From the NCBI GenBank assembly GCA_015709495.1, contig CP054189.1, positions 2,666,001-2,730,000 on the forward strand: a DNA stretch of 64,000 nucleotides. The letters are read 5' to 3'. This DNA is from Chthonomonadaceae bacterium (GTDB lineage Bacteria > Armatimonadota > Fimbriimonadia > Fimbriimonadales > Fimbriimonadaceae). How positions within the stretch are numbered: position 1 is the first letter of the stretch; the number at the start of each line of letters is the position of its first letter. The position numbers were made by a program, and so were the translations under genes. Shown here piece after piece: positions 1-64,000 of this stretch. Under the pieces are notes generated by a model. That model made no database searches. It was not told where the DNA came from and saw only the letters and a list, made by a program, of their open reading frames with translations.

Positions 1-27
1 TTTAATGGTTGCGTTTTGAACCTTCAC
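1..27 (-). CDS. ftsZ: Cell division protein FtsZ, N-terminal 9 codons only (truncated by window edge)
   Basis: Only nine codons are visible, reading MKVQNATIK from a GTG at 27 on the minus strand. An AAGGGG ribosome binding site lies at 36-41, eight bases upstream. The ATG at 32-34 in another frame hits a stop within the window, so it is not the start. FtsZ proteins commonly begin with a short tail leading into a lysine and then the first glycine-rich GTP-binding loop, which fits. The gene lies directly after ftsA in the same direction, the standard dcw order. The identification therefore rests on context and the start signal, not on recognisable domain sequence. It could be another gene, but ftsZ is by far the likeliest. 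Confidence 0.5.
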
Positions 28-130
28 AATACATGCCCCTTGTTGATTAACTGCCTCCGCGAACAAGCACCGTTCGGCGAATTCCTAAGACGCTTGAGCC
101 GAGCACGGATCGCCGAGCCCAGCGCTCCCG

Positions 131-136
131 ATTATA
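131..136 (-). promoter_or_regulatory. Possible internal promoter -10 element for ftsZ
   Basis: The 191 bases between ftsA and the putative ftsZ start hold no gene that I can support. On the minus strand there is a perfect TATAAT at 131-136. It has no good -35 hexamer at 16-18 bases, so it is a weak case. If active it would start transcription near base 124 and give ftsZ a leader of about 97 bases. Extra ftsZ promoters inside dcw clusters are common in bacteria. Confidence 0.35.
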
Positions 137-218
137 ACCCGTTCGCCATCGAGAAAGGGCGCTCCTTTTCGGATTCGCCGAACGTCTTGATTTTTTCGGC
201 CCTTCGTGAGCCGCTGCC

Positions 219-1448
219 TCAGCGCGAACCGATCGAGGAAAGGAACGTCCGAATGCGGCCTCGCCAGCCGTCCGATTCGGTCGCCGTGGAGAGTTCTTCG
301 TCGCAGCATTCGAGCGCGAACCGGGCAGCGCCAAAAGCCGGAGAGAACCTCGCGGCCTTGAAGGGTCGGAGCGCTTCACTCGCAGGCCAAGGGTCCTGAA
401 CCGCGACTCGGGTTTTTGCGAACACTTCGCCAAACGCCTTATCGACTCCCGGCAACAGGGAGCCCCCACCCGTCAGGACCACCGTGCCCACCGGCTCGCT
501 TAGAAGCCCGCCGGATTCCAACGCGGCCTTGGTGAGTTTGGCGATTTCAGAGACCCGAGAGCTGATGATCTCGCAGAACACCTTGCGCTGCATCGGCCTT
601 CTCTGGATTTGGCCCAGTTGAAGGACGTCGATCGACTCTCGATCGCTCACGGCCGAAGGGATTGCCGAGCCGAACCGAATCTTGAGGTTTTCCGCTTCTT
701 CGAACGAGGTTTTGAGGAGTTTGGCGACGTCGGACGTGACGACTTTGCCGCCGAGCGGCACCCTTCCCGCGCCCGACAGCGCGCCTTTGCGAAACACGGC
801 GAACTCGGTAAGGTCGCCACCGATGTCGATGACCACCGCCCCGGATTCGATCTGCTCGGGGGTGAGCACGGCAAGCCCCGAGCATAGCGGCCGAGCCACG
901 ATCTGCTCGATCTCCCTACCGACCCCGCTGGCGACCGATTCGAGTGCGTCGATGCCTTCTTCGGGGTACGCGACGAGAATCGACTTGACTTCGAGTTTCG
1001 AGCCCGCTATGCCCACTGGTTGGCGGATGTCGCCCGCGCCATCGACAGCGAATGCGCACGGCACGGCCTGAACTTCGACCAAGCCCTCGTCCAGACGAAC
1101 TTGACGACTGTGGTTGATGACCTTGAGTACGTCGTCGCGGGTGATGGGCCGGTCGGGCGGGACGATCGGACAAAGGCCTTGCGAGCGGACGTAGGAGACG
1201 TCTCCGCCTCCGATCGTGAGAAACATGGCATCCGGCAGAGGGCCTGAGCGCTCAGAAAGGTCTTTGAGCGCCGCGTCCAGGGCCGTCTTCGCTTGGTCGC
1301 GATCCACGATCTTCCCGTCACGGACGGCGTCGCACGCGACATTGGCGGCGGAGAGGACGGAAACGCGCCCTTCGGGTGAGGACTCGGCAACGAGGGCGCA
1401 AACATGCGTGCTCCCAAGATCGGCGACTACGACTCGATGGTTCTTCAT
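219..1448 (-). CDS. ftsA: Cell division protein FtsA
   Basis: FtsA is the actin-fold ATPase that tethers FtsZ filaments to the inner face of the membrane and recruits the divisome. The 409-residue length is normal. Visible actin-family elements are the first phosphate loop (VVADLGSTHVCALV, residues 7-20), the second phosphate motif (VVIDIGGDLTEFAVF, about 205-219) and the adenosine loop (VVLTGGGSLLPG, about 330). The C-terminus (GRIRTFLSSIGSR) can form the amphipathic membrane-targeting helix typical of FtsA. The ATG at 1446-1448 overlaps the stop of the upstream DUF1290 gene as ATGA, which implies translational coupling. FtsZ follows downstream. Confidence 0.97.
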   Translation of the reverse strand: MKNHRVVVADLGSTHVCALVAESSPEGRVSVLSAANVACDAVRDGKIVDRDQAKTALDAALKDLSERSGPLPDAMFLTIGGGDVSYVRSQGLCPIVPPDRPITRDDVLKVINHSRQVRLDEGLVEVQAVPCAFAVDGAGDIRQPVGIAGSKLEVKSILVAYPEEGIDALESVASGVGREIEQIVARPLCSGLAVLTPEQIESGAVVIDIGGDLTEFAVFRKGALSGAGRVPLGGKVVTSDVAKLLKTSFEEAENLKIRFGSAIPSAVSDRESIDVLQLGQIQRRPMQRKVFCEIISSRVSEIAKLTKAALESGGLLSEPVGTVVLTGGGSLLPGVDKAFGEVFAKTRVAVQDPWPASEALRPFKAARFSPAFGAARFALECCDEELSTATESDGWRGRIRTFLSSIGSR

Positions 1449-1837
1449 GATTGGCTCGACTGTGATTGTTCTAGCAAGCGCCTCCTTTCTCGCGCGTCAC
1501 GCCACTTAGTTAACATCATACGGCGAATCAAGCTGAGGTTGGTAAAAATCCGACTGCCCATCACCAAGACCGCTGCAAGGAACAAGTTTATGCCAATTTG
1601 GTCGCCAAGCCAAGCCAAAAAGAACGCAATGACGACGTTCGAGACAAATCCGGTCAGAAACACATCGGTCGAGAACTTGCCTTCGACGCCTGAGCGGACG
1701 CCCCCGCAGACGGTGTCGAGGCCCGCTAGGCAAGCAAGGCCGACATAGAACCCCGCCAAGCCGCTGACGGGGCCCAGTTGAAGCATGAGGGCGATGATAA
1801 CCCCCAGGGCCAGCGCAACCAACGGAAGGACGATCAC
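1445..1837 (-). CDS. sbp: Small basic protein Sbp, DUF1290 membrane protein
   Basis: A 130-residue integral membrane protein with three or four hydrophobic segments (about residues 2-20, 25-45, 62-80 and 85-100) and a basic C-terminal tail rich in Arg (RRMMLTKWRDARERRR). This matches the DUF1290 (Sbp) family, found next to DUF881 genes and ftsZ/ftsA in Actinobacteria and some Firmicutes; its biochemical function is unknown. The start is GTG at 1837, overlapping the DUF881 stop as GTGA, and its own stop overlaps the ftsA start. The tight coupling on both sides suggests a role in division or envelope assembly, but that is inference. Confidence 0.85.
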   Translation of the reverse strand: MIVLPLVALALGVIIALMLQLGPVSGLAGFYVGLACLAGLDTVCGGVRSGVEGKFSTDVFLTGFVSNVVIAFFLAWLGDQIGINLFLAAVLVMGSRIFTNLSLIRRMMLTKWRDARERRRLLEQSQSSQS

Positions 1838-2595
1838 GGTTCAGCGGGCCTCGGCATAGCGAACTTGCGCGCGGTCGGCCCAGCGTACGCCGGAATGCGC
1901 TGCTTCTCCACGGCTTCCATTTGAACCATCGTGGGATCGCCGCTGTTGCGAATCTCGTCGAGAACTCCCAAGCGGAGGTTCATCGCGCCATAAAGAACCT
2001 CGGGGTCGCCGATGGCCCGAATCCGCACCGGCGTCGAGATCGGGACGTTGTCCACATGAATCACAGGTCCTACGCACCGGAAGCTGGATGAACCCACGAC
2101 GCGGTGGTTGTTCACGCTCACCGCCTCCGCAGAAGCCGCCCAGAGTTCGTTCACCACGCGCAGAACGTCCGTATCGTGGATGACGAGGTCGCCCTCGGGG
2201 ATGCCCCCTCGGCTCGCTCGCTCGCTGTCGCGAAGGGTGATGAGGATGCCAGGCCCCTCAACTTCGAGCAGTCCGGCGAACATCTTGGTGTCCTGGAGAG
2301 TTTCATTGAGGACCTCAGCTTGCTTGGTTTGGTCGCCAATGGCGTTTTCGAGCCGGGTCTTCTCTTCTCTAAGCTTCTTGACCTCGGCTGACATTCGTTC
2401 GTACTCTTCTTTGAACTGAACGTCGATTCGCGCCGAAGTCAGGCGGTCGCGTTGGGAAGCGTCGAGGAGCGCGAGCCTGCCGGGGTCTTCCTTCGGAATC
2501 CAAGCGAGCATGATGAAGAACCCGAGCACGAACGCTACGGCGCTTACGGGCAGAATCCAGGAACTTCCGGACAAGGTCCTCGCAAAAGGGTTCAT
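1834..2595 (-). CDS. DUF881 family membrane-anchored coiled-coil protein
   Basis: A 253-residue protein with one N-terminal membrane segment (about 13-33), a coiled coil (about 60-105, EYERMSAEVKKLREEKTRLE and following) and a C-terminal globular domain with motifs typical of DUF881: GPGILITLRDSE, HDTDVLRVVNELWAAGAE-like sequence (here LWAASAEAVSVNNHRV), and a closing VRIRAIGDPEVL. The globular domain should lie outside the membrane. The family has no established function but recurs beside DUF1290 and division genes. It is separated from ftsQ by 8 bases and overlaps sbp by 4. It may act as a divisome scaffold resembling FtsL/DivIC in architecture; that is inference. Confidence 0.9.
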   Translation of the reverse strand: MNPFARTLSGSSWILPVSAVAFVLGFFIMLAWIPKEDPGRLALLDASQRDRLTSARIDVQFKEEYERMSAEVKKLREEKTRLENAIGDQTKQAEVLNETLQDTKMFAGLLEVEGPGILITLRDSERASRGGIPEGDLVIHDTDVLRVVNELWAASAEAVSVNNHRVVGSSSFRCVGPVIHVDNVPISTPVRIRAIGDPEVLYGAMNLRLGVLDEIRNSGDPTMVQMEAVEKQRIPAYAGPTARKFAMPRPAEP

Positions 2596-2603
2596 CTTTC
2601 TAC

Positions 2604-3320
2604 TTATCGCAACGGGACTACCATCGGTCGGGCTGGCGCGGTGACGTTGATCGAACGGACGCGGTCCAGAAGGTCATGATGGTCCTCAAAGAGCGCCGCC
2701 AACGCGTCGAGCTTCTCGTCGATCTTGGACGTGTCGCCGAACTCAATGACGACCACGGGCCCTGCTTGCAAGAATACGCTTCCGAACGCGTTCATTTCTA
2801 CGATCCAGTCCTTCGCAAACGGCAGATTCTCTAACTTTCTGCAAACGTTGGCTAGGCCCGAAAAGTCCCAAGCTCCAGCCAACGTCGCCACCGGCTGGGC
2901 GCTCGGTTCGGGGAGTTTCACCGTAATTGCAGGCGTCTGAGGTTCGAGGAACTCGGCGATCTTGCCATCCGCGCAAAGAAACAACGACTTCGAGCCCATC
3001 ACCCTCGCCACCGGTTGACGGTAGACCACTTCGAGCTTGGCCGACCCAAAGGGCGTTCGGGAAAGCCGCGCCGAGTCCACGGAGGAAGCCGCTTGGACTT
3101 CGGTCTCGACTTTCGCGACGTCGATTGCGAGAACCGGCGTCGCTTTAAGACCCTCCAGAATGGACTGGACCCTGAGTTCGTCCCACTGGGGAGCGCCCAC
3201 CACTCGCACGGTGCGGACTGCCGTAACGGGACTGAGGACGAGTCCGGCCAAAGTGTTGCCGAGGAACATTGTCCAGAGGATCGCTCGCCAAGGAAGGGGC
3301 TTCTTAGACCTTTTCCGCAT
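2604..3320 (-). CDS. ftsQ: Cell division protein FtsQ/DivIB-like, POTRA domain
   Basis: Bitopic divisome protein of 238 residues from the ATG at 3320 (MRKRSKKPLPWRA). The start lies inside the end of murC-ddl with a 17-base overlap; the reading frame is open further upstream, but that part only shadows ddl. A short basic cytoplasmic tail is followed by one membrane segment (about 10-30) and then a POTRA domain (VRTVRVVGAPQWDELRV onward, about 32-105) and a beta-rich C-terminal region. FtsQ links FtsL/FtsB and FtsWI in the periplasm. Position between ddl and the ftsA group is canonical. Sequence conservation in this family is low, so the assignment leans on architecture and synteny. Confidence 0.85.
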   Translation of the reverse strand: MRKRSKKPLPWRAILWTMFLGNTLAGLVLSPVTAVRTVRVVGAPQWDELRVQSILEGLKATPVLAIDVAKVETEVQAASSVDSARLSRTPFGSAKLEVVYRQPVARVMGSKSLFLCADGKIAEFLEPQTPAITVKLPEPSAQPVATLAGAWDFSGLANVCRKLENLPFAKDWIVEMNAFGSVFLQAGPVVVIEFGDTSKIDEKLDALAALFEDHHDLLDRVRSINVTAPARPMVVPLR

Positions 3321-5595
3321 GTCTTCGCAGGGCGTCCTGAACCAGCCAGTCGCAAAGTTCCTCGAACGCGATACCCGCGGCCGAGGCGCTTCGAGGGGCA
3401 AGCGAGGTTCCGGTGAGTCCGGGCAAAGTGTTGATTTCGAGGACGTAAATATCTTTGCCGTCGACGATCATGTCCGTTCGCGTCAGCCCTTCGCACCCGA
3501 GGGCGGCGTCCGAAGCCACCGCTAACTCCCTGGCCCTCTCGAGGACCTCTTCGGACAATCGCGCAGGGACGATCTCATCCGTCGCGCCCGGCGTGTACTT
3601 CGCGGCGAAGTCGTAACGTCCGCTCAAGGGCACGATCTCGACAGGCGGAAGAGCCTGATTACCCATCACCGGCACCGAGATTTCGACTCCCTCGATCCAC
3701 TGCTCGACCAAGGCTTCTGGGCCGTATTCCAGAGCCCTCCGAACGGCCTCCGGAAGGTCCTCGGCGCGTTCGACGAACGAGAGCCCCACCGTCGAGCCTT
3801 GCTCGTTGGGTTTGACCACCCAGGGGCCGGAACATGGAGGGGGCTCATCAGGAGAAAGAAGCAAACCGCCCGCAGGAGTCGGGATTCCGTGCGCGGCAAG
3901 AACGTCTTTGGAAAGTTGCTTGTCCATCGCGATCGCGCTGGATTGAATTGTCGAGCCCGTGTACGGGATGTGGAGGAGTTCGAAAAGCCCTTGGACCGCG
4001 CCATCCTCGGCGTGGGTGCCGTGTACGGCGAGGAAGGCGACATCCGGACGGTTGATCCCGACGAACTGGCTCAAGTCTCCCCGCGAGAGCAAGAGGTCCG
4101 AAGCGTCGACCCCATAAGCGTCGTAGCCCTTCTTTTTGAGCGCATCGATTGCGGCCCTTCCGGAGTGGAGCGAAACTTCGCGCTCCGTGCTGTCTCCACC
4201 GAATACGACCGCCACACGCAAGGGTCCTGTGCGATCCAGTTCTTCGAGGAACGCAGGCACGAACTCGGAGATGTTGCCCGCGCCCATCCCACAAATGAGG
4301 TCGCCGGGCTGGGCCAACTGCGCCACAACCCGAGGCAGCAATCGGCGCGAGGGAACGTACTTGACGGGGACCTTGAGCCCCTCAGCGATCCGGGCCGAGC
4401 TGATCCCAGGGATGGGGTCCTCGCGGGCCGGGTAGATGTCCGTGAGCACCACAGAGTCTGCGAGATCGAGGGCCTCCACAAAGCCGTGCAACTGATCTCT
4501 CGTCCGGGTGAAGAGGTGCGGCTGGAATACGAGGACCATCCGCCTTTCCGGATACCGCTGCCGCAACGCCTCGATGCTTGCCTGGATTTCGGTGGGGTGG
4601 TGGGCGTAGTCGTCGACGACGGTGATCGGGCCTTCCCTCCTGACCTGGAGCCTGCGCTCCGCGCCGCGAAACTCCCGAATGGCTTGGATCGCCTTTTCGA
4701 GTTCAGGAATGACCCTCTGAATGGCAGAGAGCGCCGCGGCGGCATCGAGCGCCGCATACCGACCTGGAATCGCGAGGCCATAAGCGTCCACGGGTTCGTC
4801 GGACGTCTCTTCGAGTCGAGAGGTCCAGTCGAAGAGGGTGTAGGGGACGGCTTCGGCGATGCCCTCCGCCACCGCGCAAGCGCCCGCGTCTTCGTGGCAG
4901 AAGAGCACGGCTCCTCCCGATTTGACCTTTTGGGCGAACCTCCTCACGCTCGCAAGCAGTTGAGGGAAGTCTTCGTGGTAGTCCAGGTGGTCGGCCTCAA
5001 GGTTGGTGACGATGACGATGTGGGGGTCGATGTCCCGGTAGCTTTCGAAAGCCTCGCACGCCTCGACGACAGCCAGATCGCCCTTGCCGTCGATCACCGA
5101 AGCCCCGAATTCAGGCACCTCCGCACCCACGATAATCAGCGGGTCGAGGCCAACAGCTCGAAGTCCGGCAGCCACCATCCCCGTGGTTGTGGTTTTTCCG
5201 TGGCTCCCTGTGACGGCGATCACACGCTTGCCCTTCAGAAGCCACCCCAAGAGTTGCGAGCGGCGGAAGACCGGACACCCTGCCTTTTGGGCGGCCGCAT
5301 ATTCGGGGCTCGCATCGAGGTCGATCGCGTCGCTGAGGACCACTTGATGCCTGCGGGTGATCCCCTCGCCCGAATGGCCGATCCGGACCTCGATGCCTAG
5401 TTCTTGGAGAAGCAGCGTCTCGTTCGAAGGAGTGGAATCCGTGCCTTCTACCTCCAGCCCCCGGCCCTTCAGCAGCCTTGCGAGGGCGCTCATCCCTGCC
5501 CCGCCGATCCCCACGAGAAAGAACGGGCGCAGCGCCTGCATCTCATGGGAGGGGGCAAAGATTCCGCTTTCGACTTCGGCTTTGGTTCGGCTCAT
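3304..5595 (-). CDS. murC-ddl: Fused UDP-MurNAc-L-alanine ligase / D-alanine-D-alanine ligase (MurC-Ddl)
   Basis: A bifunctional cytoplasmic enzyme of 763 residues. Residues about 1-455 are MurC, which adds L-Ala to UDP-MurNAc: Rossmann start FFLVGIGGAGMSALARLL, ATP loop TGSHGKTTTTGM (129-140), NLEADHLDYH (about 198-207), VDDYAHHPTE (about 327-336). Residues about 458-763 are Ddl, an ATP-grasp enzyme making D-Ala-D-Ala: VAVVFGGDSTEREVSL at its start, VKPNEQGSTVG, VLEINTLPGLT near its end. Such fusions are known from Chlamydiae. The start at 5595 (MSRTKAE) follows murG by 26 bases. The frame is open for 113 more codons upstream, but these shadow murG. Oddities: the usual MurC motif GxHNxxN reads GRYAALD, and no murB lies between the two halves. 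Confidence 0.95.
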   Translation of the reverse strand: MSRTKAEVESGIFAPSHEMQALRPFFLVGIGGAGMSALARLLKGRGLEVEGTDSTPSNETLLLQELGIEVRIGHSGEGITRRHQVVLSDAIDLDASPEYAAAQKAGCPVFRRSQLLGWLLKGKRVIAVTGSHGKTTTTGMVAAGLRAVGLDPLIIVGAEVPEFGASVIDGKGDLAVVEACEAFESYRDIDPHIVIVTNLEADHLDYHEDFPQLLASVRRFAQKVKSGGAVLFCHEDAGACAVAEGIAEAVPYTLFDWTSRLEETSDEPVDAYGLAIPGRYAALDAAAALSAIQRVIPELEKAIQAIREFRGAERRLQVRREGPITVVDDYAHHPTEIQASIEALRQRYPERRMVLVFQPHLFTRTRDQLHGFVEALDLADSVVLTDIYPAREDPIPGISSARIAEGLKVPVKYVPSRRLLPRVVAQLAQPGDLICGMGAGNISEFVPAFLEELDRTGPLRVAVVFGGDSTEREVSLHSGRAAIDALKKKGYDAYGVDASDLLLSRGDLSQFVGINRPDVAFLAVHGTHAEDGAVQGLFELLHIPYTGSTIQSSAIAMDKQLSKDVLAAHGIPTPAGGLLLSPDEPPPCSGPWVVKPNEQGSTVGLSFVERAEDLPEAVRRALEYGPEALVEQWIEGVEISVPVMGNQALPPVEIVPLSGRYDFAAKYTPGATDEIVPARLSEEVLERARELAVASDAALGCEGLTRTDMIVDGKDIYVLEINTLPGLTGTSLAPRSASAAGIAFEELCDWLVQDALRRHAEKV

Positions 5596-5621
5596 ACTGC
5601 TCTTGGGACTCTCCGGGCTTC

Positions 5622-6710
5622 CTAGTTTGACGCACCTGAGGCGGCACTCGTCAGCAATTCGTAGATATCCTCGGTGGCTTTGGGGCGGTCCCATCGCTTC
5701 AGCACGGCCGCCGCGTCTTCGCTGCGTTCGGGGTTGTCCAGCCACGCGCGGACCGCGTCGGCAAGCGTCGTGGGCGAGAGCCCGGTTTGAGGAAGCAACT
5801 GGGTCGCCCCGAACGACTCGAATTCGGCCGCATTCGCAGCCTGGTGGTCGGCAAAAGAGGTTGGGTACGGGATCGTTACGCTGGGGATTCCGTAGGCGGC
5901 AAGCTCGGAGAGTGTGCCCGCCCCCGACCTGCAAACCGCGAGCGTCGCGCGAGAGTATGCGGCTGCCATTGAGGGCGCGTCGAGGAACGACATCACCTCG
6001 AAACAGTCCTTCAATCCCAGCTTCTCGACGCTGAGAAACGCGGACTCAAACGCCCCCTTCCCCGCAACGTTCAGCCAGTGGGCCGGTAGGTCTGTAATCC
6101 GCAATGCGGCTCCCAGGGCGGCTTCATTGAGGGCGAGGGCTCCTTGGGAACCCCCCAAGATCAGGATGAACGGGATCAGGTCCCTTTCCCGAGGGCCGGA
6201 CGCCAGGCTCCTGATCTCGCGTCGGAGGGGCATTCCGGTTCGGAGAATGTTTGCGTGGCTCAGATGCTTGGAAACGCCTTCGAAGACGGTGCAGACGGCG
6301 AAGGCACGGCGTTGAAACAGCGTCGTCGTGCGGGCGGGTATGGCGTTTTGTTCGTGCAGGACGGTGGGAATGCCGAGCCCCTGCGCAGCCGACACTACGG
6401 GTCCGGACGAGTAGCCTCCTGTGGAGAACACCACGTCGGGCTTCCACTGGCGAAGCGCCCTGCTCGCCCTGGCCCTCGATCGGAGCAGGGCCGCCAGACT
6501 CAACCATCCTTTGAGGGACTTGAGGGTGTAAAGCGGACGCGAGGGAAAACCCGAGAATCCGATGCCTTCTTTGAGGCAGGCTTGCGCCTCCATTCCTCTC
6601 AGCGATCCGAAGTACCAGACTTCGCAGCCCTTTTCGCGGGAGTAGCGCGCGACTTCAAGCGCTGGAAACACGTGACCGCCGGTCCCTCCACCGGTGACTG
6701 CCACTCTCAT
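5622..6710 (-). CDS. murG: MurG, UDP-GlcNAc:undecaprenyl-PP-MurNAc-pentapeptide GlcNAc transferase
   Basis: Peripheral inner-membrane glycosyltransferase that converts lipid I to lipid II. It has 362 residues from the ATG at 6710, which has an AGGAGG ribosome site a few bases upstream; earlier in-frame codons only shadow ftsW. Motifs: VAVTGGGTGGHVFPALEVA at the N-terminus (acceptor-binding glycine loop), STGGYSSGPVV, HEQNAIPA, LGGSQGA at the domain joint (about residue 190), and the C-terminal donor-site stretch SGAGTLSELAAYGIPSVTIPYP (about 270-290). The first 56 bases overlap the 3' end of ftsW in another frame, so the two are translationally linked. Confidence 0.97.
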   Translation of the reverse strand: MRVAVTGGGTGGHVFPALEVARYSREKGCEVWYFGSLRGMEAQACLKEGIGFSGFPSRPLYTLKSLKGWLSLAALLRSRARASRALRQWKPDVVFSTGGYSSGPVVSAAQGLGIPTVLHEQNAIPARTTTLFQRRAFAVCTVFEGVSKHLSHANILRTGMPLRREIRSLASGPRERDLIPFILILGGSQGALALNEAALGAALRITDLPAHWLNVAGKGAFESAFLSVEKLGLKDCFEVMSFLDAPSMAAAYSRATLAVCRSGAGTLSELAAYGIPSVTIPYPTSFADHQAANAAEFESFGATQLLPQTGLSPTTLADAVRAWLDNPERSEDAAAVLKRWDRPKATEDIYELLTSAASGASN

Positions 6711-7887
6711 GCGCCTCCTCCTCGACCACGGCAAGCTTGGGGACCGCGGCGGATTGACAGATTCCGACGAGCGCCCAAAGCGCAACCAGGCTCGATCCAC
6801 CCGAACTGATGAACGGAATGGGGATTCCAATCGGCGGAAGCGTCCCATTCGCCATGACGAGATTGGTGATCGTTTGGACGCCGATCCAGGTGGCCGCTCC
6901 GGCCAAAACGAGAGACGAGAACTTGTCGTTGGAGCGTTGAGCTAGCCAGAAAAGCCTCCACGTCAGGGCAGCAAGGACTCCCGCCACCACCAACCACCCC
7001 GCGAGTCCGAACTCCTCTCCAATCGTCGTGCTGGCAAAGTCGGTCGTTGCGGCGGGCAGGACGTGTTTGGCCGCCCCGGCGCCGGGAGAAACTCCGAACA
7101 ACCCTCCGCTCGCCATCGCAAGTTCGGAACGTACCGTTTGAAAGCCCACGTCGTCGATGAACCGGGCGTCGTACCTGTGGAAGTGATTGACGATGCGCTC
7201 GATCCGGTACGGTTCCGCAAACAGGAACCCCGCGCAACCGGCGAGGGCGATCGCAGTCCCCCAAACCATCGACTTCCAAGAAACTCCCCCAACGGCAAAG
7301 AGAACCCAGGCGACCACGCCGACGACTGCCGCCGTTCCAAGGTCGGGTTCGAGCGCGATCAGCGCCGCTGCGATCGCAACCCACACCGCTGGCAAGAAGC
7401 GCTTGAGCTTGGGGATAACGACCGAATCGAGGTAAAGCGCCTTCGAACTGGGCTTGGGCACTACCTTAGGCCACGCCTTCCGGGTCGCCACGGCCCCAGC
7501 CACATACAGGATCACCGCGACCTTGGCGAACTCGGCGGGTTGCACTTTCAAGCCGAGGTTCAACCAGCGGTGCGCCCCGTTCATTTCATAGCCGATCCCC
7601 GGCACCATGACCATCACGAGGGCGACGAACGTCAGGAACCACAGAGCCTTCGACGCCTTGAGCCAGCTCGATATCGGGATTCGGCGAACGATCGCAAACA
7701 CGGCGAGGCCCGCCGCCAGGAACAGAAGCTGATTCACGAACTCCTTGGGAAGAAGCCCGCGCTGGTTGTGGATCGACCGCGCATAGCCCGAGTCCAAGAT
7801 GAAAAGCAGCCCCAATACGCTCGAAACGATCGCCAACTGGTAAAGGAGCCCATCGGCGAGCTTCCGCCTTGCAAAGAACTTCCTCAT
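6655..7887 (-). CDS. ftsW: FtsW, SEDS-family peptidoglycan polymerase / lipid II-dependent divisome protein
   Basis: A polytopic SEDS protein of 410 residues with about ten hydrophobic segments. It polymerises lipid II into septal glycan together with FtsI. Family motifs include GAHRWLNLG (about 112-120), LQPAEFAK-like VQPAEFAKVAVILY, LEPDLGTA, and near the C-terminus PPIGIPIPFISSGGSS. I chose the ATG at 7887 (MRKFF), which overlaps the murD stop as ATGA; a GTG four codons earlier is the alternative. The hydrophilic tail after the last helix (about 25 residues, ending RDRRSRVSSA) is encoded across the murG start, giving an unusually long 56-base overlap. FtsW and RodA are hard to separate by sequence, but the location supports FtsW. 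Confidence 0.93.
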   Translation of the reverse strand: MRKFFARRKLADGLLYQLAIVSSVLGLLFILDSGYARSIHNQRGLLPKEFVNQLLFLAAGLAVFAIVRRIPISSWLKASKALWFLTFVALVMVMVPGIGYEMNGAHRWLNLGLKVQPAEFAKVAVILYVAGAVATRKAWPKVVPKPSSKALYLDSVVIPKLKRFLPAVWVAIAAALIALEPDLGTAAVVGVVAWVLFAVGGVSWKSMVWGTAIALAGCAGFLFAEPYRIERIVNHFHRYDARFIDDVGFQTVRSELAMASGGLFGVSPGAGAAKHVLPAATTDFASTTIGEEFGLAGWLVVAGVLAALTWRLFWLAQRSNDKFSSLVLAGAATWIGVQTITNLVMANGTLPPIGIPIPFISSGGSSLVALWALVGICQSAAVPKLAVVEEEAHESGSHRWRDRRSRVSSA

Positions 7888-9230
7888 GATTCCAACCACT
7901 CCAGAGCCAGGGCGCGAAACACTTCGCCGCGCTCCCGAAAGTCCTCGAACTGGTCGGTGCTCGCCATCGACGGCGCGAGCACGATCGCCTCGCCGGGTTT
8001 GGCCCTTTGCGCGGCTTCTCCAAAAGCCTCCTGCAGGGTCGAATGAACCCGCGAAGGCACGTCAAGTTCCCGAAGCAGCATGTCCTTGTTCTCGCCGAAG
8101 AGATAGACCGAGTGCCTGCCGGAACTCAAGTAGTCGCGGAGGGGGCTGAACTCCAGGTTCTTGTCGCGCCCTCCGAGGAGCAGATGCTGGGGCCGATCGA
8201 GCGCGGAACTCGATGCCACGACGGCAGCCGGATTCGTGCTCATCGAGTTGTTGACCACCAAGACGCCGTCCCGCTCTCCGAGGCACTCCATGCGGTGGCG
8301 GAGTCCCCGAAACTCGCGAAGTCCTTCGGCCAGGCGAGCCGGTTCGCCGCGGCCCGTGCGTTCGATCACCGCAAGTCCAAGCAGCAGCGCGGAAAGAGCG
8401 TTCTGGAGGTTATAGGGCTGGTCAAAGGGAAGCTGAGAACGCGGGACCTCGATCCCAGGCAGAACCAGCGCGCCTTCCGAGATGGAGGCGGAGTCGGCAG
8501 GGCCTCCAAAGGAAACGCGTCGGGCGCGGCACTCCGGTCCGGGCTGTACGTTCGGGTCCTCGCTCGCAAAAACATAGCCGTCCTCAGGTCCCATGCGCTT
8601 GTAGACTCGGTGCTTGACCTCGGCGTACTCCTCGAAATCGCGATATCGAACCAGGTGATCGCAACTGATGTTCGTGATCGTCGCGGCGATCGGGCGGAAG
8701 CGGGAGACCCACTCCAGTTGGAAACTGCTGACTTCGGCGACCAGGACCTCGCCGTTCACGGCATTCGCGGCGGCCTCGCTCAACGGGACCTCCGGGTAGC
8801 CGGTGCCATAAACATTGCCGCAAAGCACGGCGTCCACCCCTGCCGCCCGGAGGCAGAGATAGGCCATTACGGTGGTGGTGCTCTTGCCGTTGGTGCCTGT
8901 CACGGCGACGATCGGCGCCTTACTGATCTCGTAAGCGAATTCGATCTCGCCGAGGACTTCGATCTCTGCGCGCGCGGCTGCAAGGAGCTTCGGATGGTCT
9001 TGAGGGACCCCAGGCGAAACGACGATTCGATGAACGCCTTCGTCGGCGAACGCGCCGGTCCAAGTGGTTCGGACCTCGGCGCCAAGGCTGGCGAGCTCGT
9101 CGACTTGCGCCCTGTGCGAGGCTTTGGGCTCAGACTCATCGACGAGGACCACGGAATCGCCTCGCTGAAGAGCGGCCCGGCCAGCAGAAATGCCGGACCT
9201 GCCCAGACCCATAATCGCGATTCGGCTCAC
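7884..9230 (-). CDS. murD: MurD, UDP-MurNAc-L-Ala:D-glutamate ligase
   Basis: Cytoplasmic Mur ligase adding D-Glu to UDP-MurNAc-L-Ala. It has 448 residues from a GTG at 9230, which overlaps the mraY stop as GTGA; the open frame continues about 150 codons further upstream but that shadows mraY. The N-terminal UDP-binding fold starts RIAIMGLGRSGISAG. The ATP loop is VTGTNGKSTTT (about 110-120), followed by EVSSFQLE (about 155-162), TNISCDHLVRY, and the Mur motif PYNLQNALSA with both asparagines kept. Closing motifs are LLLGGRDKN and LAPSMASTDQF, characteristic of MurD. Confidence 0.96.
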   Translation of the reverse strand: MSRIAIMGLGRSGISAGRAALQRGDSVVLVDESEPKASHRAQVDELASLGAEVRTTWTGAFADEGVHRIVVSPGVPQDHPKLLAAARAEIEVLGEIEFAYEISKAPIVAVTGTNGKSTTTVMAYLCLRAAGVDAVLCGNVYGTGYPEVPLSEAAANAVNGEVLVAEVSSFQLEWVSRFRPIAATITNISCDHLVRYRDFEEYAEVKHRVYKRMGPEDGYVFASEDPNVQPGPECRARRVSFGGPADSASISEGALVLPGIEVPRSQLPFDQPYNLQNALSALLLGLAVIERTGRGEPARLAEGLREFRGLRHRMECLGERDGVLVVNNSMSTNPAAVVASSSALDRPQHLLLGGRDKNLEFSPLRDYLSSGRHSVYLFGENKDMLLRELDVPSRVHSTLQEAFGEAAQRAKPGEAIVLAPSMASTDQFEDFRERGEVFRALALEWLES

Positions 9231-10192
9231 CGTCCCGCACCTCGCGCTGCGAAGTCGGCCATCCAGACCGCGCTGACGCCTGCGACGAACTGCGTCAGCA
9301 AGAAGGCAGCCGTAACTCGGGTTTCCGGCCAGCCCGCATGTTGGAAGGCATGGTGAATCGGGGTCCGAGGAAAGAGTCGCTTCCCTCGAATCTTCACTGA
9401 GAGAACCTGGAGGGGGACGGGAAGGAGCTCCGCCAAGAGGACAAGCCCGAGCAGTCCGACCGCGCCCCATACCCAAGCCGCGCTGGGTCCACGGGCGAGA
9501 GGGTGGGAGAGGACTTCGAGGCACATCCAGCCGAGCACGGCCCCAATCGGCAGCGAACCGACATCGCCCATGAACACCTTGGCCGGAGGAGCGTTGACGA
9601 ACAGGAATGGGATCGCCGCGCCAACGAGACATGCCGCAACGAGTCCCACGACCCCAGGCCCGGTAACCACCCATTCCAGCGCAAGGAAGCCCGATGCGAT
9701 CAGCGCCAACAGTCCACCCGCAAGGCCGTCGAGGCCGTCGGAGAAGTTATAGGCGTTGGCCACCCCTACGACCCCAATCACCATCGCCCAGGTAAGCGCC
9801 TCACCGAAGTCCCAGCCTCCGGCAAAGAGGGCGACGGCCACGGCAATGAGTTGCAGCGAGAGCTTTTGCGTCCAGCCCAGGCCGCGGGTTCCCGGCTTCC
9901 ACCGTGGCACCAAGAAATCGTCGAGGAATCCAATCGCAGCAAAACTACCGAGGAGAATCCAAAGATCGAGCCTTGTGATCCCGGCGATCGCGCCCGCAGC
10001 GGCAAAGCCTATGAGGATGATCCAACCGCCCATCGTGGGGGTTCCTTGCTTCGCGGCGTGTTCAGGGACGTATTGGCTCACCGTTTGCTGCGACCCAAGA
10101 GCGCGAAGCGTTCGGAGGACGATAGGGGTCGCCAGAGCGGATACCAGCAGGGCGACGAAGAAGGCGCCCCCCAGTTCGCCGACGGGGGTCAT
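9227..10192 (-). CDS. mraY: MraY, phospho-MurNAc-pentapeptide-transferase
   Basis: Inner-membrane enzyme that transfers phospho-MurNAc-pentapeptide to undecaprenyl phosphate, making lipid I. The 321-residue product from the ATG at 10192 (MTPVGELGGAFF) has about ten membrane segments. Diagnostic motifs are KQGTPTMGGW near residue 45, the catalytic FLDDFLVPRWK, NFSDGLDGLAGG, FMGDVGSLPIGA, and the MraY-specific PIHHAFQHAGWPETRV. The start overlaps the murF stop as ATGA and the stop overlaps the murD start. It is slightly shorter than the usual 325-360 residues but complete. Confidence 0.97.
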   Translation of the reverse strand: MTPVGELGGAFFVALLVSALATPIVLRTLRALGSQQTVSQYVPEHAAKQGTPTMGGWIILIGFAAAGAIAGITRLDLWILLGSFAAIGFLDDFLVPRWKPGTRGLGWTQKLSLQLIAVAVALFAGGWDFGEALTWAMVIGVVGVANAYNFSDGLDGLAGGLLALIASGFLALEWVVTGPGVVGLVAACLVGAAIPFLFVNAPPAKVFMGDVGSLPIGAVLGWMCLEVLSHPLARGPSAAWVWGAVGLLGLVLLAELLPVPLQVLSVKIRGKRLFPRTPIHHAFQHAGWPETRVTAAFLLTQFVAGVSAVWMADFAARGAGR

Positions 10193-11559
10193 GTTAGGGC
10201 TCCTTGGGGTCTGCGTTCCAATGCCCTTTCGAGCGCCATCCCCCGGCTGCCCTTGACCAGCACGACGTCTCCCGGCGAAGCCGAATCGAGGAACGCTGCG
10301 ACCTCGTCGATGTTGGACGCCGATCGGGCCTCGCAGCTCGCGCAAACGGAGGCATACGCCGGAAGCGCGTGCTGAATGGAATTCGGGCCGTAGAACAGCG
10401 CGCTCGTCACGCCCGCCGCTGCAATCTGCGCTCCCACAAGGCCGTGCAGTTCAGCGGAAGCCCTTCCCAACTCCAGCATATCGCCAAGAACCATCCGCCT
10501 CTTCCCCTCGCAAGGGACCGCGGCAAGGGTTTCGAGCGAGGCGGCGACGCTTCCGGGTGCGGCGTTGTACGCGTCCAGGACGATCGTAACGCCCTGGCGC
10601 TGGAGCACCTGCATTCGCATCGCAGGGAGTTGGGCCGACGCGAGTGACTGCGCCGCTTCCCCAAGGGGAGCGCCAAGCCGAGAAGCCACGAGCAGAGCCG
10701 CGGCGGCGTTCAGGGCCATGTGCTTGCCGCTTGCCGGGACCTCCAGTTCGACCCTTTCCCCCTCGACGCGGATCGTCGCGACCGACCTTTCCCAGCCGAC
10801 GATTTCGCACGACTCCACCCTTGCGTCGGCCGAATCGGAGAACCCGAAGTACCCCAGATGGCACCCGACGTGTTTGGCGAGGACGTCGCGAAACTCGTCT
10901 TCGGCCCAAACCGCGCCGTGTCCGTAGTTGGGGATCGCTTCGAGCAGTTCCCTTTTCGCTTTGGCGATCTCAAGCCGAGACCCGAGCGCTTCGAGGTGGG
11001 CGTGCCCGACGTTCGTCACGACCCCTGCCGTGGGGCGAGCGATTCGGCAAAGCTCGCCGATCTGGCCCTTGCCTCGCATCGCCATCTCGACCACCACCGC
11101 GGCCTCGGCTCCGTCCAACTGGGCGAACAAAAGAGGCGCGGTAAGTTCGGTGTTGCGGTTGCCCTCGGTCTTCGCGATCGCTCCTAGGGGCCGAAGAGCC
11201 GCTGCGAGGAACTCTTTGACGCTCGTCTTGCCATACGAACCCGTTACACCCACCACCTCGCCGGAGACCCTCTTTCGGTACTCCGTTCCCAGCAGGGAAA
11301 TCGCCCGCACGACGTCGTTCACAAGGATGTGGGGACCAGGAATCGGGCGGCTGGCGAGACATGCAGCCGCGCCGCGAGCAATCGCTTGAGCCGCGAAGTC
11401 GTGCCCATCGAACCGGCTGCCACGAATGCAGATGAAGAGGTCTCCGGGCGCAACCTCACGATGGTCGAACGCGAAACCTGAGGCCAAGGCCGAATCGAGG
11501 ATCGCGAAGGGTCGGCCGTTCACGATGGCGGCGATCTCGTAGACGTTGATCGGTCTCAA
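10189..11559 (-). CDS. murF: MurF, UDP-MurNAc-tripeptide:D-Ala-D-Ala ligase
   Basis: Cytoplasmic Mur ligase that adds the D-Ala-D-Ala made by Ddl to the UDP-MurNAc-tripeptide. It has 456 residues. The N-terminal domain reads PINVYEIAAIVNG and FDHREVAPGDLFICIRG; the ATP loop is VTGSYGKTSVKEF (about 103-115), where family members usually have GSNGKTTTKE. Then come EMAMRGKGQIGELCRIARP and TNVGHAHLE, both MurF-like, and the C-terminal VLGDMLELG. The start appears to be TTG at 11559, overlapping the murE stop as TTGA and placing the conserved N-terminus correctly. The usual HNxxN stretch reads HMALN, so the first Asn is Met. Confidence 0.95.
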   Translation of the reverse strand: MRPINVYEIAAIVNGRPFAILDSALASGFAFDHREVAPGDLFICIRGSRFDGHDFAAQAIARGAAACLASRPIPGPHILVNDVVRAISLLGTEYRKRVSGEVVGVTGSYGKTSVKEFLAAALRPLGAIAKTEGNRNTELTAPLLFAQLDGAEAAVVVEMAMRGKGQIGELCRIARPTAGVVTNVGHAHLEALGSRLEIAKAKRELLEAIPNYGHGAVWAEDEFRDVLAKHVGCHLGYFGFSDSADARVESCEIVGWERSVATIRVEGERVELEVPASGKHMALNAAAALLVASRLGAPLGEAAQSLASAQLPAMRMQVLQRQGVTIVLDAYNAAPGSVAASLETLAAVPCEGKRRMVLGDMLELGRASAELHGLVGAQIAAAGVTSALFYGPNSIQHALPAYASVCASCEARSASNIDEVAAFLDSASPGDVVLVKGSRGMALERALERRPQGALT

Positions 11560-13046
11560 TTCAGGCCCTCCAATGCCTTGCGGGCGAGTTCGCGGTCGTC
11601 CATCGGGACCTTGGTCTTTCCGATGATCTGGTAGTTCTCATGGCCCTTTCCGGCGATCACGACCACATCCCCGCGTTCGGCCATCGAAATGGCGCGTTGG
11701 ATCGCCGCTCGGCGGTCCGTCACGCGTAAAGCCCGGCAGGTGGGCTCGATTCCCCGTTCGATGTCTGCGATGATGGCCTCCGGGTCTTCGGTTCTGGGGT
11801 TGTCACTCGTCACAACTACCGCATCGGATTGGGCGCAAACGGCCTGAGCCATGAGCGGCCTCTTCGCCTTGTCCCGATCACCGCCGCATCCAAACACGGT
11901 GATGATCCTCTTGGGCTTCAGGCCCCGCACCGAGCCCAGCAGCTTCGATAATGCGTCGGGCGTGTGAGCGTAGTCGACGATGATTCCGATCCCCTTCTCG
12001 TTTCGCACAGCTTCGAATCTCCCTGGTACAGGACGAGCCTTAGCAAGCCCGCGCGTCGCCGACATCAAATCGATCCCTAAAGCGACCAACCCGGCGGCGG
12101 CCGAAAGGCAGTTGGTGGCGTTGAATGCGCCGCCCAGTTGAGCCTCGAGGGTCGCTCGGTCTGCGCCGTGCTCCAGCGACAGAGTGAGCCGGTCCAACTC
12201 GACGCGGTCGGCGCGCCCCCGGATTTCGCCGTGCTGAAAGCCGTACGTGAGCACCTGGCCCTGCACCAGCGATTCGATGGCAGCGCCCTCGCGGTCGTCT
12301 TTGTTGAGAACGGCAACGAACCGCTTGGAGGTTTGTCGGGGGAGTTCCAGGAAGAGCCTTCTTTTGGCTGATGCATAGGAATCCATCGATCCGTGGAAGT
12401 CAAGGTGGTCTTGGGTGAGGTTCGTAAACACCCCCACATCGAACTCGACCCCATCGGCCCGACGCTGTTCGAGCGCGTGGCTGCTAACCTCCATCGCCAG
12501 ATGGGTCGCTCCGGATTCGACGACTTCGCAGAGGAGCTTCTGTAGGGCGATCGGAAACGGGGTGGTGTTTGCGAGTTCGCGCGATCCCTTAGGAGTCTGG
12601 ATGCCGAGCGTGCCGAGGTAGGCCGCGGGATGTCCGAGCGCCACGAGCGCCTCGCGGACGAGCCAAGCGGTCGTGGTCTTGCCGTTTGTACCCGTGACCC
12701 CGACGACTCTAATCTTGCGGCTAGGCCGGCCCAATACTTCTGCCGCGAGCCGCCACACTGCGTCTTCAAACCTGCCGGTTTCTTTACGCGAGAGCATCGC
12801 CGGAACCCCCTGCTCGACGGCCCCTTGAAAGCCCTCTTGGCTATGGGCGAGGACCGCGGCCGCTCCCTTTCCCAGAGCCTCCGGGATCAGCTCATTGGTG
12901 TCCCGCGAGTCGCTGGGCATGCAAACGAAGAGATCGCCCTCGGAAACCGTGCGAGTGTCGTCGTCGATTCCCGAGATCGGCGCGTCGCCGCTGATCCTAT
13001 CGAGAACGGCGCCCGACCGCTCAATCGCTTCCGAAAGGAGTGGCAT
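11556..13046 (-). CDS. murE: MurE, UDP-MurNAc-L-Ala-D-Glu:meso-diaminopimelate ligase
   Basis: Cytoplasmic Mur ligase adding the third stem residue. It has 496 residues from the ATG at 13046, one base after the ftsI stop; the longer open frame shadows ftsI. Motifs: DDDTRTVSEGDLFVCMPS near the start, VTGTNGKTTTAWL (about 118-130), EVSSHALEQRR, TNLTQDHLDFHG, YASAKRRLF with the lysine that is carbamylated in this family, and GAFNATN. The substrate-selecting motif is DNPR (TSDNPRTEDPEAI, about 425), which in this family indicates meso-diaminopimelate rather than lysine. The cell wall is therefore probably of the DAP type. Confidence 0.96.
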   Translation of the reverse strand: MPLLSEAIERSGAVLDRISGDAPISGIDDDTRTVSEGDLFVCMPSDSRDTNELIPEALGKGAAAVLAHSQEGFQGAVEQGVPAMLSRKETGRFEDAVWRLAAEVLGRPSRKIRVVGVTGTNGKTTTAWLVREALVALGHPAAYLGTLGIQTPKGSRELANTTPFPIALQKLLCEVVESGATHLAMEVSSHALEQRRADGVEFDVGVFTNLTQDHLDFHGSMDSYASAKRRLFLELPRQTSKRFVAVLNKDDREGAAIESLVQGQVLTYGFQHGEIRGRADRVELDRLTLSLEHGADRATLEAQLGGAFNATNCLSAAAGLVALGIDLMSATRGLAKARPVPGRFEAVRNEKGIGIIVDYAHTPDALSKLLGSVRGLKPKRIITVFGCGGDRDKAKRPLMAQAVCAQSDAVVVTSDNPRTEDPEAIIADIERGIEPTCRALRVTDRRAAIQRAISMAERGDVVVIAGKGHENYQIIGKTKVPMDDRELARKALEGLN

Positions 13047-13047
13047 C

Positions 13048-14844
13048 TCAGTTGCTCGCCCCTCCTTGTTGCTTCGTTGAGCGAATCTCGATGTCGGGAG
13101 AAGGGGACGCTTTCGGGCTAGGGACCACATCTTTGCCGGGCGTCGGAGGAATTCCCAGCAGCCGGACGACCGCTTGGGCCGATTCGACGAACACCGGCCC
13201 CGCAACGCTCGCGCCGTAGTACTTCCCTGCCTTCGGGTTGTCGATCATCACCAGAATGAGCGCCTGGGGGTTTTGCGCAGGAACGAGTCCCACGAAGTTA
13301 GAAACGTATCCGCCGCCTTCGACCGTGCCCGTCGATCGGTTGATTTTTTGGGCCGTACCGGTCTTGCCTGCAAGCCGGTATCCCGGAATCCGGAGCGATT
13401 TGCCCGTACCCGAGTCAGATTCAATCACGGACTCCATATACCCCAGCACCTGATCGGCGGTTTCCTTCGAAAACAGCCTCCCGGCCTCGCGCTCTTTCGT
13501 GTCCCTGCCGCCTACCTTCGCGATGAGCCTCGGCTCCATCCGAACGCCGCCGTTGCCCAGGGCTGAGAAGACCGAAGCCAGCCCGACAGGAGTGCAGGTC
13601 ATCGATTGACCAAATCCGAAGGTCGCAAGTTGAAGCCCCTTGGCGTATTCGTCGCGGACGAACTGGCCCGAAGCTTCGAGCGGAAGCCCGAGCTGGGTCT
13701 TACGCATAAGCCCCGATCTGTCCAAGAACTCGATGAAGTCGGGCGAACCCACTCGGAGCGCCCAAGTCGCCGCGCTGACGTTGCAGCTTTTCGAGATCGC
13801 CTTTTCCAGGTCCACGGTTCCATGCGCCCGCGTCCCCCCGTGCAAGTCGCACCGGACGCTTCGGTTCGACCAGACTTGGAGAGAGCCGCCACACTGCACG
13901 ACGTCGGTGGAATTCACCACTCCCTTTTCCAAGGCGAGCGCGAGGGTCAAAATCTTGAACGTCGAGCCGGGTTCGAGGGCCGCCATATAGTTGGGGTTGA
14001 AGTCCGTGAACCGCTCCTTGCTTCCGGTGGGCTGGCCCAACCGCGCCGGGTCGTAGCTGGGCCAGCTGGCCATCGCTAGGATGTCTCCGGTCTTGGGGTT
14101 GAGGATCACCACCGCTCCTTGGTCGGCGTTGTTGGACTCGACGGCCTCTTTGAGCGCCTGCGTCGCGACGAGCTGCAATCGGCTGTCGAGGGTGAGAACG
14201 ACGTCTTCGCCATCCACACGGGTCTTGGTGCGGGGATCGATCCTCATGGGCAGGAATTTGCCCTTCGAGTCCGTCAACCCGATGGTCAGCCCGTCGTGCC
14301 CTTCGAGCGTCTTGGACTTCGACACCTCAATCCCTGTGATCGGCTTGCCATCGCGGAGCGCGCCGACGACTCCCGCCGCCGCGATTCCGAGGGGGTAGTC
14401 CCGCTCGGCGACGCGTCGTAGCGAAACCCCATCGGCCCGCCACCTGATCTTCACGTCTTCAACACGTTTCGCTTTCGACTCGGTCAGCGGCTCCCGCCAG
14501 AACGTGGTCCTCACTCCCGATGCCTTGAGCTGAAGCATCTCGCTGGCAGGAATCCCTGAAGCCTCGCTAAGTTCCATGAAAAACGTCCGACTGAACGGCA
14601 CATCGTCGAAGATCAGCCCGAACTCGCGCGCGCTCGCGTCTTGAGCGAGGGGGCGGTTGTCCGCGCTGAGGATCGCCCCGCGCCGAGCGGGTTCGACGCG
14701 CTTGACGAGAAAGCGGCCGCTCTTCTCGCCGAGGTCGAGGACCGCGTCTCGCCGAAACACCTGGAGCCGTGCTTGAGAACCGGCGGCAACGACGAATCCG
14801 GCCAGCGTCAGCCAAGCGAAGACCTTGATGCCTCTAGAGTTCAT
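13048..14844 (-). CDS. ftsI: FtsI/PBP3-type peptidoglycan transpeptidase
   Basis: Class B penicillin-binding protein of 598 residues: one N-terminal signal-anchor helix (about 7-24), a non-penicillin-binding dimerisation/pedestal domain (about 45-210), and a transpeptidase domain (about 215-570). The catalytic motifs are intact: SxxK as S294-TFK (EPGSTFKIL), SxN as S353-CN (KSCNVSAA) and K494-TGT (LAGKTGTAQ). It crosslinks septal peptidoglycan in partnership with FtsW. There are no PASTA repeats; the C-terminus is a Pro/Ser-rich tail. It overlaps the ftsL-like gene by 11 bases and is one base from murE. Confidence 0.96.
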   Translation of the reverse strand: MNSRGIKVFAWLTLAGFVVAAGSQARLQVFRRDAVLDLGEKSGRFLVKRVEPARRGAILSADNRPLAQDASAREFGLIFDDVPFSRTFFMELSEASGIPASEMLQLKASGVRTTFWREPLTESKAKRVEDVKIRWRADGVSLRRVAERDYPLGIAAAGVVGALRDGKPITGIEVSKSKTLEGHDGLTIGLTDSKGKFLPMRIDPRTKTRVDGEDVVLTLDSRLQLVATQALKEAVESNNADQGAVVILNPKTGDILAMASWPSYDPARLGQPTGSKERFTDFNPNYMAALEPGSTFKILTLALALEKGVVNSTDVVQCGGSLQVWSNRSVRCDLHGGTRAHGTVDLEKAISKSCNVSAATWALRVGSPDFIEFLDRSGLMRKTQLGLPLEASGQFVRDEYAKGLQLATFGFGQSMTCTPVGLASVFSALGNGGVRMEPRLIAKVGGRDTKEREAGRLFSKETADQVLGYMESVIESDSGTGKSLRIPGYRLAGKTGTAQKINRSTGTVEGGGYVSNFVGLVPAQNPQALILVMIDNPKAGKYYGASVAGPVFVESAQAVVRLLGIPPTPGKDVVPSPKASPSPDIEIRSTKQQGGASN

Positions 14845-15268
14845 TGATTGCGCTCGCGAGTCCTGATTCCCCAGACGAAACAGGGGTCGATTCCGTCGCC
14901 GAAGCCTCCAGTGGGTTGGCGACGGGGGCGGAGGCTGGCTCCCTCGCTCCGGCCATCACAAAGCCGTGGGACTCGGCCCACGACTGGACTGCGACTAGGC
15001 TTCGGGAGGCATCGACGCGCTTGCGAAGCATCAAGTTCTCCTGTTCGACCCTCTTAGCGCGCTCCGCTGTGCGCACCGCTTCGCTTCGCGCGGACTCCAA
15101 CAGCATCTGACCTACGAGGCTGCTGAGTACGAACGTGAAGAAGACGACCCCGACGAACGACGCCATGTACCGCGCGACGACCGCAAGCCCGCTCCTCGCG
15201 GGAGTAACCCTCACCGTAAGGTCGGCTGAAGTTGGCACGTATATTTTCGATGCTGGCGCTGCACTCAT
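14834..15268 (-). CDS. ftsL: FtsL-like bitopic coiled-coil division protein
   Basis: A small protein of 144 residues with a cytoplasmic tail of about 33 residues, one membrane segment (about 37-56, FVGVVFFTFVLSSLVG), a short coiled coil (about 60-90, EAVRTAERAKRVEQENLMLR) and a low-complexity Ala/Ser/Pro C-terminus. This is FtsL architecture, and the slot between rsmH and ftsI is where ftsL sits in most dcw clusters. I chose the ATG at 15268 (MSAAPASK); a TTG at 15343 would add 25 residues. FtsL sequences diverge strongly, so the name rests on topology and position. Confidence 0.75.
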   Translation of the reverse strand: MSAAPASKIYVPTSADLTVRVTPARSGLAVVARYMASFVGVVFFTFVLSSLVGQMLLESARSEAVRTAERAKRVEQENLMLRKRVDASRSLVAVQSWAESHGFVMAGAREPASAPVANPLEASATESTPVSSGESGLASAINEL

Positions 15269-15362
15269 TCTTCGGTTGGGCCCTCCGTGGCCCTTTCGCT
15301 TCCCTGCATATCGGTCCGCATGGTCGATGCCGAGGAGCCGCAAGCTCCTTGGCGAAGGGGAA

Positions 15363-16394
15363 TCATGGCAAGAGCCGCCGAACCGCCCTTAGCTTGGCGC
15401 TGCGGCTCCGAGGGTTTCGTTCCACTTCGGAGGCGCTGGGGGTTCGCGGCTTGCGAGTGATCGACTCGAAGCGTTCGGTCGCCTCAAGCGACCGAAACGC
15501 GTGTTTGACGATACGGTCCTCGCCGGAGTGATACGAGATCACCGCGAGGACTCCCTGAGGTGACAAAGCCTCCGCCATCGCCCCAAGAGCCTCTTCGAGC
15601 CCTTGAAGCTCTCGATTCACATAGACCCGAACCGACTGAAACGTTCGGGTTGCCGGGTGAATTCTTTTCTCGCGCGCGCCCTTCGGAATCGCCGCCAGCA
15701 CGCACTCGACGAGGTCGAACGTAGTGGTGAGTGGCCGGGATTTGCGAACCTCGACGATCTTCTTCGCGATGGCGCGGGCCCACTTTTCATCGCCGTAATC
15801 GCGCAGCATGTCCTCGATTTGAACCGGGGACATACGGTTGAGTACTGCGGATGCGGGCTCGCCTCTTCCGCGGTCCATCCGCATGTCGAGGGGGGCGTCG
15901 TGGGCGAAGCTGAATCCGCGCTTAGGGTCGAGGACCTGGCCCGTGTTGAGCCCAAGATCGAGAAGGATCGCGTCTGCCGTGCGTCCAGTGCGAAAGAGGT
16001 AACGCGGGATTTCGCGGAAGTCATCGGAGACGAACTCGACCTTGACGCCTCTCGGGTCGCCGATCCTCACCTGAGCGATCGCGAGCATCGCGGGGTCCCA
16101 TTCGAATCCGATCAGAGTCCCACCGGGGGCGATGCGTTCGATCAACGCAAGCGAATGGCCGCCCTGTCCCATCGTGCCGTCGACAACAACCGCGCCAGGC
16201 GACGGCGACAGCGCCTCCAGGACCTCCTCGACCATCACAGGCTCGTGCGCCGGACCAAAATCTTCGCCTGGGTTCGCGCTGCGGGGTGCGCCTGATCCCG
16301 TGTCCGCGACTTGCCTTGAGAACAACATCGCGCCGAAGTGGCTCGATCCTTGCGCAAACCCCACGATCGCTTCGCTCCTAGGCACGGGGCTCAC
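15363..16394 (-). CDS. rsmH: RsmH, 16S rRNA (cytosine-1402-N4)-methyltransferase
   Basis: SAM-dependent methyltransferase acting on C1402 in the ribosomal P site. It has 343 residues from GTG at 16394, which overlaps the mraZ stop by 17 bases; an ATG at 16328 is an alternative start, since family homology begins only at HEPVMVEEVLEAL (about residue 49). Motif I is VVVDGTMGQGGHSL, followed by LLDLGLNTGQVLDPKRGFSF, LDMRMDRG, FQSVRVYVNRE and VISYHSGEDRIVK, all diagnostic of RsmH (older name MraW). Members usually have LDLGxSSxQ; here LDLGLNTGQ. Confidence 0.96.
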   Translation of the reverse strand: MSPVPRSEAIVGFAQGSSHFGAMLFSRQVADTGSGAPRSANPGEDFGPAHEPVMVEEVLEALSPSPGAVVVDGTMGQGGHSLALIERIAPGGTLIGFEWDPAMLAIAQVRIGDPRGVKVEFVSDDFREIPRYLFRTGRTADAILLDLGLNTGQVLDPKRGFSFAHDAPLDMRMDRGRGEPASAVLNRMSPVQIEDMLRDYGDEKWARAIAKKIVEVRKSRPLTTTFDLVECVLAAIPKGAREKRIHPATRTFQSVRVYVNRELQGLEEALGAMAEALSPQGVLAVISYHSGEDRIVKHAFRSLEATERFESITRKPRTPSASEVERNPRSRSAKLRAVRRLLP

Positions 16395-16893
16395 CTCTCA
16401 TGTGTGCGGCGCGGAGCATCGACTGATAAGCCTCTTCGATGGGCTCGCGGCGCTCCTTTCCGTAATGCTGAGGGAATCTCTGAAACGCCTCCCACTCGGG
16501 CTTGGTCCATATCTCAATCCTGTCGCCGCAACCGATCAGCTTCAGAGGGTCGCCAATCTTGAGCTTCGCGGCGTCGCGGAGGTCTTGGGGAAGCACCATT
16601 CTGCCGGCAGGATCGAACTTCAGCCCGTCGGCGGCAAGCCCCAATTGGAGCCGGGTGAATTGCTCGCGCGCAGGATCAAGAGTTCCGGCCTCGAAAACCT
16701 CATGAAGCAACGCACGCCATATGGCTTCCGGGTAAATGACGAGGGCGCCGACTTTTCCTAGGACCAAAGCGAACGTCCGCCCGAGCCTGTCGCGTTTGCG
16801 CTTGGGAATGAGCACCCTTCCCTTATCGTCGAGCACCGTTTCATCGGTTCCGATGATCGGCTCGAATCCCTCGGGCAATTGAAAGCTTGCCAA
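16378..16893 (-). CDS. mraZ: MraZ, transcriptional regulator of the dcw operon
   Basis: Product of 171 residues with two AbrB-like SpoVT/MraZ halves: VLDDKGRVLIPKRKRDRLG (about 20-38) and LKFDPAGRMVLPQDLRDAA (about 92-110), each with the D-x-K/A-GR-hydrophobic-P core. MraZ binds repeats in front of its own operon and represses it. The likely start is TTG at 16893, because an AAGAGG ribosome site lies six bases upstream and no better start fits. It is first in the operon, downstream of a good promoter and a leader hairpin. Confidence 0.95.
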   Translation of the reverse strand: MASFQLPEGFEPIIGTDETVLDDKGRVLIPKRKRDRLGRTFALVLGKVGALVIYPEAIWRALLHEVFEAGTLDPAREQFTRLQLGLAADGLKFDPAGRMVLPQDLRDAAKLKIGDPLKLIGCGDRIEIWTKPEWEAFQRFPQHYGKERREPIEEAYQSMLRAAHMRGEPRA

Positions 16894-16916
16894 ACGCGAC
16901 CTCTTCGGAATCTAGG

Positions 16917-16944
16917 GGGCGGTTTCCGTCCATTGAAACCGCCC
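16917..16944 (-). promoter_or_regulatory. Perfect 10-bp leader hairpin upstream of mraZ
   Basis: An exact inverted repeat, GGGCGGTTTC at 16917-16926 and GAAACCGCCC at 16935-16944, with an eight-base loop. It lies in the untranslated leader, between the promoter start near 17010 and the ribosome site of mraZ, ending 23 bases before the start codon. No U tract follows on the operon strand, so it is not a standard intrinsic terminator. It could stabilise the mRNA, act in attenuation, or bind a protein as DNA or RNA. Confidence 0.55.
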
Positions 16945-17016
16945 GACTACCTGTAGAGCACCCCGCCCTACCCCGCAGCGACTTGGGCCCGTCCGTGGGT
17001 TCGTCCTGCTGGTTGC

Positions 17017-17046
17017 ATCTTAGTGGGAACCCATTTTTCTTGTCAA
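17017..17046 (-). promoter_or_regulatory. Sigma-70-type promoter of the dcw operon
   Basis: On the minus strand a perfect TTGACA (17041-17046) is followed after 18 bases by TAAGAT (17017-17022). Transcription would begin near 17010, leaving a leader of about 117 bases before mraZ. TGGG motifs on the plus strand at 16984, 16996 and 17024 resemble parts of MraZ boxes, but their spacing is irregular. The rest of 16894-17171 shows only the leader hairpin and no gene. Confidence 0.7.
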
Positions 17047-17171
17047 TAGGAATTTCAACAATTTATGGGACGAGATGACACTTTCTACGTAAAAAAGTGC
17101 CAAGAAATAGACTTATGTACACTAATAATGAATTGAGAAGGGTAGGACGATAGTCGCCGCGATGTAAGGGA

Positions 17172-19121
17172 TTAGACGGTGGCGAATTGCCTGCGATCGT
17201 AGATGAGGTCCTGCGTGATCTTCATCAGATCCGGCTCGATCTGGTTGAGCGGCCGAATCTTGGAGAAGTGGACGATGGCCGCGTTCAGCCCGACGCCCAG
17301 GGCTTCTTGGAGGAATACCGTGTTCAACACGTTTCGCAGCGCCGGTTTCAGCCCGAAAGAGACGTTGGAGACGCCGAGGAGCAGATTGACATGGCGGTTG
17401 CGCGAACGCAAGGCGCGAATCGCTTCGAGGGTCTCCGCGGCGGACCTGCGAAACTCCTCGTCGCCCGATCCAAGGGTGAACGTCAGGCAGTCGAGGAAAA
17501 CGTCGTGGTCTGGCAACCCGGCTTCCCGAGTGAACGCGAGAATCCGGTCGGCGATGGCGACCTTCCGTTCGGCTGTCTTGGCCATGCCCTCTTCGTCGAT
17601 GGTCAAGGCCACCACACCCGCGCCGTATTGGGCGCAGAGCCCGAGCACGATCCTCGTTCGTTCCTCCCCGTCTTCGAAGTTGATCGAGTTCACCAGCGGC
17701 TTGCCGGCGAGGGTCTTGAGCGCCTCCTCGATCACCTTGGCGTCGGTCGAGTCGATCATGAGAGGGACGCTCACCTGTTTGTTGAAGCGCGTCAGGAGAA
17801 TTCGCATGTCGCGGGTTTCGTCGCGTCCCACGAACGCGGCGCACACATCGAGCATGTGCGAGCCCTCGGCTTCGAGTTCCCGTGCCAGTTCAGTAAGCCC
17901 GTCCCAGTTCTCGGCGGCGAGCATTTCTCGAAACGCCTTGCTTCCATTTGCGTTGGTTTTCTCTCCGATGATGAGGAAGCTGGTGTCTTGTCGGTAGGGC
18001 TGGAACCGAAAGAGGCTGCTGCTGCCCACCAGTCGGACAGCATCGCATTGCTGCTCGTTTCGAACGCGAAAGTCGAAGCCGGGGAAAAGGACACGGACTT
18101 TCTGCCAATGGGCTTCGGGCGACCGCGGCGCATCCGCGAGAGCTTGGCTCACCGCAGCGATGTGTTCGGGAGTCGTGCCGCAGCATCCCCCGACCGCCGC
18201 CACGCCCATATCCCGCAGGAAGTGGGAATGGCTCGAAGCGAGTTCTTCCGGGCTCAGCCTATAGACGGCCTGACCCCGCTCCATCACGGGAAGACCGGCG
18301 TTTGGCTGGACGAAGACGGGCCGCGTGGAGTTTTGGCAAAGAAACCTCACGTGCGGGGCCATCTCGACCGGACCGGTCGCGCAGTTGATGCCGACCATTT
18401 TCACTTGCGGGAAGGCTTCGAGCATGTTCAGCGCGGCGCCGATCTCCGAACCCAAGAGCATGGTTCCGGTTTGCTCGATGGTGACCGAGACCAGAATGGG
18501 CAGGTCCTTGTCCGACTCCGCCAACGCCCTATGCGCCCCCACGATGCACGCTTTGGCCATGAGCAGGTCTTGCAACGTTTCGAGCATCAGCGCGTCCACT
18601 CCGGCTTCGATGAGCGCCAAGAAGGCGGTGAAGTAGGATTGCTCGATCTCATCGAACGTCGCTTGTTCGAGGGAGACCAGCTTGGTTCCCGGTCCGATCG
18701 CGCCGGCGACGAAACGTGGTCGTTCAGGCGTCGAAAACGCATCGGTCACCCTTCGGGCGATCCTTCCGGCCTCGAAGGAGACCTCGTACAGGAGGCTTTC
18801 GATACCGTATTCCGCAAGCACGACCGAACTCGCGCCGAACGTGTTTGTGGTGATGATGTCCGAACCGGCCCGCAGGTACTTGGCGTGGATGGCTTCGATT
18901 GCTTCGGGGCGGGTCAGGTTGAGGAGTTCGTTGCAGCCGTCGAGGAGGGCGTCGGGGTTGGGAAGACGGGCGATCTTCGCTCGCGCGGACTCGAGGGAAA
19001 CGCTCCCAAGGCCAAAGTCCGCCGACGCGAGGTTGGCGGCTTGGATTTGAGTGCCCATCGCGCCATCGAAGAGCACCGCGCGTTCTGCGACGACCTCCAA
19101 GAGCGGCGATGATGTTCCCAT
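17172..19121 (-). CDS. metH: Methionine synthase, N-terminal half: homocysteine- and folate-binding domains
   Basis: A 649-residue protein equal to the first two modules of cobalamin-dependent methionine synthase. Residues about 1-320 form the homocysteine S-methyltransferase barrel: VLFDGAMGTQIQ, TNTFGAS, and zinc cysteines in GINCATGP and VGGCCGTTPEH. Residues about 345-640 form the pterin-binding barrel: FLIIGEKTNANGSKAF, VPLMIDSTD, GKPLVNSINFEDGEE, LLGVSNVSFGL. It ends exactly where the cap/B12 module would begin. Those missing modules are encoded by the separate gene at 31071-32798. Together they should transfer methyl from methyltetrahydrofolate through cobalamin to homocysteine. The start is ATG at 19121. 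No obvious terminator separates it from the downstream dcw promoter. Confidence 0.95.
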   Translation of the reverse strand: MGTSSPLLEVVAERAVLFDGAMGTQIQAANLASADFGLGSVSLESARAKIARLPNPDALLDGCNELLNLTRPEAIEAIHAKYLRAGSDIITTNTFGASSVVLAEYGIESLLYEVSFEAGRIARRVTDAFSTPERPRFVAGAIGPGTKLVSLEQATFDEIEQSYFTAFLALIEAGVDALMLETLQDLLMAKACIVGAHRALAESDKDLPILVSVTIEQTGTMLLGSEIGAALNMLEAFPQVKMVGINCATGPVEMAPHVRFLCQNSTRPVFVQPNAGLPVMERGQAVYRLSPEELASSHSHFLRDMGVAAVGGCCGTTPEHIAAVSQALADAPRSPEAHWQKVRVLFPGFDFRVRNEQQCDAVRLVGSSSLFRFQPYRQDTSFLIIGEKTNANGSKAFREMLAAENWDGLTELARELEAEGSHMLDVCAAFVGRDETRDMRILLTRFNKQVSVPLMIDSTDAKVIEEALKTLAGKPLVNSINFEDGEERTRIVLGLCAQYGAGVVALTIDEEGMAKTAERKVAIADRILAFTREAGLPDHDVFLDCLTFTLGSGDEEFRRSAAETLEAIRALRSRNRHVNLLLGVSNVSFGLKPALRNVLNTVFLQEALGVGLNAAIVHFSKIRPLNQIEPDLMKITQDLIYDRRQFATV

Positions 19122-19157
19122 GGGTTCGATTGTAGCCGGGCGGCGCTACTGGCCTTC

Positions 19158-19199
19158 AAAAAGCCACGAACCCCAAGGGATTTCCTTCCCTCGGGGTTC
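19158..19199 (-). terminator. Rho-independent terminator after the CHRD/PEP-CTERM gene
   Basis: The stem pairs GAACCCC (19168-19174) with GGGGTTC (19193-19199), extends with AGGGA/TCCCT after one mismatch, and on the minus strand is followed within a few bases by TTTTT (19158-19162). It lies 25 bases past the stop of the minus-strand gene at 19225 and isolates that gene from metH. Confidence 0.75.
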
Positions 19200-19224
19200 T
19201 GGGACCGGATCGATCAAAGGGCGC

Positions 19225-19761
19225 TTACTTCTTCCGTCGTCGCAAGAGGGGCAGGACCCCAAGCGAGAGGGCAGCGATCGTCGCCGGTTCGGGCACTACG
19301 CCGTGGCAGGTGATCTGGCCCCGAATCTCGCCACCAGGGAATTGCGGCGTATGGACGTTGATGTACGTGTCGCCCGCGATCATGGCCGCCAGAGTCGCGG
19401 CGTTGTTGGCCGTGGCCAAGGTTCCGCGATACGCATAGACGACCATGTTGCCGGAAGTCAGCGGCGATCCCGGAATTTGGTTCGCAAGAAGGTTGAAAAC
19501 TACTGGCCCGTTCACACCGGCGGGCGCCTGGTGAATGTGCGCTCCAGTCGTGGCAGTCGCTGGTATGCCGATCACCGTCATCGACCCTGCGAGTTCCCAG
19601 GTCACGTCGTCGAGCGTAAACGATGCGGTTCCGTAAGCGGAGCTTCCAGTCGGCGGGACTTCCTGAGAGCCGTCGATGATAGGAGCGGAAAATCCCCAAA
19701 CGAGCGCGTGGGAAGTGCCATACGCAGCCGAGCAGGCCAAAACTAAGAACACCTTCTTCAT
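19225..19761 (-). CDS. Secreted CHRD-domain protein with PEP-CTERM sorting tail
   Basis: A 178-residue exported protein. Residues 1-20 form a signal peptide (MKKVFLVLACSAAYGTSHAL). The middle (about 30-150) resembles a CHRD domain, with GSQEVPPTGSSAYGTASFTL, GAHIHQAPAGVNGPVVFNL and INVHTPQFPGGEIRGQI. The C-terminus carries VPEPATIAALSLGVLPLLRRRKK-type architecture: PEP motif, hydrophobic helix, basic end. This is the PEP-CTERM signal processed by exosortases. The ATG at 19761 is preferred over a TTG two codons earlier because GAGGTG lies eight bases before it. The function of CHRD proteins in bacteria is unclear. It is monocistronic with its own terminator. Confidence 0.85.
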   Translation of the reverse strand: MKKVFLVLACSAAYGTSHALVWGFSAPIIDGSQEVPPTGSSAYGTASFTLDDVTWELAGSMTVIGIPATATTGAHIHQAPAGVNGPVVFNLLANQIPGSPLTSGNMVVYAYRGTLATANNAATLAAMIAGDTYINVHTPQFPGGEIRGQITCHGVVPEPATIAALSLGVLPLLRRRKK

Positions 19762-19933
19762 ATCCAATTCACCTCAAACAAAGCCCACCGCTCGCGGCGG
19801 ACTGCTACAAATATATTCGATTTCGTCTGTTATGGACCTGTTCAAAATACCTGTTTGAAAGAAATAGGTTGTCGAGGAGCCCAAGACGCCGGTTCGCTGG
19901 GTTCCGTGGAGGGGCTTGGAGAGGGCGCCCCTG

Positions 19934-19972
19934 AAAAAACTCGACGCTCCCCTTCGTGCGGAGCGCCGAGTT
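19934..19972 (-). terminator. Rho-independent terminator after the M28 peptidase gene
   Basis: On the minus strand AACTCG-G-CGCTCC pairs with GGAGCG-T-CGAGTT around a nine-base loop, immediately followed by TTTTTT (19934-19939). It begins 32 bases after the stop of the peptidase gene at 20004. The stem and U tract are textbook quality. The remainder of 19762-20003 shows no gene, only the leader of the CHRD gene. Confidence 0.85.
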
Positions 19973-20003
19973 CTCGGCTTGGACTGCCGTCAACCTGAAG
20001 GAA

Positions 20004-21416
20004 TTACTTCCCGCCGTCGGTCCCTTGCGCCTCCCTAGGAAGCATCGTCGGCGCGCTGGCTACGATATAAGCCGCCGCCGCTGAGTTCGTAGACGACTGG
20101 ACGAGATACTCAGGGATCGCGTAATCAAGGTGGTCGTGCTGCGTGTGGTGAACGTGGGTGTAGTTCGACCTGCCCGTTTCCATCCAAAAGAACCCCGGTA
20201 CGCCGACGGCATTGAACGGAGCGTGGTCGCTGCCCCCGCCTCTGGGCATTCGTTCGACGACCCGAATCTGCATGGGGAGGTCGGGGAACGCCTTCATCGC
20301 GGGCTCGATGGCCTCTTTGAGGATCGGCTCCATCTCCTTGAGGCACACGAGCCCACCCTGATAGTTGGTGCCGCCGTCATCGACGAAAACAGCGGAAATC
20401 TTGCTCAGGCTGTCTTTGTGCATTTCGACGTAGGCGCGCGAGCCGAGAAGACCCTGCTCTTCGCCCGTCCACAGGACAAAGCGAATCGTCCGCTTGGGCT
20501 TGGCCCCGCATGCCATAAGAATCCTCGCGGCCTCGACCGCCACCATGGTGCCGGTCCCGTTGTCGCAGCATCCTTCAGAGCCGGGGCCGTCCCAGCTATC
20601 GAGGTGCCCGCTCACGATCACGACCTCGTCGGGAAACTCGGTGCCGGGAATCTCAGCGACCACGTTGTACACAGGGATCGGCCCTGGTACAAACTTCTGT
20701 TCCAAATCGAATTCGAGGACGACTTCTTTGCCCGCGTCGATCTGCTCGAAAATCGCGTCGATATCGGACTTCCGCACCATGATCCGAACGTCCTTGGGCA
20801 GAGTCTCCATCGTCAGATTCGTGTACCGCCCGGAGGTGATTACAAGCTCGTTCCGCGAGCCGTAAACCAGGCCCAATGCGCCGGATCCATCGATCGCTTC
20901 TTGCAGCTTCGCTTGCTCGTCGGTGACCTGGCCACCTCGCCGCGGCGCCGATTGCGTGACGAGCCACGCGCCCTTGAGCTTGGCTTTCACGGTTTCGAAC
21001 TCTTCAAGCGTCGTGGGTTGCTTGACAGCGACTCCCCTTTGCAGCCCAGCGGTTCCGGGGGTCCATGAGGGGCTTGTGAACTCGAAATCCCTTGGAGTGG
21101 GGGACACCATGCGAGCGATTTGACGCTTGCCTCGGTCGAAACCCACGGGGACTTCGCCCCACTTCTCGAGTCTGACGTTCTGGAGCCCGAAGCTGCGGAA
21201 CTGATCTGCGGTCCATTCGCAAGCTCGCTGCAGGTTCGTCGAACCGGTCAGCCTGTGTCCGATGTCCTTCGTCAAGTACCTCAGGTGCTTCATCACCTGG
21301 TTCCGGTTCTTGCCTTCGTCGATGATCTTGCCGAGGACCGTAGGGTCGGCCTGGGCCATCGCCCTTGCCCCGACGCAGGCGACCAGAGCGATCGCTACTC
21401 CACGCATGTTGTGCAT
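20004..21416 (-). CDS. Secreted M28-family zinc aminopeptidase / carboxypeptidase-like
   Basis: A 470-residue exported peptidase. The signal peptide covers about residues 1-21 (ending ARAMAQA). A protease-associated insert lies in the middle (about 110-240). The M28 metal ligands are visible: H in VSGHLDSWDGP, D in CCDNGTGTMVA, E pair in WTGEEQGLLGS, D in VFVDDGGTN, and H in HVHHTQHDHLD near the C-terminus. The family releases amino acids from peptide ends using two zinc ions. The ATG at 21416 has GGAGG eight bases upstream. It has its own terminator and no operon partners, and probably serves in periplasmic or extracellular peptide scavenging. Confidence 0.92.
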   Translation of the reverse strand: MHNMRGVAIALVACVGARAMAQADPTVLGKIIDEGKNRNQVMKHLRYLTKDIGHRLTGSTNLQRACEWTADQFRSFGLQNVRLEKWGEVPVGFDRGKRQIARMVSPTPRDFEFTSPSWTPGTAGLQRGVAVKQPTTLEEFETVKAKLKGAWLVTQSAPRRGGQVTDEQAKLQEAIDGSGALGLVYGSRNELVITSGRYTNLTMETLPKDVRIMVRKSDIDAIFEQIDAGKEVVLEFDLEQKFVPGPIPVYNVVAEIPGTEFPDEVVIVSGHLDSWDGPGSEGCCDNGTGTMVAVEAARILMACGAKPKRTIRFVLWTGEEQGLLGSRAYVEMHKDSLSKISAVFVDDGGTNYQGGLVCLKEMEPILKEAIEPAMKAFPDLPMQIRVVERMPRGGGSDHAPFNAVGVPGFFWMETGRSNYTHVHHTQHDHLDYAIPEYLVQSSTNSAAAAYIVASAPTMLPREAQGTDGGK

Positions 21417-21504
21417 TCCTGTTTCCTCCTCCAGCCGAACGGGCGCGCCCTCCCGCTCAGACGTGTCATTCTACGATTCGCCGCCCCATTCCGGGTTCCC
21501 TTCT

Positions 21505-22569
21505 CTAGGGTGTGGGATTCACGCCGCGATGCCTGAGGGCGAGCTTGAGTACTTTTAGGGAGAGGGCGGGCATGGGGACGACGCTCAGCCGCTCGGGCTC
21601 GTACCACTCCAGCAGCGGCGAGGTCGTTTCGCAGCGAACGAGGGACGCTCGGCATTCGATCCGAAACCGGCTCACGTGGTGGCTCACCTCTCCCAAGTCC
21701 TCGATCCATCCGGGCCCGACGACCCTGCGCAATGAGTCGTCCGCGCTGTCTTCGGATCGGGGGCCGATCTCGGCACGAGGAAACTCCCACAAGCCTTGCC
21801 ACCAGGGGCCAGGGGGAACGCGGTGAACGCCAAACCTACCCTCGAACACGGGCGCCCAGATGGCGAAGGCAATCCGCTCGGGGCGCTGCTTCGGGGCTCG
21901 ATGGGGGTAGTTCTCAGGTTTGCCTGTGGCGGCTGCCGAGCATGACGCCCTAACGGGGCATTGATAGCAAGTGGGGCTGCGAGGCGTGCAGATCGTCGCT
22001 CCCAATTCCATAAGCGCTTGGTTGAACGCTCCCGGTTTGTGGCCTTCCATCAGCCCTCCGGCCCAGCGTAGGGCGGCCCTTTCGAGCACGACGCCGGTGG
22101 AAGAGTCGCAGGTCTGGCGCGCGTAGACCCTCTTCACGTTGCCGTCGGCCACCGGGACAGGCTCGTCGAAGCAGATCGACGCGATCGCCGCCGCGGTGTA
22201 GGGTCCAACGCCCGGAACTCCGAGCCAACCCGCATAGGTTCGGGGGACTCCGTGTTCGACGATCCAGCGTGCCCCGGCTCTTAGCAGTTTGCAGCGCCGG
22301 TAATACCCCAGCCCTTGCCAAAGCGCCAGCGCCGCTTGCTCGGGGCTGCTCGCGAGGGCTTCTACCATCGGGAAGCGCTCCATCCATCGAGCGTAATAGG
22401 GGATGACGGTTGCGACCCGGGTCTGCTGCAGCATCACTTCGCTCACCCAAACCGGATACGGGTCCTGCGCGTCGCGCCAAGGCAGAGGCCGCTTGTGCCG
22501 GGAGTACCAACGAAGCAAAGCGGCCGAGTCGGCCTTCGGCGGCGATGCGACGCTTCGTTTGGGCTTCAT
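21505..22569 (-). CDS. mutY: MutY, adenine DNA glycosylase
   Basis: Base-excision repair enzyme removing adenine mispaired with 8-oxoguanine. It has 354 residues from the ATG at 22569, overlapping the guaA stop as ATGA. The HhH-GPD domain shows [11 protein letters not shown] with the catalytic Glu, [10 protein letters not shown], the hairpin [15 protein letters not shown] and the catalytic Asp in VADGNVKRV. The [4Fe-4S] cysteines are exact: C-x6-C-x2-C-x5-C in [23 protein letters not shown]-like 8-oxoG recognition domain follows (about 225-345). Its coupling to guaA is unusual but may simply reflect packing. Confidence 0.95.
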
Positions 22570-24095
22570 TCCCATTCGATCGTAGCGGGCGGCTTGCTGC
22601 TGAGATCGTAGAGCACGCGGTTGACCCCTTCGACCTCGTTGACGATCCGACTCGCGACATGGGTGAGGACGTCGAAGGGAATGTCTACCGGGCTTGCCGT
22701 CATCGCGTCCTCGCTTTCGACGGCTCGAAGGACGATGGGCTGCTCGTAGGTCCTCTCGTCGCCCATGACCCCAACGCTCCGGACGTCGAGAAGCGCGGCG
22801 TAGCTCTGCCACACCCTCTTATGGATGCCGTGAGCACGAAGTTCTTCCCGAAAGATAGCGTCGGCTTCTTGCACGATCGCGACTCGGTCGGGAGTGACCT
22901 CACCCAACACCCGCACCGCAAGGCCCGGACCTGGGAACGGCTCTCTCTCGACCATCTCTTCGGGCAGCCCCAGTTCCCGGCCCAAGTTCCGAACTTCATC
23001 CTTGAAGAGCCACCGAAGAGGTTCAATCAGCTTGAGTTGCATCCATTCGGGCAGACCGCCAACGTTGTGGTGGGTCTTGATCTTGGCGGCCGTCGGCGAG
23101 CCGCTTTCGATCACGTCGGGATAGAGGGTTCCCTGGGCGAGGAAGTCGCACCCTTGAAGCTCACCTGCGTGGTCCTCGAAGACCCGAACGAACTGCTCGC
23201 CGATGATCTTGCGCTTTTGCTCGGGGTCGGTCACCCCTTTCAAAGCGGAGAAGAACCTCTCGCGCTCCTCGAACACCTTGAGGTTCGCTTGAAAGTGGTT
23301 GCCGAACGTCTCGACCACTTGCTCGGCCTCGCGCTTGCGAAGCAGTCCATGATCGACGAATACGCAGACCGCGCGATCTCCGATGGCCTCGATCAAGAGC
23401 GCAGCCATCACGGAACTATCCACGCCCCCGCTCACGGCACACAAGACTCGGCCATCGGCCCCTACCTGGGCACGAACCGCGCGTACGGCCTCTTGAACGA
23501 ACGCCGCGCTCGTCCAGTCGCCCGAGAGCCGAGCCACTTCGAAGAGGAACCTGCGGAGGACCTCTCTGCCTGCAGGAGTGTGGCTGACCTCCGGGTGGAA
23601 CTGAACTCCGTAGGCTCGCCTTTCGGGGGATTCGAACCCGGCGACCGGGCAACTGGCGGTCCTTGCAGTTATGGCGAACCCTGGCGGAGCCTCCACGACC
23701 TGATCCCCGTGGCTCATCCACACCTGATTGGACGAGAGCCGACCGACGAGGGAGTCTTCTTCGAGGACTTCGATGGCTCGAAAGCCATACTCTCGCGCTG
23801 TGGCTCGCTCGACCTTCCCTCCGAGGCGGTGAGCGATCCACTGGAGCCCGTAGCAAATCCCCAAGACGGGGAGCCCTTCGATCAAGGAGGGGTCAAAGTC
23901 GGGCGCGCCTTCCGCCAGAACAGACTGGGGCCCGCCGCTCAGGATCAGGGCCGCAGGTTCTCGTTCGCGGATCATCGCTTCCGCGTTCGTCCAGGGGACA
24001 AGCTCCGAGTAGACGTTGAACTCGCGCACCCTCCTCACGATGAGTTGCGAATACTGGCCGCCGAAATCGATGACGAGGACTGTTTGCCGACGCAT
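22566..24095 (-). CDS. guaA: GMP synthase (glutamine-hydrolysing)
   Basis: Converts XMP to GMP using glutamine and ATP in purine synthesis. The 509-residue length is normal. The N-terminal class I amidotransferase has [18 protein letters not shown], the catalytic Cys in LGICYGLQ (about 84), and His/Glu in [12 protein letters not shown] (about 175). The ATP-pyrophosphatase domain has SGGVDSSV (about 225), and the dimerisation domain ends with [13 protein letters not shown] and PPATIEWE. The ATG at 24095 (MRRQTVL) fits the family start; further upstream codons run into the divergent mscL promoter. mutY follows with overlap. Confidence 0.98.
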
Positions 24096-24120
24096 AGGGT
24101 TACGCGTAAGTTTGCAGGAC

Positions 24121-24149
24121 TTGACGGTTCGCGGGCAATGGGTTACACT
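24121..24149 (+). promoter_or_regulatory. Sigma-70-type promoter of mscL
   Basis: TTGACG at 24121-24126 and TACACT at 24144-24149 are separated by exactly 17 bases. Transcription would start near 24156, giving a leader of about 36 bases to the mscL ATG at 24192. It lies in the divergent gap between guaA and mscL. Confidence 0.75.
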
Positions 24150-24191
24150 GGCAATCGCTTTTTGTGAGACGGTGAAATAGGAGACGTGAAG

Positions 24192-24644
24192 ATGTTCAAT
24201 GAGTTCAAGAAATTCGCCCTTAGGGGGAACATGGTCGATTTGGCGGTGGGCGTGATCCTCGGCGCGGCTTTCGGGAAGATCGTCAGTTCGTTGGTGGACG
24301 ATGTGATCATGCCGCCTCTGGGGCTCGTTCTCGGCAAGGTCGATTTCAACAATTTGTTCGTGGACCTCTCGGGCCAAGGGTTCAAAACGCTTGCGGAGGC
24401 CAAGGCTGCGGCGGCTCCCACGCTGAACTACGGAGCGTTCATTACGGTCACCTTGAACTTCTTGATCGTCGCGTTCGCTGTGTTTCTGATGGTCAAGGCG
24501 TTCAATAGGCTGACGGAGGCTCGCGCGAAGGATGAGCCTGCGGCTGCGCCTACGACCCACGCTTGCCCGTTCTGCCTGAGCGAAATCCCGATTGCCGCGA
24601 AGAAGTGCCCGCACTGCACTTCCGAGTTGCAGCCGGCAAGCTGA
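24192..24644 (+). CDS. mscL: MscL, large-conductance mechanosensitive channel with zinc-ribbon tail
   Basis: Pressure-release channel of the inner membrane, 150 residues. It has the amphipathic N-terminal helix ([12 protein letters not shown]), TM1 ([17 protein letters not shown]), the loop with a typical VMPPLG-like [14 protein letters not shown], and TM2 (about 85-105, [20 protein letters not shown]). The C-terminus carries [18 protein letters not shown], two CxxC pairs likely to bind zinc; such tails occur in a subset of MscL proteins. I chose ATG 24192 over GTG 24186 because the GGAG site spaces correctly only to the ATG. It is monocistronic from the promoter above. Confidence 0.95.
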
Positions 24645-24680
24645 CGGGCCTGGAGCGAGGCGTCGATTTCGTCGAAGCGA

Positions 24681-25940
24681 CTATTCGCGGTCGGGCGCGA
24701 ACGCCTCTGCAAGGGGCTTCCACAGGTTGTACTGGTTCACCTGGCCTTCGGAAAACACCACGACCCCTTCGGCCTCTGAGGAGCGGATGCGGTCGATCAC
24801 CGCTCGTACCTTCCCAGGGTCGCACTGGCCGGGCTTGATGCCGAGTTGGTGCTCCTCCTTATAGAGAAAGTTCACCGCGAACCCGATCCAGAGGCGCCGG
24901 AAGTCCTTCGCCCAACCCTTTTGGAGAGCGATCGTATCGCCAAGCAGATTGAGGTAGGTCTCAAAATCCCCCGGGAAATGGTCGCGGTAGTCCATCGGGA
25001 CGCACGTCTCGACGTACGGCGCGAATCTCCGCCAATCTTGACCGATGAACCTTCCGCTGTGAATCGGGTTCTTGAAGACGGCGGCGGAGAGCTCCATTGC
25101 GGGGAGCGTTCGGCGTACAACCTCGGCCGCCCTTCGCGCGAACTCCGTGACCCAGTGAATCCGGTACTCATAGAAGAAGTAATCGAGGTCGGGCCGGCCT
25201 CCCACGAAGAACGAGCCTTCCAAGAGGAACCGCGACTTGGAGAAACGGTCGAGGGACTTCCAGTTTTCGGGCAGGACCTTGGGGCTTGGCTCCCAATGAG
25301 ATTCGAGGAACGGCCGGTCGTAAAGCTCATGAAAAAACGGCTCGTCGGGGTATCGGTCGGCGAAATAGTGCGCGTACTTGGGGAGATTCTCAAGGCAATC
25401 GTCGCAGAAACAGTAGGTGTCCGGCGCCATGTCCCCCGGATAGCGAATGTAGTCGTGGTGGATCGCGTCGAACTCGTATCGCTGGGCGAACTCCTCATGG
25501 AGAGGGATCAGCCACTGGTCCGTGTATCCGGGCCTGCGCGCCGGACACATCCAGACCGCCCCATATCTTCGGCCTCGGAGCGTGGCCTCGCTGGAAGGCC
25601 TTCCGTGCGGGTCCGTCGCCGCCCATTCTGGGTGGAGCTTGTAGGCGGCCCCGCTCTCGCCCTCATAGTAATCGATGAACCACGCGTGGAGCGACATTCC
25701 TCGCTTCTTGCAGGCGTCGACGAGGTGCGCGGGGAGGTCGAAGTCTTCATAACCGGGCGCGACCGCTTGAGGGAATTTCGAACTGGGCCAGTAGAGGAGT
25801 CCATCGCCGCCCTTGAGGTGGACGAGGATCGTGTTGAACCCGGCCTGATACATCCGATCGACGTACGCTTCAACTTCGTGCAGGCTCTTCCCCGCCTCTG
25901 AGGAGCCGCACCACACGCCTCGCGTCTTGAACTTGTGCAT
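24681..25940 (-). CDS. Glycosyl hydrolase-like 10 (GHL10/DUF187-related) protein
   Basis: A 419-residue protein without a signal peptide. It looks like a TIM-barrel hydrolase: RGVWCGSSEAG at the start, YVDRMYQAGFNTILVHLKG, LHAWFIDYYEG, and the signature FDAIHHDYIRYPGD (about 180-193), which matches the conserved D-Y-x-R-Y-P of the GHL10/DUF187 and DUF4015 families. Tyr/Trp-rich stretches suggest carbohydrate binding. It sits six bases after the GH29 gene in the same direction, so the pair is an operon probably acting on the same glycan. Its precise substrate cannot be told from sequence. Confidence 0.75.
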   Translation of the reverse strand: MHKFKTRGVWCGSSEAGKSLHEVEAYVDRMYQAGFNTILVHLKGGDGLLYWPSSKFPQAVAPGYEDFDLPAHLVDACKKRGMSLHAWFIDYYEGESGAAYKLHPEWAATDPHGRPSSEATLRGRRYGAVWMCPARRPGYTDQWLIPLHEEFAQRYEFDAIHHDYIRYPGDMAPDTYCFCDDCLENLPKYAHYFADRYPDEPFFHELYDRPFLESHWEPSPKVLPENWKSLDRFSKSRFLLEGSFFVGGRPDLDYFFYEYRIHWVTEFARRAAEVVRRTLPAMELSAAVFKNPIHSGRFIGQDWRRFAPYVETCVPMDYRDHFPGDFETYLNLLGDTIALQKGWAKDFRRLWIGFAVNFLYKEEHQLGIKPGQCDPGKVRAVIDRIRSSEAEGVVVFSEGQVNQYNLWKPLAEAFAPDRE

Positions 25941-25946
25941 CTCGGA

Positions 25947-27692
25947 CTACCCCTTTACGCGCTCCAAGCGGACCCAGCGCAGGTTCATGAGAGCGTTCTT
26001 GGCGATTTTCAGCGCCTTCACTTCGACCCTCACCAACCCTGGCCTTGCGATCGTGACCTCGCCCAAGTCGACCTCGGCGAAGTCCGACCAGGAGCGGGTT
26101 TCCGAAACGGTCCCTTCCACGCTGCTTTCAGCAACTCGAACGCGGTACTTGCTCCCGGCGACTCCGGGTTCGCAGGCCTGCATCACGGCCACTTTGTAAG
26201 CGCCGGCGGCCTGTAGCTGGACCTCCCACGCCACGGTCGCTTCGGGGTCGGTCCAGTAGCCGATGCAGTCCTTGTCCGACTCATACCTCGCTCGGTCGAT
26301 CTCGGCTTCGTTTGAGCGAAGAAGCGCGACTCCGGCTCTATCCGCCCGCAAAGGAACCGGTACGACTTCGGGCGACCCTTCGATTTGGACCGCGATCACG
26401 TTCACGTCGGGGTCGGGCAGCGAGCCCTCCCAGGCGACGATAGGCCCGTCCTCCCCGTTCTCCCATCGGAGCTTAGCGCTCCCTCCCAAGAGGCTCGCGG
26501 ATCGAAGCTTGTTCCTGAGTCCGGACAGTTCGACTTTGCCGTCGGGCGATCCGAAGACGTGGAGGTAGAGAACGCCGGGCTTCTGGGTGACCCGACCCCA
26601 AGACAACGGCCGGGGGAATGGGCTTGCCGTGGTCCCGTAGATCGCCTCACCGTTTGTCTTGAGCCAGGCGCCCACCAAGCTCAGCCGTTCGACGCTCGGC
26701 TGCGGAATGCGTCCCAGCGCGTCGGGGCCCACGTTGAGCAAAAGGTTGCCCCCCTTGCTGACCACATCCACTAGCATCTGCAAAAGGGAGCGGCGGGACT
26801 TCCAATCTTCGTCGAACTTATCGAAGCCCCAATTCCGGTTCAACGTGATGCAGGACTCCCAGTCGACTCCCGGAAAACCCCTCGGCGGCACCTCTTGTTC
26901 GGGCGTTCCGAAGTCGCCACGATGATCGCCGACGGTCATGCCCGCCATTCCGCTCCGACCCTTGTCGACGCGGTTGTTGACGATGATGCTGGGCTGGAGC
27001 GACCGAACGTAGTCGTACAGGGTCTTGCCGTATTCATGGGTCCAGGTTCCTTCCCATTCACCGTCGAACCAGAGCACTCCAAGCGGGCCGTAACCTTCGA
27101 CCAGTTCCTTGAGTTGCCCCTTCATGTACTCGACATACCGATCGTAGTCGGCTTCGACCCCCGGACGAGGGTCCCACGCCCGCCGGGGCAGGTAGTCGGG
27201 ATGGTGCCAGTCCATGATCGAATGATAAAAGCAAAGCGTGATTCCAGCTGCCTTGCACGCCTCCGAGAGTTCGCGCAATACGTCCCGACCAAAGGGAGTT
27301 TTGGTGATCTTCCAGTCTGTCAGCTTTGAGTCCCAAAGACAGAACCCGTCGTGGTGCTTGCTAGTGATGACGATGTACTTCATTCCGGCCTGTTTCGCGA
27401 TTCGGACCCATTCGCGGGCGTCGAACTGAACCGGGTTGAACTGCTTGAGAAGCGGCTCGTAATCTTCGACCTTGATTTGGGCGTGGTTGAGAATCCACTC
27501 GGCCCCACCGGTGCGCTTCCCGTTCCATTCGCTGGCCGGAATCGCGTAGAGGCCCCAATGGATGAACATGCCGAACCTCGCCTCGCGCCACCAGTTCATC
27601 CTCGCGTCCTTCTGCGCTTGGGTCTCTGCAAACTGCCCCATCATCGTCGCCCCTCCGATTGCGATTGCGATCACGCCCGATAAGCCGATCAT
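25947..27692 (-). CDS. GH29 alpha-L-fucosidase, exported
   Basis: A 581-residue retaining glycosidase. The first 17 or so residues form a signal-like hydrophobic stretch (IGLSGVIAIAIGGATMM). GH29 landmarks: WWREARFGMFIHWGLYAIP, KYIVITSKHHDGFCLWDS, FYHSIMDWHHPDY, and the catalytic nucleophile Asp in VLWFDGEWEGTW (about 205-216), then VSKGGNLLLNVGPDALG. The C-terminal half (about 370-581) contains beta-rich accessory regions, including a carbohydrate-binding-like end. The ATG at 27692 has GGAGG six bases upstream. It is first in an operon with the GHL10-like gene, suggesting breakdown of fucosylated glycans. Confidence 0.92.
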   Translation of the reverse strand: MIGLSGVIAIAIGGATMMGQFAETQAQKDARMNWWREARFGMFIHWGLYAIPASEWNGKRTGGAEWILNHAQIKVEDYEPLLKQFNPVQFDAREWVRIAKQAGMKYIVITSKHHDGFCLWDSKLTDWKITKTPFGRDVLRELSEACKAAGITLCFYHSIMDWHHPDYLPRRAWDPRPGVEADYDRYVEYMKGQLKELVEGYGPLGVLWFDGEWEGTWTHEYGKTLYDYVRSLQPSIIVNNRVDKGRSGMAGMTVGDHRGDFGTPEQEVPPRGFPGVDWESCITLNRNWGFDKFDEDWKSRRSLLQMLVDVVSKGGNLLLNVGPDALGRIPQPSVERLSLVGAWLKTNGEAIYGTTASPFPRPLSWGRVTQKPGVLYLHVFGSPDGKVELSGLRNKLRSASLLGGSAKLRWENGEDGPIVAWEGSLPDPDVNVIAVQIEGSPEVVPVPLRADRAGVALLRSNEAEIDRARYESDKDCIGYWTDPEATVAWEVQLQAAGAYKVAVMQACEPGVAGSKYRVRVAESSVEGTVSETRSWSDFAEVDLGEVTIARPGLVRVEVKALKIAKNALMNLRWVRLERVKG

Positions 27693-27768
27693 TCGTCACC
27701 TCCAGCCGCAGACCGAAGTTACCCCGCAACCGAGGGATTTGTCGGCGATGCAGTAATCTCACTCCCCG

Positions 27769-30078
27769 ATGGGAAAGCACCGCAAAGGCAAGCGTAGCAC
27801 GACGCCCTCGGCGGAGGATGCGCTCACCCGAGCGCGGCGGTTGTTTCAATCGGGCAAGGCGCCCGAAGCGGCTCGCGTTGCGGGCGAGTTCCTCGCATCC
27901 AACCCAGATTCGAGCGAGGCATTGCGAATCCGAGGGCTCGCGCTGTTTCATATCGGGAAGACCGATGAGGGCCTTGCCGAGCTTTCGCGCGCCATTAAGT
28001 TCGAACCCGGCAGCGCCCAACTCCAGTTCGACTTGGGCGTGGCACTCCGACTTTCGGGGAGGACCGAGGAATCGCTGGCCGCACTCACGAAGTCCGTGGA
28101 CCTCGCGCCGGACCAGCCCGACTTTCGCGCCGCTTTGGGGCACGTTCTGATCGACGTAGGGCGGATCGATGAGGCGGTCTCCGTGCTGGAACCCGCCGTA
28201 GCAAGCCACTCGAAGCATTGCGAGTCGCTGTTTCACCTTGCGAACGCCTATAGTCCACTGGGTCGGCGCGTGGAGGCGGTGCGACTGCTCCGAAGGTGCG
28301 TTGCGGCTGACCCTGGATACGTCCAGGCGTGGAACAACCTTGGTAACTTGCTCTTGGAACTCGGCGGAATTGGGGAGGCCGTGGATTCGCTCGAGGAGGC
28401 CGCCAGGCTCGCGCCGAGGTCGCCGGTGGTACTGAGCAACCTTGGGGCGGCTCTCAATCAGGCCGGTAAGTTCGAGCGGGCAGTGGCAGTCCTCCTGTTG
28501 GCGCTCGGAATCCCTGGTGGGTTGTCTGTTAGTGTGTACTACGCATTGGGCAACGCCCTCAAAGAGCTCAAGAAGACCGACGAGGCGCTGGCGGCGTATG
28601 ATCGCGCCCTCCAACTGGATACTGAGTTCGCAGACGCTCTGGGCACGAAAGCCAAGCTGCTGCACGACCTCTCTCGCATGGAGTCTGCCCGAAGCGCGCT
28701 TGCTGGGAACTCAAACCCTGGACTCAAGCTCCTGCGCGCGTTGCAGACTCCTGTGATCGCCGATTCTCGCGACCAGATGGCAGAGGTTCGCAAGAGGATC
28801 GTCGAGGAGGTTCGGGAGTTCGCGGCGAGCGGAGCGAGGATCGACGACCCGCTACGTGAAGTCGGGATGACGAACTTCTACCTCGCTTACCACAGAGACA
28901 ACGAAAAACCGATTCAGGAAGAGATCGTCTCGGCGTACCTAGCCGCTTGCCCCGAACTTGGCTTCGTCGCGCCGCATTGTGTAGGCGGCAGCCGCAGGTC
29001 GTCGGGAGGGCGAGTGCGGCTCGGGGTGATTTCGGCGTTCATGAGGTCGCACACGATCGGAAAGCTCTACGCGCCGATGCTCGAACGGCTCGACAGGGAG
29101 AGAATCGAACTCGTATGGGTTCCTCTCAACTCCCAAAGGGACGAAATCACCGAGTCGCTACGGCGTCGCGCTGACGAAGTCGCAGTCGTTCCGCTCCAAT
29201 GGAAGGCGGCTCGCGACGCGATCGGCGAACTGGAGCTCGACGTGGCGTTTTTCCCTGAGATCGGGATGGACGCTCTCACTTATTATCTGGCGTTTTCCCG
29301 GTTCGCCCGGCATCAATTCATGACTTGGGGCCACCCCTCGACCCCTTGTCTGCCCCATATCGACGCGTTCGTAAGTTGCGACGACATGGAGCGCGAAGGC
29401 TCAGAGGTCGAGTACGGTGAAAGGCTGATTCGGCAACCCGCGCTCAACACATGCTTCCTGCGCCCCGCTCGGCCTGAGGCGTTCTGGCCTCGCGAGCGGT
29501 TCGGGCTCCCCAACGACAAACGGCTGTATGTCGTGCCTCAGACGCTTTTCAAATTGCACCCGGATTTCGACGATGCGATGGCGGAGATCCTCCGGAGGGA
29601 CCCAGAGGGGCTCTATGTGCTTATCGCAGGCAAGTACCCCTCGTGGGACCAGCAGTACCTGAAGCGGTTCGAGCGAACCGCTCCCGACGTTGCGGATCGA
29701 GTGGCGTTCGTGCCTCAAATGTCGCTCGAAGGGTACTTGTCCCTCGCCAAGACTGCCGACGCGGTGCTCGACCCGTTCTACTTTGGAGGCGGGAATTCGA
29801 GTCTGGAGATGTTCGCGGTGGGCTGCCCGGTGGCCACTCTCCCGGGCGATCTGCAGCGGGGCAGGATCACACTGGCCCAATACCGGAGAATGGAGTACGG
29901 AGAGTTGATCGCATCGAGCCCGGACGAGTTCGTCGAAATCGCGCTGCGGTTGGCTAACGACGGTGACTTTCAGGCCGATGCTCGGCGGACGCTGGAGGAA
30001 CGCGCTGAAATATTGTATGAGGACCAACGGGCGGTTCAGCAGTTCGAGAAATACGTGGTCGAGGTCTCTACGACCTAG
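27769..30078 (+). CDS. TPR-repeat protein with GT41 (SPINDLY/O-GlcNAc-transferase-like) domain
   Basis: A soluble 769-residue protein. Residues about 17-325 are eight or so TPR repeats (for example AWNNLGNLLLELGGIGEAVD). After a linker, residues about 395-765 resemble the bacterial GT41 fold: VRLGVISAFMRSHTIGKLY, TWGHPSTPCLPHIDAFVS, LPNDKRLYVVPQTLFKLHPD, and the nucleotide-sugar site DPFYFGGGNSSLEMFAVGCPVATLPG. Such proteins attach a sugar to Ser/Thr or Asn of target proteins in the cytoplasm. Bacterial OGT usually has a GYPGTTG-type loop; here it is GHPSTPC, so donor or acceptor may differ. It is divergent from the GH29 gene and followed by a secreted unknown. Confidence 0.8.
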   Translation: MGKHRKGKRSTTPSAEDALTRARRLFQSGKAPEAARVAGEFLASNPDSSEALRIRGLALFHIGKTDEGLAELSRAIKFEPGSAQLQFDLGVALRLSGRTEESLAALTKSVDLAPDQPDFRAALGHVLIDVGRIDEAVSVLEPAVASHSKHCESLFHLANAYSPLGRRVEAVRLLRRCVAADPGYVQAWNNLGNLLLELGGIGEAVDSLEEAARLAPRSPVVLSNLGAALNQAGKFERAVAVLLLALGIPGGLSVSVYYALGNALKELKKTDEALAAYDRALQLDTEFADALGTKAKLLHDLSRMESARSALAGNSNPGLKLLRALQTPVIADSRDQMAEVRKRIVEEVREFAASGARIDDPLREVGMTNFYLAYHRDNEKPIQEEIVSAYLAACPELGFVAPHCVGGSRRSSGGRVRLGVISAFMRSHTIGKLYAPMLERLDRERIELVWVPLNSQRDEITESLRRRADEVAVVPLQWKAARDAIGELELDVAFFPEIGMDALTYYLAFSRFARHQFMTWGHPSTPCLPHIDAFVSCDDMEREGSEVEYGERLIRQPALNTCFLRPARPEAFWPRERFGLPNDKRLYVVPQTLFKLHPDFDDAMAEILRRDPEGLYVLIAGKYPSWDQQYLKRFERTAPDVADRVAFVPQMSLEGYLSLAKTADAVLDPFYFGGGNSSLEMFAVGCPVATLPGDLQRGRITLAQYRRMEYGELIASSPDEFVEIALRLANDGDFQADARRTLEERAEILYEDQRAVQQFEKYVVEVSTT

Positions 30079-30140
30079 GTCGGCGCAACCGTCCGCACAG
30101 CCGGGCGTATTCCTGACATCCATTGGGAGGAAGTTACGTC

Positions 30141-30821
30141 ATGAACCTCGTCATTCAAGTCCTCTCCGCCTCGGCGCTGCTCCTTTCGGGCGCGAGCGGG
30201 GAGAAGGTAGCGCTCAAAAGGACCTACACAGCCAACGAAACCGTGACCTATTCGATGTCGCTCAAGGGCGAAGCGCAGGGCTTCGAGATTCTCGGCGAGG
30301 CCGAGATCGAATACAAGGTCACCGAAGTATCTGAGGGAATCGCCAAGGTCGCCCGAAATCCGCTGAAGTTCTCGGTGCAGATCGACGGTGAAGTGATGCC
30401 CGGTATGGACATTTCGCCGGATAGCTGCAAGATGGACGCATTCGGAATGCCCGATTCGCTTTCGTCCGAAGGCGCGGAGTGGGCGTACACGATCGTCGCC
30501 TTTACCGGCTTCGTCGCCAATCAGGAAGTCGAGACCGCCCAGGACTTCAAGGTGAATTGGAAAGGCAAGGACAACGGCTCGACCGTCACCGGCATGGGCA
30601 AGCTGATTGCCGTCGAGGAACTGGAGGGTCGCAAGGTCGCAAGGGTGAAGTACGAACTCGAGGTCGTGCCCGACGGTGAAGAAGTGCCTGGACGCGCCAC
30701 GTTCGAGTCGACGTACGACCTCGGGACGGGCCAGTTGGTTCTTTCGAAGGGCTCGCTGTCGATCGAAAACGAGGTCCAGCTCTCGTTCGAAATCAAGCGG
30801 GCAAAGAAGAACTCTGGGTGA
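30141..30821 (+). CDS. Secreted protein of unknown function
   Basis: A 226-residue product from ATG 30141, ten bases after a GGGAGG ribosome site. Residues 1-20 are a signal peptide (MNLVIQVLSASALLLSGASG). The rest alternates short beta-like segments rich in Glu, Val and Lys (YSMSLKGEAQGFEILGEAE, KYELEVVPDGEEVPG) and looks like a lipocalin- or DUF-type beta barrel of the kind that describes weighted response values. I do not recognise the family. It follows the TPR/GT41 gene by 62 bases. Confidence 0.75.
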   Translation: MNLVIQVLSASALLLSGASGEKVALKRTYTANETVTYSMSLKGEAQGFEILGEAEIEYKVTEVSEGIAKVARNPLKFSVQIDGEVMPGMDISPDSCKMDAFGMPDSLSSEGAEWAYTIVAFTGFVANQEVETAQDFKVNWKGKDNGSTVTGMGKLIAVEELEGRKVARVKYELEVVPDGEEVPGRATFESTYDLGTGQLVLSKGSLSIENEVQLSFEIKRAKKNSG

Positions 30822-30836
30822 GAGAGTGAGAGGAAG

Positions 30837-30874
30837 GACCCCGGTGAACGGTCAGGTTTGGGCTTTCCGGGGTC
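30837..30874 (+). other. Inverted repeat (GACCCCGG/CCGGGGTC) after the secreted unknown gene
   Basis: Perfect eight-base stem at 30837-30844 and 30867-30874 around a 22-base loop, 15 bases after the stop codon at 30821. It is placed like a transcription terminator but no T run follows. It may be a bidirectional 3' stabiliser or part of a leader for the downstream metH module. The 249 bases between the two genes hold this repeat, the smaller repeat at 30991-31008, and no gene that I can support. Confidence 0.35.
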
Positions 30875-30990
30875 TGCTCCGTGGGGCCGGAAGTCCGATC
30901 GGGCGCTGGGGAGAGCTGATTGCCTTCTCGGAACGACGCGACCTCACCCTAAGGTATTGGCGGGCTCGTGCCGGAGAATAATCAAGATTC

Positions 30991-31008
30991 TTGCGAAACT
31001 CTTCGCAA
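30991..31008. promoter_or_regulatory. Perfect inverted repeat upstream of the MetH activation gene
   Basis: TTGCGAA at 30991-30997 and TTCGCAA at 31002-31008 with a four-base spacer make an 18-base dyad. It is about 63 bases ahead of the GTG start at 31071. Dyads of this size and spacing are typical binding sites for dimeric repressors, but no -10/-35 pair is convincing here, so the role is inferred. Confidence 0.35.
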
Positions 31009-31070
31009 AGAGTCCGGCGCAATATGCTACGCAGTCCCGCACGGAACCCGCCCGCAAGGGGTATGTTCTT

Positions 31071-32798
31071 GTGTTCATGCCGCGAGTTCCCGACGAACCC
31101 ACAAGAGAGTGCGTTTACGATCCGCTTGTCGAGTTGATGAAGCGGTTCGAGTCGGCGTCGTCGGCTACGCCCTCAGCGAGCCAGTGGGACGACCTCAGCG
31201 TCGAAGAGGCCCTTCGCAAGCACATCGTCGACGGCATCAAGAAGGGACTTCACGCGCGGCTGGATTCGGCTCTCGAAAGGTACTCACCGGTTGAGATCAT
31301 CAACGAGGTGCTCCTCGACGGCATGAAGACGGTCGGGGAGCTTTTTGGCGCTGGGAAGATGCAGCTACCCTTCGTCTTGCAGAGCGCCGAGGTGATGAAG
31401 GCCGCCGTCGCTTACCTCGAACCTAAAATGGAGCGGCTCGAAGGGCAAACCAAGGGCTCGATTCTCTTGGCGACGGTCGCAGGCGACGTCCACGACATCG
31501 GTAAGAACCTCGTGGACATCATCCTCTCGAACAACGGCTACCGAGTGGTTAACATCGGCATCAAGCAACCCATCAACAACATCCTCGACCAGGCACGAGC
31601 CCACCAAGTCGAAGTGATCGGGATGAGCGGGCTGCTGGTCAAGAGCACCTTGGTGATGAAGGACAACCTCCTGGAGATGAACGACAGGGGACTGCACGGT
31701 TATCCGGTCATTCTTGGGGGGGCGGCGCTCACGAGGGCGTACGTCGAGCAGGACCTGAGAGACGCGTATCGGGGAGACGTGTTCTATGCACAAGACGCCT
31801 TCGAAGGTCTGCGGCTCATGGAGGAGCTCCGGAAAGGACCTCCTTCAGCGGGCCACAACCCGGGGAATGAGGACGCTGCGGCGTCCGACGAGGCGACTTT
31901 CGACGAAGGCGGCCCGTTTCGCGTCGGCTCTCATCGGGTCGGAGTCGTCGATCCCGACCTGTTCGTGTTCGACGGATCGCGCTCGGCGGTCGGGCCGGCA
32001 AGCGGGGTACCTGAGATGCCTTTCTACGGCGTCAGGAAGGCTGAGAAGTTCGACGTTTTCGAGATATTCAAGTACATCAATACGATCGCTCTTTTTCGCG
32101 GGCAATGGCAGTTTCGGAGGGGCGACGGCCAAGGCAACCTCGAATTCAACGATTGGCTCGACGAAAACGCGCGGCCGATCTTTGAGCGGCTCCAGCGCGA
32201 ACTGGCCAAGCTGATCCAGCCAAAGGTCAAGTGGGGTTACTTTTTTTGCCGTTCGGAAGGCAACGACCTCGTGATCCTTGGGGACGATAGGGTGACGGAG
32301 CGCGAGCGATTTCGGTTCCCAAGGCAACGAGACGGAAAGCGGCTGTGCCTTGCGGACTTCTTTCGTGGGTTCGATTCCCCAGAACCCGATGTGGCCGCGT
32401 TTCAAGTCGTCACGATCGGACCCGAGGTGGCGAGATACGAGCGCAGGCTGTTCGAGGCGGGCGACTACCGGGAGTATTTGTACGTTCACGGCATGGGCGT
32501 TGAGACCGCAGAAGCACTGGCAGAGTATTGGCACAGGATGGTCCGCATCGAACTGGGGATCGACGACCGCGAGCCAGATTCGATTCGCGGACTGTTTGGG
32601 GTGAAGTACCACGGGGCTCGTTACTCGTTCGGGTATCCGGCTTGCCCGAACCTCGAGGATCAGCGCCAACTCATGCGCCTTCTCGCGCCTTCGGACATCG
32701 GCATCGAACTGAGCGAAGAGTGCATGTTGGTCCCGGAGCAGTCGACCTCGGCCCTGATCGTTCACCACCCAGAGGCTAAGTATTTCAACGTGCGTTGA
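31071..32798 (+). CDS. metH: Methionine synthase, C-terminal half: cobalamin-binding and AdoMet reactivation domains
   Basis: A 575-residue protein equal to the last two modules of MetH. After about 45 unfamiliar residues comes the cap helix bundle (LRKHIVDGIKKGLHARL to LEPKME), then the Rossmann B12 domain with the cobalt-ligand motif DVHDIGKNLV (D-x-H-x-x-G) and GMSGLLVKST. Residues about 300-575 are the activation domain, with the AdoMet-binding RYSFGYPACPN near the end. It would bind methylcobalamin and repair oxidised cobalamin for the partner at 17172-19121. The start is probably GTG 31071, with AAGGGG nine bases before it; ATG 31077 is the alternative. The split point is between folate and cap modules. 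Confidence 0.93.
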   Translation: MFMPRVPDEPTRECVYDPLVELMKRFESASSATPSASQWDDLSVEEALRKHIVDGIKKGLHARLDSALERYSPVEIINEVLLDGMKTVGELFGAGKMQLPFVLQSAEVMKAAVAYLEPKMERLEGQTKGSILLATVAGDVHDIGKNLVDIILSNNGYRVVNIGIKQPINNILDQARAHQVEVIGMSGLLVKSTLVMKDNLLEMNDRGLHGYPVILGGAALTRAYVEQDLRDAYRGDVFYAQDAFEGLRLMEELRKGPPSAGHNPGNEDAAASDEATFDEGGPFRVGSHRVGVVDPDLFVFDGSRSAVGPASGVPEMPFYGVRKAEKFDVFEIFKYINTIALFRGQWQFRRGDGQGNLEFNDWLDENARPIFERLQRELAKLIQPKVKWGYFFCRSEGNDLVILGDDRVTERERFRFPRQRDGKRLCLADFFRGFDSPEPDVAAFQVVTIGPEVARYERRLFEAGDYREYLYVHGMGVETAEALAEYWHRMVRIELGIDDREPDSIRGLFGVKYHGARYSFGYPACPNLEDQRQLMRLLAPSDIGIELSEECMLVPEQSTSALIVHHPEAKYFNVR

Positions 32799-32839
32799 AT
32801 TCCATGCTCCAATGGAGCCGCCGCAAGTTAGAATAGGAC

Positions 32840-33778
32840 GTGGTTGTGCGCGCGTTTCAGAGCGGAGACTCTGTTGCTTCACTCTTGGAACTTTGTAGCG
32901 AAGTGTTTCCCGTTGAACGAATCGACCGGGAAAAGTGGGTTCGCAACGTGTTCTTGGACGCGAATTTCCGGTCGGAGGGCCTTGGAGTCGTCGAAGCGGA
33001 AGGCAAGACCGCCGGACTCGTCGTGGCGTTTGCTCCCCAGACCTTGGAGGGCGCAGGCGCTTCAAAGAAGCGAGGCTATGTGACGCTGCTCGGCGTGCGC
33101 CGCCAATGGGAGAACCAGGGATTCGGCGCTTCGCTGCTCGCCTTTGCTGAGGATTACCTGCGAGAGTGCGGCTGCGGAGAATGCTGGGTCTCTCCCTACT
33201 CGCCCGGTTACTTTGCTCCGGGGGTTGACGTGGCAGCCTACGGGCGCGGGCTTCAGTTCTTGGCTCGGAAGTGGTATGTCGAGGTGTCGAGGCCGATTTC
33301 GATGGCCGTCGATCTAAGAGCGCTGACTCCGCCCGACTGGGTCGTCGAGCGGCGTTCGGAACTAGCCGTGCAAGGAGTCGAAGTACGCGAGTATTCAGAG
33401 GACTGGCTAGCTCCGCTCATCGAGTTCGCCCGCAAGGAGTTTCATGAAGACTGGGCGCGATTCGTGCGCTCCGCGGCCGAAGACATCCTTCGGGGCGGGC
33501 GGAACGACAGGTTGATCTTCCTCGAAGAGCGGGGGGAGGTCAGGGCGTTTTCGCACTACAATGCCGACCGATTCGGGCCGATCGGGGTCGCGTCGGAGGA
33601 ACGAGGCCGAGGACTTGGACACGTCTTGATGTTCGAGACGCTAAAGGCTCAAAAGGAAAGCGGCCAATCCTCTGCGTACTTCTTGTGGTCGGATCTGCGA
33701 ACGGCCGACCGGCTCTACAACGCCGCGGGATTCAAGGTGGTTCGAACGTTCGCCACTCTCAGGAAGGAGCTTGTATGA
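32840..33778 (+). CDS. Tandem GNAT-domain acetyltransferase
   Basis: A 312-residue protein with two GNAT folds. The first (about 1-150) has the acetyl-CoA loop as VTLLGVRRQWENQGFGASLL; the second (about 180-312) has GPIGVASEERGRGLGHVLM, the better R/Q-x-x-G-x-G/A match, followed by AYFLWSDLRTADRLYNAAGF. The substrate is unknown. Start choice is uncertain: GTG 32840 lies five bases after a TAGAAT -10-like element, while GTG 32846 has AGGA seven bases before it. It ends in an ATGA overlap with the PIG-L gene. Confidence 0.85.
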   Translation: MVVRAFQSGDSVASLLELCSEVFPVERIDREKWVRNVFLDANFRSEGLGVVEAEGKTAGLVVAFAPQTLEGAGASKKRGYVTLLGVRRQWENQGFGASLLAFAEDYLRECGCGECWVSPYSPGYFAPGVDVAAYGRGLQFLARKWYVEVSRPISMAVDLRALTPPDWVVERRSELAVQGVEVREYSEDWLAPLIEFARKEFHEDWARFVRSAAEDILRGGRNDRLIFLEERGEVRAFSHYNADRFGPIGVASEERGRGLGHVLMFETLKAQKESGQSSAYFLWSDLRTADRLYNAAGFKVVRTFATLRKELV

Positions 33779-34500
33779 ATTCGGCTTCTCCTCATGTGGA
33801 CGTTCTCGCCATCGGGGCGCACATGGGGGACGAGGTTGCATGGGGCATGTCGCTCGCAGCCCACGTTCGGCAGGGCCGTAGGGTGGGGCTGCTTCACCTG
33901 ACCCCAGGGGAAAAGGGCCATCCGTCGAAGTCGCCTAGTGAGTACGCTGACCAGAAGCGCGACGAGGCCCAGCAATGCGCCACTGCCCTATGAGCGCGTT
34001 TGTGGGCGTTGGATTTCAAGGACGGCGAACTCCCGGTGGGCGACGACGTCCAGCTTGCGATGGCCCGGGTGATCCGCGAGGCGCGGCCCCAGTTGATCCT
34101 GACGCACTGGCGAGGAAGCATGCACAAGGATCACACCGCCGCCGCAGACAATCTGCCGAACGCAAGGTTCTATGCCGGGATCGCTACCTTTGAGCTTGGG
34201 GGACCGGCGCATTGGGTTCCCAGGGCCTACTACGGAGAGAATTGGGAGGACCTTCGAGGCTACGAACCCGAGGTCTATCTGGAGGTCCTGCGCGAGGACA
34301 TCGAACGGTGGGAAGAGGCGATGCGGTGCTACGAACTGTTTCGAGGCGGAGTTTCCAAGTTCGAGTATCTCGAATACTACAAGGCCCTCGCGCGAAGCCG
34401 AGGGTGCGAAGCGCGGTGGGAGTCCGCCGTCACCTTTGCCGTTCCCCAAGAAGAGCGCCGGCGGTTCGTGACCACCCTCCTCCCTGAACCCAACCGGTAG
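33775..34500 (+). pseudogene. PIG-L/LmbE-family deacetylase interrupted by an in-frame TGA at codon 73
   Basis: Read through the TGA at 33991-33993, the frame gives a normal PIG-L N-acetylglucosaminyl deacetylase of about 241 codons. Before the stop: VLAIGAHMGDEVAWG (zinc motif, AHMGD instead of AHPDD) and RVGLLHLTPGEKGH. After it, in the same frame: LDFKDGELPVG and ILTHWRGSMHKDHTAA with the second zinc site H-x-x-D-H. A homologue would be expected to have a residue such as Gly (GGA) at this codon, one base from TGA. Start ATG 33775 overlaps the GNAT stop as ATGA, with AAGGAG six bases upstream. It is either a recent pseudogene, a sequencing error, or a recoded stop. The 72-codon N-terminal fragment alone would not fold as an enzyme. 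Confidence 0.8.
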
Positions 34501-34503
34501 AAT
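34498..34503 (+). promoter_or_regulatory. -10-like element placed for leaderless transcription of the OsmC-like gene
   Basis: TAGAAT at 34498-34503 ends six bases before the ATG at 34510 and overlaps the preceding stop codon. No ribosome binding site fits between, and no -35 hexamer is evident. This spacing places the transcription start at or next to the A of ATG. Confidence 0.4.
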
Positions 34504-34509
34504 GGCCTC

Positions 34510-34965
34510 ATGGCGCAGAACCACGAGTATCCGATGACGGTGAGTTGGGAAGGGGGTCGGGGCGGCTCCGGAGGGGCGCAATGCGGAAACAGTGGAACGG
34601 AGTTCCCGCTGAGCGTCGGACCCGAATACGGCGGACCCGGCAAGGGCACCAACCCCGAGGAACTGTTGACCGCGGCGCTTGCGGCCTGCTACTCAATCAC
34701 GTTTGGGATCATTGCCGAGAACCGAAAGATCCCCGTCCGCTCGCTGCGAGTATCTGCGACCGGCCTCGTGGAGCAGAGCGGAATGCAATTCACCTACAAG
34801 CAGATCGTATTGAAACCGGAGATCGTGCTCGAGGCAGGAGCGACCGAGGAGCAGATTCAACTCGCCAACGACATGGCGCACAAAGCGGAGCTTTATTGCA
34901 TCATCACGAACGCGGTCCGGGACAAGGTCGAAGTCGTCTTGGAGCCTTCGATCACGGTCGGCTGA
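34510..34965 (+). CDS. OsmC/Ohr-family peroxiredoxin-like protein
   Basis: A cytoplasmic protein of 151 residues that would reduce organic hydroperoxides. The family pattern is clear: GGPGKGTNPEELLTAALAACYSITF with the peroxidatic Cys (about 60) and the resolving Cys in AELYCIITNAV (about 130). The N-terminus MAQNHEYPMTVSWEGG matches the OsmC rather than Ohr branch. It is directly downstream of the broken PIG-L gene and upstream of tpiA. Confidence 0.92.
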   Translation: MAQNHEYPMTVSWEGGRGGSGGAQCGNSGTEFPLSVGPEYGGPGKGTNPEELLTAALAACYSITFGIIAENRKIPVRSLRVSATGLVEQSGMQFTYKQIVLKPEIVLEAGATEEQIQLANDMAHKAELYCIITNAVRDKVEVVLEPSITVG

Positions 34966-34992
34966 AACTGCCGGATGGCCAGGAGGCGATTC

Positions 34993-35781
34993 ATGCGCGC
35001 AAAGCTCGTCGTCGGAAACTGGAAAATGAACAAGACTCCAACGGAGTCGGCGGCTCTGGTACAGGCTTTCTTGCGTCATGCGGACGCCAAGCCGAGCACC
35101 GAAGTGGCGGTCTGCCCACCCTACCCCTCGTTGGGCGTCGTCCGGGAATCGCTGAAGGGCTCGCGGGTCTTTCTGGGGGCGCAAGACGTTTTCTGGGAGC
35201 CTTCGGGAGCGTTTACCGGAAAGGTCAGCGCTTCGATGCTGCGCGAATCCGGGGTTGAGATCTGCCTCGTGGGCCACTCCGAGACTCGGGGACGGTTTGG
35301 GAAGTTGGAGGTTCCGCCGACGACGCTTCCGTTCTTTTCGGAGACCGAGGAAACCGTCAACCTGAAGCTTCGCGCGCTGCTATTCCACTGCATCCGCCCG
35401 ATCTTGTGCGTGGGCGAAACCGCTTCGGAACGCGAATCGCAAGCCACCGAGCGGGTCATCGAAGATCAACTGGCCGGTGCGTTTCGGGGCATCGAAGGAC
35501 CTGAACTGGCGACCGTTTCCGTCGCTTACGAACCTGTTTGGGCCATCGGAACCGGCAACACGTGCGACGCTCCGGAAGCCAATCGAGTCGCCAGTTTCAT
35601 TCGGAACTGGCTCAGTGGCCGGTTTGGGTCGGAGGCCGATCCGGTTCGAGTCCTTTACGGAGGAAGCGTGAAGTCCACGAACTCAGAAGAGCTGTTTCAT
35701 CAACCCGAGATCGACGGCGGGCTGGTGGGGGGCGCGAGCCTCGATCCGATGGAGTTCAGCCGCATCGTCATGAGCGCGTGA
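34993..35781 (+). CDS. tpiA: Triosephosphate isomerase with a 13-residue insertion
   Basis: Interconverts dihydroxyacetone phosphate and glyceraldehyde 3-phosphate in glycolysis. It has 262 residues from ATG 34993, six bases after AGGAGG. Catalytic residues are present: Lys in VGNWKMNK, His in LVGHSETR, Glu in AYEPVWAIGTG, and the phosphate-binding YGGSVKSTN and GLVGGASLDP. The usual SERR-x4-ET reads SETR followed by 17 residues before ETEE, an insertion of about 13 residues at the loop after the catalytic His. Confidence 0.96.
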   Translation: MRAKLVVGNWKMNKTPTESAALVQAFLRHADAKPSTEVAVCPPYPSLGVVRESLKGSRVFLGAQDVFWEPSGAFTGKVSASMLRESGVEICLVGHSETRGRFGKLEVPPTTLPFFSETEETVNLKLRALLFHCIRPILCVGETASERESQATERVIEDQLAGAFRGIEGPELATVSVAYEPVWAIGTGNTCDAPEANRVASFIRNWLSGRFGSEADPVRVLYGGSVKSTNSEELFHQPEIDGGLVGGASLDPMEFSRIVMSA

Positions 35782-35787
35782 AGGACC

Positions 35788-36357
35788 ATGAACGACCGTA
35801 CCGTAGCTTCCACCCGGCTGACGATGTCCGAGGTGATGACCCCCAATCATGCGAACTTTCTGGGGAAGGTTTTCGGCGGTTCGATCCTCTCGATGATCGA
35901 CCTCGCGGCTTATGCCACCGCTTCGAGGTTTGCGGGCAACATTGCCGTAACCGCCAGTTTCGACCGCGTGGACTTCCTCGAGCCGATCAACGTCGGCGAA
36001 GTCGTGACTTGCGAGGGCGAAGTGAGCTACGTGGGCCGTTCGAGCATGGAGGTGACGATCCAGGTGTACGCGGAGGACGTCCTTCAGCAATCCCGCCGCC
36101 ACACGAACACAGCGCGCGTGACGATGGTTGCGATTCGAGACGGCAAGCCGGTCGAAGTGCCTCGCCTATCTTGTGAGACGCGAGAAGAACGGGTGAGGTA
36201 CCTGGAGGGCAAGCTGAGGCGCGAGTTGCGCAAGAGGTGGAGCGACGATCTCAAGCGCCTCAGCGAGAATATCCGGGACCTGAACGACGCCGAACTGAAC
36301 CGCTTCATCGAAGCGCAGGACGCCACAGCCGAGCTCTTGGGCGGGGCGCAGAGCTAA
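35788..36357 (+). CDS. Acyl-CoA thioesterase, hot-dog fold
   Basis: A 189-residue protein. Residues about 8-130 are a hot-dog domain of the acyl-CoA hydrolase type: MTPNHANFLGKVFGGSILSMIDLAAYATA, the N-x-x-G-x-x-x-G-G core typical of YciA/BACH enzymes, then VGEVVTCEGEVSYVGRSSMEV and TNTARVTMVAI. The C-terminal 55 residues are charged and helical. It would hydrolyse fatty acyl-CoA. It starts six bases after tpiA and converges closely on the amidase gene with five bases between stops. Confidence 0.9.
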   Translation: MNDRTVASTRLTMSEVMTPNHANFLGKVFGGSILSMIDLAAYATASRFAGNIAVTASFDRVDFLEPINVGEVVTCEGEVSYVGRSSMEVTIQVYAEDVLQQSRRHTNTARVTMVAIRDGKPVEVPRLSCETREERVRYLEGKLRRELRKRWSDDLKRLSENIRDLNDAELNRFIEAQDATAELLGGAQS

Positions 36358-36362
36358 GAACC

Positions 36363-38063
36363 TTACCCGAGGGAGGGCCGGAGCCTGTGAAAGCCAGCCC
36401 GCGTCTGAATCTGATGCGCCACCGCGAGGATCGTGGCTTCACCGTCGAGCCGCCCGATGAGCGAGATGCTGCGTTGAGTCCCTTGGGGGGTGAGCCCGAA
36501 CGGCACGAGCACTTGAGGATGCCCGGTCAGATTCGTCGTGTAGAGGGTGTGCCCGCCACGCTCATAGGCGACGACGAGGTCGAACTCTCCGAATTCGGCT
36601 TCGAATTTCCTCATCACTTCCGTTCGCAGGCGCTGAGCCCTGAGGTATTCCACGGCCGGCACGAATCTGCTGGAGCGGTAGGTTTGAGGCCACGAGCTGT
36701 TCTGAAGGCGATCGATCGCATCGCTCCGGGTGAATTCGTCGAACGCGGATGCCGATTCTACGCTCAGCACAAGAATGACCCCGTTTGGAGTGGGGGACAG
36801 CCGAACGGGCTCCAGATTCGCGCCGAGGGACGCAAGGAGCGAGAGGTAGTCGGTGCGCTCGATGGCAGAGCGATCCGCCGGATCGTCGCTGGGGCCGATG
36901 AGGTAGCCGATGCGGAGTTCTTTCAACGGTAAGTCGGACCGGTAGTGAAACCCTGCATCTCGGGACGTCAGGTCCCTGGGGTCGGAGCCCTGGAGCGAGG
37001 CGAACACGATCGCGCAATCTTGCGCCGAGCGGCAAATGGGTCCCACCTTGTCCATAGTCCAACTCACCGCCATCGCTCCGCTGCGCGTCACCCGCCCGTA
37101 ACTGGGTCTCAGGCCCGTGACCCTGCACTGATGGGTGGGTGAAACGATGCTTCCGAGGGTTTCGGTGCCGATGGTGAACGCGGCAAGCCCGGCTGCGGCC
37201 GAACAAGCCGATCCCGCTGAGGAACCGCTCGACCCTTGGGACGGATTCCAAGGGTTCTTCGTGCGTCCTTTGAACCACACGTCGCCTTGCGCCAAGCTGC
37301 CGAGGCTCAATTTCGCAATCAAGACCGCGCCCGCCTCTCTCATTCGCTCGATCACTCCGGCGTCGTAGTCGAAGAGCTGGTCTTTGTGAGGCTCGGAGCC
37401 CCACGAGGTTGGATAGCCCTTGGTCGCGAACAGGTCCTTGATGCCATAGGGCAATCCGTGCAGCGGCCCGCGATATTGCCCTGCGGCAATCTCTGCCTCG
37501 GCCCTTCGCGCCTGTTCGAGAGCGAGTTCTTCCGTCAAAGTCACCAGGCACAGCAGCTCGTCGCCGTACTTCTTCATCCGGTCGAGATATAACCGGGTGA
37601 GTTCAACGGGGGAGACTTTGCGGGTCCTGACCCAATGGCTGAGCTCCCGGACGGAGGAGAATGCGAGGTCTGCGGGATCAGAAGGAGGCGAATCGGACGA
37701 AGGCGGATCGAGTCGAAGCTCGATTCCTGGCGCGCCGCCCATGCTCTTCCCTTGGGGCACGAACGGCGTCGGGGGTTCGAGGGTGTAATCGACTTCCTGG
37801 GATCGCAGAGCCGCAAACGAGGCCCTTTGGCTTCGCACACTTCGAAGAATCTCCTCCAACTCCGAGTTCTCGAACTCGAGGCCTGCGATCTTTGCGGCAG
37901 CCTGAAGGTCGGCTAGCCCGATCTCCTGCGTCGGGGAATCCTGCCCATCCACGTTCGGAACGGGCGCCCCAAGAGCCGTCGATAGGGGTAGACCCGCGGT
38001 CGCGGCGCCCATCACCGCCCTTGCGAAAAACTCTCTGCGATCGATCGAGTCCGTCGAAGCCAT
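36363..38063 (-). CDS. Amidase-signature enzyme with predicted Tat signal
   Basis: A 566-residue amidase of the Asp-tRNA amidotransferase A/fatty-acid amidase superfamily. The N-terminus (IDRREFFARAVMGAATAGLP) is a twin-arginine signal, so it is likely exported folded. Catalytic triad: Lys in LPYGIKDLFATKG, cis-Ser and nucleophile Ser within QGSSGSSAGSACSAAAG and IGTETLGSIVSP. It lacks the partners GatB/GatC nearby, and the signal argues against tRNA amidation. The substrate is unknown. ATG 38063 is preferred over an upstream codon ten residues earlier, because the Tat motif then sits near the N-terminus. Confidence 0.9.
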   Translation of the reverse strand: MASTDSIDRREFFARAVMGAATAGLPLSTALGAPVPNVDGQDSPTQEIGLADLQAAAKIAGLEFENSELEEILRSVRSQRASFAALRSQEVDYTLEPPTPFVPQGKSMGGAPGIELRLDPPSSDSPPSDPADLAFSSVRELSHWVRTRKVSPVELTRLYLDRMKKYGDELLCLVTLTEELALEQARRAEAEIAAGQYRGPLHGLPYGIKDLFATKGYPTSWGSEPHKDQLFDYDAGVIERMREAGAVLIAKLSLGSLAQGDVWFKGRTKNPWNPSQGSSGSSAGSACSAAAGLAAFTIGTETLGSIVSPTHQCRVTGLRPSYGRVTRSGAMAVSWTMDKVGPICRSAQDCAIVFASLQGSDPRDLTSRDAGFHYRSDLPLKELRIGYLIGPSDDPADRSAIERTDYLSLLASLGANLEPVRLSPTPNGVILVLSVESASAFDEFTRSDAIDRLQNSSWPQTYRSSRFVPAVEYLRAQRLRTEVMRKFEAEFGEFDLVVAYERGGHTLYTTNLTGHPQVLVPFGLTPQGTQRSISLIGRLDGEATILAVAHQIQTRAGFHRLRPSLG

Positions 38064-38112
38064 GAGCCCAATTTCCCCAAGGCCGATCCTCAATCCTTCT
38101 GAAGTCGTCAGG

Positions 38113-38646
38113 TTATGCGCCCTTCCTGCGCAGTTTCTTGCGGTATCTCCAGCGGCGGACCACCGGAACGAAAAACATGACGACCCCGCTCAAGGAGAGC
38201 AGGAACAGGCCACAGGCGACCAAGGGCAGCAGGTACCCATGAAAGGCGTCGCCGAAAAACGAGAGGTCGTGGATGTCTTCGGAGAGTTGATCGACCCGCC
38301 GGGCGATCTGAATGACCTCGCCCGTCTTGCCATCGACCTGGACCTCGTAGTACCCCTCGTTGCTGACGATCTTGAAGACGTTGGACCGGGGACGATAGTC
38401 GATGCGATCAATGTCCTTATAGGTCTGAAGTTCGTCGATGCCGACCGCGAATGCGGCTTGCGCAGCCTGATCGACCGAGACCACTTCAGCGAGCGAGTCG
38501 ACGGGTTGCCCGTCTTTCTCAGGTGGACGAATCCAGCCAAAGGTCCCTTTGGTCGCCAGCAAGAACCCGGTAACCGAGATGATCAGCAAGACGAGCGCAG
38601 AGAGGAGCCCGATCCATCGGTGCAGAGTCCGCAGCTTGTGATACAT
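38113..38646 (-). CDS. PepSY-associated membrane protein
   Basis: A 177-residue inner-membrane protein with TM segments at about 11-31 and 139-162, flanked by histidines (LHRWIGLL, DLSFFGDAFHGYLLP) of the sort that may bind haem or metal in PepSY_TM proteins. The loop between (about 50-110) is a PepSY-like domain (VSVDQAAQAAFAV, YYEVQVDGKTGEVIQIA). Related proteins take part in iron reduction or inhibit periplasmic peptidases; here neither role is shown. Confidence 0.8.
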   Translation of the reverse strand: MYHKLRTLHRWIGLLSALVLLIISVTGFLLATKGTFGWIRPPEKDGQPVDSLAEVVSVDQAAQAAFAVGIDELQTYKDIDRIDYRPRSNVFKIVSNEGYYEVQVDGKTGEVIQIARRVDQLSEDIHDLSFFGDAFHGYLLPLVACGLFLLSLSGVVMFFVPVVRRWRYRKKLRRKGA

Positions 38647-38700
38647 GGCAACGGGGCGGCCGCTTCCTCATCGTGCTCAAAGCTCGACGCCGGATTGCGT

Positions 38701-39342
38701 TTAGGGGCCGCGCAACTCCTTAGCGTCGATCTGGAGCACCACGGTTCCGAGGAGAGTGTTCCCGGATGCGATGGGCGCTTGGACTTCGAGAAAATCGTCC
38801 CTAACCTCCAAGGATGCGCGAAGGGGGGTCACACCCGGATACGGCGTGTTGATCAGGGCGAGATTCGTCGAGGCTAAGACGTTGTGGCTGCCGTCGAGAA
38901 AGGCGATGAGGCGAAACCTCTTGTCTTGAACCATCTCTTCGCACAGAGTTTGCAGGGTGCGGTTGTTGACCTCAGGCACCCGCCCCAAAACACCGTAGGC
39001 GGGCTTGAGTCCCCAAGCGAGGGACGTCGCCGTAAACAGAGCCTGCTGCCTTTGGGACTCTTGCTTCAATTCTGCCTGAGCCGTGGAATGCAATGTTCGG
39101 GCCTCAGCGAGGTCGTTGCGCGTGGAGTTCAGCGAGACCGTTTGCACCAGGGCGAATATCAAGAAAAGCGCTGCCAAAGCCCCGACGACGATCGTTCGAG
39201 TACGTTCTGAGATCGGCGACCCGCCCGATTTCGGGGCTTCGGGCGCCTTCGGGCTCTCCGCAGGCGCCTCGGGCTTGGCGACCGCGCCCTGCTCTTCCGC
39301 GACTTGTTCGCTAGAACTGGTCTTGTCTTCGTTCGGAGCCAT
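38701..39342 (-). CDS. Single-pass membrane protein with a sensor-like extracytoplasmic domain, unknown
   Basis: A 213-residue protein: a charged, Ala/Pro/Glu-rich cytoplasmic region (about 1-47), one membrane helix (about 50-68, TIVVGALAALFLIFALVQ), a short coiled coil (about 75-100), and a C-terminal domain (about 105-213) with RLIAFLDGSHNVLAST and VQAPIASGNTLLGTVVLQID. The last part looks like a Cache/PAS-type ligand-binding fold. ATG 39342 has AGGAGGG five bases upstream. It precedes the PepSY gene by 54 bases and follows the PilB-type gene, perhaps in one transcript. No output domain is present. Confidence 0.65.
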   Translation of the reverse strand: MAPNEDKTSSSEQVAEEQGAVAKPEAPAESPKAPEAPKSGGSPISERTRTIVVGALAALFLIFALVQTVSLNSTRNDLAEARTLHSTAQAELKQESQRQQALFTATSLAWGLKPAYGVLGRVPEVNNRTLQTLCEEMVQDKRFRLIAFLDGSHNVLASTNLALINTPYPGVTPLRASLEVRDDFLEVQAPIASGNTLLGTVVLQIDAKELRGP

Positions 39343-39402
39343 CGTGTCCCTCCTGCTTCGAATTACTCGGGGAAAGGATACCGGTTTTGGGGGCGGTTCC
39401 CG

Positions 39403-40674
39403 CTATTCGATGGCTTGCGTATACACTGCGCGCAGGACTTCATCCGGGGTCGTCCAGCCCTGAAGGATCTTCGTGATGCCGTCTTCGAGCATCGTTCGGT
39501 AGCCCTGCTTTCGGGCCGCGGCGACGAGTTCTGGGTAGTCGGCTTTGTGGGCGATCGCCTGCCGGAGGTCGGGCGTCCCAAGAATCAACTCGAACACGGC
39601 GGTTCGGCCTTTGTAACCCGTTCCCCGGCACTCCGCGCAACCCTTCCCCGCCATGATCTGCGCACCCTCGAGTTGCGCGGGGGTGAGGTTGAGCATTTGC
39701 AGTTCTTCTTCGGTCGGCGTGTAGGGCTGCCGGCACTTGGCGCAGTTCAGCCTGACGAGCCTTTGCGCCATGATCGCAACGGTCGTCCCGGCGATCAGAT
39801 AGGGCTCCGCGCCCATATCGATCATTCGGCCTACGGTTTCGACTGCGTTGTTGGTGTGGAGCGTGGTCAACACGAGGTGGCCCGTCAACCCCGCCTGAAT
39901 CCCAATCGAGAGCGACTCCGGGTCTCGCATTTCACCCACGAGCATGATGTCGGGGTCTTGGCGAAGGAACGACCGCATAACCCTCGGAAAGCTCATCTTC
40001 TCCGTCACCTGGACCTGAGCGATGTTGTTTTCGAACTCATATTCGACCGGGTCTTCGACCGTAACGATGTTCTTCCGAACGTGGTCGAGCGTGTTGATCG
40101 AGGCGTACAGGGTCGAGGTCTTTCCGGACCCGGTCGGCCCAGTAACGATGACCAAGCCGTAGGGCACCTGGACCGCGCGCTGCCACTTCGTCAGAACGTC
40201 CTCCGGCATCCCCAGCTTTTGTAGCTCCACCCGCATCGCCGCCGGGTCAAGGATTCTCATCACGAACTTCTCGCCGTTCAAACACGGGACGCAAGAGGCA
40301 CGGGCTGAAAGCCTGCGCCCCATGAACTCCATGTCAATTCTCCCGTCCTGGGGCTCGCGGGTCTCGTCGATCCTCATTCCGGCCGATAGCTTGAGCCGTG
40401 CCAGCACGTTCGCGGCTTGTTCGGGCGGGAGCTGCCCGGTCGCGTGGAGCACGCCGTCTTGCCGGTACCGAATCTTGAGCTGGTCGCGTTCAGGCTGAAG
40501 ATGGATGTCGCTCGTGTTGGTCTCTAGGGCGCTGATGAAGATGTTGTCAACGATTCCCACGGCGAGAGACATATCGTCTCCGCCCATCTCCTTGGCCATT
40601 CCCGATTCCCGGAGGATGAGTCGAAAGCGCTTGGCTGCGCCCCAATTGAACTGTGAGTGGTCGCTGATCGACAT
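39403..40674 (-). CDS. PilB/GspE-type secretion ATPase
   Basis: A 423-residue hexameric ATPase of the type IV pilus/type II secretion assembly group. It has Walker A VTGPTGSGKTSTLYA, the Asp box VEDPVEYEF, Walker B DIMLVGEMRDPE, the His box GHLVLTTLHTNNA, and the tetra-cysteine zinc site CAKC and CAEC. It lacks the N-terminal MshEN/GspII_E domain of full-length PilB, so it is a short form. No pilin, PilC or secretin gene is nearby. ATG 40674 (MSISDHS) is likelier than codons upstream. It may power pilus or secretin assembly encoded elsewhere. Confidence 0.93.
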   Translation of the reverse strand: MSISDHSQFNWGAAKRFRLILRESGMAKEMGGDDMSLAVGIVDNIFISALETNTSDIHLQPERDQLKIRYRQDGVLHATGQLPPEQAANVLARLKLSAGMRIDETREPQDGRIDMEFMGRRLSARASCVPCLNGEKFVMRILDPAAMRVELQKLGMPEDVLTKWQRAVQVPYGLVIVTGPTGSGKTSTLYASINTLDHVRKNIVTVEDPVEYEFENNIAQVQVTEKMSFPRVMRSFLRQDPDIMLVGEMRDPESLSIGIQAGLTGHLVLTTLHTNNAVETVGRMIDMGAEPYLIAGTTVAIMAQRLVRLNCAKCRQPYTPTEEELQMLNLTPAQLEGAQIMAGKGCAECRGTGYKGRTAVFELILGTPDLRQAIAHKADYPELVAAARKQGYRTMLEDGITKILQGWTTPDEVLRAVYTQAIE

Positions 40675-40727
40675 GGCTGTGGTCCTATGTTTGCGTAAGG
40701 GGATGGCCGGAATCAAGGTCCAACGCC

Positions 40728-40748
40728 CGCTCGCGGTACCTGCGAGCG
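40728..40748. other. Short hairpin in the divergent gap
   Basis: CGCTCGC (40728-40734) and GCGAGCG (40742-40748) form a perfect seven-base stem with a seven-base loop, between the PilB-type gene and the EamA gene. A TACTGT sequence follows at 40762-40767, close to the EamA start. It could be an operator or a leader structure. Confidence 0.3.
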
Positions 40749-40770
40749 CAAGATTCGGCCATACTGTGCC

Positions 40771-41700
40771 GTGTCCCCACGGCCTCCTGGCGGTTTCAGC
40801 CTCTTCCTCTTACTCACTGTGACGGCTTGGGGGCTCAATTTCGTTGCCCTAAAAGTGGTGTACCTGGAGGTCGGGCCGGCTGCGTTGGGCTTCACCCGGT
40901 CCCTCATCATGATGGCGACCCTCGTGCCGGTTTGCTGGCTTGCCAAGGCGCCCCTGCGCTATGAGCGCTCGACGGCGGCGCTGATCCTGTTGCAGGGCTT
41001 CATCAGCATGGGGCTCTACATGGTGGCCTTCCTAGAAGCCCTTCGCCTGACGGGGCCCGCGGAAGGCGCGCTCGTCCTTTCGACTTGCCCGGTTCTTACG
41101 ACCCTACTGGCCATGGCCGTGCGGCAAGAGGCGTTTCGATGGGCCACGCTGCTCTATGCGCTTGTGGCTTTCGGAGGAGTCGCTCTGGTCATCGTCGGAG
41201 GGGTCGCCTTGCGTTCGACGTCCTTGATGGGTTACCTGCTCATGGTTCTGGCGGCGCTGACGTGGGCTGTAGGGACGGTGATTAGCAAGCCGCTGGTACA
41301 GAAGCACTCGCCTTATACGGTCCTGACCCTTTCAATCCCAGGTGCGCTGCCGGTGCTTGCGGCCTACGGACTTTGGGACACCCTTCAGACGCCCTGGACG
41401 AGCTTGTCGGGGTTGACATGGCTCGCTTATGGGTTCGTCGCGCTGGTCGCGGGGACGTTTGGCTTCGTGGGTTTCTATGTGGGAGTTCGGCAGATCGGGG
41501 CGACCGGCGCGATGCTGTACCAGTACCTTGTTCCGGTCGTTGCGGCAGTGGCCGCCTGGCTCTGGCTTGGGCAATCGCTCGTGGGAGTTCAGTGGCTTGG
41601 CATGGCGATCACCCTCGCCGCCGTGTTTCAGGCGACTCGAAGCCGGTCGCGGGAATTGCGACCGTCCCAAGAGGAGCTTGCCCCCGGCCCTGCGGTCTGA
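40771..41700 (+). CDS. EamA/DMT-family permease
   Basis: A 309-residue inner-membrane transporter with ten hydrophobic segments and two EamA repeats (about 10-140 and 150-285). Family sequence includes WGLNFVALKV in helix 1, GPAEGALVLSTCPVLTTLLA in the first repeat and ALTWAVGTVISKPL opening the second. Such proteins export amino acids or metabolites; the substrate is unknown. The start is probably GTG 40771. The next gene is 22 bases away in the same direction. Confidence 0.9.
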   Translation: MSPRPPGGFSLFLLLTVTAWGLNFVALKVVYLEVGPAALGFTRSLIMMATLVPVCWLAKAPLRYERSTAALILLQGFISMGLYMVAFLEALRLTGPAEGALVLSTCPVLTTLLAMAVRQEAFRWATLLYALVAFGGVALVIVGGVALRSTSLMGYLLMVLAALTWAVGTVISKPLVQKHSPYTVLTLSIPGALPVLAAYGLWDTLQTPWTSLSGLTWLAYGFVALVAGTFGFVGFYVGVRQIGATGAMLYQYLVPVVAAVAAWLWLGQSLVGVQWLGMAITLAAVFQATRSRSRELRPSQEELAPGPAV

Positions 41701-41710
41701 GACCCTGGTG

Positions 41711-41716
41711 TAAACT
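41711..41716 (+). promoter_or_regulatory. -10-like element for leaderless transcription of the hydrolase-like gene
   Basis: TAAACT at 41711-41716 ends exactly six bases before the ATG at 41723. There is no convincing ribosome site or -35 element. The same geometry is seen before the genes at 34510 and 58450. Confidence 0.4.
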
Positions 41717-41722
41717 CTGGGA

Positions 41723-43093
41723 ATGCTCGCCGTTTTTGCGTTGCTGGTGGCCCATCAAGCTTCCGCGATCCAGGCCACCGCTTTGGACGTGGGCGAGCGC
41801 TTGCGAGCGATCGATGTGCTTTGGGCGGAAACGCCTGCGCTCGACAGGCGGATCGCGGCGTCCCCTCTGATTCAGGAGGGAGTGGTGTTTGCGGGCGCGG
41901 GTCGGAACTCCGAAGCGTGTGAGTTCCTCGACAAGGCGGCGGCGGAGTTATCGGGTGGCGAGGTCTCTGCGGGCGACGCCGTAACGCTTCGATTCTCTTC
42001 GCCGGTGGTCGAACCGGGAAAGTCCGCCGAGTTGAGGTTGGGCTGGGCGTATCTCCCCTCGAAGCCCGACGCCGTCAGCGTGGCGGTCGCCGGAAGGACC
42101 GTGCAGCTATTACCAGGACGCAGCGTCACAGTCGAAGTCAATCCGGCTTGGGGTGAGCCCGATCTCGCTCTGACGCCCGAAATCGGCTATGCGGTGCCGA
42201 TTACGGTCGGAACGAAGTCACGCACGGCCTACTTGACCATCTTGAAGGGCGGGCGGCAGAGGATCGACACACTCTCGCGGGCCACTGACCCCCAAGCTCG
42301 GGATTTGGGCCTGGAGCTCCGGCGATTGCTCGCCGAGCCGCTCACCTGGACCCACGAGACTCCGATCCTCGATTGGGTCTATGTGGGAGAACAACTCGAT
42401 CAGGGGCGCAAGAAGCTGAGCGAACTCGCGCGGCTCCCTTTTGCGCGTCACAAGCAGACCGTGTTTCGCGCCGAGTTTCCGCGCCAGGCGCGAGGGAAAA
42501 CGCCCCCGCCCGATCCTCAAGTCGTTCTCATCGCCGTTCCCAGTCCGACGGGTGGCGAGTCGTCGTTTTTTGAGTCGTATGGGCGCGGACGGGTCGCACT
42601 CGAAGCGGAGCGGCGAGGTTGGGTTTTCGTGTCGGTCCGCAGTTCGCCCTCGGCCCTCGAAGACGCCTTGGAGTGGCTTCAGCAGGTTCGGGGAATCCGA
42701 ATCCGCCACCTAGTCGTAATGGGGCATGGCCAAGGCGCGGGTGTCGCGCTCAGCGCGGCGAGCCTGCCGATCAAGCCCGCCGCGGCGGCGATTCTCGCAC
42801 CGAATCAAGCCTCGTTCCTGCGGGAGTGGATCGAGCTTCCTCTCTACCTTTCGGTCGGGCTAGGCGACGGCGGACGGCTTCGCGCTTCGGTGGAGTCGCT
42901 TGCGAGGGAAATCGGCGAGCGACCCGACTTCCGATTCGATCAGATTCCGAACTGCGAGCACTTCACTGTGGTCGCCGAGTCCATTCCGGCCGTTTTCGAG
43001 TTCTTCGACAGGTTCGTTCCGCCCATACTTCCTGAGCCCGACCCGGACGGCGGCGAGTCCTGTTCGATCCCGCCCTCTGGCCTCGATTCGTAG
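41723..43093 (+). CDS. Secreted alpha/beta-hydrolase-like protein lacking the nucleophile serine
   Basis: A 456-residue product with a short signal peptide (MLAVFALLVAHQASA). Residues about 85-175 are beta-rich; residues about 250-445 look like an alpha/beta-hydrolase fold, with VVLIAVPSPTGGESSFF, FVSVRSSPSALEDALEWLQQ and a late His in CEHFTVV. The nucleophile elbow reads VVMGHGQGAGVAL, so the GxSxG serine is Gly (position 336). It is therefore probably not a serine hydrolase. It may bind a ligand or act as a scaffold. It precedes grpE by 45 bases. Confidence 0.7.
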   Translation: MLAVFALLVAHQASAIQATALDVGERLRAIDVLWAETPALDRRIAASPLIQEGVVFAGAGRNSEACEFLDKAAAELSGGEVSAGDAVTLRFSSPVVEPGKSAELRLGWAYLPSKPDAVSVAVAGRTVQLLPGRSVTVEVNPAWGEPDLALTPEIGYAVPITVGTKSRTAYLTILKGGRQRIDTLSRATDPQARDLGLELRRLLAEPLTWTHETPILDWVYVGEQLDQGRKKLSELARLPFARHKQTVFRAEFPRQARGKTPPPDPQVVLIAVPSPTGGESSFFESYGRGRVALEAERRGWVFVSVRSSPSALEDALEWLQQVRGIRIRHLVVMGHGQGAGVALSAASLPIKPAAAAILAPNQASFLREWIELPLYLSVGLGDGGRLRASVESLAREIGERPDFRFDQIPNCEHFTVVAESIPAVFEFFDRFVPPILPEPDPDGGESCSIPPSGLDS

Positions 43094-43138
43094 GTACAAT
43101 CGAACCCATTCCCACTCGGTTGGGGAGGAGGTTGAACG

Positions 43139-43726
43139 TTGCCTCACAGTGGAAAGAAGCACCCGCGCGAGACCCAGCCAGAAGCACCCATCGAGTCGCA
43201 AATGAACCCACAGAATTCGGCAACTGATGGCGAGGGCAAGGCCAGGGCAGAAGGGGCCACGCCCAGCCTCGAAGAGCAGCTCGCCTCGGCCCTCGACGAG
43301 CGCGACCGGATGCGCGATCAAATGCTTCGTGCGTTCGCCGAGGTTCAGAACCAGCGCAAGCGGCTCGCAAACGAACGGGATGCGATGCGCCAGTTCATTC
43401 TCGAAGAGTTGATGAGCGGCATGATCCCCGTTCTCGACAACCTGGAGAGGAGCCTGGCAGCCGCGGATGCGGGGGCCAGCAGGGAGTCGCTGCTCGAAGG
43501 CGTTCGGGGAGTCGAACGGCAGTTCCGAACGGTATTGGAGTCGTTTCACGTAAAGCGGATCAACGCCAAGGGGAAGATGTTCGATCCGAACCTACATGAA
43601 GCTGTAAGTACCGTCGCAACCGCCGAGTTGCCCGAAGGAACGGTGGTCGAGGAGATCGAGTCGGGCTATACGATCCGCGAGGGGGTGCTGCGGCCCGCCA
43701 AGGTGCAGGTCGCGAAGAGGTCGTGA
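43139..43726 (+). CDS. grpE: GrpE, nucleotide exchange factor for DnaK
   Basis: A 195-residue cochaperone that accelerates ADP release from DnaK. It has a disordered N-terminus, a long coiled coil (about 40-85), and the C-terminal beta domain with GKMFDPNLHEAV and the closing EGTVVEEIESGYTIREGVLRPAKVQVAK, a clear GrpE signature. The start is TTG 43139: GGAGGAGG lies seven bases upstream, and the ATG at 43202 has no ribosome site. A possible -10 (TACAAT, 43095-43100) overlaps the previous stop. dnaK and dnaJ are not in the window; glmM follows with a GTGA overlap. Confidence 0.96.
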   Translation: MPHSGKKHPRETQPEAPIESQMNPQNSATDGEGKARAEGATPSLEEQLASALDERDRMRDQMLRAFAEVQNQRKRLANERDAMRQFILEELMSGMIPVLDNLERSLAAADAGASRESLLEGVRGVERQFRTVLESFHVKRINAKGKMFDPNLHEAVSTVATAELPEGTVVEEIESGYTIREGVLRPAKVQVAKRS

Positions 43727-45102
43727 GCCGCCCCAAGTTCGGAACCGACGGGATTCGCGGCGTCGCGGGCACCCAACTGACGCCTGAACTGGCGTTGCTC
43801 GTGGGTAAGGCGGTCGCCCAGGTGCTGGCGAGCGGGTCCGGAAGCCGGGCCGTCATGGGCCGAGACACCCGAAAGAGCGGGTCGATGGTGGGTGCGGCGG
43901 TCGCTGCCGGACTGGCTTCCCGCGGCGTCGACGTGAGGACGTTGGGCATCGTTCCTACGGGCCTCGCCAGTTTCGAAACTCGCAGGGGCGGATTCGACTT
44001 GGGAGTCGTAATCTCCGCTAGCCACAACCCGGCCGAAGACAACGGCATCAAGGTGCTGGGTCCGAGCGGCGCAAAGCTTGATGAGGACTCGGAGCAAGAG
44101 ATCGAATCTCTCATCGACGACTTTCGCGCAGACCCCCTCGATGGGCTTGCGGTCGGTGGAATCGAACTTGCTACAGGGGCTCGGGAACGGTATTGCCAAT
44201 GGTTGGAGTCACTTGTGCCCGAGGGACTCGCCGGGTTGCGAATCGCGATGGACTGCGCTCATGGAGCTGCGTACGAGATCGCCCCGAGTGTTTTTCGGCA
44301 GCTTGGCGCTGAAGTCGTTTGCGTCGGCGTTGCGCCCGACGGGCTCAACATCAACGCCGAGGGGGGAGCGACCAAGCCGCATAGCATCCAGACGCTCACT
44401 CAAGAGAGCCGGGCGGACCTCGGAATCTCGTTTGACGGCGACGCGGATCGCGCGGTTTTCAGCGATTCTCTGGGGCGGCTCTTCAACGGCGACCGCATGA
44501 TGGCGATTTGGGCGGGCCATTGGCGGAGGGAAGGAAGGATGGCATCGCCAAGCGTGGTCGGAACCGTCATGAGCAATGGGGGCTTCGCAAGGTACTTGAG
44601 CGCGAACGGGCTGGACCTCCAGCGGGCCAAGGTGGGCGACCGAAACGTGACTCGGATGATCGGCGAACTCGGCGCCCAGATCGGCGGCGAACAGAGCGGC
44701 CACGTGATCTTCCCCGAACTTGGGCCGACGGGTGATGGCTTGGTGACCGCGCTCGAACTCGTGCGAGTTCTCAAGCGCGAAGGCAAGAGCCTCGCCGATC
44801 ACTTCGACGACTTCGAGCCTTGGCCGCAGATTCTTGTGAACGTCAATACGCGAGCTAACTCAGGGTGGGACAAGGGACCCAAGGTGTCCAGTTCTCTCTC
44901 CTCGGCGACGGCACGTGTGGGGAGCCGGGGGCGAGTCGTCGTGCGTGCGAGCGGAACTCAGCCGATGGTGCGGGTGATGGTCGAGGCTGACGACCAGTCG
45001 CTCCGCGACGAAGCCTGTCAAGAGATCGTCGAAGCTCTTTGCGAAGAACTCGGAGGGACGGTGTATTCGACCGTCGACCTGACCTATGCTCTTGGCGATT
45101 GA
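43723..45102 (+). CDS. glmM: GlmM, phosphoglucosamine mutase
   Basis: Converts glucosamine 6-phosphate to glucosamine 1-phosphate for UDP-GlcNAc and hence peptidoglycan. The 459-residue length is normal. Four family loops are visible: KFGTDGIRGVAG at the start, the phosphoserine loop VISASHNPAEDNGIK (about 98-112), the metal loop FDGDADR (about 240-246), the sugar loop GGEQSGH (about 323-329), and the phosphate loop VRASGTQPMVRVM. The start GTG 43723 overlaps the grpE stop. It ends within coaX with a 17-base overlap. Confidence 0.96.
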   Translation: MSRPKFGTDGIRGVAGTQLTPELALLVGKAVAQVLASGSGSRAVMGRDTRKSGSMVGAAVAAGLASRGVDVRTLGIVPTGLASFETRRGGFDLGVVISASHNPAEDNGIKVLGPSGAKLDEDSEQEIESLIDDFRADPLDGLAVGGIELATGARERYCQWLESLVPEGLAGLRIAMDCAHGAAYEIAPSVFRQLGAEVVCVGVAPDGLNINAEGGATKPHSIQTLTQESRADLGISFDGDADRAVFSDSLGRLFNGDRMMAIWAGHWRREGRMASPSVVGTVMSNGGFARYLSANGLDLQRAKVGDRNVTRMIGELGAQIGGEQSGHVIFPELGPTGDGLVTALELVRVLKREGKSLADHFDDFEPWPQILVNVNTRANSGWDKGPKVSSSLSSATARVGSRGRVVVRASGTQPMVRVMVEADDQSLRDEACQEIVEALCEELGGTVYSTVDLTYALGD

Positions 45103-45874
45103 CGTCGGGAACTCCTGGACCTCGTTCGGGGCGTTTGCCGAGGGTGGTCCGCTGGGATTCGCTGGGTGCGAAACGAGCCTGCTTCGCAACGCGGCGACGG
45201 CAATTACCGCGCTCGATTCGTGCCTCGTGGAGTTAGGGATCGGTCCAGGTGACTTCGATTGCGTTCTCGCTAGCGTTGTGCCGGAGGTAAGGCAATGGCT
45301 CGTGGATCGGCTCTGGGACCTCACCTCAAAGGCCCCTCTTGAACTCAAGGCTGCCGGGGACGTCGGCTTGACGGTCGATTACGAGCATCCTGAGACGATG
45401 GGCGCGGACCGGGTCGCGAACGCCCTCGAAGCGATCGGGTCCTGCCGCCTTCCCGCCATCGTCGTCGACTGCGGAACAGCGACGACGTTTGAGGTCCTGA
45501 CGCCCGATGGGGCGCTTCGTGGGGGGCCGATCCTTGCGGGAATCGAAGTCAGTTTGCAAGCGCTTTCCAGCAAGACTTCCCTGCTGCCCCAAGTAGGCGT
45601 GCGAGCCGCATTGAGTCCGCTCAACCGTTCGACCGCCGACGCGATGGTTGCTGGCGCGGTGCTGGGGCACGCCCACGCCGTCGTGGGGCTCGTCGGCGCG
45701 ATCGAAGCTGAGTTGGGATCGGAATGCGTGGTTGTGTTGACGGGAGGATGGGGGGGTCTGATCGCGCCCCATTGTCCCAGAAGGTTCCAATACGACCCGC
45801 ACTGGACGCTGCGGGGCCTGGTCAGAGCATTCGAGCGTCTCTCTGGACCGACGAACCTGGCCCTTGAGTCATAG
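45086..45874 (+). CDS. coaX: Type III pantothenate kinase
   Basis: Phosphorylates pantothenate in the first committed step of CoA synthesis. It has 262 residues with the ASKHA-fold motifs of the CoaX type: LLAIDVGNSWTSFGAF at the N-terminus, GADRVANALEA, VDCGTATTFEVL, and GGPILAGIEVSLQAL; the late VVLTGGWGGLIAP completes the nucleotide site. The start ATG 45086 is within glmM. The 3' end overlaps the convergent gene at 45822 by 53 bases, an unusual tail-to-tail overlap of two coding regions. Confidence 0.95.
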   Translation: MLLAIDVGNSWTSFGAFAEGGPLGFAGCETSLLRNAATAITALDSCLVELGIGPGDFDCVLASVVPEVRQWLVDRLWDLTSKAPLELKAAGDVGLTVDYEHPETMGADRVANALEAIGSCRLPAIVVDCGTATTFEVLTPDGALRGGPILAGIEVSLQALSSKTSLLPQVGVRAALSPLNRSTADAMVAGAVLGHAHAVVGLVGAIEAELGSECVVVLTGGWGGLIAPHCPRRFQYDPHWTLRGLVRAFERLSGPTNLALES

Positions 45875-46703
45875 CCTCGATTCTCGCCACGAAATCTTCC
45901 GTCGACCGTGCGATCCGCAAGCCGAAGTACGCGGTTCCCATATTGAACCGGATTCCGCTCACGCCGGCCCTCCGGGCATGCTTCGCGATCTTCCCGGCCA
46001 GGACCCAGTCCGCGTAGTCCGCAGCGTCGGGTTCGTCGATCACGTAGGGAGCGATGAGTCGCATCCACTTGTCGATCGGCTGAACATAGAGCCTGTCCAT
46101 GTGGTCGATGCGAGGCTCGATTTCGAACAGAAACACGACATCGCGCAGGAGCAGCGAAGTGAGCTTAGGACCGACCCCTCGAACATCGACCATTCGCAGG
46201 AACTGGGGTTCGATGCGCTGATTGGCTCGAACTCCCTTCACGATCCAACCCGCGATGCTGCCCGACCCGTCGAGTTCATGAATCTCCTGAGCCAGCTCCG
46301 CGATCCCGGCGATCACTCCTCGATTGAGTTGCTCCATCGGCTTCTTCTTGCGCTCTCCGCAGACCTCGACATATGCGTTCCACAGCGAGTCGGCGTCGGC
46401 TAGCGCGAGAAACTGGCCGATGTTCTCGGGCGAAGTACAGCTTTCAAGCGCATCGATGCTGAGGGAGGCGAGTTCGTGGCGGTCCTTCCCGCGTCTGGAG
46501 AAGGCGTAGTAGCCGTAGATCGCCTTGAGGCAAAGATAAGGGTCGAGCAGCCCGTTTCGCACCTCTGAGATCGAGGGCTCGTCGAGGTCCATGGCGTGCT
46601 GCAGCGTCGGGAGGAGCAATTCGGCAACGTAACGATCCGCGGGTTCCCCGCTCATCATTCGCATGAGCGATTGGCACTCAGGCCGCACGTCTTCAATTGG
46701 CAC
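45822..46703 (-). CDS. Helix-hairpin-helix protein, distantly DNA-glycosylase-like
   Basis: A 293-residue soluble protein. The central part has RMVDVRGVGPKLTSLLLRD (about 175-193), a helix-hairpin-helix, followed about 25 residues later by YVQPIDKWMRLIAP, whose P-x-D resembles the catalytic PVDxHVxR step of HhH-GPD glycosylases. No iron-sulphur cysteines are present. The N-terminal 130 residues are helical and unfamiliar. It may be a divergent glycosylase or another DNA-binding HhH protein. GTG 46703 has AGGGGA nine bases upstream. It converges on coaX. Confidence 0.6.
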   Translation of the reverse strand: MPIEDVRPECQSLMRMMSGEPADRYVAELLLPTLQHAMDLDEPSISEVRNGLLDPYLCLKAIYGYYAFSRRGKDRHELASLSIDALESCTSPENIGQFLALADADSLWNAYVEVCGERKKKPMEQLNRGVIAGIAELAQEIHELDGSGSIAGWIVKGVRANQRIEPQFLRMVDVRGVGPKLTSLLLRDVVFLFEIEPRIDHMDRLYVQPIDKWMRLIAPYVIDEPDAADYADWVLAGKIAKHARRAGVSGIRFNMGTAYFGLRIARSTEDFVARIEAMTQGPGSSVQRDARML

Positions 46704-46784
46704 CTGTTGTCGTCCCCTCTCACGGTCGGCACAAAAGCCGAGCCTGAGTGTGCCCAAGGCCAGCGAGTGGCTTTGGGCTCTCCG

Positions 46785-48131
46785 TCAGAATCTCGCGTCT
46801 GCCGCCAAGTTTGTGAGGACAGGTAAGGTCGGCGTCTGACGGCTACTGCCTCCCACGGTCCCTGTCTCACCTCGGCGGATCCGATAGAACACTTGCCAAC
46901 CGAACTCCTCGATGGGCACCTGATTGGATCGAAATTCCCGCAATACGCTCACGATCGCTTGCGTGAACAGCCCCTGTGTCTTGCCGTTCAGCACCGATCC
47001 AAATACGTCTTCCCCTGGCATCGTCGCTTGCATTTGCGACACCTGGCCGAACATGGGCACTTCCATTCCGAAGTACCGGCCGCCCGTTACGGGCCGATGG
47101 GCTTGGAAGAACGCAAAGACCTTCGCGCCCTTGGAAAGGAACATCTGGAAGAGCTCCGACTTGGCGATCATCGTTCCGGCGTCGGTACTGAGCGCGGCCT
47201 CGACCCCTGCAAGGTAGTCGCGGCCTTCGATATTGGCGCCCGCCCCGGCGAAGTAGAGGAAGACCGTGGCGTCGGGAGTGATTCTCTCGGCAAGTGCCCT
47301 TGCGCTTGCGCGAATCTGGTCCGCAGTGGCGTTGATGACGAGGTCGATGTTCTCTTCGAGATATCCGGCGTCCATGACGAGGCTCTCGCGGATGATCTGC
47401 GCGTCGTCAGAGGCGAATGGTACTGCCCCGCCGACGAGTCGCGACTGCGAGTTTCCGATGATGAGCGCAAACTTGTTGGCGAGTGCCGGAACGCGGGTCC
47501 CTATAGGGGTGAGCGGGGGCGTACCCGTCGTTGGCGGCTGGCCTCCGGTAGCGCCCGTTCCCACTGGAATCGTCGTGCCGGCGGTCGTTTCTTGGCCGCT
47601 TAGCTGACTGACTCGGGCCAGTTCTTCGGGCGCGACAACTTCCGTATCGACCTTCCAGTTGATTTTCCCCGTTGCCTGGGTAAGTCGGTTCTCCACCGAA
47701 AGGCGCTTCTCGGTGTCCCCCAGCGCTCCGTAGACGGCATTGAGGAAATAGAAGGTCTCGTAGCTCAGTTGACCCTTGGAAAGGAGCGCCTCCCACTCTG
47801 CGGAAGCTTCTTGAAACAGGCGTCTGCGCTCGGCGGGTTCTGCGGCCGAGGCGCCAGCGCGATAGGCGCAGTAGGCGGCGAGAAAGTTCGGGGAATAGGG
47901 CGCGCCGTTTCGCCAACGCCGACGCTCAGTTACCGGCCCCGGCAAGAGGGTCGGACCCGAGATGTCTTCCGTGCGGAATGCGACAGCCGACTTGAACGCT
48001 TCCCTCGCGGCAGCCCAATCACCTGCTCTCGCGGCAGTGAGGCCTTCGTCGTAGTGGACGCTCCAAGTTTGCGCGAGCGCAGAAGCGCCGGCGAAGAGAG
48101 CCAACAGCGTAATCATCCATGAACGCAGCAT
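46785..48131 (-). CDS. Secreted TPR / caspase-fold protein with lost catalytic dyad (pseudo-caspase)
   Basis: A 448-residue exported protein: signal peptide 1-20, a TPR-like helical region (about 25-150), a Gly/Thr/Pro linker (about 180-215), and a caspase-like (peptidase C14) domain from 218. The fold signature is FALIIGNSQSRLVGG, FASDDAQIIRESLV and TVFLYFAGAGANIEGRDYL. In active members the last stretch reads FSGHG; here Ala297 replaces the catalytic His. The usual DACR reads QAHR, so the catalytic Cys is His345. It should not be a protease. GAGGA lies seven bases before ATG 48131. It is last of three tandem genes. Confidence 0.8.
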   Translation of the reverse strand: MLRSWMITLLALFAGASALAQTWSVHYDEGLTAARAGDWAAAREAFKSAVAFRTEDISGPTLLPGPVTERRRWRNGAPYSPNFLAAYCAYRAGASAAEPAERRRLFQEASAEWEALLSKGQLSYETFYFLNAVYGALGDTEKRLSVENRLTQATGKINWKVDTEVVAPEELARVSQLSGQETTAGTTIPVGTGATGGQPPTTGTPPLTPIGTRVPALANKFALIIGNSQSRLVGGAVPFASDDAQIIRESLVMDAGYLEENIDLVINATADQIRASARALAERITPDATVFLYFAGAGANIEGRDYLAGVEAALSTDAGTMIAKSELFQMFLSKGAKVFAFFQAHRPVTGGRYFGMEVPMFGQVSQMQATMPGEDVFGSVLNGKTQGLFTQAIVSVLREFRSNQVPIEEFGWQVFYRIRRGETGTVGGSSRQTPTLPVLTNLAADARF

Positions 48132-48141
48132 CGTTTGTTCC

Positions 48142-49269
48142 TCAATTCGGCAACCGATAGCTGAAGCTAACGCTCGTTGCCGTCCCTCCCTTGTTTTGTT
48201 TCGCGAAGCTCACATCGATCCCCCAATCCGCGTTGAGGGGGCGATAGCCTACCCCGTACGTGAAACCTTGGCTCGAAGTGAAATCGTCGCCGCCCGCTTC
48301 GACGAACCGAAAGCCCGCGCGGACCGGAATGGTTGCATCCCCCATCATATAAAGGTACTCGAAGCCGATACCCCCAGCGAAGTGATCCTTGCGATTAACG
48401 CGGGAACTGCCTTTTCCGCCGTAGTAGTACTCGATCTGTCCTCCGTAGAGCATCGAATCCCGCCCGTCGCGATAGCCATCCTGTAGGAGCGCGATGCCCA
48501 GAGCGGCCCGCCCCGGAATGGTGGGGTAAAGGTCGACGCCGGGGCCCCCTCGCTGGACCTCGATCGGCGATCGAACGGTAAGCCCGATGGTCATGTGCGA
48601 CTGCCTTGGTGGAGCAAACATCAGCCCGAACGCTCCGCCGACTCCGGTGCCTTTGTCGTGCGATTCAGCCTCTTGCGGAGGGATGTTGCTGTCGGAGAAA
48701 ACGATTCTCTGGAACGCGTCGATGTTTTGGAGGGCGACGATGAGTTGAAACCCCCAGCTAAGTGATTGCGAGCCATTGGACTGCCCGTAGCCCAGCGTCA
48801 GGAAGTCCGTTTTGACCTTCGCGTGGTCGAAGTACGATTGGACTCCGTTGTCGAGGTTCTGCCCGGCTTGCGTGTCGTTCATCCAGCCTACGACGGTGTA
48901 GGCGATGCCGAATGCGCTCTTGGAGCCTCTCGTCGGTGCCGAATAGCCCAAATGGGTGAGCTTGTAGTCTCCGCCTTCTTGCGCTGTGCTTAACCGCAGA
49001 TCGGAGACCTCTCCGGTGACCGTGGTTCGGGTGGTCGGCAGCGTCCGTCCGGCGAACCCGACGGTCGGGCGATTGACGAACCCGAGCCCGGCAGGGTTAA
49101 GCGCGGTCGAGACCGTGTCGGCGCCTGTCTGGTAGATGGCGCCACCAAGCCCCATCGCGCGGCCGCCCGCATCCAAAGCGTCCACCACATCGGGAACTTG
49201 TCCGAGAGCCACTGCGGGCACGACGATCCCTGCCAGCGCGGCAGTCCTCAGCTTCCATGCATCCTTCAT
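48142..49269 (-). CDS. Outer-membrane beta-barrel protein, PorV/FadL-like
   Basis: A 375-residue protein with a signal peptide (about 1-23) and the start VPDVVDALDAGGRAMGLGGAIYQTGADTVS, then NPAGLGFV. Gly-rich entry followed by an N-P-A-G/A-L/M motif is characteristic of UPF0164/PorV/FadL-like barrels. The rest alternates aromatic beta strands (GYGVGYRPL, VSFSYRL) up to the terminal strand. It would insert in the outer membrane, supporting a diderm envelope. It is 13 bases after the Ig-like gene and 10 bases before the pseudo-caspase gene. AGAGGT precedes the ATG by five bases. Confidence 0.8.
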   Translation of the reverse strand: MKDAWKLRTAALAGIVVPAVALGQVPDVVDALDAGGRAMGLGGAIYQTGADTVSTALNPAGLGFVNRPTVGFAGRTLPTTRTTVTGEVSDLRLSTAQEGGDYKLTHLGYSAPTRGSKSAFGIAYTVVGWMNDTQAGQNLDNGVQSYFDHAKVKTDFLTLGYGQSNGSQSLSWGFQLIVALQNIDAFQRIVFSDSNIPPQEAESHDKGTGVGGAFGLMFAPPRQSHMTIGLTVRSPIEVQRGGPGVDLYPTIPGRAALGIALLQDGYRDGRDSMLYGGQIEYYYGGKGSSRVNRKDHFAGGIGFEYLYMMGDATIPVRAGFRFVEAGGDDFTSSQGFTYGVGYRPLNADWGIDVSFAKQNKGGTATSVSFSYRLPN

Positions 49270-49282
49270 CGAGTACCTCTAT

Positions 49283-50290
49283 CTACTGATAGCGAACCAA
49301 CACTTCTTGTGTAATTGCGACGTTACCCGCCTTGTCCATGACGTTTACAACGATCTTGAATTCTTTCGGTAATTGTAGCGTCCAGCGGAGCCTTCCTGCC
49401 CACCGCATCGTGTTGCCGGACCCGCCGAGGAACGTCTGCCTCGCGACGCGAGCGATGTAAGTTCCGTCGAGACGGCGGGCGATCACGTCGACGCCGGTCA
49501 GGTCAATCGAGCTTGTGCTCACGTCGGTGATCTCCACGAGCACGGAGATGTTGCTTCTCGGCCGGAAAATCAGGTTCGAGCGAGGGTGGACGATCGTGAC
49601 CGAGGGCGCAACCCGATCGATCGTGACGTTGATCGACCGCGACACTTCGTTGTCGGCTTCGTCGCGCAACCGGATCGCAATCGTCTGCGGGCCGTCCTGC
49701 AAGATGCCGGCGGTGTCCCAGTTCACTTGAAAAGCGTCGTTCGTAAGGGTCGTGCCCGTGTTGTTCGGGATGTCCTGGCCGTTGATCTGAACTCGATAAT
49801 CCTTGAAGAACGGCTCGCTCACTTCGACGCGGATCGGGACGATCCCCTTCACAAAGGCGTTGTTGATCGGATTGAACTGGAGGAACTTCGGCTTCGTAAC
49901 ATCGACGGTGACGTTGATGATCGCCGTCCCGAAGACGGAGTTGTTGTCGTTCCTCGTAGCCGTCACGGAAATCGTGTAGGCGCCTTCGGGGGCAGCTTGG
50001 CTGAAGTTCAACGGAAGGTTGTTGTCGATCTTGCCGTCCGCATTGGGCGAGAACCTCTCCGAAATGACCGTGGTGCCTCCGGGGCCCGTGATTTCGGCTC
50101 GCATCGTGACTTCGACGTTAATGTTCGTTACCGTGAACTTCAGTTGGTTCGTCTGCCCCAAGAACTGCCCGTTCGTAGGGGAAGTGACGTTCAAGGTCTG
50201 GCTGTATCCGAGGGTAGTTCCGAGGAACAGGGCCACTGCTCCTACCACTGCGTTCCACTTTGCGTTTCTCATAACGTTCGCATACCTCAT
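49283..50290 (-). CDS. Secreted protein with tandem Ig-like beta domains
   Basis: A 335-residue exported protein. The signal peptide is about residues 7-30 (MRNAKWNAVVGAVALFLGTT), so ATG 50272 may be the real start; 50290 adds six residues. Three or so Ig/FN3-like repeats follow: LNVTSPTNGQFLGQTNQLKF, VTKPKFLQFNPINNAFVKG, and VAPSVTIVHPRSNLIF with TFLGGSGNTMRWAGRL. D-x-A-x-N-x-x-type phrases (RDEADNEVS, MDKAGNVA) recur as in bacterial Ig domains. It is first of a three-gene operon with a barrel and a pseudo-caspase; probably a surface or periplasmic binding protein. Confidence 0.75.
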   Translation of the reverse strand: MRYANVMRNAKWNAVVGAVALFLGTTLGYSQTLNVTSPTNGQFLGQTNQLKFTVTNINVEVTMRAEITGPGGTTVISERFSPNADGKIDNNLPLNFSQAAPEGAYTISVTATRNDNNSVFGTAIINVTVDVTKPKFLQFNPINNAFVKGIVPIRVEVSEPFFKDYRVQINGQDIPNNTGTTLTNDAFQVNWDTAGILQDGPQTIAIRLRDEADNEVSRSINVTIDRVAPSVTIVHPRSNLIFRPRSNISVLVEITDVSTSSIDLTGVDVIARRLDGTYIARVARQTFLGGSGNTMRWAGRLRWTLQLPKEFKIVVNVMDKAGNVAITQEVLVRYQ

Positions 50291-50304
50291 TGGGGTCTCG
50301 GCTC

Positions 50305-51141
50305 CTATTGTCGCCGATTCGAGAGGATCGAGTCAACGAAAGAGGCGACACCTCCCTCTTCATTGGACTCCACGATCCTGTCGGCGACCGCCTTGCAGTC
50401 GTCGCTGGCGTTGCTGACGGCGGCCGAGACGCCCGCGTATTCGAGCATGGGCACGTCGTTGGAATAGTCGCCGATGGCGGCGATTTCGTGCCGTTCTATT
50501 CCCTTCCTTCGCGCGATCTCTCTCAACCCTTCTCCCTTATTGGCCTTGGCCGAAAGGAACTCCAGATATTCAGCCTCGCTCCGCACCAACCCGACGGGCG
50601 TACCTCTTAGACGAGCCGCAAGCTCCTTTTGATGCTGATCGAGCACATTCGGCTCGTCGACCAGCATTACTTTCGTGACTTCGATGCCTCGGAGTTGTTC
50701 CCGATCCAAGTATTCCGGCACAAGGTGTCGAACCCGCTGAAGGTAGATTTCGCTCCAACGAGTGTCCGCGAAAAAGAGCAGGCGATCGCGGGCGTAGGCG
50801 TGAAAGTGGGTCCCGCTCTTCTCGGCAAAGTCCGCCACCGGCGACCAATACGGTTCGCCCAGCGAATGATGAGCCACCTCAAAATCGTCTTCGTCGATCA
50901 CGTGCGCCCCGTTTGCGGCGACGATGGGACAGCGGATTCCGATCTGATCGCTGTAAGCTCGGATCGCGGGGCCGTTTCGCCCGCTCGCAAGCACCACTTG
51001 AAGCCCCGCGGAACTCGCCCGAACCAGTGCCTGCGCGCTGCGAGGGTGGGGCGTCCGGTCGGATCGGAGGAGGGTCCCATCGAGATCGACCGCGAGCAAT
51101 CGAACTGCTGCCGTTGGGACACCTTCCGGGTTTTTGGACAC
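50305..51141 (-). CDS. HAD-family phosphatase, Cof type
   Basis: A cytoplasmic sugar-phosphate or nucleotide phosphatase. Motif I is LLAVDLDGTLLRSD, motif II VVLASGRNG, motif III lysine in LSAKANKGEGL, motif IV AIGDYSNDVPMLEYAG. The cap domain (about 90-190) is C2B type, as in Cof/YidA proteins. The start is uncertain: GTG 51141 is given, with GTG 51234 upstream and TTG 51099 downstream as alternatives, none with a good ribosome site. It is divergent from the HDOD gene. Confidence 0.9.
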   Translation of the reverse strand: MSKNPEGVPTAAVRLLAVDLDGTLLRSDRTPHPRSAQALVRASSAGLQVVLASGRNGPAIRAYSDQIGIRCPIVAANGAHVIDEDDFEVAHHSLGEPYWSPVADFAEKSGTHFHAYARDRLLFFADTRWSEIYLQRVRHLVPEYLDREQLRGIEVTKVMLVDEPNVLDQHQKELAARLRGTPVGLVRSEAEYLEFLSAKANKGEGLREIARRKGIERHEIAAIGDYSNDVPMLEYAGVSAAVSNASDDCKAVADRIVESNEEGGVASFVDSILSNRRQ

Positions 51142-51266
51142 TTGCGTAGAGATTGGTCGGGTCCCCCTGCGGTCAGCCACGGCGTTCGCCGATACTCTTA
51201 TCGTGAGCTGCTCGATGGTACCCGGCGAGGTCACGCCGTTGACGGTCGAGCAGACTGGGAGAGCAC

Positions 51267-52229
51267 ATGCACGAATCGAGACTAGGCCCGCGCGACGGCT
51301 CGGGAGGAAAGAGCCGAATTGAATCCAACGACACCGACAATTGCGAGGAATCCCAGGTTGGACAAGTGAGCGGTTACACGAAAGAGTCGATCCGACGGTC
51401 GCTACCGAAGCTCGTTCAGAATCTCCCGGCGTTGCCCGAGGTGATTTCGTCCCTGGTTCGGGAACTCGACAACGCCGAAGTCAGCGCGGGCGCAATTGAA
51501 AAGCTGATCGCTCGTGACGCCGCACTTTCGGCCCGGACCCTGCGCGTGGTGAACTCGGCGTATTATGGCCTTCAATCCCAGGTGGACAACCTGAGCAACG
51601 CCATCGTGATTCTGGGCATTCAACAGATTCGAAACATCGTCCTCAGCATCGCAGCGATGAACCTGTTCAAGGCGTCTGGCCCCCGCATGCGAACGATGCA
51701 CTTGCATTGCTGGAAGCTCTCCCTCGGCGCTGCGGCATCGAGTCAAATTCTGGCTCGCAAGGCCAGACTCACGGTAAGCGAAGTGGACGTCGCCTACATC
51801 GGCGGCCTGCTGCATGGAATCGGCAGGTTGTTTCTCCTCACCAACTTCCCCGAGGTGTACCTGAAGCTCAGTTCCGATCACGGGTTCGATTCACCGGAGT
51901 TCGCTGAAGCGGAGCACGACCTCTTTGGGCTTTCGTACGCGGAGATGGGTTCGGAACTGGCGACTCACTGGAAGCTGCCATCGACGCTTGTGGCGGCCAT
52001 CGGGTCGTCGGGCGGCCCTTGGTCGGAACAGGAAGCGGCATCCAGCCATGCGGTCTTCACCGGAGTTCAGATGGCGCGCGCGTTCGTCAACGAACGAGAA
52101 TTGCCTTTCTCGGATGTTCTGCCCACGGTGACGAAGCTCGGCCTCACCGAGGAGATCGTCGTCGCGGCCATGGAACAAGCAAACCAGTTCCTCGAATGCA
52201 ACATGTCGAGCCTGGCGGCCGCGGCCTAA
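51267..52229 (+). CDS. HDOD-domain signalling protein
   Basis: A 320-residue cytoplasmic protein. After about 45 disordered residues, one HDOD domain spans about 50-260: LPALPEVISSLVRELDN, ARDAALSARTLRVVNSAYYG, IVILGIQQIRNIVLSIA, and YIGGLLHGIGRLFL, the HD-like motif without the metal-binding aspartate (HGIG in place of HDIG). HDOD proteins act in motility, stress and cyclic-di-GMP networks but do not hydrolyse nucleotides. GGGAG lies a few bases before the ATG. It is divergent from the HAD gene and convergent with the oxidoreductase. Confidence 0.92.
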   Translation: MHESRLGPRDGSGGKSRIESNDTDNCEESQVGQVSGYTKESIRRSLPKLVQNLPALPEVISSLVRELDNAEVSAGAIEKLIARDAALSARTLRVVNSAYYGLQSQVDNLSNAIVILGIQQIRNIVLSIAAMNLFKASGPRMRTMHLHCWKLSLGAAASSQILARKARLTVSEVDVAYIGGLLHGIGRLFLLTNFPEVYLKLSSDHGFDSPEFAEAEHDLFGLSYAEMGSELATHWKLPSTLVAAIGSSGGPWSEQEAASSHAVFTGVQMARAFVNERELPFSDVLPTVTKLGLTEEIVVAAMEQANQFLECNMSSLAAAA

Positions 52230-52239
52230 CCGGCCGAAG

Positions 52240-53313
52240 TCAAACCGAAACGTCGATGCGCTCTTCGACTCCCGTTGCCGCGCTCCTGTACAGTGCGTCG
52301 AAAATGGCGTTGACGTAGAACCCATGCTCTGCCGGGACTGGGGACGGTTTCTTTTCGAGGATCGCCTCCACAAACGCCTGTACCTCCGCGACGTGAGAGC
52401 TGGTGACGTTAGGGATGTTGACCGGTTTGAGGTTGAAGACCTGTCGGTTCTGTTCCGTGTAGATCTCGATGGGATTCTCACCCCAAGTGCGAACGGCAGC
52501 GCCAGCTTTGGTTCCAAAGAGTTGACACTGGAACGGGTCGCCCTCGAGGTTGCCCATGAACGAGCTTTCGAGCACGACGACGGCTCCGTTGTCGAACCGG
52601 ATCAAGCCCACTGCGAAGTCCTCGACGGTGAACTTGGTTCTGTCGTAATCGCCCCAGTTGTTGAATAGCGCGGGGTTGGTTCCCAGGTGGTTCCAGGTCA
52701 TCCCGCTCGCAGACACGGGCTTGGGGAACCCCATGAAGTGCAGGGTGAGGTCGAGGATGTGAACGCCGATGTCGATCAGCGGCCCTCCGCCCTGCTTTTC
52801 CTTGTCGATGAAGACCCCCCAACCGGGTACGCCTCGCCGCCGGAGAGCTTGGGCACGGGCATAATACACGTCGCCCAGGTTGCCGTCGTCGATGTACTGC
52901 TTCATGAACTGGGCAGGGCCGGTGAAGCGGTTGTTCATGCCGACTTGAAGGATGAGACCGGACTTACGGGCAGCTCGGACCATCGACCTTGCCTCCTCGG
53001 CGTTCATCGCAAGCGGTTTTTCGCAAAGCACGTGTTTGCCTGCTTCGAGGGCAGCGATCGTGGGTTCGACGTGATACTTGTTCGGCGTGGCGATCGATAC
53101 GGCGTCCACTTCAGGGTCGGCGATCACGTCGCGATAGTCGCCGGTGGTCTTCATGCCCCCGAACTTTTCGGCGGCTTCCTCGGCCACGTTGGGGTCGATG
53201 TCGCACGCCCACACCATTTCGCAAAGTTCCGGGATCGAGGCGTACCCAGGCATGTGGGCGCCCTGGGCGATTCCGCCGCTCCCAATGATTCCGATTTTGA
53301 GCTTCTTGACCAT
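52240..53313 (-). CDS. Gfo/Idh/MocA-family NAD(P)-dependent oxidoreductase
   Basis: A 357-residue enzyme with an N-terminal Rossmann fold, KIGIIGSGGIAQGAHMPGY, VSIATPNKYHVEPTIAALEAGKHVLCEKPLA (EKP motif, about 98-100), and a C-terminal beta-sheet domain with GGGPLIDIGVHILDL, where the catalytic-like Asp/His pair is DIGVH. These enzymes oxidise or reduce sugars, inositols or their derivatives; the substrate cannot be named. The lack of a signal peptide places it in the cytoplasm. No ribosome site is evident at ATG 53313. Confidence 0.93.
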   Translation of the reverse strand: MVKKLKIGIIGSGGIAQGAHMPGYASIPELCEMVWACDIDPNVAEEAAEKFGGMKTTGDYRDVIADPEVDAVSIATPNKYHVEPTIAALEAGKHVLCEKPLAMNAEEARSMVRAARKSGLILQVGMNNRFTGPAQFMKQYIDDGNLGDVYYARAQALRRRGVPGWGVFIDKEKQGGGPLIDIGVHILDLTLHFMGFPKPVSASGMTWNHLGTNPALFNNWGDYDRTKFTVEDFAVGLIRFDNGAVVVLESSFMGNLEGDPFQCQLFGTKAGAAVRTWGENPIEIYTEQNRQVFNLKPVNIPNVTSSHVAEVQAFVEAILEKKPSPVPAEHGFYVNAIFDALYRSAATGVEERIDVSV

Positions 53314-53384
53314 GAGTTGAGTTCAACGGAAGGAGATAGGTTGGGAAGGATACCAACAGGACCGCATCATTTTCGACGAACAAC

Positions 53385-53414
53385 GAAGAAAGGCCGCCGG
53401 AAACCCCGACGGCC
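53385..53414 (-). terminator. Rho-independent terminator after the second PEP-CTERM gene
   Basis: On the minus strand GGCCGTCGG pairs with CCGGCGGCC (one G-U pair) around GGTTT, then TTTC and further T-rich bases follow (53385-53391). It lies 86 bases past the stop of the gene at 53500. The rest of 53314-53499 contains no gene that I see. Confidence 0.65.
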
Positions 53415-53499
53415 CTCAACTCATACCCCTACCTTTCCTCACGGCCCCCTGACAAGGAACCCAAATCTCATTCCAGCGCCAGACTCACGAGGTCGTGCG

Positions 53500-54501
53500 C
53501 TACTTTCGCTTGCGCCGAAGAAGCGCCGCGACTCCCAGCCCCAGCGCTGCCATCGATGCCGGCTCGGGAACGACGTTGAACGTCCCGAAGAACACGTCGT
53601 AAGGCGCGCCCTTGTGGGCCGAGAAGGTGTTCGAGTCGTTAAGCCCGGAGATCGAGAACGTGAGGCGTAGACCCGCATCGGTCCCGCCATTAAGGATCAT
53701 GTCAGGAAAGTCCGTGACCGCTCCGCCTCGATAATCGTCGTCGACCGGCGAGGCGAGGCTGTTGGCCAAGTTGCTCGTCGAAAGCGCGACGTAGTATCGG
53801 CCCGGAGCATAGGTTCGGGCGAGTCGGCTTTGGTCCCCGACCCCAGTCCCTCCACCGAGGATCGAGTTCTTGTCGTTGCCGAATCCAGGAAGGGCGTTGA
53901 AGCTCGAGTCGTACACCCACAGATCGGTGTCGGTCGAGTGGTTTTGGTTCATCGTGGAGATCACGATTTGGCCCGCCATATAAGAACCCAAGTTCATCGG
54001 AGTCACGGCGACGGTCTCGAGGCGAACTCGGTACTCGTCGGTCGTCGAAGATTGGCCGGCGACTCGGTAGTAGAGCGACTCGCCCTTGCCGAATCCGTAC
54101 CATTGATTGAACCTCGAAGGGTTCGTCGACGCGGACGACTGTTGCAGCAGCGCGTCAGTCGAGGTGTTGATCACGCCATTCGTTTGCGTGAGTCCTCGAA
54201 TCGAGCCTGTGTGCCCCGGAGTATTCGAATCGATCACCAAGCGATGGCGATAAATGCCTGAGTTCAGGCCCGCCAGGCTCAACCTGAAGTAGTCGGCGGT
54301 CGCAAGCCCCGAATTGGGATAGACGAGGGCACCCGTTGTGACTCCCAGGATGCGATCCCCAGCGACGAGGCCGCCGAAGGCGTTCGCCTGCATCTTGTTG
54401 TTGTTATCTTCGGACTCATAGAAGTCCGCGGCCATTGCGGGAACGGCCACCAACACCGCCCCCAAACACGTCAGCAGACCGAAAGGTCTAGCGCTATTCA
54501 T
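53500..54501 (-). CDS. Exported PEP-CTERM protein, calcium/adhesion-type unknown
   Basis: A 333-residue protein with signal peptide (about 1-24, ending VPAMAAD), a beta-rich body with DFYESEDNNN near the start and YYRVAGQSSTTDEYRVRLE and YYVALSTSNLA in the middle, and the tail VPEPASMAALGLGVAALLRRKRK in structure: PEP, helix, basic end. The tail predicts exosortase sorting to the surface. The body resembles pre-peptidase/DVUA0089-type domains but I do not assign a family. AAGGAGG lies five bases before ATG 54501. It has its own terminator. Confidence 0.85.
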   Translation of the reverse strand: MNSARPFGLLTCLGAVLVAVPAMAADFYESEDNNNKMQANAFGGLVAGDRILGVTTGALVYPNSGLATADYFRLSLAGLNSGIYRHRLVIDSNTPGHTGSIRGLTQTNGVINTSTDALLQQSSASTNPSRFNQWYGFGKGESLYYRVAGQSSTTDEYRVRLETVAVTPMNLGSYMAGQIVISTMNQNHSTDTDLWVYDSSFNALPGFGNDKNSILGGGTGVGDQSRLARTYAPGRYYVALSTSNLANSLASPVDDDYRGGAVTDFPDMILNGGTDAGLRLTFSISGLNDSNTFSAHKGAPYDVFFGTFNVVPEPASMAALGLGVAALLRRKRK

Positions 54502-54817
54502 TTGGTCCTCCTTCTTGGTGGCCGATGAAGGCTCGTTCAGGAGTTACGTCATCGCCGGCGGGACAAATCGCCCCAAAAAACCGGACCGCCCATGCGGACT
54601 CCACCTGCTTGTATCGTATACGAAGAAAGGGCAAACCGGTCATGGCAATGCATAAAGTAGCGCACAAAACTGGTATTCATACTTGTCGCATTGGCACGGG
54701 TGAGATCGGGCTGCCTTCGCAAGGGGGCTTGAGGGGCTCGCCCAAATGGCTCAGAACGCCGGGCGATGAGGGACGGCAAAACTCCTCGGGCCGACGGTAA
54801 CATTCCTTCTCGTTGCC
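54502..54817. other. Intergenic region (316 bases) with palindrome and possible structured RNA
   Basis: No coding gene is supported here; the open frames lack ribosome sites and family resemblance. It contains the leader of the PEP-CTERM gene, a perfect palindrome TCGTATACGA at 54614-54623, the long-range inverted repeat CAATGC (54646-54651) / GCATTG (54688-54693) enclosing ACCGG/CTGGT, and a plus-strand stretch AGGGCAAACC that recalls, but does not match, cyclic-di-GMP riboswitches. The sucC promoter must lie here but no clear hexamer pair is visible. Confidence 0.5.
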
Positions 54818-55972
54818 ATGAAGCTCCACGAGTACCAATCGAAGGAACTCCTTTCCCGTTACGGCGCGCCCGTTCCTCGGGGCGAGGTTACGTCGGACCC
54901 TGAAGAGGCGCGCTCAATCGCTCAGAACCTGGGCGGCCGTGTGGTCGTGAAAGCCCAAGTTCTGATGGGGGGCCGTGGCAAAGCGGGCGGGGTCAAGCTG
55001 TTCGAGGACGCCGATTCGGCTTCCGAGTTCGTGCGCGACCTGATCGGCAAGAGGCTCGTGAGCGTTCAGAACCCTTCGGGGATGGTCGTCGAGAGGGTGC
55101 TGGTCGCCGAGACGGTGGACATTGCGGAAGAGTATTACTTGTCCGTTTTGCTCGACCGCGACGCTCAGAAGCACGTCGTGATGCTCTCGGCCAAGGGTGG
55201 GATGGACATCGAAGAGGTCGCCGCAACAGACCCGGACGCCATCGCACGCGCCCACATCGACCCTGCATGGGGAATCTGGGACTATCAACTGCGTGCGCTC
55301 GTCGCCTCTGCGAACATTCCTGTTCCGGCAAGGCGAGGAGTCGCCCAACTGATCCGAACCGTGGTCAAGGCCTATCACGAGAGCGACGCAGAGATGATCG
55401 AGATCAACCCGGTGGCGTTTACTGCCGACGGCAAGGTCGTCGCCGCCGACGCGAAAGTCTCCATCGAAGACAACGCCCTTTACAGGCATCCTGAGTACCT
55501 CTCCACCGCAGACGACAGCGCCGAGGACCCGATCGAGGCCGAAGCCGCGAGAAGGGGCATCGCTTACGTTCGGCTTGGGGGGAACATCGGAATCATCGGC
55601 AACGGCGCTGGGCTGGTCATGTGTTCGATGGACGAAGTCAAGGCCGCCGGAGGAAATCCCGCGAACTTCTTGGACGTTGGGGGAGGAGCGCAGGCCGAAC
55701 GAGTGGCGAGTTGCGTCGAACTGGTCTTGACGGACCCGAACGTCGAAGGGCTGTTCATCAACATCTTTGGCGGAATCACCCGTTGCGATCAAGTGGCGAT
55801 GGGCATTCTTTCCGCGTTCGAGAGCCTGAGCGTCGATCTCCCGGTCGTTGCCCGAATCGAGGGCACGGCCGCAGAAGAGGGTATTCGCATCCTCCAGGGC
55901 TCATCGATCGTGCCTGCCGAGACGATGCAGGAGGCCGCATCGAAGATAGTGAGCCTTGTCGCGAGCAAGTAG
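54818..55972 (+). CDS. sucC: Succinyl-CoA synthetase beta subunit
   Basis: ATP-grasp subunit of the TCA-cycle enzyme making succinate, CoA and ATP/GTP. The 384-residue length is normal: MKLHEYQSKELLSRYG, VVVKAQVLMGGRGKAGGVKL, AEMIEINPVAFTADG (about 188-202), LGGNIGIIGNGAGL, NFLDVGGGA and FGGITRCDQVA. The partner subunit gene sucD is not beside it, which is uncommon. No ribosome site precedes ATG 54818. An HxlR-type regulator follows 86 bases downstream but has its own operator. Confidence 0.96.
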   Translation: MKLHEYQSKELLSRYGAPVPRGEVTSDPEEARSIAQNLGGRVVVKAQVLMGGRGKAGGVKLFEDADSASEFVRDLIGKRLVSVQNPSGMVVERVLVAETVDIAEEYYLSVLLDRDAQKHVVMLSAKGGMDIEEVAATDPDAIARAHIDPAWGIWDYQLRALVASANIPVPARRGVAQLIRTVVKAYHESDAEMIEINPVAFTADGKVVAADAKVSIEDNALYRHPEYLSTADDSAEDPIEAEAARRGIAYVRLGGNIGIIGNGAGLVMCSMDEVKAAGGNPANFLDVGGGAQAERVASCVELVLTDPNVEGLFINIFGGITRCDQVAMGILSAFESLSVDLPVVARIEGTAAEEGIRILQGSSIVPAETMQEAASKIVSLVASK

Positions 55973-56004
55973 CCCCGAACCATTTCCGTCCCTTGATGCG
56001 TCTA

Positions 56005-56047
56005 CTCAGAAAGATCGCATCCGTTGAGTACTATCGTACTTTCTGAG
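56005..56047 (+). promoter_or_regulatory. Nested inverted repeats before the HxlR-type gene (probable operator)
   Basis: An outer perfect repeat CTCAGAAAG (56005-56013) / CTTTCTGAG (56039-56047) encloses a second dyad AGTAC-TATC-GTACT (56027-56040). They end 18 bases before the start codon. HxlR/DUF24 regulators of the YodB type are known to bind TACT/AGTA-like dyads at their own promoters, which the inner dyad resembles. The outer pair could instead form a hairpin in the leader. Confidence 0.5.
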
Positions 56048-56064
56048 TTTCGGGAGGCATGGAG

Positions 56065-56547
56065 ATGGCATTCGTTTGTACGGAATCGAGGTTGGGGTAC
56101 GGCATCCCCCCTTTTTCGGGAGGTGAGGTCGAGGCGGATCGCACGCCGTGGTTCGTCTTCGAGGGCCCCTATATTCGGCTTCGCGAAGAACAGATTCAGT
56201 ACTTGTCGGTGATCGGGGAGCGCTGGGGCCTCGTCGCGCTTTGGGCGCTCTGCAAGGGCCTGGTTCGATTCAACGCCATTCAGAGGGCGTGCGGCATCAA
56301 TCCCAACACCCTGCGCCAGAGGCTGATGGAGTTTGAAGCGCTGGGGATCGTCGAGCGGAAGGTGATCGCGGACGTTCGTCCAGCGGTCCAGTACTCGCTG
56401 ACCGAAAAGGGGAGGGACTTGATCGAAGTCATCCGGCTCCTCGAAGTCTGGATCGAGCGATGCACGTCAGGTACGGATACCGGTGACGCCCACACGAGGG
56501 CGCTCATTCAGGCCGAAGTACGCGAATCGCGAAAACGGAAGCGCTGA
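56065..56547 (+). CDS. HxlR/DUF24-family winged-helix regulator with N-terminal extension
   Basis: A 160-residue DNA-binding protein. Residues about 46-135 are the HxlR winged helix: LSVIGERWGLVALWALCKG, FNAIQRACGINPNTLRQRLMEFEALGIVERK and VQYSLTEKGRDLIEVI. The first 45 residues are extra compared with the usual 100-120-residue family. The redox Cys normally just before the first helix (CP motif) is missing; Cys occurs at about 6 and 62. I chose ATG 56065, seven bases after GGGAGG; ATG 56059 is too close. Regulation by its own operator is likely. Confidence 0.85.
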   Translation: MAFVCTESRLGYGIPPFSGGEVEADRTPWFVFEGPYIRLREEQIQYLSVIGERWGLVALWALCKGLVRFNAIQRACGINPNTLRQRLMEFEALGIVERKVIADVRPAVQYSLTEKGRDLIEVIRLLEVWIERCTSGTDTGDAHTRALIQAEVRESRKRKR

Positions 56548-56595
56548 CCCGAAGAACGCTCGGAGGCCCGGCCAACGGGTATCCTTCGATGCTCG

Positions 56596-58401
56596 ATGAG
56601 CAGGGCATATCGCACCCACGAATGCGGGAAACTCACCCGCGACGACGACGGCCAACGCGTGACGCTTTGTGGGTGGGCCAACCGCGTAAGAGACCTTGGA
56701 AGCCTGCTCTTCGTCGACTTGCGCGACCGCACCGGCGTGGCGCAACTGTTCCTCGATCCCGAGAAATTCGCCGATCGGGCGGCCTTGCGGCCGGAAAGCT
56801 GCCTGCGGGTGGTGGGGACCGTTCGGCTTCGATCTCCTGAAACCGTCAACCCCAAGATGGCTACCGGCGAGGTGGAGTTGGTCGTCGAGGAGTTCGAAGT
56901 CCTCGGGCCTTCGAAAGCGCTGCCCTTCCCCGTGTCTGATGAAGAGCAGATGAGGTCGGTCAACGAGGAACTCCGCGTCAGGCACCGATACCTCGATTTG
57001 CGACGTCCCTCGATGCAAAGGAAGCTCGCCGTTCGGGCCGCGATCGTCAGGGAGATCCGTTCGTTTCTCGACGAGCGGGGGTTCCTTGAAATCGAGACGC
57101 CCATCATCACCCGCTCGACCCCCGAAGGCGCGCGCGACTATCTGGTTCCGTATCGCTTGCAGCCGGGGCTCTGGTATGCGCTCCCCCAAAGCCCGCAGCA
57201 GTACAAGCAGCTCTTGATGGTTGCCGGACTCGAGCGGTATTACCAAATCGCCAAGTGCTTCCGGGACGAGAGCCAGCGCGCCGACCGCCAGCCGGAGTTC
57301 ACCCAACTCGACCTCGAAATGTCGTTCGTGAGTCAAGAGGACGTGTTGCAACTCGCCGAGGAGCTCACGACTGCGGTGTGCAATCGGGTGATCGAACAGC
57401 TTGAACTCGAAAAGGAGCCCGTTCAGCCGTTCGAACGGTTGCGCTATGACGACTCGATGGAGCTTTATGGGACGGACAAGCCCGACCTGAGGTTTGGGCT
57501 TCCGATTTTCGATGTCACCGAGGTCGCAGGGGGCTGCGGTTTTGGCGTGTTTCGAACGGTCGTTGAGTCCGGAGGATGCGTCCGGGGCGTGGTCTATCCA
57601 GGTGGGGCGGAACTCTCCCGCATGCAGATCGGAGAGCTTGAGGAATTCGCCAAGGAGTTCGGCGCAAAGGGCCTGGCGAGCCTTCCGCTTTCGGGTGGCG
57701 AAGGGTCCGTTCAGTCGGCAAGCGGAATCCCAGCACGAGGAATCGCCAAGTTCCTGCGGCCCGAGGAGATCGACGCAATCGTCGCCGCCGCAGGCGCCAA
57801 GGAGGGCGATTTGCTTTGCTTCGTCGCGGACCGGCGGGCAGTTGCGCTCGAGGTCTTGGGGCGTCTCCGAAACGAAATCGGAAAGCGGTGCGGGCTGAAA
57901 GACCCCCGGATTCTGAAGTTCTGTTGGATCGTCGATTTTCCGCTCTTTGAGAAGGACGAGGAGACAGGCGGCTGGACCCCATCTCACCATCCGTTCACTG
58001 GCCCCAAGTCGGAGCACCTCGAGTTCTTGGAGTCAGACCCTGGGAAGGTTCGAGCGGAGTGTTACGACATCGTCTGCAACGGCACCGAGTGGGCTTCAGG
58101 CTCAATACGGATTCATCGTCCCGACATTCAGTCGCGAGTCTTCAGCGTGATCGGGATCGACGAGGAGACCCAGAAGGAGCGGTTCGGGCATATGCTCGAA
58201 GCGTTTGAGTTTGGCGCGCCGCCGCATGGAGGGATCGCGCCAGGAATCGACCGGCTGGCGATGATGCTCTGCGACGAGGAGAACATCCGCGAAGTCATCG
58301 CGTTTCCGAAGGTGGGCCAGGGGCTCGACCCCCTCATGGGTGCGCCCTCCGAAATCGACAACGCGCAATGGAATGAGCTAGGGATTCGGCTGAAGGAGTA
58401 G
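56596..58401 (+). CDS. aspS: Aspartyl-tRNA synthetase
   Basis: Class II aminoacyl-tRNA synthetase of 601 residues. The anticodon-binding OB fold is N-terminal (GWANRVRDLGSLLFVDLRDR, about 26-45), class II motif 1 and 2 follow (FLEIETPIITRSTPEGARDY, YQIAKCFRDESQRADRQPEFTQLD), the bacterial GAD insertion lies at about 300-410, and motif 3 is GIAPGIDRLAMML. The residue after RD in the OB fold is Leu, as in discriminating bacterial AspRS; non-discriminating ones have His. So it probably charges only tRNA-Asp. No ribosome site is evident. Confidence 0.97.
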   Translation: MSRAYRTHECGKLTRDDDGQRVTLCGWANRVRDLGSLLFVDLRDRTGVAQLFLDPEKFADRAALRPESCLRVVGTVRLRSPETVNPKMATGEVELVVEEFEVLGPSKALPFPVSDEEQMRSVNEELRVRHRYLDLRRPSMQRKLAVRAAIVREIRSFLDERGFLEIETPIITRSTPEGARDYLVPYRLQPGLWYALPQSPQQYKQLLMVAGLERYYQIAKCFRDESQRADRQPEFTQLDLEMSFVSQEDVLQLAEELTTAVCNRVIEQLELEKEPVQPFERLRYDDSMELYGTDKPDLRFGLPIFDVTEVAGGCGFGVFRTVVESGGCVRGVVYPGGAELSRMQIGELEEFAKEFGAKGLASLPLSGGEGSVQSASGIPARGIAKFLRPEEIDAIVAAAGAKEGDLLCFVADRRAVALEVLGRLRNEIGKRCGLKDPRILKFCWIVDFPLFEKDEETGGWTPSHHPFTGPKSEHLEFLESDPGKVRAECYDIVCNGTEWASGSIRIHRPDIQSRVFSVIGIDEETQKERFGHMLEAFEFGAPPHGGIAPGIDRLAMMLCDEENIREVIAFPKVGQGLDPLMGAPSEIDNAQWNELGIRLKE

Positions 58402-58437
58402 GACCGCCCAGCTAACGCCCCAAATCCAGAATCGCGC

Positions 58438-58443
58438 TAAACT
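58438..58443 (+). promoter_or_regulatory. -10-like element for leaderless transcription of the DUF1080 gene
   Basis: TAAACT at 58438-58443 ends six bases before ATG 58450, with no ribosome site between. The geometry matches the elements before 34510 and 41723. Confidence 0.4.
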
Positions 58444-58449
58444 CTCAGC

Positions 58450-59094
58450 ATGATCGCGCTCTGTACCGTTACCTGCCTGATCGCTTGGACCCAAATCGAT
58501 ACGAAACCGGAAGTTCTTCCGCTTTTCGACGGCAAGAGCCTGAAGGGATGGACGCAAGACGTGCCCGAGAACGACGGCAAACCGGAAGCGCTGAGCCCAT
58601 TCGTCGTCCGGGAGGGAATGCTCGTGAGTTTGGGAAAACCCTTGGGCCACCTCATCACCGAGGCCGAGTTCGAGAACTACCGCCTGCTGGTCGAGTGGCG
58701 CTGGCCGAAGGGCGCGGGAAACTCGGGCGTCATCGTTCACGTTTCCCAACCGCGATTCCTGCGCGGCTTCCTCCCCAAAGGGATCGAGGGCCAACTAATG
58801 AGCGGCAATGCGGGGGATTTTCATCTTTTCGGCGAAGAGATGTTTCGCGCCGAGGCCCCCGCCGAGAAAGCTGGGAAGAACCTCACCGACGACTCTGAAA
58901 AGCCCCTCGGCGAGTGGAATCAGATGGTGGTCGAGTGCCTCGACGACGCCATCAAGGTGTGGGTGAATGGCGCGTTGGTGAACCACGGAGTGAAGTCCTC
59001 CGTGCGGAAAGGCAAGATCGCATTGCAGTCGGAAGGCGCCGAGATCGAGTTTCGCAAGGTTGAGCTGACCCGGATTCGGCCGAGTAGTCCGTAA
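58450..59094 (+). CDS. DUF1080 (3-keto-disaccharide hydrolase-like) secreted protein
   Basis: A 214-residue protein with a short signal-like N-terminus (MIALCTVTCLIAWTQ) and one DUF1080 jelly-roll domain: LPLFDGKSLKGW at the start, LLVEWRWPKGAGNSGVIVHV in the middle, GIEGQLMSGNAGDFHLFG and WNQMVVECLDDAIKVWVNGALVN towards the end. The family fold is concanavalin-like and some members act on 3-keto-glycosides. The gene is 48 bases after aspS. It may act in the periplasm with other sugar enzymes. Confidence 0.92.
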   Translation: MIALCTVTCLIAWTQIDTKPEVLPLFDGKSLKGWTQDVPENDGKPEALSPFVVREGMLVSLGKPLGHLITEAEFENYRLLVEWRWPKGAGNSGVIVHVSQPRFLRGFLPKGIEGQLMSGNAGDFHLFGEEMFRAEAPAEKAGKNLTDDSEKPLGEWNQMVVECLDDAIKVWVNGALVNHGVKSSVRKGKIALQSEGAEIEFRKVELTRIRPSSP

Positions 59095-59146
59095 TCATTG
59101 TGGGAACGCATAGATCGCCCACTGTCGTACTCTTGACGAGGGATTC

Positions 59147-60088
59147 ATGGAACTATCATCGAATTGGAAGGTCTTGGGACTCGCCGTAGTCGTGGCGAGC
59201 GCGATCGGGTGTGGCACGTCGACGATTCCGTCGAACGGCGGAACTTCGGAAAAGGCGAAGGAGGAAAGCGCTGCGCCTACCGGCACGGCGGAGCTGTCGG
59301 AGCGTTCGGACTCCGTAGAAGTGGCCAAGGCAGCAGAAGCACCCGAAAAGAAGGAAGACGCCAAGCCTACCGGCCAAGCGGATTCCGCGAAGTCTGAGGA
59401 ACCTGCGAAGAAGGATGCCCCCTCGGCAGAGCCCCCTCGAAACGCGCAACGCGGGAACCCTCCGGGTGACCGACCGGGTGGCCAGCCCCAAGGTGGCGCG
59501 GGACGAGGCGGGTCGGGGTTTGGAGGCGGCCTCGCGTTCCTAGTGGGCAGCGAGGAAGTCCGTAAGGAACTGAACCTAACCGACGATCAGATCAAGAAGA
59601 TCCAGGCGGCTATGCCCCAGCGCCCCGCTCAGGGTCAGGGAGGGTCCGGACCCTCGCGCGAGGAGATGCAAGCTCAGTTTGCAGAGGCTCAAAAGAAGAT
59701 CGAAGCCATATTGACCCCGGCTCAGAAGACCCGCGTCAAAGAACTCCAATATCAGATGATGGGACTGCGGGCCTTCACCAATGACGCTGTGGTCAAGGAG
59801 TTGGGGCTTTCAGAAGACCAGGTCGAGAAGATTCGGGGACTGCTTCCTCAGCGGCGGCAAGGCGGCGAAGGGAGCTCCGGAGCAGGGCAAAACGTCACCC
59901 CTGAAGAGCGGCAAAAGCAGCGGGCGGAGGCGATGAAGAAGGCCCTCGAAGTCCTTAAGCCCGACCAACGCGCCAAATGGGAGAAGATGATCGGCAAGCC
60001 GTTTGTGTTCCCTGCGCCCTCGCGGGGGACGACGGGCCGGCCGGGGGGTTCCGCTCCAGGTTCGGGCGGCGTCGACCGAGACGCCTAG
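59147..60088 (+). CDS. Lipoprotein with two Spy/CpxP-like repeats
   Basis: A 313-residue protein with a lipobox at about residues 18-22 (ASAIGC), so it is likely lipid-anchored. Residues 24-125 are Ala/Glu/Lys/Pro-rich and then Gly/Arg/Pro-rich, probably disordered. Two helical repeats follow: LTDDQIKKIQ with LTPAQKTRVKELQ (about 140-205), and LSEDQVEKIR with LKPDQRAKWEKM (about 220-290). This helix pattern is that of LTxxQ-motif chaperones such as Spy and CpxP. It ends with a 4-base tail-to-tail overlap with gcvT. Confidence 0.75.
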   Translation: MELSSNWKVLGLAVVVASAIGCGTSTIPSNGGTSEKAKEESAAPTGTAELSERSDSVEVAKAAEAPEKKEDAKPTGQADSAKSEEPAKKDAPSAEPPRNAQRGNPPGDRPGGQPQGGAGRGGSGFGGGLAFLVGSEEVRKELNLTDDQIKKIQAAMPQRPAQGQGGSGPSREEMQAQFAEAQKKIEAILTPAQKTRVKELQYQMMGLRAFTNDAVVKELGLSEDQVEKIRGLLPQRRQGGEGSSGAGQNVTPEERQKQRAEAMKKALEVLKPDQRAKWEKMIGKPFVFPAPSRGTTGRPGGSAPGSGGVDRDA

Positions 60089-61164
60089 CGCCTGAGGAAC
60101 CGCTTCCCGACGATCTTGCCGGGTTCGAGCTTTCCCCTGACGTCGACTTCGCACGTCGAGTCCAATGCCACCGAGGAGTCGAGAAGGGCAAAGGCGATCG
60201 AACGGCCCAGCGTGGGCGAATACACCCCGCTCGTAATCCGCCCCACCTCGCTTCCTGAAACCCAGACTGGCATCTCCGGCTGAAGGAGGCGTTTGGAGTC
60301 GAGCACCAGCCCGAAGATTTTCCGGGGCGTGCCTTCGGCTCTCGCCTGCGCGATGGGGTCGCTGCCGAGGAAAGGCTTGGTTTTCGAAATCACCCAGCCC
60401 AAACCGGCCGCGATGGGGCTGAGGTCGTCGCTCAATTCGTGGCCGTAAAGAGGCAGGCCCGCTTCCACTCTGAGCGTGTCTCTCGCCCCGAGTCCACAGG
60501 GGACCACTCCCACGCTCCTCAACCGCTCCCACAGCTTGGGGCCGTCTTCCGCTGAGCAGATGAGTTCAAAACCGTCCTCACCGGTGTAGCCTGACCTTGG
60601 AGCAAGGCAGCGCACCCCCCCGATTTCGGCCTCCACCAAACCGAAAAGCGGAGCGGAAAGGAGAGCGTTCGGGTTGCTCGACATCCCTGCCAACAGGTTG
60701 GCCGCCTGCGGGCCCTGGACGGCGATCATCGCCGTTTCGTCCGTGCGGTCCTGAATCTCCACCCCATAGGAGTTGTGCGCCCTGAGCCACGCCACGTCCT
60801 TGTCGTGGTTCGCCGCGTTGACCACCATTCGGAAGAACTCGCCGCTGACCCGGTAGAGAATGATGTCGTCGACGCATCCACCGCGATCGTTGGGCAGGAG
60901 CGAGTACTGCCCTGCCCCGTCCCCCAGCTTCGAGACGTCGTTGGTGGTGATCCACTCGACGAACTCGAATGCGCGCTCTCCTCGCAGTTCGAGGCGGGCC
61001 ATGTGGCTCACGTCGAACATCCCCGCGCCGTTTCGAACCGCCAAAGTCTCGGCGATGATCCCCTGATACTGGACGGGCATGTCGTACCCGGCGAACGGAA
61101 CCATCTTCCCGCCGAGGGCGACGTGCGAACCGTGGAGGGGCGTGCGGAGGATCGTTTCACTCAT
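60085..61164 (-). CDS. gcvT: GcvT, aminomethyltransferase of the glycine cleavage system
   Basis: T-protein that releases ammonia from aminomethyl-lipoyl H-protein and makes methylene-tetrahydrofolate. The 359-residue length is normal: GKMVPFAGYDMPVQY, MFDVSHMARLELRG (folate site Asp), QYSLLPNDRGGCVDDIIL, APRSGYTGEDGFEL, GARDTLRVEAGLPLYGHEL, and SGVYSPTLGRSIAFAL. Other gcv genes are absent nearby. A TATACT (61172-61177) lies seven bases before the ATG, suggesting a leaderless message. It is divergent from the regulator at 61272. Confidence 0.96.
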   Translation of the reverse strand: MSETILRTPLHGSHVALGGKMVPFAGYDMPVQYQGIIAETLAVRNGAGMFDVSHMARLELRGERAFEFVEWITTNDVSKLGDGAGQYSLLPNDRGGCVDDIILYRVSGEFFRMVVNAANHDKDVAWLRAHNSYGVEIQDRTDETAMIAVQGPQAANLLAGMSSNPNALLSAPLFGLVEAEIGGVRCLAPRSGYTGEDGFELICSAEDGPKLWERLRSVGVVPCGLGARDTLRVEAGLPLYGHELSDDLSPIAAGLGWVISKTKPFLGSDPIAQARAEGTPRKIFGLVLDSKRLLQPEMPVWVSGSEVGRITSGVYSPTLGRSIAFALLDSSVALDSTCEVDVRGKLEPGKIVGKRFLRR

Positions 61165-61171
61165 ACCCGCG

Positions 61172-61177
61172 AGTATA
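61172..61177 (-). promoter_or_regulatory. -10-like element seven bases before gcvT
   Basis: TATACT on the minus strand at 61172-61177, separated from the ATG at 61164 by seven bases. The -35 position is poor. If used, transcription begins at or near the start codon. Confidence 0.4.
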
Positions 61178-61207
61178 CAGGCTCGCGAGAAATGTTGGCG
61201 AACTTGG

Positions 61208-61236
61208 TTGACGTGAATTTCTATCTACTATATAGT
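61208..61236 (+). promoter_or_regulatory. Sigma-70-type promoter of the small sigma-region-4-like gene
   Basis: TTGACG at 61208-61213, 17-base spacer, TATAGT at 61231-61236. Transcription should start near 61243, inside the second palindrome region. The -10 is contained in the first of two palindromic operators. Confidence 0.75.
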
Positions 61237-61260
61237 AGACATATAGTTACTATATAGTAG
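61225..61260 (+). promoter_or_regulatory. Tandem palindromic operators
   Basis: Two near-identical sites: CTACTATATAGTAG at 61225-61238 (perfect 14-base palindrome) and TTACTATATAGTAG at 61247-61260, with the perfect 12-base core TACTATATAGTA at 61226-61237 and 61248-61259. Centres are 22 bases apart, two helical turns. The first covers the -10 and the second covers the transcription start and reaches the ribosome site region (GAGGA). This is a classic repressor arrangement. Confidence 0.75.
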
Positions 61261-61271
61261 AGGACCACCCC

Positions 61272-61727
61272 ATGACAGAACAAGACCTTTCGTTTGTTGC
61301 CGACGCGCTGCTGTCGCTATGCGACCGGAACGACGACGCTCCCTTTTACACCGAAGACATCATGAGGTCGAAGCTCAAGCGAGCTGAGATCAAAGACCCG
61401 AAGGCAGGGCACTGCGTTTTGCCTCGCGCCGAGAGCGAGCTGTTTCGGCGGGAACTCAACGAGCTTTTCGAGGCAGCGGGCCTTACGGAGCGGCAATATG
61501 AGGTGCTGCTCCTTCGGCTGGACGGATGGACGTTCGAGGAGATCGGCGCGAAGGGTGGCCACAGCAAGCAAGGCGCCCAGAACATTTTTCTTCAGGCGCT
61601 CAAGAAGCTTGTGCGCACTTTCCGCGTCTATCGCTTCAGAGGACTCAGCGACGTGTATGAGCAAGAGACCCACCGAGGGGCCCGATTTCGGCCCTTTGGT
61701 ACAATGGGAGCGCAACCGCGCACTTGA
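61272..61727 (+). CDS. Small HTH protein resembling sigma-factor region 4
   Basis: A 151-residue protein. Residues about 70-118 (LTERQYEVLLLRLDGWTFEEIG then KQGAQNIFLQALKKLVRTF) form a helix-turn-helix like sigma region 4 or a LuxR/ECF tail. There is no recognisable sigma region 2. The N-terminal 65 residues are charged and helical; the C-terminus is basic. The start ATG 61272 has GAGGA seven bases upstream. The two palindromes at its promoter suggest autoregulation, either by this protein or by another repressor. The zinc-ribbon TPR gene starts 46 bases downstream. Confidence 0.7.
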   Translation: MTEQDLSFVADALLSLCDRNDDAPFYTEDIMRSKLKRAEIKDPKAGHCVLPRAESELFRRELNELFEAAGLTERQYEVLLLRLDGWTFEEIGAKGGHSKQGAQNIFLQALKKLVRTFRVYRFRGLSDVYEQETHRGARFRPFGTMGAQPRT

Positions 61728-61772
61728 CGGTCAGGGGTTCGTTTGTTCGGGGGCATCGCGGGGTGTACGTTC

Positions 61773-63062
61773 ATGAGCATGGTGATTTGCAGCCACTGTC
61801 AGACGGCTAACAGCTTGGATTCCCACTTTTGCAAGCAGTGCGGCAAGGAGGTCCCGGAGGCTGAGCGCCAGCAAGCGCAAGCGAAGCTCGCCGAGTTGAT
61901 TTCGGAGGGGTATAAGGCTTTCAGCGAGGGGCGAACGGAAGAAGCGCTCCTGATTTCGGAAAACGCCCTTGGCTCGGAGCCTTCGAACGCGAACGCGCTC
62001 TCGCTCAAGGGGATGTGTTTCGAGCGCAACAAGCGGTATGCGGAAGCGCTCGAGTGCTTTGAGCAGGTCGTCCGGCAAAACCCCGATTCCGCTCTCGACC
62101 GCATCAAAGTCACGCACCTTCGCAACACGATTTCCGCCAAGTTGGTGGAGGAGCCGCAAGCTCCCGACAAGCGACGGATTCTGCTGGCCTCGATCTCAGC
62201 GACGGTCCTTGTCGTCGCAAGCGGAATCGCGATCGGCGGATTTGCCAATTGGGGCAATCCCGATGCAGGCAAGCGGACGGCAGAACTCAGTAAGCCCCAG
62301 CCCAACCCATTCGACCTCGATTCGAGGCTTGCGGCAGGGGGCGGCGCTTCGACTTCCAATTCCGGCGAGAGCCCGGCGGCCCAACCCCAAGGCGGTTCAG
62401 GTTCAGGGAGCGAAGCGACGGGAAGCGCGCTTCCGCCACCTTCGGGCAGGCAGGTTCCGGGGATCAGCGGCTCGCGGACTCCACCTTGGCAGCCCCCCGA
62501 ACTGGGCGCGGGGGTCGTCGTTCGGCCGGAGGGCGCGATTCCCGGTGGATCGGATTCGGGCGCAGCGACAGGAGGCGGATCGGGGACTTTACCGAACGTC
62601 GGAGGCAGCACAGGCGGCAACGCGGGATCGAACCGCGGACCCGACTCGCTCGATCCGGGTTTCGGCGCTCAAACGCCGCCAGATACGGGCATCATCGACA
62701 TTCGGGTGAGCAAGCCGGACGTAACCGGGGGCGGGCAATCGGTCGACCCCCAGACGAGCCGGAATCAAGCGGAGGCGCTGCTACGGACCGCGCGCGATTT
62801 GTTCCTTGCCGGCAAGTTCGCGGACGCCGCAAGAACCTACGAAGCGGCTCTTCGCGCTGGATCGGACCCCGCGTCGACGAACCAGCGACTTGCCCAATGT
62901 TACGCGAAGCTGGGAAGGAAATCCGACGCCCTCAACGCCTACACAAAGGCGATCGCATCGTATGAAAGCCAGATTGCGAGCGGTACGGGCAACGCGTCGG
63001 TGTTGAAGGCCTCGTTGGATGCCTGCAAGCAGTCGTTGCTGGTGCTGCGTGGCGGAGGATAG
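61773..63062 (+). CDS. Membrane protein with zinc ribbon and two TPR regions, unknown
   Basis: A 429-residue protein. Residues about 5-25 hold a zinc ribbon, CSHC and CKQC. Residues about 35-130 are a cytoplasmic TPR region (GRTEEALLISENALGSEPSN, RYAEALECFEQVVRQNPDS). A membrane helix spans about 135-158. The next 180 residues are low-complexity Gly/Ser/Pro/Thr, and residues about 335-415 are a second TPR-like region (AEALLRTARDLFLAGKFAD) outside the membrane. ATG 61773 is chosen; ATG 61779 is close by. It probably bridges cytoplasmic and periplasmic partners. It is four bases from the next gene. Confidence 0.7.
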   Translation: MSMVICSHCQTANSLDSHFCKQCGKEVPEAERQQAQAKLAELISEGYKAFSEGRTEEALLISENALGSEPSNANALSLKGMCFERNKRYAEALECFEQVVRQNPDSALDRIKVTHLRNTISAKLVEEPQAPDKRRILLASISATVLVVASGIAIGGFANWGNPDAGKRTAELSKPQPNPFDLDSRLAAGGGASTSNSGESPAAQPQGGSGSGSEATGSALPPPSGRQVPGISGSRTPPWQPPELGAGVVVRPEGAIPGGSDSGAATGGGSGTLPNVGGSTGGNAGSNRGPDSLDPGFGAQTPPDTGIIDIRVSKPDVTGGGQSVDPQTSRNQAEALLRTARDLFLAGKFADAARTYEAALRAGSDPASTNQRLAQCYAKLGRKSDALNAYTKAIASYESQIASGTGNASVLKASLDACKQSLLVLRGGG

Positions 63063-63065
63063 CCT

Positions 63066-64000
63066 GTGACTTGGAGGCTCTCCAGCGTCTTTCTCCTTCT
63101 CTTCTCTTTCGCAGCCTTTTCGCTCGCCGTCCCCACGCTCTTCGTCGTCCAACTCGTCAGCCCCGAGTCTGCGGAAGCTCCTGTCGACGTACCTGCTGCG
63201 AGCGCACTATCGGCCCACATCGACGACGACGGCAGGGTCTTCCCCATCATTTGGAGCCTCACTGACCCGATTTTTCGCGCCGCGGTTGACAACGGAACGC
63301 TGAAGAACCTTCCCGAGCGCCCCGACCGGGACTCGGCTCTCCGCGCGGCGCAAACCCTGAAAGCTCAATACACCCTCATTTTCACCGCTCGGACGCGGGA
63401 AGGACATGTCGAGTTCGAGGCATGGTTGTTTGAGGGCCGCCGCCAGGTGTGGACGGACAAGCGGGAACTCATGTCGTCCGGGACGGGGAACGATCTCAGC
63501 AACGCGCTCGATACGGTCGGAAGAACTTACGCGATGCTCTTGGGGGCGGGCCCCTTCAAGAACCTCCCTCAGCAGCGAAAAATCGCGACTCCCGACCCTG
63601 GGAGCGGGCAGAGGCCCAACGTGAGCCTCGATCCTGGGTCGCTCGAAGACGACGCAGGCAAGGAGCTTGTGGCCGAGGCTGCCAAGCAGATCAAGGCCGG
63701 AAAGTTCGCCCTCGGAATCAACTTGCTCCGCGACTGCGTGGACCTTGCGCCCTTCGATATCACGCGGCGCAAAGCGCTCTGTGTCGCGCTCCTCGGGGCG
63801 CAACTCAACCTCGAAGCAGCGCGGGAAGCCCGATTGGCTTCGGAGATGTTTCCTCAGGATATTGAGCTTCGGGTGATCTCGGCCCGCGGATGGCTCGGGG
63901 CGGGCAACCAAACGGAAGCGCTGACCGACCTGAACGAAGCGATCGCGCGCAAGCCGGAAAGCCCTGAGACGCGCCTACTGCTCGGCGAGGTGCAGTTGCT
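63066..64000 (+). CDS. Exported TPR-type protein, truncated by the window end
   Basis: An open frame from GTG 63066, four bases after the previous stop TAG, to the last base, covering 311 codons without a stop. The N-terminus (LSSVFLLLFSFAAFSLAVP) is a signal peptide or anchor. A domain of about 120 residues follows (FPIIWSLTDPIFRAAVDNG, AQYTLIFTARTREGHVEFEAWLFEG), then TPR-like helices from about residue 205 (GKFALGINLLRDCVDLAPFD, AREARLASEMFPQDIELRV, ALTDLNEAIARKPES). It forms one unit with the upstream TPR gene. The family is not recognised. Confidence 0.7.
   Translation, partial: MTWRLSSVFLLLFSFAAFSLAVPTLFVVQLVSPESAEAPVDVPAASALSAHIDDDGRVFPIIWSLTDPIFRAAVDNGTLKNLPERPDRDSALRAAQTLKAQYTLIFTARTREGHVEFEAWLFEGRRQVWTDKRELMSSGTGNDLSNALDTVGRTYAMLLGAGPFKNLPQQRKIATPDPGSGQRPNVSLDPGSLEDDAGKELVAEAAKQIKAGKFALGINLLRDCVDLAPFDITRRKALCVALLGAQLNLEAAREARLASEMFPQDIELRVISARGWLGAGNQTEALTDLNEAIARKPESPETRLLLGEVQL

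Follow-up and report, generated by a model that had tools for sequence, protein, structure and literature searches.

The promoter of a small gene for a helix-turn-helix (HTH) protein in this Armatimonadota genome carries a short palindrome twice, raising the question of which regulator acts there and to what end. We examined the locus in a stretch of 64,000 nucleotides (the window), in the rest of the genome, and in related genomes of the order and phylum. The sequence contains, on the forward strand, a -35 element TTGACG (61208-61213), a -10 element TATAGT after a 17-bp spacer (61231-61236), a ribosome-binding site AGAGGA (61259-61264) and the ATG of the HTH gene at 61272; TTGAC is found at the same place in most orthologues from the organism's own family. 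The palindrome TACTATATAGTA is present at 61226-61237 and 61248-61259 with 22 bp between centres. A motif scan of the window at up to two mismatches returned these two copies only, with 0.03 expected from shuffles and no shuffle reaching two or more, which confirms the pairing described in the initial annotation. The genome-wide search that it proposed, run over 2,897,187 bp at no more than one mismatch, gave the two window copies as sole matches. It was also right to place the operator across the -10 element and transcription start of a gene for a small sigma-region-4-like protein that has no region 2. An RNA element was considered as a candidate at the locus, with no match in Rfam.

The gene itself (61272-61727, forward strand), identified as an open reading frame and by profile and orthologue searches, encodes a sigma-region-4-like HTH protein of 151 aa for which we propose SOS control. 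Its only profile match is to sigma-70 region 4 at residues about 69-113, below the Pfam cut-off (Sigma70_r4_2, E=2e-4), and no sigma region 2 was detected, the matches being confined to the region-4 part at residues about 45-119. A fold search assigned a probability of 1.00 to region 4 structures at E of about 0.2, on a low-confidence model built from two sequences (mean pLDDT 54.6, poor outside the HTH), and these fold matches would support a region-4-like core only. The protein also has a family-specific conserved N-terminal part and a C-terminal YPYRGLxxVYRxExxRG stretch. It has a putative region-4 HTH (residues about 69-113) in common with small sigma-4-like proteins such as YlxM, Tfx and the 'positive control sigma-like factor', but is set apart from them by the missing region 2, by scores under the curated cut-offs, by its own N- and C-terminal parts and by the SOS box. 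Relatives of the gene were found in 43 of the 61 genomes of the order, and a profile search added no orthologue to the single-query set while separating these 43 (E<1e-38) cleanly from ordinary sigma factors, all of which scored above 1e-8. The remaining 18 genomes, some of which are incomplete assemblies, either lack the HTH gene or are missing the assembly segment in which it would lie. Across the phylum the family is represented in 68 of 201 genomes at E<1e-8.

Each copy of the palindrome consists of two half-sites back to back, TACTAT followed directly by ATAGTA. Together the copies form the ends of a central dyad, each with one outer half-site added, so that palindrome 1 is an outer half-site plus the left half of the dyad and palindrome 2 is the right half plus an outer half-site. 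The inner convergent pair, ATAGTAGACATATAGTTACTAT at 61232-61253, is the unit that relatives conserve. When a dyad was counted as present at 14 or more of 22 matches to the order-wide consensus ATAGTAGACATATGTCTACTAT, it was found upstream of 42 of the 43 HTH-gene orthologues, where it covers the -10 element and start of a TTGAC promoter; in the organism's own family it usually lies 19-31 bp from the start of the TTGAC -35 element. The layout comprises half-sites GTAGAC and GTCTAC around a rigid 4-bp centre, and the window dyad differs from the consensus at three bases, none of them in the left half. The outer half-sites persist in another genome of the species and, in part, in the sister species; further out they are rarely kept. 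The comparison of orthologous upstream regions therefore upheld the site and not its paired form: evolution has kept one central dyad, and a functional unit of two sites acting cooperatively is not supported. The outer half-sites, judged by their distribution, may have local importance but do not form the general unit. Pairing between the two self-complementary 12-mer copies could also form a 5' UTR hairpin or attenuator, so that the repeat would act in RNA. Much of the repeat lies at the -10 element and start site and is thus transcribed only in part, relatives keep one dyad and not two copies, and several target genes are apparently leaderless with their ATG inside the dyad; we regard the probability of an RNA function as next to negligible.

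According to the initial annotation, the HTH protein binds both palindromes cooperatively, represses its own gene and serves as a self-limiting switch for the tetratricopeptide repeat (TPR) genes that follow. The site adjoins the gene in the same 42 of 43 orthologues, the encoded protein has a DNA-binding HTH, and TPR genes do follow in the organism's own family. These are a zinc-ribbon/TPR protein gene (61773-63062, forward strand), possibly co-transcribed and syntenic in the own family only, and a second TPR protein gene (63066-64000, forward strand), which extends past the window end and is syntenic in most own-family genomes examined. Zinc-ribbon/TPR genes lie 3' of the HTH gene in 8 of 8 own-family genomes versus 0 of 11 genomes examined from other families, a distribution that does not support a switch dedicated to TPR genes. 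The divergent gcvT gene (aminomethyltransferase by profile match; 60085-61164, reverse strand) gives no sign of belonging to such a switch. The site of an autorepressor should be found only where the protein occurs, but the dyad also marks other genes, and 8 of the 18 genomes in which no HTH gene was detected have it, in several instances at genes for DNA repair. In addition, the operator of the HTH gene is CGAAC-N4-GTTCG where LexA is canonical, and the operator type switches with LexA outside the order. Autoregulation is thus unsupported and this whole reading highly improbable, although the HTH protein could possibly bind this promoter alongside LexA. As the dyad persists in genomes where no HTH gene was detected, retention of the site does not depend on the protein.

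We then asked which genes share the dyad. At up to three mismatches it was found in 27 of the 61 genomes of the order, with 1 to 6 occurrences per genome, and a reversed-pattern control gave 0 in all 61. A sequence-only covariance model of the 22 positions performed weakly (E-value 0.2 for the site in the window itself), and a weight matrix with dinucleotide shuffles took its place; the matrix was built from HTH-gene operators only and then run on other promoters against the shuffles. Scores above shuffles were obtained for 25 of 30 recA promoters (p<=0.05) and for 18 of 20 imuB-like promoters (p<=0.01), that of the organism's own genome included, with 3 of 115 control windows positive; the genomes are related, and these counts overstate independence. 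In the organism's own recA promoter the weight matrix did not find a dyad. Further dyads precede genes for ImuB-like Y-family polymerases, spore-photoproduct-lyase-like (splB-like) radical SAM proteins, methylpurine-DNA glycosylase and DinB-family proteins. The organism's own genome has three full sites, one before imuB (G000:C1:1134411), one before the HTH gene and one between DUF3276 and ftsZ; it also has one weaker dyad. Because the dyad is shared with DNA-repair genes and is found in genomes without the HTH gene, it is best read as an SOS box.

Several individual sites merit description. The intergenic dyad of the organism's own genome (478185-478206, L054) lies between a DUF3276/PurA-like gene and ftsZ, and dyads are found near mraZ-like genes in G016 and G018 (L073, L074); the ftsZ- and mraZ-adjacent dyads hint at a link with cell division. 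At several targets the start codon falls inside the operator (L054, L064, L065, L071, L072, L080), with ATGTCTACTAT reading as Met-Ser-Thr-Ile, an arrangement that suggests leaderless SOS transcripts. The weaker dyad stands directly behind TTGAC upstream of phage-type genes (L275:6748-9214, G000:C1:2834747 onward) encoding a head maturation protease, a virion structural protein and a major head protein, flanked by genes of housekeeping appearance. A homologous head maturation protease (41% identity) lies under the dyad in G021 (L072). The L275 locus could represent either a domesticated capsid cassette that damage induces or the remains of a prophage.

The identity of the protein that binds the dyad was approached through the LexA lineages of the phylum. 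A lexA gene was found in 59 of the 61 genomes of the order (TIGR00498 above cut-off), and the LexA of this organism (L095) keeps the Ala-Gly cleavage site and the catalytic Ser/Lys residues; its recognition helix, SLRGVTVHLDAL, is not the SSSSTVHAHL of the B. subtilis-like type. Outside the order the HTH gene mostly stands under one of two boxes, the dyad or CGAAC-N4-GTTCG, and some genomes have neither. The dyad precedes the gene in families f8 (9/9), f10, f12 and f37 and in part of f21, and in G065 it forms the perfect palindrome ATAGTAGACGTATGTCTACTAT. CGAAC-N4-GTTCG, matched at 9 or 10 of 10 positions, is found there in f7, f38, f39, f40 and the remainder of f21; it was present in 9 of the first 11 non-f8 genomes, with 0.037 expected per promoter, and in four more afterwards. 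LexA was of the SLRG type (helix SLRGVTVHL) in all ten dyad genomes whose LexA was examined and of the canonical SSSSTVHAHL type in all nine CGAAC-box genomes examined, so that box type co-varies with the recognition helix (Fisher p = 0.003, among genomes that are not independent). In a LexA tree the SLRG type forms one clade (99/94) and the canonical type a separate one (100/99). Both types occur together in eight outgroup genomes, where the SLRG-type lexA promoter itself has GTAGAC-N4-GTCT behind TTGAC every time; these eight promoters tie the dyad to SLRG LexA independently of what is assumed for the HTH protein. In f40 and f21 genomes we also observed a third LexA type (helix SPNG(V/I)AKHL), which has a palindrome of its own, GGTGTAA-N4-TTACACC, in its promoter (L244, L246, L250).

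The lexA promoters of the order itself are less regular. Scores above chance were obtained for 17 of 28, with the left half-site (TTGACAgGTAGACAAAT) kept and the right half usually decayed or shifted. With the weight matrix, the organism's own lexA promoter did not exceed chance; no dyad was found in the f8 lexA promoters, and the canonical lexA genes had no CGAAC box within 250 bp. At these promoters, autoregulation of lexA may have changed or the start sites may lie elsewhere. Several lexA promoters have GTAGAC-N18-GTCTAC half-site pairs of unusual spacing (L089, L095, L102, L107, L111). The partial match of the order's lexA promoters to the half-sites lends something to the idea that another damage regulator, either of the PafBC/WYL type or a non-LexA S24-type repressor, binds the dyad and that LexA is a bystander. 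We consider this very unlikely, given that SLRG-type lexA genes outside the order have the dyad in their own promoters in eight of eight cases, that box type tracks LexA type, that LexA is nearly universal in the order, and that the canonical LexA box likewise consists of two half-sites around a 4-bp centre.

LexA binding to the dyad very probably represses the HTH gene, making the feature an SOS box. Comparison of genomes showed that the dyad is conserved, has further targets, occurs where the HTH gene was not detected and varies in step with the recognition helix of LexA; from this we infer physical binding of LexA, induction by damage and a role for the HTH protein. A fixed-spacer palindrome overlapping the target promoter, as a LexA operator should be, is what is found at the HTH gene. 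A LexA dimer of the SLRGVTVHL type would occupy the dyad at 61232-61253 and obstruct RNA polymerase at the -10 element and start site. Upon DNA damage, RecA filaments would stimulate self-cleavage of LexA, and the HTH gene would be derepressed along with imuB and other repair genes. The outer half-sites make the operator of this genome appear as two palindromes, and may provide some added binding.

The dyad resembles the canonical Gram-positive-type LexA box CGAAC-N4-GTTCG of Bacillus and Actinobacteria, as both are palindromes with a fixed 4-bp centre over a promoter, and both regulons include recA and error-prone polymerases among their targets. The canonical box also stands at the same HTH gene in other Armatimonadota families. 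The two systems differ in the half-site, GTAGAC (or GTATAC) versus CGAAC, and in the helix, SLRGVTVHL versus SSSSTVHAHL. LexA targets motifs with rigid spacers, and changes of LexA motif have been modelled as gene duplication, divergence and takeover, with 17 LexA motifs known in 2021 (PMC8565304). Two features found here are like that model, namely genomes with two or three LexA lineages in which the diverged ones have their own box, and a clade that retains only one diverged lineage. From these sequence comparisons, the dyad appears to be the box of a second LexA lineage, one that took over the SOS response; the order looks like a finished takeover and the outgroup families like its intermediates, if the history is reconstructed correctly. 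In the literature that we searched we found neither a study of LexA in Armatimonadota nor a description of the dyad box.

The function of the HTH protein is less certain. It would most likely be a second-tier regulator acting on promoters or on RNA polymerase, which is the simplest guess. More specifically, and somewhat doubtfully, it could be an SOS-induced protein that works as a partial sigma factor or co-sigma factor, either steering RNA polymerase towards a second wave of damage genes or closing down growth promoters. UviA of Clostridium is a LexA-controlled sigma-like regulator, described as a complete sigma factor of group 5 for bacteriocin genes. It and the HTH protein have in common, likened here by description, that a sigma-like regulator stands under LexA.

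These results provide an SOS box and a first outline of the regulon for an Armatimonadota order whose LexA motif we did not find described in the literature searched. Relatives with two or three LexA lineages, and with the same target under either box, make the takeover route testable on living intermediates. The results also point to a phylum-wide SOS gene: throughout the phylum the HTH gene has stayed under LexA control, irrespective of the LexA lineage that governs it, which suggests that this gene is important in the damage response and has a core role there.
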